Virus record (IMG/VR): IMGVR_UViG_3300006923_000064
Coordinates: 1-37,874 of that record
From: a virus
Reading direction: 5' to 3' (one strand)
Length of the DNA: 37,874 nt
A model generated the notes under the pieces. That model had not been told where the DNA came from. It ran no database searches and saw only the letters and a list, made by a program, of their open reading frames with translations. Of the stretch, positions 1 through 37,874 are shown piece by piece (within the stretch, counting starts at the first letter, position 1; the number at the start of each line of letters is the position of its first letter). The translations under genes and the position numbers were made by a program.

Positions 1-3000
1 ATATTCACAATCGCTTCCCGATCCGACTCAGACGTTGCTCCCATGAGAAGCACTCTATCTCTCACATAATATGTTTCATAACTAATTACCACCGGCGCAC
101 CCGTGCTTCCGGGATAAGATCCACATACATGTTGACACGAATGGGCTCCGAGTTCATCACAACTACTAGTACACATTCTAGATACATCACATATAGGATA
201 TCCCCAAGTAGTACCATCCCATCTAATATACCAATCGCTCGGATTATTATTAACATCACTCAATACGGGATTGTTTGGTAAAACACAAGAATCGCACAAA
301 TCAGCAGAAAAGCCTCTGGTGATGTGTCTCGGTTTACATTCCGTATGTCCGGTACAATCTATCATTTTAACAGAATTGTCCCAATCTCTTGTGTATATGG
401 AAACATCTTCACTTACTGCTCCCAGTAAGCCCAGACATTCACATGATGGATCAACAGCACTCGTGTCAGGCGGACCCACACCAGAATATATATTTTCATA
501 ATCGCAAATCCACAACGACCCCAACCCTTCTTTTCTTACTAGGCTGTTACATTTACTATTAAAATTAGATTGGCAATAACCCGCATCTGGACAATCTACC
601 TTAGATTCTCCTATAGGACAATTTGAATAAAAATTGTTCCTATACGCACCACCACCCCATCTAGAAATATTTACATATTTGAACAAATCATAATTGCAAT
701 ATCCCTCATCCGAGGGGACTTCAATTGCATCGTTCTCTTCGTCCCACTCAATAACACCTAATGGACATCTCCAAATTTCACTTTTACACGGACAATCTTC
801 ATTGTCGCTAAGTTTTGGTCGTGTGTCAAAAATATAATCTGGTAGCGTGGAATCAGAATCATAACGACTAGAATATTCACCATTGAGAATCTTAGTTGGC
901 GTACCAGCAGTGTATGTTCTACTCAAATTTGCTGGTATGGTCGCACCCAATGCGGACTTTGCATCATCATTAATTAAAGTAGATAAACCATGCACAGGAA
1001 TTCCAACATAATCAAACGAATAACTATCATCTACTGTATGATAAGCGAAATCATATTTGTTAATAAATTCAACACCACTTCTTTTAAGTGTGTTATATGG
1101 TCGCCAATCTGTTGTTGTTCCATGGTCACCTGGAATCTGTGCAAAACAATAACCAGTACAACCTGCTAAATATTCGGGCGACTGATCAGTAAATCCTCCA
1201 GAATCATATGTCCAACCATAATGACCAGAACCCTTTCCCAAGGCATTTGATTTACAATCTACTTCACTATCCGCATCTACTAAAGATGGTGATGATGCAG
1301 TTTTTGATTGGTCGTATGTGCAATACAAGCATCGATTTATTGAAGGTTCTTCACAATTGATGTCATTACACGCTAATCCCCCATACCAAGTACCATTTGT
1401 GCATTCGTTTTCAATCGTTTCAATACACATACCATTCGTACAACAAGCACCAACAAACGAATCTGGATCACATGATGTTTCTGGAATGCATTGTGTTTCT
1501 GTACATGCTTTATTATCCCCATAATAATAACCATCCAATATATCACAAACAAATTCTGGAACGTTTATACATTCCTTCACATGGTCACCATCACCATCCT
1601 CTAAACATAAACAACATGCACCACACGGATAGTTCGGTCCCCCAACCAAAGAGCATCCCGATTCTTCGTCTTCAACCCTGTCTTCACACGTTAGCGTCTC
1701 TTCGAATACACCAAATATGCTATTACAATAATCTTCTGTTACATTGTTGTTACAATAAGGTCCAATAGGAGTGCAATATGTGTCGGGTACATCATAACAA
1801 CACGAACCCAAAACAAATCCTCCACCGCCAGCGCATATTGTTGGGTCGCTTATTTCTCTGTCTGCACAACTATCCTGTGATGGCGTTCCGCCAATATCTT
1901 GACATATAAAGGGATCCATTTCAGAACAATTCCCACCAATACAACATGTATATGGCGGATTAAAACCAGTTTCACAATCTTCTCGCTCCTCGCAAGAATT
2001 CACAGACCAGTTGCTGTTGTCAAATTGAGAGCATGTTAATTCGCTAGTGTCGTCTATACATGTTGTATATTCCCCCCAAGTAGGATCATCGATTGTATAA
2101 CAACACGAAGCATAATCGGGCACTTCACACGCATATTGTGAATTGCAACTTATGTTCCAATCGTTGCAGTTGGTATCACTTCCTTGATATTCTCCATTTA
2201 GGAAAATGCAGATTTCTTCTGGTATATTATCAAAACATGTTGAGATATAATTCGGTTCTCCGTCCGTACCATAGTTAATACAAGAACAACATGCACCAAA
2301 CTCAGAACCTGGACCAGTAAGGTTTCCACAACCAGGGGTGTTCAATGATTGCAATTCTTCACACGTTGTGGTGGTGTTCCAATCACCTTCTAATACACCA
2401 CAACTCTCTTCTGTGATATCTAAACAATAGTTTGTTCCATCATAATTATAGCAACAAGAACCTCTATCTGGACCAATAATAGGATCACAATCAAAAATGT
2501 CGCAGGGGTCATTGTCGCATGTAGTATTGTCTCCAAAGTAATGACCGCCTAATATATTACAAAATACTTCATTTACAACTTGACATTGTGCAGGTTGACC
2601 TTGTTCTAAGCAGTAACAACAGGCTCCCTTTAACCCGGGAGAAACTTCACCGCATGGTTCATCGTCGCATGGAGGGTTGAATATATTACAATCTCCCCCA
2701 GACAGATGACAAAGAATACATGAAATGTCTTCTTCACAATAATTAACACCTTCTACGTTATAGCAACAGGTTCCATTTCGGTCTGGTGCGTCTGTGCAAT
2801 CACTATTGACACAAAGGGTTCTTGGATTTACCATCCCTTCAATTTTCTGAGTGCATGTCATATAATCAGTATCATAACATATCTGAGATGTAACACAACA
2901 CGACCTATCTGCTAATCCACCAATACAATGATAATAAGGAGGACCATCAACATTTTCTCCATCTTGATTTGGAAAATAAATATTTCTACCATATCCTATA

Positions 3001-5495
3001 GAGCAATTTGGTTTGTATGTTCCAATAAATGTTCCTTCGATTTCATTGTCGGGGAACGGATTAATCGAAGTTGCAACTGCTCCTATTGGTAATAGTTTCC
3101 ATGCATCTAATCCCGTTGTTATTCGTCTGTACAACAAGTTCTTCATATTGTTGAATGGTGGATTTATTGGGTCGTAGTTGGATTCTGACAAACTAATAAC
3201 TTCACCGAAATTTGTTCCGGACACCTGTTGCATAAACCAATAATGTGGTTGACCTTCTGCTTCTGATGTATTATACCAATAGGTAGATGTTGGAATTATA
3301 ATATCAGACTCATCATAACCAAGAAGAATAGAAAAGTCCTTGTTCCATATCTTCCTTTGACCAACCAAGAACGACACTTCATCTTTGGACGGGACGTACC
3401 AAGTGATACCATTATCTCTTTGGAATTCTGAGACAAATTCTCTAGCGTATTTAAATATAGTATAGTCGCCAGATATTCCAGACAACGGATCAGACAACCA
3501 TGGGTTGTCTTCTGGGTCAGTATAACCATCTGGATAATCACCATAATAAGTGGTGAGCCACCCATCATTTCTGTTCATAATATAGTCAGCATAGTTTGTG
3601 TGTGTTGGTTCTCTTGGAGGCAATTGAATACCATCAGTTGTTGATCCATCAATTACAACAATTCCCCACTCGGGGTAGTCAAACGTCATACCGTCTAATG
3701 TAAAAGTATCCTCACACAGACACACAGGAAGACCTTGACCATCTTCACAATCTATACTGGTACATACTTGATTTGGATAGAATGAGCAACCACTCTCGGC
3801 ACATTCTTCAAATTCAACAAAGTCTGCACAATTAGTATCACAGCAACAAGCACCAGTTAGAGTGTTTGGATTATCTTCACAACACCTAATACCTGCATCA
3901 TTAAGACTACTAGAACACTCAGAACCAATTCCATAAAATATGCCCCCAATATCTTGACATTCGTTTGCAACAACTTCATAACATTGATTACTCACACAAC
4001 ATGCACCCTTTGCTGCTACTTGACAACAATCAAAATTAGAACAAGAGGTTAAATCACCATTATAGATACCTTCCATTGCATTGCAAAAATCTCTAGTCAC
4101 CATATCAACACAAGATCCATATGGTGTGCAGCACGATCCGTGTGGGTCTAGTGTTCCACATATTGGAACACATGATATATCTTCGCAAGAATATCCATAG
4201 TAAAATAAGCCCCCATACTTCAAACAATCATATCTGTTGGCAACATGCACACATGTGTCATTCGTGCAACATGCACCACCAGAAAATTCTATACCCCCAC
4301 TTTTACCCCCACACGCTCTGGATTGACATGTAACATCAGGAACAAACGAACCACCCAGCAATTCGCAGTGAGGTTTTGACACATATTCTTTACAATAATA
4401 AACATTTTCATAATATACCATTGGTTCTAAAGACGAAGAGGGAGGTGATCGGTGGGGAAATGGCAATGATGACGGATCTACTATTTCATCTGGTTTGACC
4501 CAATCTACTCTCTCTTCAACGACAGGATAACAACAAGAACCAACTGAAACTTCATCATAATCAATGTTATATGGTGTTGTTGGTTCTGTACAATACCATT
4601 CATTTCCGTTACTAGTGGAGAAGCAATTTATTATACTGATGGTGTTTTTTTCAAATGTTGTATCACTATTCCACCCACCAGTAAATGAAGAGGGAACGTT
4701 AAACGAAGTTTCCAAATTTTCTTCACTAGTATCTAATACAAATGTAACAGAAAATAAATTTGAATATTCATCTGGATTTGGATTCTCTTCTGGCAGAGAC
4801 ATATTTGTTATTAAGTTTAAAACACTCTTAATGTTTTCTTTATTGATATAAAAAATATTAGCGTCTGAAATATCAAACGTTTCTCCGCCGTCTTCCGAAT
4901 AAACACTTTTTATGACGTTGGTGTGGTTTTTAAATGTTAAGGAAATTGTGTTTGAATTGTATGTGTTTCCTACGTTGTCATAGTATGTTCCGGTTGCTCC
5001 TCTTGCAGAATAAAGAGAATCAGAAACTCCTTTTATATAAATCAACTCATTCACAGAACCCGCGAGAACAGAAGATGTCCCACCAGATTCATCAGATGAA
5101 ACTATCAAATCTGTTCCTGATTGTGTTATTGTGAAGTCATCAGAAAAGGTCAATCCCATAAAAGATAAAGTGCTTCCGGATACACCATGCGAAGCATTGC
5201 TTAAAAACGTGTAGCCACTACCAATAAATTCATAATGTGCAGTTCCCGTCATTCCCGTAGGTCCACATACACCTACAGGAAGTTCAAATGTTGTTCCGTC
5301 CGTCAGAACTATACTTAAAGTATATCCACCATATGTCTCACCAGTTCCGTCAGCATATGAGACACCAATACCATCCATTATTGGTCCGGTCGGTCCTGTG
5401 CTTCCAGTTGGTCCTGTTGGTCCGGTGGGTCCAGTATATCCGTGTGGGCCTTGTGATCCCGATGGACCGTATGACGAATAGACGCTGTTTGTCAT
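1..5495 (-). CDS. Giant cysteine-repeat tail fibre / adhesin, collagen-like N-terminus (3' end beyond window)
   Basis: An uninterrupted frame runs from an ATG at 5495 to the left edge (1831 codons, no stop), so the C-terminus is missing. AGGGG lies about 11 nt before the ATG. Residues 10-38 are Gly-X-Y triplets, mostly Gly-Pro-Thr. Residues about 40-310 look like beta-structured fibre. From about residue 318 to 1390 there are about fifteen modules of 40-60 residues, each opening with Gly-(Ala/Ser/Thr)-Cys-Cys and ending in a Tyr/Phe-Gly-rich turn and spaced Cys. They are interrupted at about 590-830 by a domain resembling DUF1566/Lcl_C (WYVPSKDEV, then TYWYNTSEAEG). The last 440 residues are again Cys- and aromatic-rich. 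Similar CC modules occur in large secreted bacterial proteins, as I recall. As last gene of the fibre train it is most likely a receptor-binding or host-surface fibre. That role is inferred. Confidence 0.8.
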   Translation of the reverse strand, partial: MTNSVYSSYGPSGSQGPHGYTGPTGPTGPTGSTGPTGPIMDGIGVSYADGTGETYGGYTLSIVLTDGTTFELPVGVCGPTGMTGTAHYEFIGSGYTFLSNASHGVSGSTLSFMGLTFSDDFTITQSGTDLIVSSDESGGTSSVLAGSVNELIYIKGVSDSLYSARGATGTYYDNVGNTYNSNTISLTFKNHTNVIKSVYSEDGGETFDISDANIFYINKENIKSVLNLITNMSLPEENPNPDEYSNLFSVTFVLDTSEENLETSFNVPSSFTGGWNSDTTFEKNTISIINCFSTSNGNEWYCTEPTTPYNIDYDEVSVGSCCYPVVEERVDWVKPDEIVDPSSLPFPHRSPPSSSLEPMVYYENVYYCKEYVSKPHCELLGGSFVPDVTCQSRACGGKSGGIEFSGGACCTNDTCVHVANRYDCLKYGGLFYYGYSCEDISCVPICGTLDPHGSCCTPYGSCVDMVTRDFCNAMEGIYNGDLTSCSNFDCCQVAAKGACCVSNQCYEVVANECQDIGGIFYGIGSECSSSLNDAGIRCCEDNPNTLTGACCCDTNCADFVEFEECAESGCSFYPNQVCTSIDCEDGQGLPVCLCEDTFTLDGMTFDYPEWGIVVIDGSTTDGIQLPPREPTHTNYADYIMNRNDGWLTTYYGDYPDGYTDPEDNPWLSDPLSGISGDYTIFKYAREFVSEFQRDNGITWYVPSKDEVSFLVGQRKIWNKDFSILLGYDESDIIIPTSTYWYNTSEAEGQPHYWFMQQVSGTNFGEVISLSESNYDPINPPFNNMKNLLYRRITTGLDAWKLLPIGAVATSINPFPDNEIEGTFIGTYKPNCSIGYGRNIYFPNQDGENVDGPPYYHCIGGLADRSCCVTSQICYDTDYMTCTQKIEGMVNPRTLCVNSDCTDAPDRNGTCCYNVEGVNYCEEDISCILCHLSGGDCNIFNPPCDDEPCGEVSPGLKGACCYCLEQGQPAQCQVVNEVFCNILGGHYFGDNTTCDNDPCDIFDCDPIIGPDRGSCCYNYDGTNYCLDITEESCGVLEGDWNTTTTCEELQSLNTPGCGNLTGPGSEFGACCSCINYGTDGEPNYISTCFDNIPEEICIFLNGEYQGSDTNCNDWNISCNSQYACEVPDYASCCYTIDDPTWGEYTTCIDDTSELTCSQFDNSNWSVNSCEEREDCETGFNPPYTCCIGGNCSEMDPFICQDIGGTPSQDSCADREISDPTICAGGGGFVLGSCCYDVPDTYCTPIGPYCNNNVTEDYCNSIFGVFEETLTCEDRVEDEESGCSLVGGPNYPCGACCLCLEDGDGDHVKECINVPEFVCDILDGYYYGDNKACTETQCIPETSCDPDSFVGACCTNGMCIETIENECTNGTWYGGLACNDINCEEPSINRCLYCTYDQSKTASSPSLVDADSEVDCKSNALGKGSGHYGWTYDSGGFTDQSPEYLAGCTGYCFAQIPGDHGTTTDWRPYNTLKRSGVEFINKYDFAYHTVDDSYSFDYVGIPVHGLSTLINDDAKSALGATIPANLSRTYTAGTPTKILNGEYSSRYDSDSTLPDYIFDTRPKLSDNEDCPCKSEIWRCPLGVIEWDEENDAIEVPSDEGYCNYDLFKYVNISRWGGGAYRNNFYSNCPIGESKVDCPDAGYCQSNFNSKCNSLVRKEGLGSLWICDYENIYSGVGPPDTSAVDPSCECLGLLGAVSEDVSIYTRDWDNSVKMIDCTGHTECKPRHITRGFSADLCDSCVLPNNPVLSDVNNNPSDWYIRWDGTTWGYPICDVSRMCTSSCDELGAHSCQHVCGSYPGSTGAPVVISYETYYVRDRVLLMGATSESDREAIVN
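1440..4540 (-). repeat. Cys-Cys protein repeat array, interrupted by a DUF1566-like domain
   Basis: Module heads (Gly/Ala/Ser then Cys-Cys, on the plus strand seen as acaaca) lie near 4530, 4285, 4132, 4000, 3850, 2900, 2770, 2620, 2455, 2290, 2100, 1945, 1798, 1612 and 1450. Spacing varies from about 130 to 190 nt, and the DNA between heads has diverged, so this is an old protein-level repeat and not a recent DNA tandem. A typical module reads GACC, then a Cys after 3-12 residues, a Thr/Glu-rich stretch, Cys, a Gly-Tyr/Phe-(Tyr)-Gly turn, and Cys-x(4-6)-Cys. The gap between 3720 and 3020 holds the DUF1566-like domain. Confidence 0.8.
5382..5468 (-). repeat. Collagen-like Gly-X-Y tract in the giant fibre
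   Basis: This encodes residues 10-38 of the giant cysteine-repeat protein: about ten Gly-X-Y triplets, predominantly Gly-Pro-Thr. Such tracts form triple helices in phage fibres, which fits a homotrimeric shaft. The GGTCC-type DNA repeats closely resemble those at 6463-6570 in the preceding gene. Confidence 0.85.
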
Positions 5496-5511
5496 AATCA
5501 AGATTCCCCTA

Positions 5512-6603
5512 CTAGAATGGATTTTCTATATCATACGTTTTAGGTATTAATCCATACCAAATTAACTTTCCATCCTCATTTATTTTTCCATTAGTCACAA
5601 AATGGAAATAGTTCACACTACTATTTATATGAGGTTTTATGTCATATGGAAAAATCCAGTTGTCGGGCCAAATTTCAGACGCATTATCAAAACTAAATCC
5701 ACTTCTTTCCCCTCTGGAATTTCCTTCAAGAATTTTTATAGTAAACCCAAGAGAACTATCCTTTCCAAAATGATAATTAAAATTAAGATTGTCCCCGGTT
5801 GGAGAGTTATCTGCAAATTTAACAAACGGATATCCCAACTCTTCCGGCGGAGAACCAGTAACCTTTTCTTTGATTTGATTGGGATCAACTACCCAAACAT
5901 TACCCCAACTCTTTTCTGAATCAAGAGTTTTTCCTAAAGCATAATGGGTGAGTCGTGTGGTTGGAGTTGTGTCAAAACAATAAAGCATTGTTTCGCTGTC
6001 TACTGGACCCGTCATGTCTGCGGTGCCTAGGGAATATGCAACTTCATAATACGACCTAACTTTAGCACCGACAGTTTGTGTTTCAGGATCATAAAACGTT
6101 CCAGTCGCACCTGCTATTTCTTGTCCGTCTGTATATACTCCGAGTTCACCGGTATTACCACCGGTTGCTAAAAATCCATCGTATGTATCAAATGATATTT
6201 CTAATGTTGTATTATCGTCTGAGGGTTTTATTGTAACTCCACCATGAGGAACAAGAGTTCGTAAACGTATTGCTTCCGATGCAGTATTAATACCATCGAC
6301 TACTGGGATTCCTGTATTGTGTAAACTTTGTGCTTCTGTTATCTCAATATATGAAATACCAGTCGGTCCCCTAAACACCCCACCATCAAAAGTTTGTCCG
6401 TTGTCATATTCGGTCACAATATGAGTTGCACCGACAATATAACTTAACGTAAACCCAGAAATGGAAGGACCAGTAGGTCCGGTGGGACCGGTGGGTCCAG
6501 TAAGACCAGTTGGACCCGATTCGCCTGTGGGTCCAGTAGGTCCAGTGGGTCCAGATGGTCCCCGTTCTCCTACTAGAAATTGATGGGAACTATAATAAAC
6601 CAT
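5512..6603 (-). CDS. Collagen-like tail fibre protein
   Basis: A 363-residue protein. Residues 12-47 are about eleven Gly-X-Y triplets ([16 protein letters not shown] and similar), which suggests a trimeric collagen-like shaft. The rest is Gly/Thr/Asp-rich and looks like beta-structured fibre with no recognised enzymatic motif. It is the paralogue by architecture of the giant gene that starts 16 nt after its stop. The ATG at 6603 lies 4 nt after the stop of the upstream collar fibre and lacks a clear Shine-Dalgarno, so translation is probably coupled to that gene. The likely role is a baseplate-attached fibre or a chaperone-like partner of the next fibre. Function beyond 'virion fibre' is not readable. 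Confidence 0.75.
6463..6570 (-). repeat. Collagen-like Gly-X-Y tract
   Basis: This encodes residues 12-47 of the 363-residue fibre: about eleven uninterrupted Gly-X-Y triplets, mostly Gly-Pro-Thr. The DNA is a near-tandem 9-nt repeat and shares short identical stretches with the tract at 5382-5468. Confidence 0.9.
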
Positions 6604-6607
6604 TGGA

Positions 6608-9600
6608 CTATGTTACTACTTTCAAGGTATCACCATCCAGATATACTGCACCTGTTGAAAGACCAGCAGAACTGCCTGGTAGGTTCTTTAACGTTAGTGG
6701 AGATTCACTTCCTGATATTGGAACACCATCATCCTGCAATCCATCTGCTGTAATTTTCATGAATGACATATCATCAACCATACCAATTGCAATATCATCA
6801 CTTACCCGTACGAGGTAGTAGACGGAGAAATATTTTGGTTCGTTTGTAATATACCCTGCTGTATAATAGTCGGGACCACGATGATCAAGTTGTTTCTCAG
6901 TATCTTCTCCCTCTCCCTTTCCATTGTCGTGAGAAGATGCCCAGTCTTCATCAATGCCCATTAGGGGATTGTACCACTGACCCGGAGTGCGAAGAACCCC
7001 AAACGTATCCGCCGAGTTACCAGCGTGGGGGGAGTATTGTGTGGATACACGATCTATAACCTGATAATCTCGATGGTTGTTGAACGTATCTTGTATTTTT
7101 TTATTAACCCCCATGTCCAAAGATTCACGGGGTGTCCATACGGTATCTGTAACAATACCGGGCGTATCGACTCTAGAATATCGATCTCGATTCCATGTCA
7201 TCATACCAACACGCCATTTTTGTCTTGTCATTTTTTCTGGATCGGGTACGCTCATATCACCATGCCAATTTGAGGTGGGAGAGGCACATTCATAATTCCA
7301 TTTCATGAACTCAATATTATTAAGAGCCCCAACGTTCTCCAACCACATTGAAGAATCATAGTACGGTATAATATATCCTGCCGTATTATAAAGACCATCG
7401 TCACCAAACACTAAACCCTGTGCTTGATATCCTCCCCAAGAACCGTGTGGCCCTTGCTTGGGTATTACTCTAAAGCCGTCGGAAGAATTCCATCGCGCTT
7501 GCTCATAACCCATTTTGTCCGTCTCATCGACCCTAGTCATCAACCTGTTGGTCAATGACAAATTAACGTGAAAATGTGCGCCTGGTCCACCATACGTGAT
7601 ACCATGGTCCGTTTCGGGGGGGAAATTTCCCCGGTACCACTTATCAGTACCAGCAAAGTATACGGGCCCGTAGTGTTGACCGCTAAAGATGTCATTAAAT
7701 TCATCAAACGTCACACCCTCAAAATTTGCAAATTCTCCGTCATCGTTTACATAAACGTTCCAGAAATATCCATCTGCATATGGATGCTTATATGTATAGG
7801 TAAGTGTATCATCCCAAATGTCAGGATCCGGCTCGAACCCGCCGTTAGTATATCTAGCACCAAAACAATTCCACGACCATTTGTCATCATGGGCTGCCGT
7901 GCATGTCCGATAACCCGTCCAATCATATGTACCTATAATGTTACCATGATATCCGTATGCAGTGGGATCTCCCATATATATTCCCCTTGAGACCTCGCCA
8001 GGATTGCCTGGTGAATTATCCCCGAACGGAATACCTTGATGTCCGTCTATTCCCTCTGAAAATGCAAATCCTGGATTAAACACAGACCAAGAAGGACGAT
8101 TTTTATTCATCCCCCAATCTGTTGTTGAAGCCTCATGTTTATTGTGTTTTTCATTGAAAAACCATTCTGTTTCACTATTGTCATAGGGGCCCCTATATGC
8201 CATATAACTTTCGCAACGGTCCCCGCCGTCCCCATAATATAAAATATACGAACCATAATATGGATCATGTATAGTAGTATTTTCTGCGTCATGACTCCAC
8301 CTGTCATCGGGATCCTGTGGGGTTTGTTTTCCGTCCGGCCATTCCCACTCATGTTGCGAATCGGTTCCACCTACCCTACCCACAGGACAATCACATGGAC
8401 TTGTACGATGGTCTACATTACTATTTGCATCTAAATCAGAATGTATATATTGATGAACGCCCAATTCCCTTAAATGATTTGCGTGATGCTTCAGTCCGTG
8501 TGATGCTGGAGATGAAACATGAGATACAGACAATAATTTTTGAGAATGCGTTCTATTTGTTCCTCCTCGTTGACCAATACTTTCATAGTTATCCATTACG
8601 TCATATGCATCTTTTTCTATAAAGTTGTCGTAATTTTCTCTTCCCCCCGCAATATCCGACAATTCACTAAAAGGAACCTTATCTGCCAACACATCATTTT
8701 GTGATAATGGTCCTTTTAAATATCTATCCCGAAGATCGGGCAGTGCAAGACCTATAATTTCAACACTACTAATTTTAGGTTTATTTGTATTGGTGTTTAT
8801 CATGTAAGATAAATATTTTCTATTAGCAACATATTGGTTGACATAAGACCCCTCTGCAGTAAAACTTCGTTCTCTAGTTGCAAACTCAAACGTATAACCA
8901 GAGCCGTATTCAGAAACACTTGCACCCATACCACCAACACGTTTGTTGAGTTCTCTATATGGCAATCCACGCGGGTCACCAAGAGTATTAATTTCTTTTG
9001 TTATCAAATAGGTACGAACACCCTCAGAATAATATTCAGTAGTTAATGGCTGGACAATGTTTTTATTTACATACGAAACAATTTCTCTTTCGTTATATGG
9101 TTTTGAATTGTCGTAATTTCTGGGTTTAAATTCTGCCTCTGGCGACATCTGCGGCAGTGGTTGCGTTGCATCCGTCCCGCGCCAATTAAATCCACCATCA
9201 CATGTGACGCAATCGGGTATCCTATTATAATTCGAATTATTTTTGAGTGTGTCCTGAAAATTAATTGCCAGTTCAGTAGTTAGGTTTCTGGTTGGCTCAC
9301 CAGCAGCATTTCCGAAATTAAGACTTCCGTAACCAGACTCTAGTTCTTGTACATAACTATTATAATCACCAGTTTTCATTTCATTTATAGACTTGACAAT
9401 CTGCAGAACTTCTTCGTCTGCGTTTTGAGTAACTTCCACGTTGTCATACCAGTCATTCCTCCCCAAAACATTGTCGTAAATAATTTCTGGTACATTGTCC
9501 GGTACATTCAAACCCCTATTATCTTGACGATATACTTTATTCCGTGCGTATTTCAACTCATTTTTCACATCTCTAATTGGAATAGGCAGCGATTCAGATA

Positions 9601-10708
9601 AGTGATAATTTGACATAAATGCAGAATTAATTTTATATCGTCTATCGTCCGATAAACCACTTGCGTATTGTTCTAATCTACCATGACAAGCACTCGCTGG
9701 TCCCCCCGTTTCGTGGTTTGGCCAAGAGCCATCGTCGAAGTGATACTGATTAGTGTGTCTGTCATGTACTTCTTGATTGTGTCCATATTTTTCAGCCCAT
9801 AATAATGCAGGCAAATCCAATTGATTATCTGGTGTAACTTCAACATCAATATACTGGCCCGACTCATTTATATTGATGATGTCTCCCTGTATAACATATA
9901 AAGCATCGTTGGTTTCTGAATAAGCATTCTTTCCAGGAAATTCTTGTCTAAATCTAGCACGACCAACTTCGCTGGTTCCTGTAATACCATCAAGACTTTC
10001 TGCAAGATCTTCTATGAACTCTGTAAAAGTGTCAGAATCATCTCCAGTAAGTCCGATTCTTACTTTATACCCAAATTTTCCACCAATATATCTATTATAT
10101 TCTGGGTATATAATAGGATCAATATACCCACCATTACACGATTGGAAACCAGAGGGAACATCACTCAAACTTCCCACATATGGAACAATAGATCCGATTG
10201 GAGAAATGTTCTGCAATCCGCCAATTGCATTTCCGCCGATTCTATTACCAATGTAATTCTTCACCATAGCATAATGTCTACCACCAATTACACCCATATC
10301 TACGAGCATAGGTTTAATGACATGACCAGATTCTCTGGGAGGAGTATCAGCAAGCAATCCAGCAGTAACACCACTTAAGAAATATACATCCGAGGTAACT
10401 TCGGAGGTAAGACCCGCAGCAGTACCAAAAGTAAAACCATCAACCGGAATTATACCAAAGGAAGTAAGGTAAATTCTGTCATCTTGTACTTCCCGCACAA
10501 CACCAACAACCTCAGAATTTTCTGCGGTATCTGCTTTTGCTAATGTGAAACCGGACGTTGAGGGAATACCTGTATCTTCGTATCTAAGAATATCACCTTT
10601 CTGATAATCGTGTCCCGCTTCAATAAATTCTAACGTTAATTGAGATCCACTAACAGACCCAACAATGTTAATTTTTGATTGTATTGAACTATTATTATTA
10701 CATGTCAT
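6608..10708 (-). CDS. Tail-collar fibre protein (gp12-like architecture), 1366 aa
   Basis: Residues about 16-155 form a beta module (ending [12 protein letters not shown]) that recurs in the neighbouring fibre gene. Residues 171-215 match the phage tail collar domain (PF07484): IGSIVPYVG, then [10 protein letters not shown] and a [13 protein letters not shown] end. A second collar-type segment ([13 protein letters not shown]) is near 655. A His-rich stretch follows at 720-760. Residues about 760-1250 are unusually rich in Trp, Tyr, His, Asp and Asn. A GAHFH motif near residue 1044 recalls the zinc-binding His-x-His of T4 gp12. The C-terminus ([20 protein letters not shown]) is a common end of phage virion proteins. 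AGGAG lies about 12 nt before the ATG. It is probably a short tail fibre or receptor-binding fibre, but is much longer than T4 gp12 (527 aa). Confidence 0.8.
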
Positions 10709-10722
10709 TTGTTATTTATCTC

Positions 10723-13350
10723 CTAAAGTTCCGCATCTGCTTCATAATGAAAAGTTAATATGTCTAATGGGACATATCCTTGCAACAATTTCACCATCAT
10801 TCCACCATCAGTACCGCCTATTGAATTTATTGAAGATTTGGTGTTCGTACTAATTCTTGACACCCCATTAAACCCCTTGGTTCCAGAAGCATTTTTCATA
10901 CTTCTATTTGCGGTTCTATTGAAACCCTGATTAATCTCTCCATTTGGACCCCACACCTTAACCGAAGGGTTGGTTCTCATTTTATGTGGGAACTTACAAA
11001 CAAACTCACTACTATTTGCTGCTACAATATCAAAGGAACTTGCATCCGCTTTTTGGGTATTTAATAATGTAACGGTGCCAGGATAACAATCTTTATTATA
11101 TGATGTCTGATAGTAATACTCACATTTTCTGAGTTCTTCATCTCTATCAATTTCGTTATAGAATACACTACCATCTCCATCTTCCAATTTAAATTGTGCC
11201 ACAGACAAAGTTCCAGCGTATTCGATTCCATTATCTTGATCGGTGAAATATACAGACATTGCACTATAAGCGTTGTTTGATGTTCCGGTTATTCCAGCAG
11301 GAGCAGCAAATGTTTTCTTATATTTTGTCCACGAAGTTGTTGGTGAAAACGTACCTAAATCAGTTCTGGTTTCTGCACTTCCATCAGCACTGCGAATAAA
11401 CGACACACCCATCGTTCCACCAGCAACAGAGCCTTTATGGTAAAAAGAAAAGGACATAACTCTATCACTAAATTTGGTGGAACCCTCAAGTCGTTGATCT
11501 ATTCGGTGATAATGTCCACTGGTAGATCCTGCTCCACCAGTCACAAATGCACCTTTTACATTTGCATAATAATCGGGGAACCCAGGAACTGAAGTTTGGT
11601 AATCATTAAACGATTGTTTCTGTATAGAGAAATCTCTAGTTGCTCCGCTCAACGAACCCGAAACGCACTTCCAACGATCTGCAAAATATTGATTTGCAGA
11701 TGACATCGCGGATCCCACACCATTTCCTCTTCTCCAATAATACAAACTACCGTTTGTTAGATAATTTTGCATCTTACCAGTGGTGTTAGTTGGAGTGGTT
11801 GCAGAATATGATGTCAGTTCTTCTGGTCTGTCATTTTGTACGCCCCCAACATGAACAACTGCATTACTTCCATCCAGAATAGTTGCAATGGGTTTCCAAT
11901 ATGGGTCGCCTCCCATGTTGTTGTAAAAATCTTCGGTGTCGCTTGTAAGACCACCGTCAAGCCCAAGAATGGCAGGACCATTATTTACATTAAAGTCTAC
12001 ATTATCGTTATTTGTGATGAGACCAGAAGTAATAATGGTGATTGTATTCGCAGCAGTATCTTCTACGCCAGCAATACCCAAAACACTTCTGGCATTTTCA
12101 TCTAATGCACTTGCTAACGTATAACCCGTTACATCTGTGGTTGAGCGAGAAATAACATCACCTGAAGTAAATCCATGTGTATTGTTAATTGCTATTCTAT
12201 GAGTATTGTAAACATCCGCAGTACCATATTCACCACCAGATGCCCCATAAAGTGCCACAATTGCACTATCTGGAACTATCACTTGACCTCGGAAATGGGC
12301 AAATATACCTGCGGTTTCTCCAACCGCATACATGACCGGTTTAGATACAACTTTATCATAAGACAAACCTAAACCAGAGGGTTGTGAAGAAGATAATGCT
12401 CCCTCGCCCGTGGTGGAGAGGTAATAAACACACCCAGGAGAAAGATCGGAAGTTCCAATAACACCAGAGAAATCTCCGTGAATTTCACCAGAGAAAGTAA
12501 CATCAAAATTGTCTTCGTCTAGAATTCGGGATACGAGTCCAATTACTTCTGCATTCTTTGGTTCATAATCACTACCATCACCCATAGTTGCACCTGCTAC
12601 AGATGAAACATAATTAGTACCATCAAAACGAATTGCAGTACCAAAAGTAAATCCGTGTGCTGTCTGATTTATTCTTTTGTGGTTTACACCACTTGTTATT
12701 TTAACCATCCCGTTACTAAGAACAGAGGCGAGTTGATCTCGGTTATGATTATATAAACGAATCTCATCGAAGGTGGTCCCAGCACTCATACCAACATCGG
12801 TTGTATACCCTTGTCCCGGTCCTGCAAATTCTAGATAGTTGTTTGTTTCGTTTGATCCAAATTGTAGTTTGGTTCCTATAGTAGAATCAAATCTAAGGTT
12901 CTGTTCTGTAAACCAATATCCATTTTGGTTAAGCCAATATGGTCCGCTAAATCCATTTAGAGAATAAGTCTCACCACCATCCGCTGTATAACCCCCAATA
13001 GACGGACCAATTACAATACCAGCGGTTGTTCCCATTATTACTGCTGGTGTTTCGTCTCGGTTAATGTTTAGTAATTCATTCTCAAAATAAACACCACCAG
13101 TAAACACAACATCTTGTGTGAATGTCACACCCTTATCGATTATATCATTAAGTTCTATATTCAGCATACCGCCTGCTATTTCGACGGTCGCCGTAACACC
13201 TCCTCTTTCAGCCGAGGCTATATCCAAATCATAAATCTTCAGATCGTTAAGTTTCTGAATGATATCAACGTTGGTTTTTTGCCGCCAGGACTCAAACGTA
13301 TGATTTATTTCAACGTCTTGGATATCATAGTTGTTATTTTCTACGCCCAT
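10723..13350 (-). CDS. Tail fibre protein with carbohydrate-binding-like C-terminal domain
   Basis: An 875-residue virion protein. Residues 1-80 are an attachment-like N-terminus with a short helix. Residues about 80-230 are Gly-rich beta fibre. Two copies of an HGF...G..I module follow at about 230-365 and 380-500 (AEVIGLVSRI in the first), related to the module at the start of the downstream collar fibre. From about 524 to the end is a domain seen in many tail fibres: an opening like NYLTNGSLYYWRRG, a DRW motif, a jelly-roll-like middle and a close with QFKLEDG then EELRKCEYYYQ. That domain is known as a carbohydrate-binding-like fibre tip. AAAGG lies 7 nt before the ATG. The gene follows a 38-bp gap holding a possible late promoter. 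Confidence 0.8.
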   Translation of the reverse strand: MGVENNNYDIQDVEINHTFESWRQKTNVDIIQKLNDLKIYDLDIASAERGGVTATVEIAGGMLNIELNDIIDKGVTFTQDVVFTGGVYFENELLNINRDETPAVIMGTTAGIVIGPSIGGYTADGGETYSLNGFSGPYWLNQNGYWFTEQNLRFDSTIGTKLQFGSNETNNYLEFAGPGQGYTTDVGMSAGTTFDEIRLYNHNRDQLASVLSNGMVKITSGVNHKRINQTAHGFTFGTAIRFDGTNYVSSVAGATMGDGSDYEPKNAEVIGLVSRILDEDNFDVTFSGEIHGDFSGVIGTSDLSPGCVYYLSTTGEGALSSSQPSGLGLSYDKVVSKPVMYAVGETAGIFAHFRGQVIVPDSAIVALYGASGGEYGTADVYNTHRIAINNTHGFTSGDVISRSTTDVTGYTLASALDENARSVLGIAGVEDTAANTITIITSGLITNNDNVDFNVNNGPAILGLDGGLTSDTEDFYNNMGGDPYWKPIATILDGSNAVVHVGGVQNDRPEELTSYSATTPTNTTGKMQNYLTNGSLYYWRRGNGVGSAMSSANQYFADRWKCVSGSLSGATRDFSIQKQSFNDYQTSVPGFPDYYANVKGAFVTGGAGSTSGHYHRIDQRLEGSTKFSDRVMSFSFYHKGSVAGGTMGVSFIRSADGSAETRTDLGTFSPTTSWTKYKKTFAAPAGITGTSNNAYSAMSVYFTDQDNGIEYAGTLSVAQFKLEDGDGSVFYNEIDRDEELRKCEYYYQTSYNKDCYPGTVTLLNTQKADASSFDIVAANSSEFVCKFPHKMRTNPSVKVWGPNGEINQGFNRTANRSMKNASGTKGFNGVSRISTNTKSSINSIGGTDGGMMVKLLQGYVPLDILTFHYEADAEL

Positions 13351-13357
13351 TCAAAAA

Positions 13358-13380
13358 CCTTTCGTGTATACCTTTATATA
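13358..13380 (-). promoter_or_regulatory. Possible late promoter and ribosome site before the 875-aa fibre gene
   Basis: In the 38-bp gap the minus strand reads TATATAAA (13373-13380) and, closer to the start, AAAGG (13358-13362, 7 nt from the ATG). TATATAAA resembles the T4-type late promoter box TATAAATA but is not identical. This is one of the few gaps long enough for a promoter in the minus train. Confidence 0.35.
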
Positions 13381-13388
13381 GCATTTTT

Positions 13389-15398
13389 TTACGAAGTAAA
13401 ATTAACATCCCAACAAAAACCGATGTCTTCGTCGCAGTTTTCTGATATATCAGTCATGATATTTTTGCTATAAGAATATCGAACCAGAGGAGGACCGACA
13501 TACCCCCCTTCCAAAATATCATGGTAATAATCTCTAAGGGGTGCTGGTGGGTGGACAAATCTTAATTCTCTCGGATCAACACCCTCCTGTCCTGGCCATA
13601 TGTCTGGTAGTTTATATTCTATATCAATAATAGGAACAAAAACAGATTGATTTGTTAAAGAGAGAGAATCCATTGTTAGTGTTTTTATTTTATCAACAGT
13701 TTCTGTGATGTTACTACTACCAAAAGCACCAACATCTAAATTGGACGGATATTTACTATCAACCATTTCCTCTAATGATGTGGAAACGTAGGGGATATAC
13801 ATGGGGGATTGGGGGTGGAAAAACCGAAGGTCATCTGTTATACCAAATCCTGATGATGGTATAATTCCAAATGCAGAGTTAACTCCCAGTGCAAAATCAA
13901 ACCTATCATCATAATAATATTGTTCAACAAGACCATTACCAATAAATCCTGTCATGTATCCTTTAAAATACTCTTTATCATAAAAACGATAATCCCACAC
14001 AGCAGAATTTGAATTTAAAGATAGTCTATTTTTTTCTCTGTCATCCAATTGAGTCGTACTATCGGAAAATGAATCTCTAAATCCATATTTGTTAAATATG
14101 TTGAAATATTCCTTTACTGAAGGATATTCATATAATTCAATTTGAACCAAATCAATATCATCACTAACATCCACATAATTGGAAGAGTATCCCAATGTTT
14201 CTAGAAATCTAACAACTTCTTTTTTCATTATAGGAATATCATTGGTATCTACATCGTCGGTTCCGGTCGAGAGCATGAATCCCAAAAGACAATCATATGC
14301 TTCTTGCCATGTTGGTTCCCAGTCATCGTTCTCACCAAAACACCCAAACGATGTGTAATCGTATAAATCCGGATCATCGTATCCGTTTAGGCTGTGAAGA
14401 ACATCTTCTGTTCCTATTGAGTATGTGGTATCATCAAAAGGAAAAGACTTGAGGGATTGAAAAAATCCCCCAACATAAGTTCCATCTCCTGGTCCATCGC
14501 TGTCACCGCGTCCCCCAAACACATATGGAGACAAACTGCCCGTATAGACTGGCACATAATGAATTCCGTTCACCTTAAAGTGTATCCTATATGCTCCGGG
14601 GGCATTATGGTTTGGGTATCCAGCAGCATTATCCAAAAGAAGATTATCTTTATCTTGACCTGGTTTCACCAATACTTCGCTAAAAGAAATTCCAAAAATA
14701 TAAGAAACGTTCGGAAAGTGCCATAACAATTCTTCCGGAAATGCTTGTGGTATTGTATCGTTTATTGCATTTTCTTCATTAGGCGGATACGGATCCCCCG
14801 AGTCACTATCCGTGTCACTAAAGTTTGACATATAATATTTAACGGCAGCAGACCACCCAAACAAATCAATAGAATATTCTTGATTCAGTTCTAAAATGTA
14901 AGATACGGACCTATTCTTTGGATACACATATATTTTACCCGGTCCTATAGTGATTCTCTTGAAGTCTCTAAAATTAGAATAGTTACTTACTCCATTCCCT
15001 TCCGCCAACCAATCTCCGACACCACTAGTCCCGCCTCCAACATTAATATCACCATAGACATTATTGTAAGTATCAATAGCAGATTCTGGAAGATGCGTTG
15101 AATCATTGGTCACTTCGTACTTACATTTAAATTGAACCTCGTCAACCCAACCATTTCCCAATCCCAATTTATCCCCCTCCAACATGAGACGAAATTGATT
15201 TTGAAGAAGTGTTTGTAATTCAGTCAGTTCCCTTGCCTGTAGAACATAGCCTGGTCGGACACCAATCTGTTTATGGTTTTTATTGATGTCGTAGTTGTCG
15301 TTATTTGGGCTGTGGGTTTTGAAAAACCCAAGAGACTGCTCTCCCAATTCGGGAACATATGCCTTCTTGGTTCCTAATATATCATTTTGAAGTGTCAA
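13389..15398 (-). CDS. DUF4815-like virion structural protein, long paralogue, TTG start
   Basis: A 669-residue protein. The signature RPGYVLQARELTELQTLLQN (residues about 48-67) matches the N-terminal pattern of DUF4815-type structural proteins of T4-like marine phages. After it come a glycine/asparagine-rich beta region and a PGAYRIHFK-type segment, also found in the upstream paralogue (GAVRYQIDLS). The first in-frame ATG lies far inside the protein, after the conserved motif. The start is therefore taken as TTG at 15398, 3 nt after the previous stop and preceded by GGGGG at about 7 nt. It lies between gp8 and the fibres, where T4 has gp9 and gp10, so it may connect fibres to the baseplate. 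That role is inferred from position. Confidence 0.7.
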   Translation of the reverse strand: MTLQNDILGTKKAYVPELGEQSLGFFKTHSPNNDNYDINKNHKQIGVRPGYVLQARELTELQTLLQNQFRLMLEGDKLGLGNGWVDEVQFKCKYEVTNDSTHLPESAIDTYNNVYGDINVGGGTSGVGDWLAEGNGVSNYSNFRDFKRITIGPGKIYVYPKNRSVSYILELNQEYSIDLFGWSAAVKYYMSNFSDTDSDSGDPYPPNEENAINDTIPQAFPEELLWHFPNVSYIFGISFSEVLVKPGQDKDNLLLDNAAGYPNHNAPGAYRIHFKVNGIHYVPVYTGSLSPYVFGGRGDSDGPGDGTYVGGFFQSLKSFPFDDTTYSIGTEDVLHSLNGYDDPDLYDYTSFGCFGENDDWEPTWQEAYDCLLGFMLSTGTDDVDTNDIPIMKKEVVRFLETLGYSSNYVDVSDDIDLVQIELYEYPSVKEYFNIFNKYGFRDSFSDSTTQLDDREKNRLSLNSNSAVWDYRFYDKEYFKGYMTGFIGNGLVEQYYYDDRFDFALGVNSAFGIIPSSGFGITDDLRFFHPQSPMYIPYVSTSLEEMVDSKYPSNLDVGAFGSSNITETVDKIKTLTMDSLSLTNQSVFVPIIDIEYKLPDIWPGQEGVDPRELRFVHPPAPLRDYYHDILEGGYVGPPLVRYSYSKNIMTDISENCDEDIGFCWDVNFTS

Positions 15399-15401
15399 CG
15401 T

Positions 15402-16325
15402 TTAACCCCCACCATATACATTACCAGAATTAGTATCATCCTCATTGAACATTCTAGCATTAATATTAATCCCCTCTATGTATTCATATAGGGGTGTACT
15501 AGGCGGAAATGTGCATTCATAATCTCCATTGGCTAGTGCGACATAATTAGATGAATTATATTCTGTGTGTAAAAATCTAAATTCGTCTTCATTGACAATA
15601 AGATTTTCACTATTACCAGTTGGTTCATATGTCCAATAAAACAGAGGTAAGAAACCCTCATCATCAAACCCATAATAATTTTCTTTGATGTTGTTATTCA
15701 CATTAGTGTGGAGATGGGTATTTTTATTTGAATCAGTAGTTATGGTTTCTACCCTATAATCAATCCCCATGGAAAGGTCTATTTGGTATCTCACTGCTCC
15801 CGGTGCATTAAAATTAGGAAATCCTGTTGCATTATCATATAAATCCATATCTTGTTCTGGTGACACTGTGTTCTCTGAATAATTCAATCCAAAAAACACA
15901 ACTTTCGCCTCTGTGGCAACATCAGTCATATCCACCGACCAAGACAATTGTTCAATGCTTCCGTAATTATATCTTACAAAATATCCAATTCTGTTTTTTG
16001 GTTTAACATAAACATATCCTGGACTAATCGTCACATTGCTAGTATATGTTCTGCTTGGTGTTCCATTATCATGAAGTATGTCTGTGTGCCATAAGTACAT
16101 TTCGTTTAGTTTTATTATTGAACCATTTGCATATCCAATATCTTCTGCAAAGGTTGATATTTGATTTTGAATTATAGATTGCAGTTCTATTACCTCTCTA
16201 GCCTGCAAACTATACCCTGGACGAAACCCTACTTGTAGGAAGTTCGTACTGGGAACCCATGTGTCTATGTTGGGAGCATTGAGGTTATCTTCTCTTGCCG
16301 AGAAGTATGATCTTGGTTCGGGCAT
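15402..16325 (-). CDS. DUF4815-like virion structural protein, short paralogue
   Basis: A 307-residue protein sharing with the next gene the motif RPGYSLQAREVIELQSIIQN (residues about 33-52), the ISPGYVYVKPKNR strand and the FPNFNAPGAVRY segment. It is the 669-residue paralogue without its long C-terminal half, so the pair looks like a duplication followed by extension or loss. AGGA lies about 10 nt before the ATG, inside the 3' end of gp8, and one base separates the two genes. It is likely a baseplate or fibre-connector component. No enzymatic motif is seen. Confidence 0.7.
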   Translation of the reverse strand: MPEPRSYFSAREDNLNAPNIDTWVPSTNFLQVGFRPGYSLQAREVIELQSIIQNQISTFAEDIGYANGSIIKLNEMYLWHTDILHDNGTPSRTYTSNVTISPGYVYVKPKNRIGYFVRYNYGSIEQLSWSVDMTDVATEAKVVFFGLNYSENTVSPEQDMDLYDNATGFPNFNAPGAVRYQIDLSMGIDYRVETITTDSNKNTHLHTNVNNNIKENYYGFDDEGFLPLFYWTYEPTGNSENLIVNEDEFRFLHTEYNSSNYVALANGDYECTFPPSTPLYEYIEGININARMFNEDDTNSGNVYGGG

Positions 16326-16326
16326 A

Positions 16327-17781
16327 TTATATTTCCTGCAAGAATACTAGGTTTGCTGCTTGTGTGTTAGATATTACTAAATCTTCATCTAGATAATTTA
16401 TGTATAAGGTTTCCCCTGTGTTTCTTTTTATTTGAGAATCCTCAAATACAGGATCAGCGGACTCTATAGTAAATTTGTTGGCGGTCCAATTTCCCGAAAC
16501 CATTTTTGTTTGTACACTATTAGAATTTTTGAATCCGCCGGTTCCAGAATAAAAAGAAACTTCCACATCTGCTCTCGTTTCTCCCGTATATCCAGCCGGT
16601 CTTCCGAAGTAAGTAACAACACCAGCAACATCATTAGAACCATAGTCTCTAATTTCACCACCAACATATGCAGTTTGATTTGCTCCCGAATATTCACACG
16701 TAACTCCTTTTATTGTAAATTTCTGGGATAATCTATATCCATTTCTAATATTACTTACCGTTTCACTACCAGCAACTGTATTATAGTTTCCTGCTAACAT
16801 GAAGTCCTTCGCAATTCCATACACATTGAACACTCTTTGTCGCATTAAAGGTTGAATATCGTCCGCACTGATAATGATATTATACATCAATTTATCGACG
16901 TAAAGATATGAATCCGAATCTTGGCGTTGTATTGATCTGTTTTCGGGAGACAATATTAACTTGATCTTATTTTCAACTTCTTCGCTTGTATGTGATGTTG
17001 GTGTTGTTTGAACTTTTATGTTTGCAAAGTTATATCCAGATCCTCCATTATTTACTACTATACCTCCCACTACACCTTTATTTACCACTAAACTTACAGA
17101 TGCAACTTTATCTCCATCTCCTATTACTTCAATGGTGGGGGAATCTGTATCAAACGTTATTGTTTCCGACAAATCAACAGATGCTCGTAATATTTTTCCA
17201 GATTTTCCTTTTTCAGAACGATACTGAGAAGTTGCTGTGCCAGTCGAATCACTTCTTATTTCTGTTATTGATGTTCTCTTCACCGGCATATAGTCAACAC
17301 CATTAACCGTCTTTAAGAAGTCGGAAAGATCTCCATCTATCGTATAAATATATTTCCAAGTATATCCATCAGCAAGGGTTGTTGGAGAAGAGGATCTACC
17401 TGTAGGTTCAATGGTTGATACACTATTGCTGCTGCTTTCACCGTACGGTTTATTTTCTAAACAAACATAAACATTATCTTGAGAGTTTTTTACATAGTAA
17501 ATCTTACTTTTAAGGTTTGCACTCGAATCATATATGTCATATATTATTCCAGATGTCCAGTCGTATCGTTTTACAACCTTAGCAACATTAGTTTTTTTAC
17601 CGGAAACGTTTCCGAACAAAACATAAGCAAATGTTGCTGCTGATCTAGCATCTCGCTCTGCATCGATTGAATTGTCGTTTGGAGAGTTTGGACTATAACC
17701 CATAAAGAAATATTGGTTTCCGAAATTGTTCAAATATGAATCAATGATGTTTTTTTTGAATGATTTATAAGATCTGCTCAT
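16327..17781 (-). CDS. gp8: Baseplate wedge subunit gp8
   Basis: gp8 is the peripheral wedge protein that bridges the gp7/gp10 part of the T4 baseplate. This 484-residue protein (T4 gp8 is 334) shows the family pattern in order: RYDW (72-75), NVYVCLEN (103-110), an IEPTGRSS stretch, DGYTWKYIYTI (138-148) and MPVKR (165-169). The extra length is a Gly-rich beta segment at about 190-260 (VVNNGGSGYNFANIKV) and a longer C-terminus. GAGGA lies 8 nt before the ATG and overlaps the stop of the previous gene. Its position after the gp7-like genes is the T4 order. Confidence 0.85.
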   Translation of the reverse strand: MSRSYKSFKKNIIDSYLNNFGNQYFFMGYSPNSPNDNSIDAERDARSAATFAYVLFGNVSGKKTNVAKVVKRYDWTSGIIYDIYDSSANLKSKIYYVKNSQDNVYVCLENKPYGESSSNSVSTIEPTGRSSSPTTLADGYTWKYIYTIDGDLSDFLKTVNGVDYMPVKRTSITEIRSDSTGTATSQYRSEKGKSGKILRASVDLSETITFDTDSPTIEVIGDGDKVASVSLVVNKGVVGGIVVNNGGSGYNFANIKVQTTPTSHTSEEVENKIKLILSPENRSIQRQDSDSYLYVDKLMYNIIISADDIQPLMRQRVFNVYGIAKDFMLAGNYNTVAGSETVSNIRNGYRLSQKFTIKGVTCEYSGANQTAYVGGEIRDYGSNDVAGVVTYFGRPAGYTGETRADVEVSFYSGTGGFKNSNSVQTKMVSGNWTANKFTIESADPVFEDSQIKRNTGETLYINYLDEDLVISNTQAANLVFLQEI

Positions 17782-17790
17782 TGTTATTCC

Positions 17791-20700
17791 TCAGTATTGT
17801 AACGACCCAGTTGGTCCATCCGGAAGACCAACAAGAAGGGGATTGCCTGTATATTGGTCGTTGTTGCCAATATTTGGTGATTGACCTAATGCGCCAGGAG
17901 CATTTTGGAGTACCTTCACTATATCTATGGAAAGATAGTTTGCATATTGAATTTCAATATTACCAAATGACATCGCTTCTCCCAGCGTATAACCAGAATT
18001 TTCTGGAGATCCGCTTGGCCCTGTGGCGTGAGATGCCCATATGTTTGGGTGATTAAATATCATCCAGTAGTTATACCCGTAATATTGTGCAGTTTCATAT
18101 CCATAAGATGAACCCGCCGTTCCATACGGATAACTTAGATTGGAATGTGCGGTAAAACCATCTTCCGGAACCAATGCAAAGGTATTTCCGTTCCAGTTGT
18201 CTCCTGTTGCCATGGCATTATATCCTTCTGGATATAAATCTACTTCTTCTTGATTATATCGGAGATTTTGAATGGTATTAAATGTGTATGGGAGGTAATG
18301 TCCTACTATTCCAAGTTCAGTTGACACAATCTCACCTTCGTCCATTCCAGTTCCACCCAACACATCATCCAATCGGGCATTTCCGAAGAATTGCAGTCCA
18401 GCGGGATGCATCATTCTCCGATATGGAGTCTCATACGAGGAGAACAGAATAGGTGTTATTCCACCATCGTCCCCGCTAGAACCAACGGAAGCAATGTCTA
18501 TTAGGTATGAATAATCTTGCCAAACATTACTATCCTGAATGACTGCTCTACCACTCAATACTCTATCGTCTGGATTATCACCATACCCTAATGGTTCATA
18601 ATCAACGTCTTCTTCTTCGTTGTCACCATACGGAACAACAGATTCTGATTGTAAAATGTAAACATCGGGACTATAATTTTCTAATATGTTGCGTTTGGAA
18701 AACAGAAGTGTTCGTTTAGTTACAATCTCAGAATTTTCTTGTTGTGATTTATTTTCGTAAAGAGATGCACTTTGACTAAATTTTTCATCATAATAAGATA
18801 AAGAATCAAATGTATTTCTTGGAATGAATGTCCCATTTTCATCTTTTGTAAACAAGAAAGATATACCAGCATTATCATTACTGCCAGAGAATGAAGACTC
18901 CCCCCATGAGCAACCTACAACTAACGTCTTATCCTGTAGACTAACAGACCACCCAAACAAATCATCATCCTCCAACAAACTACTCGAATAAACATCATCG
19001 ATGTTTATTTTTTGACTGAAGTCCCAACTATCGGCTATTATATTATATTCATAGATAAAAATTGATCCCCGTTTGTTTGTTCCCGGTGCAACATTTGCGT
19101 TTGGATCTTGTTGTTCGTATGGACACCCTATTATTAAATTAACATCGTTCATCGAAACAGATCTACCGAAAAGAGAATCTGCATTTAATTCAAATCCCCC
19201 TATATCAGAGGAAAAATTACTTTGTATGTTTGAATGATAGTCCCATATACCGGTAGATTGGTTTTTTGTATATAAAAAGACTCGTCCACCAATATCAAGA
19301 GGACCAAATCTACTTTTAGTCGGAGCCGAAATCGCCATCCAAATATCTGTAGCCGATATTGAGTATCCAAAACTATCGTCTAATATATGCGATTTTGTTA
19401 TTGTTTGTTTATGAGTCAAATCAGAACCAGAAACATCATAGACATCGACTTTAGGCTCAACTAATGTTAGGTTTTCTTGTGGATGAGAACCACTCGAAAC
19501 AAACAATTCTGAAGAATTAGATTCTAATTTACAGCCGAAATATGATCTATCATATGTTGTCCCATAGGTGTGTCCGACATAACCTAATGAGGTGTTTAAT
19601 ATAACAACACGACCAGCATCTAATGTTTCGCCATGATTTGCTGTCGGGTATCCAACAAAAATATAATCACCATTTTTTTGTGGTGTTGGATTTAAATGAT
19701 CACTTACTAGTAAGTAAGTATCAGCATCATCCAATTCAACATAAAGACTATCAAGTTCATTATTATTTGTAATCTGATCGATGTTTCCATATGAATCAAA
19801 ACTGATTCCTAATAAGGTTTTAAACGGAGTTCCAAAATGTACCACATCTTGAGAAAAATCCAATATAGACAAATTATCAAACGACTTCATATTTACTTTA
19901 GTGAAGGCGGAATATTCTTTTATGTCGGGACATAACTCTGACATTTTAGTTAATGAATATTCGCTATTCCAATATAATTCATAACCAGAAATGCAAAATG
20001 GATCTTCAAAAACATCACACGGCGGCAATCCAAAATCGAATCTGCTTAGTGTTCTTTCTTGTATTGAATTATAATCAGTCAGGCTTTCCCAGTCACCCGT
20101 TGCACTCAATTTGTTTTGAATTTCATTAAGTTGATTTACAAATCGTTCGCCATGGGAATAAGCACCAACCAGGATGGGGGCATCGTCTTCTAGTCGTTGA
20201 ATAAAGTATGGCGAAGAGGAGTCTCCACCAACATATGTATGAGGATAATCGAAAGACGCTCCTATACCACTTTCAATAAAATCATCTAGATGATCCGGAT
20301 ACTGATTATACATGTATGCATAAAATTTACAATCATATAAATCGTCGGAACACCCGCCGAAGTTTAACGAAACAATACTAATTCTATGATCCTGATCACA
20401 TAAAAATGCTGGATATGATTGAATAACATCCTTTAAAATATCCTCGCCCAGTGATACGGGGGGTAAAAATAAAGGGAATTTAAAAGCGTCTATAATATTG
20501 TGGGATTCTTCTATGTCGTTGCAGGGTGCAGAAGGGCAATTGCCTGTGAATTCATATGTTCTGTTGATTTTATCTGATGATAATCCAAATGTCGTACCAC
20601 CAACATACTCGTCAGGATCATTGATGATATTTTGATCGGATGTTTCAGCGCACGGGCTGCATGAATAATCACCTGCATCATAACCTGCATCATTCAAATA

Positions 20701-21327
20701 ATCTTCCCAATTAAACGGACCATACACCTCGGTCCAGGACACCTTTGCTATAAACAATTGTCCGCCGAGACCAGATCCTTCCCAATGATGTGTCGCACTA
20801 TCTCCTAATTCCCACACATTTTCAATTAACGCCTTTTGAGTGAACACCAACCCACCATCACTCTGTATCATAAATTTAACAACGGTATCTCGGGGCCCAT
20901 ACACACCCCCATAGTGATTTATTCCTAATATAATGTTCGGAGAAATCAAAACATATCTGGGTCTACCACATTCGTTACCGCAACTTGCTAACCCATTTGG
21001 CACTTCTGGATTTGTTCTATTGTATTCTCTAACACATGACAAGTTTGGACGATAAATTGGAATCGTACCTGCTCCAGATACGCCAGAATAAAGTTCATCT
21101 TCGTAACTACCTATTTCTGAGTGTGGGTGGGAGCCGGTCGCTGGATCAAAATAATCTCCACCCAAATATAAATTTAAATTTACCCCCGAGGGGGTTACTC
21201 CATTCGCCGCATACAGATAATAATCATGTCTGTCTGGCCAATACCAGCCACCACTCACCCCAACTTTGTCGCTATAACCAGCGTCACTGCCAGGGTTGGT
21301 CACAGTAGTCTGAGAGAAGAATACCAT
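17791..21327 (-). CDS. gp7-like baseplate wedge protein, second part, with FG-GAP beta-propeller
   Basis: A 1178-residue protein. Residues about 550-860 contain at least four FG-GAP-type blades (FGYSISA, FGRSVSM, FGWSVSLQDKTLVVGC, each with a GGRVFLY/GSIFIYEY strand), so an integrin-like propeller is likely. Residues about 927-990 read DSNVWQDYSYLI, then RRMMHPAGLQFFG. This is the pattern seen near the C-terminus of T4 gp7 and its marine relatives. The first 540 residues are Cys- and aromatic-containing and unrecognised. The ATG at 21327 shares one base with the stop of the gp7-like gene before it (TGATG), typical of reinitiation. I read the two genes as one wedge protein split in two with a large insertion. 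A propeller-bearing tail protein unrelated to gp7 is the alternative. Confidence 0.7.
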   Translation of the reverse strand: MVFFSQTTVTNPGSDAGYSDKVGVSGGWYWPDRHDYYLYAANGVTPSGVNLNLYLGGDYFDPATGSHPHSEIGSYEDELYSGVSGAGTIPIYRPNLSCVREYNRTNPEVPNGLASCGNECGRPRYVLISPNIILGINHYGGVYGPRDTVVKFMIQSDGGLVFTQKALIENVWELGDSATHHWEGSGLGGQLFIAKVSWTEVYGPFNWEDYLNDAGYDAGDYSCSPCAETSDQNIINDPDEYVGGTTFGLSSDKINRTYEFTGNCPSAPCNDIEESHNIIDAFKFPLFLPPVSLGEDILKDVIQSYPAFLCDQDHRISIVSLNFGGCSDDLYDCKFYAYMYNQYPDHLDDFIESGIGASFDYPHTYVGGDSSSPYFIQRLEDDAPILVGAYSHGERFVNQLNEIQNKLSATGDWESLTDYNSIQERTLSRFDFGLPPCDVFEDPFCISGYELYWNSEYSLTKMSELCPDIKEYSAFTKVNMKSFDNLSILDFSQDVVHFGTPFKTLLGISFDSYGNIDQITNNNELDSLYVELDDADTYLLVSDHLNPTPQKNGDYIFVGYPTANHGETLDAGRVVILNTSLGYVGHTYGTTYDRSYFGCKLESNSSELFVSSGSHPQENLTLVEPKVDVYDVSGSDLTHKQTITKSHILDDSFGYSISATDIWMAISAPTKSRFGPLDIGGRVFLYTKNQSTGIWDYHSNIQSNFSSDIGGFELNADSLFGRSVSMNDVNLIIGCPYEQQDPNANVAPGTNKRGSIFIYEYNIIADSWDFSQKINIDDVYSSSLLEDDDLFGWSVSLQDKTLVVGCSWGESSFSGSNDNAGISFLFTKDENGTFIPRNTFDSLSYYDEKFSQSASLYENKSQQENSEIVTKRTLLFSKRNILENYSPDVYILQSESVVPYGDNEEEDVDYEPLGYGDNPDDRVLSGRAVIQDSNVWQDYSYLIDIASVGSSGDDGGITPILFSSYETPYRRMMHPAGLQFFGNARLDDVLGGTGMDEGEIVSTELGIVGHYLPYTFNTIQNLRYNQEEVDLYPEGYNAMATGDNWNGNTFALVPEDGFTAHSNLSYPYGTAGSSYGYETAQYYGYNYWMIFNHPNIWASHATGPSGSPENSGYTLGEAMSFGNIEIQYANYLSIDIVKVLQNAPGALGQSPNIGNNDQYTGNPLLVGLPDGPTGSLQY

Positions 21328-21932
21328 CAATTATCACTCCCAACATTCCAAACACCATCTGAAAATCTCAAGATTCTAGTCTTCGGTAAACTTAGTACGA
21401 CTTTGTTAGAGTTAGAACCAATTGGTGCAAACAAACTTCTGAAAAAGAAATTAATACCATCTTCAGTAGACTTTGATTGATATAATTCTCGCACATGCTT
21501 CAACAGCAATCGGATATTTATTATAGACTCAGATGGATCGGACCAATTCAACTTCAGGGACTCGGGATAATTTCGTGCCAGCATCTCTTTGTAGTATTTC
21601 AAGAATCTCTCTTCTGCCAAATCAATATCTCGCAAACTCATGAGACTGCTGATGTTATTCTCTTCGTGCAACCAATCATAAAACGATTTAATGAAGAATG
21701 TAAATTTGGGATATCGTTCTCTTATACCCGATGGAAGTGCCTCTTCCACAAAAAATTCAAATCTCTTCTTTCCGTACGTTACGTTTTCCTCTTCACCTTC
21801 TGTCAGTGATCGAGTAGTATATTCTTCCCCCAAAGGAAGTTCGGTATCTGTTCTAATGTCCTCATATATCTTTTGGATATTAGACTTTTGTGCAAGAGTT
21901 CCTAAATTATCTTCTGAAAATATAAACATCAT
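21327..21932 (-). CDS. gp7: gp7-like baseplate wedge protein, first part
   Basis: A 201-residue protein. Residues 72-130 (RYPKFTFFIKSFYDWLHEEN, then FLKYYKEMLARNYPES) and 150-195 (YQSKSTEDGINFFFRSLF, ILRFSDGVW) match the helical section of T4 gp7 that precedes its C-terminal domain, a pattern also present in P2-gpI-like tail proteins. T4 gp7 is 1032 residues, so this is only a slice of it. The C-terminal gp7 motif lies in the next gene. The start at 21932 overlaps the gp6 stop by ATGA; an adjacent ATG at 21929 is equally possible. It follows gp6 and precedes gp8, as in T4. Confidence 0.75.
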   Translation of the reverse strand: MMFIFSEDNLGTLAQKSNIQKIYEDIRTDTELPLGEEYTTRSLTEGEEENVTYGKKRFEFFVEEALPSGIRERYPKFTFFIKSFYDWLHEENNISSLMSLRDIDLAEERFLKYYKEMLARNYPESLKLNWSDPSESIINIRLLLKHVRELYQSKSTEDGINFFFRSLFAPIGSNSNKVVLSLPKTRILRFSDGVWNVGSDN

Positions 21933-23683
21933 ATTTCATCCATAATAATAACTTCAATGTCGTTTAACCAACCAGGTTCTCGATGAAACAATATGTTTCT
22001 CTTTGATGATATGTTGAGTGATTTGGGTTCAAAGTATATGTTGAATGTTTCCGTTGCGAATACATCTCGCAGATATATTACTCCTGTTTTATAATCATAC
22101 GTACCTATTGAATCTTCTAAAAGAACATCAGAACCATCTTCAACATACTTGTAAATATCAATTTGACCATCTGCACCATTCTTGATATAATAGACTGAGC
22201 CATCATTTGGGTATGACGAATGTGCAAATCTACTGGAGTATAGTGATTGACCTACTTCGTTCCTGACGTTTTGCTGATTTACCAATTCTTGACCAAAATC
22301 AAAGAGATAAGAACCAGAAGGAGATGATGGCCCACTGGATTGCACTAGTTGTAAGTAATACCCAATACCTACAATACCCGCATCCAAAGCAGTTATGTTG
22401 CTGTTTATGTTTTCATAAGACAAACTATCCCCCAACAATCCAAATGTGTGGTTCGCTGTAAGATATACTTTAATCAAATCTCTCAGTTCTTCTGAAGTTT
22501 TGGATGTAGCAAAATCATCGTAATCTACAACAAAATTCTTAAAATGCACTACGTTAATTTTTGGGTCAATATATTCTGGGAGTATAGACACGACGGATTT
22601 TTCTTTCAATGCTGATATAATTTCCTGAATGTCTATGTCAGAATCTTGCGTTGTGCTAACGAACACTCTACCATATCGGGGAGGATTGTTCTCTTCTCCT
22701 CCCCACACACTAATAGATGATATACTACGAAGATCATTTACTATTAAAGAATAATAATCAGTCTTGGTAACGGCACGATTTTGTGCTTGGAAAAATGCTG
22801 GAGCATATTTTTTAACATCTGCAACGGTGTCACCCCTAAATCCGCCCCGAGCAGATTTGATGGTAGAAACAGACAGACCATTCACTCCTTCAAATGATAC
22901 CAGACCATTATCAGAAGCACCATTACCACCTCGTAAATATTGAAGTTTTGTTGTTGATGTTGATGGGACACTCTTCCCAAACACACCATCACCAAAAGTA
23001 ATTTTATAATAACCGTCATATACTAAATCTACAAAGAAAATTCTATCATCACCCGTCAAACCAGAAACAATATTATCTGCTTGTGAGTATGCAATGTTAA
23101 TTCCGTTCTCCTCAACATAGACCCTCAATGTGCTAGTGTCAACATCTAAATCGCCTATTACTGTATTGTTTTGTTGGTTGAGTTGAGGATTGTCACTCTT
23201 GCTTCCATATATTTCAACATTAGCGGTTGTCCCGGCACCCATCGTGAATCCGTTTCCCCAATAAAACCAATTAGCATTTGATGCTTCTGCTATTTTGTGT
23301 CCCACTGGTACATCATATTCTCCACCTGCGGGTGCAGTTATTTCCACCTCTGCGACAGCACATCTCTTTGATTTGGGCACATATCCGAGCATCTTAGCAA
23401 TTGATGCAACATTATTTGGATTTGTCGCTGTGTCCAAAAACATTTCATTTGCTATCATGTTAGCATAGAACGAATAGTACATCGTGTTGTAAGACAGAAC
23501 ATCTAGAAGAACCGACAAAGCAGATCCATCAAAATCATAATCGGTAAATAAAGATTGTGTTTCTAGATACGACTTCAAACTAGATTTGATATCATTGAAA
23601 TCCAATTTAGTCAAATCAACATCCGACAAGTTAACAGGACTTGTTAGATTAGAATTAGATGGTGCTGTGTATTCTGTTGCCAT
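21929..23683 (-). CDS. gp6: Baseplate wedge subunit gp6 (baseplate J-like)
   Basis: gp6 forms the wedge backbone ring that holds the T4 baseplate together through sheath contraction. This 584-residue protein has the gp6/baseplate-J N-terminus: DYDFDGSALSVLLDVLSYNT (residues 48-67), YANMIANEMFLDTA (73-86) and the IAKMLGYVPKS segment (95-105). In the middle are FFVDLVYDGYYKITFGDGVFG and the RAVTKTDYYSLI motif of the family. Length is close to T4 gp6 (660). The ATG shares one base with the gp25 stop (TAATG), and GGGATAGG precedes it. gp25-gp6-gp7-gp8 is the canonical order. Confidence 0.92.
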   Translation of the reverse strand: MATEYTAPSNSNLTSPVNLSDVDLTKLDFNDIKSSLKSYLETQSLFTDYDFDGSALSVLLDVLSYNTMYYSFYANMIANEMFLDTATNPNNVASIAKMLGYVPKSKRCAVAEVEITAPAGGEYDVPVGHKIAEASNANWFYWGNGFTMGAGTTANVEIYGSKSDNPQLNQQNNTVIGDLDVDTSTLRVYVEENGINIAYSQADNIVSGLTGDDRIFFVDLVYDGYYKITFGDGVFGKSVPSTSTTKLQYLRGGNGASDNGLVSFEGVNGLSVSTIKSARGGFRGDTVADVKKYAPAFFQAQNRAVTKTDYYSLIVNDLRSISSISVWGGEENNPPRYGRVFVSTTQDSDIDIQEIISALKEKSVVSILPEYIDPKINVVHFKNFVVDYDDFATSKTSEELRDLIKVYLTANHTFGLLGDSLSYENINSNITALDAGIVGIGYYLQLVQSSGPSSPSGSYLFDFGQELVNQQNVRNEVGQSLYSSRFAHSSYPNDGSVYYIKNGADGQIDIYKYVEDGSDVLLEDSIGTYDYKTGVIYLRDVFATETFNIYFEPKSLNISSKRNILFHREPGWLNDIEVIIMDEI

Positions 23684-24081
23684 TACCTATCCCTTTGTAG
23701 AACTATTGATACTTCTTGGTTGGCATTCAATGCCGTGAATGCTACTTCAATAACTGTATTGTTTAATGTGTCTTTTTTGACTTTGAGTTTTGTCTTTCTT
23801 GCTCTTGGTTCAAATTTATTAACAACATTTTCCGCTGCATTTATATAGGACAAATGTCCTGCGAAGATATTACTAGCATCCGGTTCAAACATTGCACCTC
23901 TGGAACCTCCGTTTAAACTATGGTTAAAAGGTCGTTCATATTTGTTTGTTAGTAATATGTTAGTTATGGATTGCTCAACAGCATCTGCATTTGTCTTCAA
24001 TAAAATATCTCCTTTCTCATAAAGCGGTGACACTTCAAAGTTTAAATCAAAATCAACGTATTTTTGAATTTCTTGTGGCAT
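23683..24081 (-). CDS. gp25: Baseplate wedge subunit gp25
   Basis: A 132-residue protein, the same size as T4 gp25. It has the GPW/gp25 domain: DILLKTNADAVEQSITNILL (25-44), the NKYERPFNHSLNGG segment (46-59) and the EPR signature (91-93). gp25 binds gp6 and is thought to nucleate sheath polymerisation onto the baseplate. Despite the old 'lysozyme-like' family name no catalytic residues are evident. AAGGA lies about 10 nt before the ATG. It is coupled to gp6 by TAATG. Confidence 0.92.
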   Translation of the reverse strand: MPQEIQKYVDFDLNFEVSPLYEKGDILLKTNADAVEQSITNILLTNKYERPFNHSLNGGSRGAMFEPDASNIFAGHLSYINAAENVVNKFEPRARKTKLKVKKDTLNNTVIEVAFTALNANQEVSIVLQRDR

Positions 24082-24093
24082 TTATTGTATCCT

Positions 24094-27000
24094 TTAATCT
24101 ATTAATAATGGCGGTTCGTCCGGTTCGTCGTACCATCCGGGTGGAGGTAATGGGTAATCTTCACCAAGTACGTATGCCGTTTCCTCCTCGGATTCTGTGG
24201 AGTTTAAACTTGATCCTGAATAATATCCAGCAATTTCTCCATAGTTGTTCCATTGATATCGTGAGAAGTTTTGCCACACACCTTCTTGTAATGCAGAAGA
24301 AACAAAACCCAAAGAAGGTTTGTTGCCGTCATTAATGGCATCATAAAATTTTTGAGATATAGTTTTACCTTCCACATCAATGTTTTCATAATTGACATCA
24401 TCCACACCAGAAGAATTGGGTTCAGACGGTATGTTTGGTATATCTCCTAAAATTCCTCCCAAACCTTCATCACCAATGCTGCTACTATTTTTAGAACGGA
24501 AAAATTCATAATTACCTGGATTTAAATACCCGGGTATATCTAAGTCTCTTGAAAATAATGAAGAAGAACCTTCGCCACTACTGGAAGTATCGTCAAACCC
24601 TCCTAGTGATTCCATTCCCCCACCAAACATTCCACCAGAACCAGCATCTGCACCATCTGTTTTATATTCACCGACCCATTTATTGTTTGTATTTACTAAA
24701 ATGTTATTTCCCATAGTTTCCGGGTTGATAGATGAGTAAGGAACATTGAAACCATCACGACACAACTCTACACTCATTGTGTGTTCGTTGTTTGATGTTA
24801 TGGTGTGTTTGATTGCACTTATCATATATTTACCAGACATATATTCACCCTGCTCTAGATTTACTTCTGCATCACTCATAGCAGTAATTATAGGAATATG
24901 TAAATATATAATTTCTCCTGGTTTTCTTTTGAGATTACCAGACATTTCAAGTTGAACTTGCTGAGATTTAAATAATTGATATTGTGCATTTCTCAATAAA
25001 GGCACCCACGGATCAGTGTTCCAGTACCGAGAAAACGTGCTGTTATACTCAAGATATTTTCCAAAATTCTTTTCTCGGCTTGCTATTGGAGAATTTTGAC
25101 ATGGACATGTACAGGTCGGTCCCTCCGAGAATAAGCCAGGAAACATTTCGGTCCAGTCCAAAGAAGCACTCTCCGAATCCAATTCCATCAGATTCATAAA
25201 ATCTTCATCCTTAGAACAGATGTCTTTAAAGAAAGACAACTCAGCATTCGTGTGTGACTTCTTTTTTGCGGTCGGGGTAGCGCGCTGAAGAGAACCATAA
25301 TACCAATAGTCTCTTGTTGCGCAACCCAAATATTCTGGACCCAATATAGATTCTATCATAGAACACTCATCTGGAATTGCTGCTGCAATATTTGCCAATT
25401 CAGAACAGGAAGGTTCTTTATATGGAGGAACACCGCCTATTTTATAAAAGTCCAAACCAGTTGATGTTGTAAATGGATCATCATCTTCCCCCGAGGTATA
25501 CATGAACGAAAGAGGACTAGAGCATGATGTTGATTTAAGTGCGTCTTTATAGTCCCACATTCGTTTTCTTAGGAGGTAGTTATAAAAATGTTCTGTAGTT
25601 TCGGTGATTGCTTTTTGAATAAACATCACATCTTTCAGTGTGCATATGTCAAGACTTGTGTGGTTGTAATGATTATAAAAACTTGTTAATGGCGATTCGT
25701 CAATTACGTTGTACCCGTGTTCATAATCCCTTGGGGACGTTACGACCTGTGGTTTGAGAATGTTAGTCAACGACGGTTTTAATGCTTCTTCGTTGCCAGT
25801 TGTGCTGCTAATAATGGGTTCATTTTCAATACTTTTCCATTTACTCCGGTCCCGTGGATAATAATAAACGTAAGTATTTTTATCGATGAGATAATTAATT
25901 TCTTCTCTACTCATTTCAAAGTTGATTTCATTTTCTTCAAACGCACTAGAATCCACTAAATCCAAACGAGGTTTTACCCAATACCGATACAAAGAACCAA
26001 AAACTCCCTTACCAAGCAAATGAAGCATATCAACAAATTGAGTAACTTTCATTCCATTTACTCTGTTATATTTTACATATGACGGCTGATGGTCCACATC
26101 AGGAGTAAACACAAACACTTTATCTGCATTAATGAGAGAGTTGGTGTTTTTCGTTTGACTTTCTTGTGCGGAAATTAAACCTTCAACTGAGCGAAAATGA
26201 ATTCCGTCTAAATCCTGCCAGAAGAAATGATTTACTGCATACTTATTATCAATACTTTGTGCATAATATTTGCATTCGTTAATAACGCTATAAAGACTTT
26301 CTGTTTTGTAACTCATTATTTTGGAACTGGTCAGTGGAAAAAATTGTCTATACCAAATAGTATTTTTTGTTCCCTCAATATCAAAAGGTACTTCGTCAGC
26401 CTTTGCTATCCTTTCCCGGACAACATGATTAACAAATCCTTCTTTCTCATAATCAAACATTTTGTTATCACATTCATTTGTATCATTGATGGTTGGGTTT
26501 TCTGTTTCACTTATAGGAATATCTGTTCCATAGCCGCGCAGCCGAGGGTCAAGGTGTTCCCAATCTGACCCAGGTGTTGTTTCTAATTCGCCTCCTCCAG
26601 ATTCTTCTGTGGTCACAAGGAAACTAGATTCAAAATTTTCAGAAGATTCGGTCTTTGATATTTTGCCAAAGAATTCATCAAACACATGGTCGGATTCAAT
26701 TTGATTTAATATAGTATATGACGGAGATGCAAAATATAGTGCATATCCCTTAATGGACGGATTTTCTTTTGGTGTAATCGTGTCCACCTTATACACAACA
26801 GTTTTTACGCTGTGTAATTTTCCCGCATCATCCTCATTGGAACCTCCTGAGCGAATTCCCACCCTGAGAACATCCCCAGGAGAAAATACGGAATTGATAC
26901 CAGTGTTTTCAACGTCTTGTACGAGTATTGCTCCACTAAGAAAGGGCGTGAACAGACTTTCATATACGACCAACCTTTCAAACATGGGTTTTTCGCCTGC

Positions 27001-27102
27001 AAGAAAGTCAGTTTCTGTCTCCTCATCAATGCTTGATTTATGTAAAAGGGTAGCCTCTTCAACAAGTACTTCCTTTGGATAGTTCTTTCCTACAGCAGCC
27101 AT
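24094..27102 (-). CDS. Baseplate central hub protein, gp27-like, greatly enlarged
   Basis: A 1002-residue protein. The N-terminus (FERLVVYESLFTPFLSGAIL, about residues 41-60, then GDVLRVGIR) is the opening of a gp27/VgrG-type tail hub domain. Further on, a SVINECKYYAQSIDNKYAVN helix and a strand pair at about 750-800 (RKPGEIIYLHIPI, GKYMISAIKHTITSNNEHTM) match the later hub domains. T4 gp27 has 391 residues. The extra length here is an acidic insertion (about 150-220), a long mid region with a CTCPC cluster near 660, and a Ser/Gly-rich tail of about 190 residues. It probably forms the trimeric hub under the tube. Whether it also covers gp5 functions is unclear, since no lysozyme motif is seen. 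It begins 4 nt after the gp53 stop. Confidence 0.7.
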   Translation of the reverse strand: MAAVGKNYPKEVLVEEATLLHKSSIDEETETDFLAGEKPMFERLVVYESLFTPFLSGAILVQDVENTGINSVFSPGDVLRVGIRSGGSNEDDAGKLHSVKTVVYKVDTITPKENPSIKGYALYFASPSYTILNQIESDHVFDEFFGKISKTESSENFESSFLVTTEESGGGELETTPGSDWEHLDPRLRGYGTDIPISETENPTINDTNECDNKMFDYEKEGFVNHVVRERIAKADEVPFDIEGTKNTIWYRQFFPLTSSKIMSYKTESLYSVINECKYYAQSIDNKYAVNHFFWQDLDGIHFRSVEGLISAQESQTKNTNSLINADKVFVFTPDVDHQPSYVKYNRVNGMKVTQFVDMLHLLGKGVFGSLYRYWVKPRLDLVDSSAFEENEINFEMSREEINYLIDKNTYVYYYPRDRSKWKSIENEPIISSTTGNEEALKPSLTNILKPQVVTSPRDYEHGYNVIDESPLTSFYNHYNHTSLDICTLKDVMFIQKAITETTEHFYNYLLRKRMWDYKDALKSTSCSSPLSFMYTSGEDDDPFTTSTGLDFYKIGGVPPYKEPSCSELANIAAAIPDECSMIESILGPEYLGCATRDYWYYGSLQRATPTAKKKSHTNAELSFFKDICSKDEDFMNLMELDSESASLDWTEMFPGLFSEGPTCTCPCQNSPIASREKNFGKYLEYNSTFSRYWNTDPWVPLLRNAQYQLFKSQQVQLEMSGNLKRKPGEIIYLHIPIITAMSDAEVNLEQGEYMSGKYMISAIKHTITSNNEHTMSVELCRDGFNVPYSSINPETMGNNILVNTNNKWVGEYKTDGADAGSGGMFGGGMESLGGFDDTSSSGEGSSSLFSRDLDIPGYLNPGNYEFFRSKNSSSIGDEGLGGILGDIPNIPSEPNSSGVDDVNYENIDVEGKTISQKFYDAINDGNKPSLGFVSSALQEGVWQNFSRYQWNNYGEIAGYYSGSSLNSTESEEETAYVLGEDYPLPPPGWYDEPDEPPLLID

Positions 27103-27106
27103 AAAA

Positions 27107-28060
27107 TCATCTACTCGTTATTATTTGTTTATTGTCAGTTGGGGGTTTATTAAACACCTTGGACATTTCACTAAGAAGAGGTTGTAAAAGTTTTGCATCT
27201 GGAATTTTAATTCGTCGTAAAGAATCATTATGTTCTATCTCTTCCTCTTCGACATTCATTGATCTGTATCCCATATCTTCTCCAGCAGACCACGAATTAC
27301 TTCCGCTGGCACCCAAGAAAGAACCCAATATAGTATCTTTAAATTCCCTATCCAACGGATTGAAAGATACATATGATGATAATCCAGGTCTGGGTGCATT
27401 AGACGTTAATACTTTCCCGTCAGGATCCTTAAATTTAGTTACGCTATCTTTGGTTTTGTTGGTTCTTTTTATGAAAGTATTTTTATACACAACTTCGTAA
27501 GAACTTCCATCTTTTTCGATTACGGCAAAATTATCACCAGCAGAAAATGTTCCATTTTCTTTATCCGTAAGAAATCTAAGTTCATGTCTTTCTGGAATAA
27601 ATTCAACCACTTGAAAGGATTCAAGTGTCTCTGTATATGAATCAGGCAACGAACCATCTGATTTGAGTTTAACAATAATGTCCCCAACCCGAGGGGCCCT
27701 CACCTGTGTGAACGAAGAAAAAACTTCACCCGGTTCATCAAAAAACAAACTACCCATCGTTCGGTATTGAGTTTCTTGCCAATTAACTATAGAATCTCTA
27801 TCCCGAGTCATTTCTGTGAATGGGTTTGTTATTCCATTAAACATCAAAATAGCCCAATACCAATAGGGATTTCCACGATATAATCTTGATGATATTATCT
27901 CTGGTGTGTCGCCGGGCATCACATCATAGTATGTAAAACTACGGGTAGTACTTTCGTCAAAATTAACACTAACCCGCTTAAACACATTGACACATCTGAT
28001 ACTTTTAACATTACTGCCTTTAAATGTGTATCTTGTTTTTGGTAATATCTTGAAGTACAT
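27107..28060 (-). CDS. gp53: Baseplate wedge protein gp53 (LysM-like)
   Basis: gp53 joins neighbouring wedges around the hub in T4. Residues 43-80 carry the family's LysM-like core: TYYDVMPGDTPEIISSRLY, then GNPYWYWAILMFNGITNPF, comparable to the GNPQLYWVLLMCN section of T4 gp53. The protein is 317 residues against 196 in T4. The extra part (about 110-200) is beta-rich and is followed by a basic linker (FIKRTNKTKDSVTKFKDPDG). AGGA lies 8 nt before the ATG, overlapping the gp48-like stop. Its position between tube cap and hub fits baseplate assembly. Confidence 0.85.
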   Translation of the reverse strand: MYFKILPKTRYTFKGSNVKSIRCVNVFKRVSVNFDESTTRSFTYYDVMPGDTPEIISSRLYRGNPYWYWAILMFNGITNPFTEMTRDRDSIVNWQETQYRTMGSLFFDEPGEVFSSFTQVRAPRVGDIIVKLKSDGSLPDSYTETLESFQVVEFIPERHELRFLTDKENGTFSAGDNFAVIEKDGSSYEVVYKNTFIKRTNKTKDSVTKFKDPDGKVLTSNAPRPGLSSYVSFNPLDREFKDTILGSFLGASGSNSWSAGEDMGYRSMNVEEEEIEHNDSLRRIKIPDAKLLQPLLSEMSKVFNKPPTDNKQIITSR

Positions 28061-28068
28061 ATTTTTTC

Positions 28069-28884
28069 CTATAGTTGACCGGTATTAGGAGATGGAATTG
28101 TGTCAGAGACACGATTGTTGAGTTGAACTTCTTTAATGCCTATGGTCATTCTCGCAGCGGTGGGCGAACCATCCTCAAACACCTTCACCACACCTTCTGC
28201 ACCATAACTAACATCAAAGTTCGTTACTACTGCTTTTCCTATACGGGGAAATATATCTGTATCTGTTCCTGCTGCATAGTATTTTACCTTCAATTCATCA
28301 GGAAAAATAAACCGAAGATTGTCTTCTGTTAAACTTGGATGCGATGCGTTACGAAACGCTTTAATTATATTGTTCATTGCTAAGGATTCACTAGAACTTC
28401 TCGGCATCATTTCTATACTAAAAGTAAAAGAACGAAATTCAGGCTGGGAAAATAGTTGCTCTTCTCTAATGTTTGGAGATGTTCGGGTGAATGCGGATAT
28501 CATATTAGACATTGCACTACCTTTAGATGCCCGCTGTAACATGTTGGTTATCATGTTTGCTGCACTCGCATTATTACTTCCAGGCAGACTTACTTTGGAT
28601 GAGTCACCACCACCACCAAACAACTTTGCCATTTCATTTACCCCACCCCCAGATATGAGAATATCCCCGAGAATACCATAATTTGCTGTTTGATACGAAA
28701 AACCATTAGATTCTGATATGGCAGCGGGAGAACCAATATAAATATCATAGGTTGGATCGCCATATATTTCAACCCCATCACCCCCCTTTTCTCTATCACT
28801 GAAATTGAAGGTAGTCTTCGAGAAATGAAAACCAATACAATGCTTCCCCTCTGTATAATCATCTGGAAAGAAAAATTGTGTCAT
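28069..28884 (-). CDS. gp48: Baseplate tail-tube cap protein, gp48-like (gp54 alternative)
   Basis: A 271-residue protein if the start is the ATG at 28884 (MTQFFFPDD), which has AGGGG 9 nt upstream. A longer frame to 29052 exists, but it would run into the opposite-strand gp4 and has no homology-like sequence. The C-terminal half is typical of gp48/gp54: FRSFTFSIEMMPRSSSESLA with a following helix, then IFPRIGKAVVTNFDVSYG and a FEDGSPTAARMTIGIKEVQL end, a tail-tube-like fold that caps the baseplate and starts tube growth. A Gly/Ser/Asn-rich linker precedes it. It diverges from gp4 with only 13 bp between start codons. Confidence 0.75.
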   Translation of the reverse strand: MTQFFFPDDYTEGKHCIGFHFSKTTFNFSDREKGGDGVEIYGDPTYDIYIGSPAAISESNGFSYQTANYGILGDILISGGGVNEMAKLFGGGGDSSKVSLPGSNNASAANMITNMLQRASKGSAMSNMISAFTRTSPNIREEQLFSQPEFRSFTFSIEMMPRSSSESLAMNNIIKAFRNASHPSLTEDNLRFIFPDELKVKYYAAGTDTDIFPRIGKAVVTNFDVSYGAEGVVKVFEDGSPTAARMTIGIKEVQLNNRVSDTIPSPNTGQL

Positions 28885-28897
28885 ATGAGATACCCCT

Positions 28898-29335
28898 ATG
28901 CCGTATAAGACAAAATATACGCCTAATAACCCTTCTAAGTATATAGGCGATACTACTAAAATAATTTGTCGTTCTTTGTGGGAAAGACGTTTTTGTAAAT
29001 ATCTTGATGAAAACGTTAATGTGGTTCGTTGGGGAAGCGAAGAACTCATCATACCATACTACTCTCCGGTAGATAAAAAAATGCACCGATACTATCCAGA
29101 TTTCTATGTTGAAACGAAACAACCCAACAATCAAATTAAAACAATGGTCATTGAAATAAAACCGGAAAAACAAACAAAAATACCATCAAAAGGCAGGAAG
29201 AAAAAGAATACATATTTAAGAGAATGTATGACATATGAAGTAAATCAAGCAAAATGGAAACACGCTACTATGTATTGCAATAAGCAAGGTTGGGAATTTA
29301 AAGTTTTAACGGAGAAAGACATCAATGTCTCTTGA
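28898..29335 (+). CDS. gp4: Head completion protein gp4
   Basis: A 145-residue protein matching T4 gp4 (gp50/65): NPSKYIGDTTKIICRSLWER (residues 9-28), VRWGSEELIIPYYSP (41-55), HRYYPDFYVE (61-70), VIEIKPEKQT and a NQAKWKHATMYCN helix before WEFKVLTE. The Glu, Pro-Asp-Phe and E-I-K-P arrangement resembles restriction-endonuclease-fold (TnsA-like) proteins. That catalytic reading is an inference. gp4 acts on filled heads before tail joining. The ATG has no visible Shine-Dalgarno, and an in-frame stop lies just upstream, so 28898 is the only plausible start. It overlaps the next gene by 11 nt. Confidence 0.88.
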   Translation: MPYKTKYTPNNPSKYIGDTTKIICRSLWERRFCKYLDENVNVVRWGSEELIIPYYSPVDKKMHRYYPDFYVETKQPNNQIKTMVIEIKPEKQTKIPSKGRKKKNTYLRECMTYEVNQAKWKHATMYCNKQGWEFKVLTEKDINVS

Positions 29336-29909
29336 TAGGGTTCTAACTACATTTGGTGGTAGGATATTAAAACCAACGCATTACGAAGTGTTGCTGGATA
29401 CCCAGGGTCTGAATATTGATTATTTAAATGCTTCCGACTATGTTCCCGCCAACGGAAATCTAACTTTATACGCTGAGACTATTAATTTTCCTGGCAGACA
29501 AACTCTAAGTAAACAAAACACTACGTTTGGTGCGTCTAGAGAAATTGGATATGATTCTGCATTTTCTGGAGAAATATCTATCGTATTTCGCTACACAGAT
29601 AATATGCCTAAAGGGGCTGCCGGAATAAGGAACATGTTTGAACAATGGATGAACTACATTGCGCGTCCAGACAGCGGTGAAGTAGGTTATTACAATGATT
29701 ATACTACTAATATGACAATAAATTTATACCCAACAGATGACATGACCAACAAAGCAATTGAATTAACAATAAATGAAGTGTATCCCAAGGTTGTCTCTGA
29801 TATAGAATTGGGACATAATTTGTCAGATACATATTTAACAAACACCGTGAATTTTGCTTACAGACATTATAATTATACAAATTACTCACATCATTCCCCC
29901 GGATTTTAG
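29325..29909 (+). CDS. Tail tube-fold protein (gp19/gp54-type)
   Basis: A 194-residue protein. The order of features is that of the contractile-tail tube fold: an N-terminal strand (THYEVLLDT), a loop strand LYAETINFPGRQ (about 48-59), ISIVFRYTDN, an amphipathic helix (GIRNMFEQWMNYIA) and a C-terminal sheet TNTVNFAYRHYNYT, including the YPKVVSDIELG strand. T4 gp19 has 163 residues and gp54 has 320, so it could be the main tube subunit or a tube initiator. Its place next to gp4, gp26 and the tape measure favours a baseplate-proximal tube or initiator role. GGAG lies about 10 nt before the ATG, which is inside gp4. Confidence 0.75.
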   Translation: MSLDRVLTTFGGRILKPTHYEVLLDTQGLNIDYLNASDYVPANGNLTLYAETINFPGRQTLSKQNTTFGASREIGYDSAFSGEISIVFRYTDNMPKGAAGIRNMFEQWMNYIARPDSGEVGYYNDYTTNMTINLYPTDDMTNKAIELTINEVYPKVVSDIELGHNLSDTYLTNTVNFAYRHYNYTNYSHHSPGF

Positions 29910-29951
29910 TATACGGGCACCAGTGAATAGAAACAGAAATGGAGATTGAAC

Positions 29952-30668
29952 ATGAATTCAAAACTAACTAAAATTATGGACAAAATGACACCCCAATATA
30001 GCATCAAATTACCCATCAGTAAACAGATGGTTAATTATCGTCCTTTCTTAGTCAAGGAAGAAAAATTGATGCTTATCGGTATGGAAGACGAAGCGAAGAA
30101 TAACATGAAAGCGCAGTATAGAATGATACAACGTCTGCTTGAAAGTTGCACTGATTTGGACGACATTGAATCTCTGCCCCTATCTGAAATTGAATTGCTG
30201 TTTTTAAAATTAAGATCTAAATCGGTAAACAACATGGTGAAATTAGATTTAAAAACGGAGGGCAGTAAGAATATTGAATTTGAGGTTGATTTAGAAACCG
30301 TTGAAATAACAGGCGAAATGCCTGATCCTAAATTAATGATAACAGATGAGGTTGGTGTATTGATGACTCCGCCCACTTTATATTCCTTACTACAAACAAG
30401 CGACGAAAATCAAAATCCGTTCGATGAAATATTGAATGTCATCAAGACTTCTATAACACAGATATTTACAGAAGATTCAATCATCAAAAAGGAAGAATTG
30501 TCTACCGATGAAATGGGAGAATTTGTAGATAATCTCCCCGCATCTAGTCTAGAAAAATTGTCAGAATATTTTGACAAACTGCCCAAACTTCAAAAGGAAG
30601 TAGAATATAAAGTAGGAAATAAAAAGAAAACCTTAATGTTAGCAGGTATCAACGATTTTTTAGTCTGA
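29952..30668 (+). CDS. gp26: Baseplate hub protein gp26
   Basis: A 238-residue protein of the T4 baseplate (PF12322-type) family. The recognisable core is VNYRPFLVKEEKLMLIGMED (residues about 27-46), then QRLLESCTDLDDIESLPLSE and LLFLKLRSKSVNN. The C-terminal half is acidic and helical. In T4 gp26 is an assembly factor of the hub. A TTG two codons upstream could be used, but GGAG 7 nt before the ATG at 29952 decides the start. The pairing with gp51 and a tape measure resembles the chaperone pairs next to tape measures of other tailed phages. Confidence 0.82.
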   Translation: MNSKLTKIMDKMTPQYSIKLPISKQMVNYRPFLVKEEKLMLIGMEDEAKNNMKAQYRMIQRLLESCTDLDDIESLPLSEIELLFLKLRSKSVNNMVKLDLKTEGSKNIEFEVDLETVEITGEMPDPKLMITDEVGVLMTPPTLYSLLQTSDENQNPFDEILNVIKTSITQIFTEDSIIKKEELSTDEMGEFVDNLPASSLEKLSEYFDKLPKLQKEVEYKVGNKKKTLMLAGINDFLV

Positions 30669-30709
30669 GTTTATCTCATATGACGCTGGGGGCATACTAT
30701 GAGATAAAC
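30669..30709 (+). promoter_or_regulatory. gp51: Perfect 12-bp hairpin over the gp51 start codon
   Basis: GTTTATCTCATA (30669-30680) and TATGAGATAAAC (30698-30709) are exact inverted repeats around a 17-nt loop. The A of the gp51 ATG is the last base of the left arm and the right arm encodes Tyr-Glu-Ile-Asn. There is no U-run after it, so it is not a typical terminator. It could mask or present the gp51 start, or act as a processing site. Confidence 0.7.
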
Positions 30710-30850
30710 TTTGCTTTAATGCAACACCACAAATATTCATTGTCCGACATTGAAAATATGATTCCGTGGGAGAGGGAAGTATATTTGAATTACCTTAAGG
30801 TTTGGTTAGAGGAAGAAAAACAAGCACGCGAACAAGCAATGAAGAGATAA
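30680..30850 (+). CDS. gp51: Baseplate hub assembly catalyst gp51 (56 aa)
   Basis: A 56-residue frame, easily missed because of its size. It carries the gp51 pattern of T4-like phages: INFALMQHHKYSLSDIE, then MIPWEREVYLNYLKVW and a charged EEEKQAREQAMKR tail. gp51 is needed catalytically for hub assembly in T4 and is not a structural component. Here, between gp26 and the tape measure, it may act as a tape-measure chaperone (inference). The start lies 11 nt after the gp26 stop with at best a weak GAG as ribosome site. The first base of the ATG is the last base of the left arm of a perfect hairpin, so start-site access may be controlled. Confidence 0.85.
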   Translation: MTLGAYYEINFALMQHHKYSLSDIENMIPWEREVYLNYLKVWLEEEKQAREQAMKR

Positions 30851-30855
30851 AAACC

Positions 30856-32940
30856 ATGCCAGATTTTAATCAACAATTTGAAAGATTCCGAGAAGAGTTT
30901 AGTCGTCAAAGACAAGAATTCGCGGAATCAAATCACACATCTAATGAAAATGAAAAACAAATATTAGGGAGTTTAAAAGAACTCACAGACCTCGCCAAAA
31001 TGCAAATAATGCTAGAGGAAAAAAAACAAAAAAAAGACAAAGCAGAAAAGAGAGAAGATTCCATTGAGGGCGCACGAAAAAGAAAGGACGATGAAAAGAG
31101 CAAAAAATCAACAGAAGAATCAACAAGCATTCTCCGAGAACTTAAAAACAGATATTTTGCTTTATTCACTCCAAAAATTATAGGTGCTGCAATAGGTCTT
31201 GGTATTGCTGATGCACTCACCGAATTTAATTTGCGTCAGGCAGGATTTGCTGCCCGAGTTCTAAATGATATGCAAAAAGGTCTTGGCATAGGAGGAAAGG
31301 TATCCCAAAGTATAAAGCATGCGGGAAAACCCAACGTCATCCCCTTCCCGCTTAGTGAACCTGGTGCGGCAGCAAAAACGTTCGGAAAGTCTCTCAGGGG
31401 AGTTTCTTCTATATTTAAAACTTTTACTAAAATATTCAAACCACTTTTAAGTATATTATCAAAGGCTGCTCTTTTCTTAACCCCAATTATAGCCGTGTTT
31501 GAAGGTTTTATTGCAGGATTCAAAAAAATAGCAGAAGGTGGAGATATGGCAGATGCTGTCGTTTCCTTCTTGGGTGCTGCTATTAAGAGTCTGACTATTG
31601 ATTTCATAATGGGTCTGAAGGATCTCTTTGTTTTGACTTTCCAGGTTATTGGAAGGTTGATTGAGAAAATACCGGGTGGTGCTTGGTTAATGGATTGGTT
31701 TGGCTGGGGACCGGAATCGAGGAAAAGAGAAAGCGCAGAAAATGCCAGAATAAGAAAGGAGAATAATGTTGCTGGGAAACATATGTTAGCAGCGAGCGGT
31801 TTGAGTGATGCTGCGCAGGAATTATATTGGGCTACAAAGAGCGATGAAGAACGAACCGAATTCGAAGAATCAGCAAAGTTTATGCAGGGTCTTGAGAATA
31901 TGGAAAATAAAGTTCAAGAGACAATGAAAGCCCGCATTGCGAGAGGAGAAGATCCCGAAGAAGAAAAAGTTCGTGAGCGCGCGATGCGCAAGTTGTTATT
32001 AGAAAATGGTGAATTCAGATCAAAACTACAGGAAGATCAGGTGGAAAGGATTGGACACCACTATCCACCGCCGCATGAGGCAGCGATGTCAATGAATATA
32101 CAAAATGTTCCTATTGTTGAATTGATAGACATGTATGGTGAGGATTTTATCAATAAACATAAGAAAAATTCAGAAGAAACATTGAAAAGATTGGGCCCAA
32201 ATAAAACAGAGATTGACACATTGAATCGCCAATCTGCCGAGAATGCAAAAGAAGAAGCAACCGGTGCTGCTAAACTAATCAAAAATACCTTACAGGGCAT
32301 GACAGAGGGATTCGGTGATGTTTTAAATCCTGATGACATGCTTGAAATACCACAAGAATTCAAAGATAAAATGGAAGAGTTCACAAGGGGTATTGCAGGA
32401 AAAATTTCAGAGGTTGGTAGAAATGCATTAGACATGTCAACAAATTTAGATCCAATGGCAATGATTGCATCTGTGTCTCACGCTTCGAAGCGAGGCGCGG
32501 CGAGAAATTATGGATTTACAAGTACAATTAAAGATAGGTTTAATGATCCGCATAAAACACATCCAATGTTTCCTGGTCTACCCGTTGGTCTACCCGGTGG
32601 TCTACCCGGTGTTCCTGGGCATATGCCCGGCGGAATGCCCAGTCTGCCCGGTGGTCTACCCGGTGGTCCCTGGATGCCCGTTGGTCCACCATACCCGACT
32701 ATGGGTCCGGGTGTGGGTGTGGATAATCAAGGGCAACATTTAATGTCTATGTCAGCAACAAATTCAATGACAAATAATATGCAACCGCCAGTTGTTGTGC
32801 CTATCAACAACACATCAACCAATCAGGTAGTACACAATAGTTCATCTAATACTACTTTAGCATTAGGAAATATTCAGAACGAATCTCGTTCTATTATGTC
32901 ATCAATGCTGTCTGATGGATTACATGAAAGTTTAATATAA
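30856..32940 (+). CDS. Tail tape measure protein (gp29-like)
   Basis: A 694-residue protein from the ATG at 30856, chosen over an upstream GTG at 30802 because GAAGAG lies 9 nt before it and because the longer frame overlaps gp51. Residues 1-95 form a highly charged coiled coil. Hydrophobic segments follow at about 100-120 (PKIIGAAIGLGIAD), 200-220 (LSILSKAALFLTPIIAVFEG) and 235-260, as in tape measures that insert into or cross the membrane. The middle is Glu/Lys-rich helix, then a Pro-Gly tract at 573-622 and a Asn/Ser/Thr-rich C-terminus. At about 1.5 angstrom per residue the length would suit a tail of roughly 100 nm. Position after gp26-gp51 supports the call. No gp29 signature was verified. 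Confidence 0.72.
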   Translation: MPDFNQQFERFREEFSRQRQEFAESNHTSNENEKQILGSLKELTDLAKMQIMLEEKKQKKDKAEKREDSIEGARKRKDDEKSKKSTEESTSILRELKNRYFALFTPKIIGAAIGLGIADALTEFNLRQAGFAARVLNDMQKGLGIGGKVSQSIKHAGKPNVIPFPLSEPGAAAKTFGKSLRGVSSIFKTFTKIFKPLLSILSKAALFLTPIIAVFEGFIAGFKKIAEGGDMADAVVSFLGAAIKSLTIDFIMGLKDLFVLTFQVIGRLIEKIPGGAWLMDWFGWGPESRKRESAENARIRKENNVAGKHMLAASGLSDAAQELYWATKSDEERTEFEESAKFMQGLENMENKVQETMKARIARGEDPEEEKVRERAMRKLLLENGEFRSKLQEDQVERIGHHYPPPHEAAMSMNIQNVPIVELIDMYGEDFINKHKKNSEETLKRLGPNKTEIDTLNRQSAENAKEEATGAAKLIKNTLQGMTEGFGDVLNPDDMLEIPQEFKDKMEEFTRGIAGKISEVGRNALDMSTNLDPMAMIASVSHASKRGAARNYGFTSTIKDRFNDPHKTHPMFPGLPVGLPGGLPGVPGHMPGGMPSLPGGLPGGPWMPVGPPYPTMGPGVGVDNQGQHLMSMSATNSMTNNMQPPVVVPINNTSTNQVVHNSSSNTTLALGNIQNESRSIMSSMLSDGLHESLI
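32572..32720 (+). repeat. Pro-Gly-rich tract in the tape measure gene
   Basis: Residues about 573-622 of the tape measure consist of imperfect Pro-Gly repeats (GLPGGLPGVPGHMPGGMP and similar), made by a 9-12-nt DNA repeat of the type GGTCTACCC. The tract cannot be alpha-helical, unlike the rest of the protein. Length change by slippage is possible. Confidence 0.8.
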
Positions 32941-32941
32941 A

Positions 32942-32969
32942 AACAGGGGGGAGTTGCCTCCCCCCTGTT
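32942..32969 (-). terminator. Rho-independent terminator of gp32, between convergent genes
   Basis: A perfect 12-bp stem, AACAGGGGGGAG with its complement, encloses four bases. Read on the minus strand the loop is GCAA (a GNRA tetraloop) and the stem is followed by TTTTTA. On the plus strand no U-run follows. It lies 27 bp after the gp32 stop and directly after the tape measure stop, so it terminates gp32 and may only stabilise the 3' end of the plus transcript. Confidence 0.85.
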
Positions 32970-32996
32970 CACCGAACCCTTCGTGTATTACATAAA

Positions 32997-33869
32997 TTAA
33001 TCGCTGTTATTTGCTAACTTTTCAAAATACGAAAGGTTATCCATTTCTTCTCCTGCACCAACTTCGGGGGCAGAAGGTTCAGTGGAGAAGTTTGTTGATT
33101 CTGCCGTAGTCTGAGCAGCAGAATCAATTGCTCGGATATCATTACCGATAACCCGGTTCATCTTTTCTTTCAACTCGTCATATGACTTGAAGTTACTTGG
33201 ATCAGTAAACTCACTCAGGGCGTACTCAGATTTCCAAGTTTCTTCGAGTTGTGCGTCATCGTCAGAAAGAGCAGATGAAGATTCGAATTCGCTCTTGTCG
33301 TAGTTGATGAAACCTGCAACCTTGCGAACCTTCAACTTGAAGTTTGCACCTGCCCAAAAATCAAATGGGTTAATTGCTTCTTCGTCTTCGAATTCAGGTT
33401 TCATTGCTTCCTGAATTTTGTCAAAAATCCTCTTCCCGTACTTATACAAGAAAATCTTACCCTCGTTTTGAGGGTTCGCGGGATCACTCACAACGAGAAT
33501 ATTAGACACATAATGCAATCGACGCTTACGAGCGCGTGCAATGTCCTTGTCGGATTCGTTGCCACTATTCCAAAGTTGACTATTCATCTCTGAAACTGGG
33601 TCGTTCTCACCAAATGTAGTACGAGAATTTTCAATGTACCAACCACCTGGTCCTTTGAATCCATGACTATAGTACTTTGCCCATGGAAGTTCTTCTTCGC
33701 CGGGAGCAGGAAGAAAACGAATCACAGCATAACCATTGCTGGATTTATCCAACTCTGGTCGCCAGAACCTATCATCCTTGTAGTCGGTTTTGTTTAGTTC
33801 CTCAATCTTCTTGGTCAAATCACCAATACTATTCTTAGAACGTTTCTTAAAATCTGAAAATGATGCCAT
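32997..33869 (-). CDS. gp32: Single-stranded DNA-binding protein gp32
   Basis: A 290-residue protein from the ATG at 33869 (AGGAG about 9 nt upstream; an in-frame ATG 9 nt earlier is less well placed). It shows gp32 features in order: a basic N-terminal FKKRSK resembling the cooperativity (LAST) motif, GYAVIRFLPAPGEEELPWAK (residues about 45-64), HGFKGPGGWYIEN, KRRLHYVSNILVVSDPA, GKIFLYKYGKRIFDKI and GANFKLKVRKVAGFINYD, then an acidic tail. gp32 coats ssDNA and organises replication and recombination. The protein has no cysteine, so the zinc site of T4 gp32 (His64, Cys77, Cys87, Cys90) is absent. It is expressed from its own promoter and leader. Confidence 0.92.
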   Translation of the reverse strand: MASFSDFKKRSKNSIGDLTKKIEELNKTDYKDDRFWRPELDKSSNGYAVIRFLPAPGEEELPWAKYYSHGFKGPGGWYIENSRTTFGENDPVSEMNSQLWNSGNESDKDIARARKRRLHYVSNILVVSDPANPQNEGKIFLYKYGKRIFDKIQEAMKPEFEDEEAINPFDFWAGANFKLKVRKVAGFINYDKSEFESSSALSDDDAQLEETWKSEYALSEFTDPSNFKSYDELKEKMNRVIGNDIRAIDSAAQTTAESTNFSTEPSAPEVGAGEEMDNLSYFEKLANNSD

Positions 33870-33890
33870 GTTTAGCACTCCTTTGTTTAT

Positions 33891-33907
33891 GACAGGAACT
33901 CCCTGTC
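33891..33907 (-). promoter_or_regulatory. gp32 leader hairpin, gene-proximal
   Basis: On the transcript GACAGG-GAGTT-CCTGTC: a 6-bp stem with a GAGTT pentaloop, ending about 9 nt before the AGGAG of gp32. The same loop and closing GG/CC pairs recur in the hairpin at 33920-33934. T4 gp32 represses its own translation by binding a leader structure, so these may be the operator here. Confidence 0.7.
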
Positions 33908-33919
33908 TCTAATTGATAT

Positions 33920-33934
33920 GAGGGAACTCCCCTC
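33920..33934 (-). promoter_or_regulatory. gp32 leader hairpin, promoter-proximal
   Basis: On the transcript GAGGG-GAGTT-CCCTC: a 5-bp stem with the same GAGTT loop as the hairpin at 33891-33907, close to the predicted transcript start. A 10-bp direct repeat, TAATTGATAT on the plus strand, occurs at 33910-33919 and 33949-33958, which suggests that the hairpin and its flank were duplicated. The overlapping alternative GGAAC/GTTCC pairing is weaker. Confidence 0.65.
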
Positions 33935-33944
33935 GTTCCATGTA

Positions 33945-33972
33945 ATTATAATTGATATTTTTGCTATGTCAA
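33945..33972 (-). promoter_or_regulatory. Consensus sigma70-type promoter for gp32
   Basis: On the minus strand TTGACA (33967-33972), a 16-bp spacer and TATAAT (33945-33950). Both boxes are perfect matches to the bacterial housekeeping consensus. The -35 box overlaps the gp33 stop codon. Transcription would begin near 33938, giving a leader of about 70 nt. This marks gp32 as an early/middle gene read by unmodified host polymerase inside a late region. Confidence 0.85.
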
Positions 33973-34199
33973 CCCAGAAAGGGCAGAGTTGATGTATTTT
34001 CTTTAGGGATGAGATTTATTTCTTGACCTTCTGTTTTTATCTTTTCAATTATCGGTTTAGAAAGAAACCTAGATGCTATAACAGGATCTAAATCATACTC
34101 TTCACATACCACAAGAACCGCATCTATATACATACCTCCGTTAGATTCTGCATTTTTTTCAACTTCAGAGGATATGTTAGATAAATCTTCAACAATCAT
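33969..34199 (-). CDS. gp33: Late promoter transcription accessory protein gp33
   Basis: A 76-residue protein from the ATG at 34199 (AGGGAG about 6 nt upstream). The core YIDAVLVVCEEYDLDPVIAS (residues about 24-43) and FLSKPIIEKIKTEGQEINL is the gp33 pattern of T4-like phages. The C-terminus STLPFLG parallels the T4 gp33 end (NTLDFLL), which binds the sliding clamp. gp33 bridges host RNA polymerase and the clamp to activate late transcription. T4 gp33 has 112 residues and an N-terminal extension missing here, as in cyanophage forms. It precedes gp32, which has a separate promoter. It diverges from the plus-strand fibre gene at 34254. Confidence 0.85.
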   Translation of the reverse strand: MIVEDLSNISSEVEKNAESNGGMYIDAVLVVCEEYDLDPVIASRFLSKPIIEKIKTEGQEINLIPKENTSTLPFLG

Positions 34200-34207
34200 T
34201 TTAGACT

Positions 34208-34245
34208 CCCTAATAAAATATATATAATAGTAGTATAACACGGAG
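34208..34245. promoter_or_regulatory. AT-rich divergent promoter region
   Basis: Fifty-four base pairs separate the gp33 and 534-aa gene starts. They contain AATAAAATATATATAATAG (34212-34230), similar to late TATAAATA boxes in both directions. On the plus strand CGGAG (34241-34245) then serves the ATG at 34254, and on the minus strand AGGGAG serves gp33. The exact boxes cannot be fixed by eye. Confidence 0.4.
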
Positions 34246-34253
34246 AAACACTA

Positions 34254-35858
34254 ATGTCAACAGGTATTACCAACGATAATATTCCAGTCGGTGCTGGTCT
34301 TAGTTACGATATAGCATCAGACTTCAATACCTCTGGTATTTCTGCTGATGTGCATGTACCAATCAACAAAATGTCTTGGGGTGGGAACACAATCACCAAC
34401 CGAGTGACTGAACTATACCCCCTTCCCGTCCAGATGTTCTTTGCTACGGGTGGAGGTTCTACTGGTGCTATTGTTGGAGAAGATGGTTCCATTAAGGTAG
34501 ATACTGGAGCCATTACCATAACAGGTCCAGTAGGAATTACAGGTCAACTCGGAACCACATATGGAGTTCCTGTTCGTAGAGTCAATGGTGGTCCTGTTGG
34601 ATATACTGGTAACTTGGGTTATGTGGTAGATGCTTCTATTACTGGTTCTTCAAACATCGATACCATTTCAGTACAAGGTATATCAGGAGCGTTTCCCGTT
34701 GGTATTACTGTAGGTACTCTGGATACCGCACGACTAACGTTTGGTCCTGTTGGATATACCGGCAATCTTGGATATAGTTATGATCCAGCAGTAACAGGTT
34801 CGGTCAATATTGACAGCGTATCTGTACAAGGAGTTTCCGGCGGACACTTGGTTGGTATAACTGTAGGAACCATCCAGTCATACAACACAAGAATACTTAA
34901 TAGTGCAGTAGGATATACTGGAACTAGTGTCACTAGCACCGACTTTGTTACAATGCAAGGCATATCATCTGGTTACCCCGTTTCAGTTACCGGTGATGTA
35001 GCAGTATCAGCAACTGATCTGGATATCCGAGACTTGACATCTGGTACAGATAGCGTCTCCGTCTATAGTTCAGATGGTGGAGCAACACTAGCAGTAAACT
35101 TAGCACAAGTTGCTGGCTCCAACATAGGAGTATCTGGCGATGCCCTTAAAGTCGCAGTGACTAATGCGGGTTTGAGTTTACAGGCAGATATCGGAGCAGA
35201 AGTTTATGTTATGAATCCCACTGGAGCAACACAGGGTCTCATTGTAAGTGGTAGTACGGATATTAATGCCGAACCGGTACACATTACACCAGATGGTGGA
35301 TCAATAATTGTAACAGCAACCAATTTAAACACAAGAAACTTAAATTATGGTACGGATAGCGTTACTGTTTCAGAAACTAATCTTCCTACAATATCAACCA
35401 ATGTTAGTTCAATTAAAAACTCTGCAACTAATATTAACAGTTCTATATCAAAACAAACAACTTCAATAGAAACTCTTAAATCTACTGTTGACGGGTTGCA
35501 GTCTTTGATTTCCAATTTGAATTCTACTGTCTCAACCATTGAAGGCAGAAAGAGAATGCATGTTAGTGCAATGACTAACGTTCCAAGCACGGTGTCCAGT
35601 GGTAAAGCAGTTGTTTCCCCGACAGGAACGCAGTTGAAAACTCCTGGAGTAGTTTCCCTGACTAGTGGAGTTTACATTAAGTCGAACGCAGGAAACTCAG
35701 CAACCGTTTTTGTTGGAGATGCCAAAATTCTTCAATCTGCATCTAACGGATATCCACTAGAAGCAGGTGAGCAACTATTCCTTGCGGTTGATGATCCAGG
35801 AAATATATATGCTATATCTTCGACTGGTAGTCAGGTTCTTCACTTTGTTGGATCTTGA
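34254..35858 (+). CDS. Repeat-containing virion fibre protein (534 aa)
   Basis: Not matched to a named T4 protein. Residues about 112-225 hold three copies of a 51-53-residue repeat: GPVGYTGNLGY, a VTGS.NIDS.SVQG.SG strand and VGITVGT. Residues 265-385 are Thr/Ser/Gly-rich beta repeats with TDSVSV elements. Residues about 390-430 form a heptad-like coiled coil (STNVSSIKNSATNINSSISK, STVDGLQSLISNLNS). The last 100 residues are a small beta domain (AVVSPTGTQLKT, GEQLFLAVDDPGNIYAIS) common at the C-termini of marine phage structural proteins. The architecture of repeats, coiled coil and knob suggests a trimeric head or neck fibre, possibly whisker-like, or a tail fibre. CGGAG is 8 nt before the ATG. 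Confidence 0.7.
   Translation: MSTGITNDNIPVGAGLSYDIASDFNTSGISADVHVPINKMSWGGNTITNRVTELYPLPVQMFFATGGGSTGAIVGEDGSIKVDTGAITITGPVGITGQLGTTYGVPVRRVNGGPVGYTGNLGYVVDASITGSSNIDTISVQGISGAFPVGITVGTLDTARLTFGPVGYTGNLGYSYDPAVTGSVNIDSVSVQGVSGGHLVGITVGTIQSYNTRILNSAVGYTGTSVTSTDFVTMQGISSGYPVSVTGDVAVSATDLDIRDLTSGTDSVSVYSSDGGATLAVNLAQVAGSNIGVSGDALKVAVTNAGLSLQADIGAEVYVMNPTGATQGLIVSGSTDINAEPVHITPDGGSIIVTATNLNTRNLNYGTDSVTVSETNLPTISTNVSSIKNSATNINSSISKQTTSIETLKSTVDGLQSLISNLNSTVSTIEGRKRMHVSAMTNVPSTVSSGKAVVSPTGTQLKTPGVVSLTSGVYIKSNAGNSATVFVGDAKILQSASNGYPLEAGEQLFLAVDDPGNIYAISSTGSQVLHFVGS
34590..34945 (+). repeat. Three 153-159-nt fibre repeats
   Basis: Unit starts at 34590 and 34743 share GGTCCTGTTGGATATAC almost exactly. 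A third, degenerate unit has GTAGGATATACTGG from about 34908. Within units the strands NIDT.SVQG and VGITVGT recur, so the repeat is visible at DNA and protein level. Confidence 0.75.
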
Positions 35859-35860
35859 TT

Positions 35861-37144
35861 ATGAGGATTCAAAACAAAGCAATATCCTCTAAGAAAAAGT
35901 TAAATCAATCTGAAACAACATTTAGACCAGATAAAACATTTATCTTCCATGGTATTCGCTTTCAAGAATTAATGAGTGATTTTCAGAGTGAAGAAAAAGA
36001 AACATATCTCACAATAAAACCCACTATACTCAACTATGGTTCCAGCGGTGATATGATTTTTGATTTTTCAATCGCAATGAATCATGATCGTGAACGAATT
36101 CAGTTATTAAGATTTTTCCGAGATATGCCTCAAGGTGCAACATTCGCTATGAATTCAACAGACTATTTTGATCCATACAAAAATCTAGATTTCACTACCG
36201 ACGTTAATGAATCTGGAGATGTTCTATCTGGAGATTATACAGTTTCTAGATTTGAAAAAGGAAAGTTTTTATTGTTTGCAAATAAAGACGAATGGGAAAA
36301 CCAGAAAATTGATAGGTTTATAGGAAAATATTTCATACAAACACCTCAATTACATAAAACAACATTTCAAGAAATTGAAGTCACCGGAGATTTCTATTAT
36401 GCAATTGAAAATCGTATAGGACATCCAGCAGAATCATTTCAGTCGTACGACTTTTCAGAAAATGATATAATTGAAATTATAAACACTCAAAGTAATAACG
36501 GAAATTTTAAAGTTAAAAAACTAGAAGTGGATAATGTAACAGGATTTGAAAAATTATATCTCCAATCCGACAATCAAAATGTAACAAAGGAAGATTTAAT
36601 TGGCGAACCTGTTATCATAAAGAAAATGATAAAGGATGAAAAACCAACACTTCCTGCTTATGTCGCACCTGAAGTAAATCAAGAACGAACAATATATTGT
36701 AGTCTTCTTGACGTTAAATTTAAAACCGAGGACACGTTGTTCGGTCAAAAGTTTTCTGTTGATACTGGGCGAGGTTGGCGGAAAAGAGGAAACATAGTAG
36801 TGGGTAGAGGTAATACTTATAGATTTAAATTCTCTACCAACACACCGACTATCGATATAAGTTCTATACCAGATGGTACGCACAACAAAGGCACGGGTTC
36901 ATATTTGGACATTCGTGTTATATCTGGTGCAAATGGGATAGAAGGATCAACAATCGATTTCACAATACCCAATGATTCGCCCGAATATCTATATTACTAT
37001 TCTCCAGAATTGCCTAACATGGGCGGGCGTATACACGTAATAAATGAATGTGGCGACATTGATAATGTAAAAGAAAGACGTAGCGTAACAACTAATAAGA
37101 CTAACACTTCTAGTAATAATACTAATACTTCTAGTGATTATTAA
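35861..37144 (+). CDS. Virion protein with cupredoxin-like C-terminal domain
   Basis: A 427-residue protein. The ATG at 35861 follows the previous stop by 2 nt, so it is probably coupled; a TTG two codons upstream is less likely. Residues 1-270 are a charged, mixed region with no family I recognise (IFHGIRFQELMSDFQSEEKE, LLRFFRDMPQGATFAM). Residues about 305-395 read GRGNTYRFKFS, then SIPDGTHNKGTGSYLDIRV, and LYYYSPELPNMGGRIHV. This is the pattern of the plastocyanin-like domain common in marine phage structural proteins (usually LYYYC..H..MGG), but the Cys and His expected in that loop are replaced. The tail is Asn/Thr/Ser-rich (NTSSNNTNTSSDY). It is probably a structural partner of the preceding fibre. 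Confidence 0.6.
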   Translation: MRIQNKAISSKKKLNQSETTFRPDKTFIFHGIRFQELMSDFQSEEKETYLTIKPTILNYGSSGDMIFDFSIAMNHDRERIQLLRFFRDMPQGATFAMNSTDYFDPYKNLDFTTDVNESGDVLSGDYTVSRFEKGKFLLFANKDEWENQKIDRFIGKYFIQTPQLHKTTFQEIEVTGDFYYAIENRIGHPAESFQSYDFSENDIIEIINTQSNNGNFKVKKLEVDNVTGFEKLYLQSDNQNVTKEDLIGEPVIIKKMIKDEKPTLPAYVAPEVNQERTIYCSLLDVKFKTEDTLFGQKFSVDTGRGWRKRGNIVVGRGNTYRFKFSTNTPTIDISSIPDGTHNKGTGSYLDIRVISGANGIEGSTIDFTIPNDSPEYLYYYSPELPNMGGRIHVINECGDIDNVKERRSVTTNKTNTSSNNTNTSSDY

Positions 37145-37338
37145 TCGGATAAAAATGTTCTATTGTCTTTAGTGTGTTCATCAATAAGAAGTTGTTTCAC
37201 CTTTTCGGTTTCAACCCACTCACTAATTCCTCCTGCATATTGAATAAGCATTGTGTTTTTATCAGAATTAATTTCTGTTACTACACCCATTTTCAATGTT
37301 TCAGGATTTACAATATTATCACCAACTAAAAATTCCAT
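37141..37338 (-). CDS. Small SH3/KOW-like protein, unknown function
   Basis: A 65-residue protein from the ATG at 37338 (AGGAG about 8 nt upstream). The sequence FLVGDNIVNPETLKMGVVTE followed by LIQYAGGISEWV looks like a small SH3/KOW/Tudor-type beta barrel: a Gly-Asp turn, then an alternating strand pair and a Trp. The C-terminal 25 residues are charged. Such phage proteins can bind nucleic acid or protein partners, but no function is claimed. It has its own promoter, and its stop overlaps that of the convergent plus-strand gene in the palindrome TTAA. Being transcribed from a host-type promoter it is likely an early gene. Confidence 0.7.
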   Translation of the reverse strand: MEFLVGDNIVNPETLKMGVVTEINSDKNTMLIQYAGGISEWVETEKVKQLLIDEHTKDNRTFLSD

Positions 37339-37363
37339 AATTAATCTCCTTTTCATTATACAC

Positions 37364-37390
37364 ATCATACCACATATATCCCATTGTCAA
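37364..37390 (-). promoter_or_regulatory. Extended -10 sigma70-type promoter for the 65-aa gene
   Basis: On the minus strand TTGACA (37385-37390), a 15-bp spacer and TATGAT (37364-37369), with TG one base before the -10 (extended -10). Transcription would start about 20 nt before the gene's start codon. The spacer is shorter than the usual 17, which the extended -10 may offset. Confidence 0.65.
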
Positions 37391-37400
37391 GAAATTATAA

Positions 37401-37874
37401 TCATTTCTTTGTCAACTGCCATTCTACTTTTTTGTTTGAATCTTTGGTGTCTGGTTCATATCCCGCCTTGCTTGCAAACCTTTTTACTATTGCACCGTAT
37501 GCTCCTGCACGACCAGTCGGTTCTTTTGTTCTCGTTTTACGATTGTCTTGTCCTTTATCAGCACTAAAGGTGAGTGTCATTGGTTCGTGCTTCTTTATAA
37601 TAGACTTGATTATGTCCAACACGGTTGCCATAATTCTCATTGCATCACCTTCACCTGTCATATCATAGGTGGTTGTATCCTTATGAGTTCCCTTATACCT
37701 TCTTTTAGCAAACTCAATAGCAATGGTGTGTCCTGTCTTTTTTATTTTCATTCCACCCAATTGTCTATCTAAATCTATCCAAAAATGATTTGCAGTCACT
37801 TCAATCAGACCACCATCAGATGTTTTGAATTGGTAATCTTCTGGTATACCACTATTGTTTGGTGTTATTGAACC
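37401..37874 (-). CDS. Unknown phage protein (5' end beyond window)
   Basis: The frame is open from the right edge to a stop at 37401, 158 codons visible. A GTG at 37799 could be a start but the 25 codons upstream are open and read like coding sequence (GGLIEVTANHFWIDLD), so I treat it as partial. The visible protein has a beta-rich N-terminal half (KKTGHTIAIEFAKR), then GEGDAMRIMATVLDIIKSII, EPMTLTFSADKG, a basic linker, GAYGAIVKRFASKAGYEPD and a basic end (VEWQLTKK). The helix with MRIMATVLDII, the strand with FSA.K and the KR-A-GY helix recall a small family in large phages whose function I do not know. It lies just upstream of, and on the same strand as, the 65-aa gene. Confidence 0.6.
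   Translation of the reverse strand, partial: GSITPNNSGIPEDYQFKTSDGGLIEVTANHFWIDLDRQLGGMKIKKTGHTIAIEFAKRRYKGTHKDTTTYDMTGEGDAMRIMATVLDIIKSIIKKHEPMTLTFSADKGQDNRKTRTKEPTGRAGAYGAIVKRFASKAGYEPDTKDSNKKVEWQLTKK

Follow-up and report, generated by a model that had tools for sequence, protein, structure and literature searches.

Tandem GACC modules in a giant cysteine-rich protein encoded among the tail-fibre genes of a divergent T4-like phage

In the usual view, phage fibres fold in the reducing environment of the cell and owe their stability to coiled coils and trimers of beta structure. Collagen-like phage fibres and Lcl-type adhesins are both already known. Collagen-like tail fibres (phrog_5073, phrog_819, phrog_366) combine a Gly-X-Y stem with a place in a tail-fibre operon, and triple collagen repeats have been reported in pelagimyophages (PMC7029224). 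In the Legionella collagen-like adhesin Lcl, a collagen stem carries the Lcl_C domain (Lcl_C/DUF1566, PF07603) as a trimeric head that binds glycans (PMC11162425). A further point of comparison is the iRhom homology domain (IRHD) of human iRhom1 and iRhom2 (PDB 8snl, 9xy4, 9q7y), part of the ectodomain of a membrane pseudoprotease, in which all 16 cysteines are paired in eight disulfides and whose structure was reported as unprecedented (PMC11248996, PMC10148629).

The giant fibre-type protein described here has something in common with each of these. With the phage collagen-like fibres it shares the stem and the operon, but no GACC modules have been reported for them. Like Lcl, it carries a collagen-like stem and an Lcl_C-type domain in one chain; Lcl, however, is devoid of GACC modules and its head of disulfides, and the Lcl_C match in the giant fibre is weak. 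The IRHD contains a module, CC-x6-C-x7-C-x13-C-x4-C, with a spacing that also occurs among GACC modules, yet this module is single, whereas the fibre has tandem arrays and no rhomboid core. Neither the use of the GACC module to build phage fibres nor its link to iRhom turned up in the literature and family libraries that we searched.

A giant gene among baseplate and tail-fibre genes

The window analysed here is an entire IMG/VR record of 37,874 bases, and the giant gene runs off its left end. The gene lies on the minus strand (3..5495), starting with an ATG at 5495-5493 and remaining stop-free to base 3; the resulting 1831 codons lack the 3' end, which is cut by the end of the record. Direct reading of the sequence places a Shine-Dalgarno-like AGGGGA (5505..5510, minus strand) 9 nt before this ATG. 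The product contains 137 cysteines in 1831 residues (7.5%), compared to 0-1.4% in the remaining proteins of the window, and inspection by eye revealed no signal peptide. Searches with the whole protein retrieved no relative from IMG/VR, GenBank phages or the PDB.

A syntenic ortholog with an intact frame is present on IMGVR_UViG_3300025151_000299, in the same place and with the same neighbours, in a virus whose gp6 is 54% identical to that of the window. The two giant proteins are 45% identical over 1504 aligned residues, with 110 of 119 aligned cysteines (92%), 17 of 19 tryptophans and 105 of 144 glycines kept. When the cysteines were masked before alignment, 92 of 120 still fell opposite a cysteine, at 41% identity of the other residues. 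At the codon level, 41 of the 110 shared cysteines are written TGT in one gene and TGC in the other, and divergence is highest at third positions. Because so distant an ortholog retains nearly all aligned cysteines, we take both the frame and its cysteines to be real and constrained; judged from this comparison, the giant frame is translated and its cysteines are under selection. An assembly chimera or a chance open frame would fit with the contig end cutting the gene, but is already refuted by the intact ortholog, found with the same neighbours in a separate assembly, and we give this explanation practically no weight. The C-terminus is absent from both genes, since that of the ortholog is likewise truncated by its contig end, and a near-identical contig (IMGVR_UViG_3300008050_000342) already ends within the gene next to it.

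Several T4-type genes are found on the record, namely those for gp6, gp25, gp53, the tube cap, the tail tube and a gp32-like single-strand binding protein. The baseplate wedge protein gp6 (21929..23683, minus strand; phrog_219, 8e-107) is about 30-32% identical to its best matches, which come from cyanomyoviruses and Methylophilales phages, so we regard the virus as a divergent T4-like phage. After the baseplate genes, in the downstream direction and all on the minus strand, come a tail fibre protein (10723..13350; phrog_4492, 8e-30), a protein with a tail-collar/short-tail-fibre-like stretch (6608..10708; PHROG 1e-4, Pfam Collar 0.004), a short collagen-like tail-fibre protein (5512..6603) with 35% identity to the giant fibre's residues 9-180, and the giant gene itself. 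The latter is part of the baseplate/tail-fibre operon, with fibre genes directly adjacent. The baseplate cluster also encodes an 1179-residue protein with FG-GAP repeats (17791-21330, minus strand; Pfam 3e-11), relatives of which occur in two other viral loci, L083 and L099; by eye, its first half shows trypsin-like motifs, with no protease match in Pfam.

Domain order, the GACC module and its relation to iRhom

From its N-terminus, the giant fibre consists of a collagen-like Gly-X-Y stem (residues 10-37, bases 5385..5468; Pfam Collagen E=0.055, PHROG tail fibre families 1e-7), a domain judged by eye to be of beta type (residues 40-318, 4542..5378), GACC modules 1-5 (residues 319-583, 3747..4541), a cysteine-poor domain (residues 596-862, 2910..3710), GACC modules 6-15 (residues 864-1384, 1344..2906) and an incomplete C-terminal region (residues 1385-1831, 3..1343), all on the minus strand. 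The array is therefore not continuous, being split by the cysteine-poor domain. The beta-type domain is weakly related to the N-domains of other phage proteins with collagen and GACC modules (one hhalign comparison, probability 79%, E=1.6e-5). The C-terminal region contains cysteines but no GACC modules; its conservation in the ortholog extends to about residue 1595. Five full-length relatives (L325, L327, L029, L064, L102) have a short C-terminal motif in common, roughly LPxGxCxW..C...NCPYxxC.

The cysteine-poor domain is probably of the Lcl_C/DUF1566 type. It contains WYVPSKDE, a motif common to Lcl_C/DUF1566-like phage domains, and matches Pfam Lcl_C at E=0.21; short phage proteins that align with residues 596-862 match at 7e-5 and 2e-4. 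None of these reaches the Pfam cut-off of 34.9 bits, the giant fibre scoring 12.3 and the relatives 23.5 and 22.0. The AF2 model of residues 596-862 has a pLDDT of 30 and was unusable. A related domain of 420 residues forms the end of many GACC relatives. Some phages with GACC modules also encode stand-alone, 215-residue Lcl_C-like proteins (L065:6130-6783, L017:4191-4835, L035:10457-11101).

The giant fibre has 17 CC pairs, two of which (490, 538) close a module, leaving 15 modules that start at residues 319, 407, 453, 497, 548, 864, 908, 957, 1012, 1067, 1129, 1182, 1230, 1292 and 1349. A sequence-only reading of this DNA had proposed a giant fibre with about fifteen Cys-Cys modules of four to eight cysteines in a frame open for at least 1831 codons. 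Frame and module number were both borne out, and the intact frame and the 92% of aligned cysteines kept in the ortholog put the observation beyond chance; the cysteine counts are slightly higher than stated, with 6-8 in most modules, and the Lcl_C-like domain and the relation to iRhom had been missed.

The core of the module is an invariant CC-C-C-C, usually with GG after the fourth cysteine plus a sixth cysteine. The most frequent cysteine gaps are 5-7-13-4, with 6-7-13-4 occurring too, although these statistics are biased by the way the viral loci were picked, using a pattern that requires gaps of 5 and 7 plus GG. Segments between successive CC pairs mostly hold six cysteines, and the number is an even one in 317 of 338 segments from bacteria, 206 of 279 from viruses and 10 of 13 from the window. 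Three window modules have seven, so that one thiol would stay unpaired or modules would be bonded to each other. Composition is strongly acidic, the 788 residues of the window's module regions including 130 Asp+Glu, 23 Lys+Arg and 7 His.

No family in Pfam, NCBIfam or PHROG recognised the modules, and an alignment of the window modules alone was too diverse for scanning. We used a module HMM with seeds from viral and bacterial loci, among them window module 453; it detects the non-seed window modules 497 (6e-8) and 957 (4e-6), and several others weakly. An AF2 model of two window modules (90 aligned pairs) reached a pLDDT of 81.

When the all-module profile was compared with all PDB sequences, iRhom1 and iRhom2 were the sole matches up to E=1 (0.07). 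Four iRhom sequences also ranked first with a profile of bacterial modules only (0.04), and again with a viral profile made of one window module and 33 other viral modules (3.4e-4 to 9e-4, the next match being at 0.58). The module model points in the same direction: in Foldseek, iRhom2 and iRhom1 came first at an E of about 1, not significant alone, and VIA aligned window module 453 with iRhom1 597-639 over 42 residues at 1.9 Å and 29% identity, with a Z of 4.7, a value under 5 being insufficient on its own for a 42-residue module. Going by the printed sequences, profile and structure point to one and the same CC module of iRhom1. The relation rests on this agreement of profile and structure matches, none of which is strong by itself for so short a piece, and by both kinds of search the two iRhoms appear to be the only credible solved relative of the GACC modules. 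A Foldseek comparison of the module model with viral models gave no credible match.

The iRhom link offers a structural template for GACC proteins and a possible prokaryotic relative of the IRHD. More tentatively, and with rather less than even confidence, we consider that the GACC knot may be an ancient extracellular disulfide module that shares common descent with the planctomycete giant proteins described below and the eukaryotic IRHD, and that phage fibres would use as a tandem stiffener oxidised after lysis.

Distribution of the module in viruses and bacteria

The sequence-only reading knew of no described T4-like fibre with this design and had proposed a search of metagenomes. Indeed, the design has no match in 50,697 GenBank phage records, and we found no description of GACC fibres in the literature; it is nonetheless widespread in uncultivated viral contigs. 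Scanning IMG/VR with the pattern G[AS]CC-x5-C-x7-C-x3-GG at the DNA level yielded 105 matching stretches, and by the module profile 91 of the viral loci L003-L108 contain GACC modules. Collagen and GACC modules reside in one ORF in 46 uncultivated viral loci, 25 of which have window-like tail genes as well, and tandem sets of two or three collagen and GACC genes occur in several phages. An extreme relative (L325:4303-12147, minus strand) has collagen, GACC modules and 279 cysteines in 2615 residues. The gp6-like ORFs of L083 and L099 carry a pair of GACC modules as a C-terminal fusion (residues about 680-795); here the module forms part of a known virion protein.

Other combinations were seen along the way. 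The 2615-residue relative possibly includes a von Willebrand A domain (Pfam 0.08), and one protein in L064 has both GACC modules and FG-GAP repeats. A second cysteine-rich phage family, starting with MRTxKTCCCCGD, has GACC modules and lies beside T4-like baseplate genes (L025, L032, L033, L055).

In GTDB genomes, the same pattern matched at least 118 stretches; among the matches listed, 63 of 80 titles are Planctomycetota, mostly Phycisphaerae. One complete planctomycete chromosome has 78 pattern matches. The bacterial GACC proteins that we read have evident signal peptides, with as many as 20 modules detected in one of them. The earlier suggestion that the modules look like those of large extracellular bacterial proteins thus holds, in that one HMM is common to both and the carriers are mainly Phycisphaerae proteins with signal peptides. 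These secreted proteins of Phycisphaerae/Planctomycetota resemble the giant fibre in their long tandem arrays of the same module; they differ in their signal peptides, more regular six-cysteine modules and, in four examples, the lack of a collagen stem. In a phylum sample searched at 1e-10, modules turned up in 2 of 59 Planctomycetota, including the starting genome, and in 0 of 100 Pseudomonadota, indicating a patchy distribution. Acidovorax, Streptomyces and Aliifodinibius, which had appeared as carriers, were rejected as chance out-of-frame pattern matches, a whole-genome search having found no module.

Disulfides, metal and the role of the protein

We think it likely that the giant protein serves this divergent T4-like phage as a fibre for receptor binding or adhesion, stiffened by disulfides that form by oxidation after lysis. 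That it is of fibre type, as the sequence-only reading had it, is supported by the collagen stem and by the tail and baseplate genes around it. The N-terminal collagen-like stem, which is probably trimeric, would be attached in the baseplate/fibre region. About fifteen GACC knots of ~40-55 residues, probably with three disulfides each and the fold of the IRHD module, would form a stiff, protease-resistant, acidic spacer around the Lcl_C-like domain, for which surface polysaccharide is the probable ligand. Synthesis probably takes place in the cytoplasm with the cysteines reduced, and the bonds would most simply form after lysis, given that the protein lacks a signal and that a search of 12 viral records for DsbA gave no match. 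The missing DsbA at the same time weighs against the disulfide reading.

Clusters of the CC..C..C type are able to bind zinc, and the sequence-only reading had left the choice between disulfides and metal-bound knots open. Each GACC module is most likely a small knot held by three disulfides rather than a metal site, since the nearest solved relative, the IRHD, is fully disulfide-bonded and module cysteine counts are mostly even; bonding after lysis, which had also been suggested, we retain as a probable timing. Knots binding zinc or iron could fold in the reducing cytoplasm with no need for oxidation, which would suit virion assembly in a reducing cell and the odd cysteine number of three window modules, but the IRHD has disulfides only, bacterial GACC carriers are secreted, and the window's module regions are low in histidine (7 of 788 residues) and lysine, making metal quite unlikely. 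We also regard it as unlikely that the fibre imitates, or was captured from, a secreted surface protein of a host such as a member of the Phycisphaerae, and acts as a mimic or by associating with surface layers of the host that are built of the same module. The predominance of Planctomycetota among the cellular matches listed, the 78 matches in one complete genome and the secretion of the bacterial carriers speak for this reading; the patchiness of the module even in Planctomycetota, the position of the signal-less window protein among fibre genes and the presence of the module on the phage's own gp6 in L083 and L099 speak against it. That same gp6 fusion, together with the operon position, the missing signal peptide and the collagen stem that the adjacent tail-fibre ORF has too, renders it very improbable that the protein stays out of the virion and is made during infection, for instance for release at lysis or modification of the cell surface, as its great size and cysteine content might suggest.

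If the disulfide-stiffened fibre is the correct reading, a common class of uncultivated viral fibres stacks disulfide knots, a different way of building a long, tough, host-binding rod, and one that raises the question of when and how the bonds form. Hundreds of viral and planctomycete proteins are unreadable at present because no Pfam, NCBIfam or PHROG family matched the modules in our searches.

Thioredoxin-like matches in three contigs, considered as candidate oxidases, were rejected as being below cut-off. One of these belongs to a viral ORF (L331:1194-2633, plus strand) in which the thioredoxin-like domain is fused to glutamine synthetase (Gln-synt_C 9e-15).
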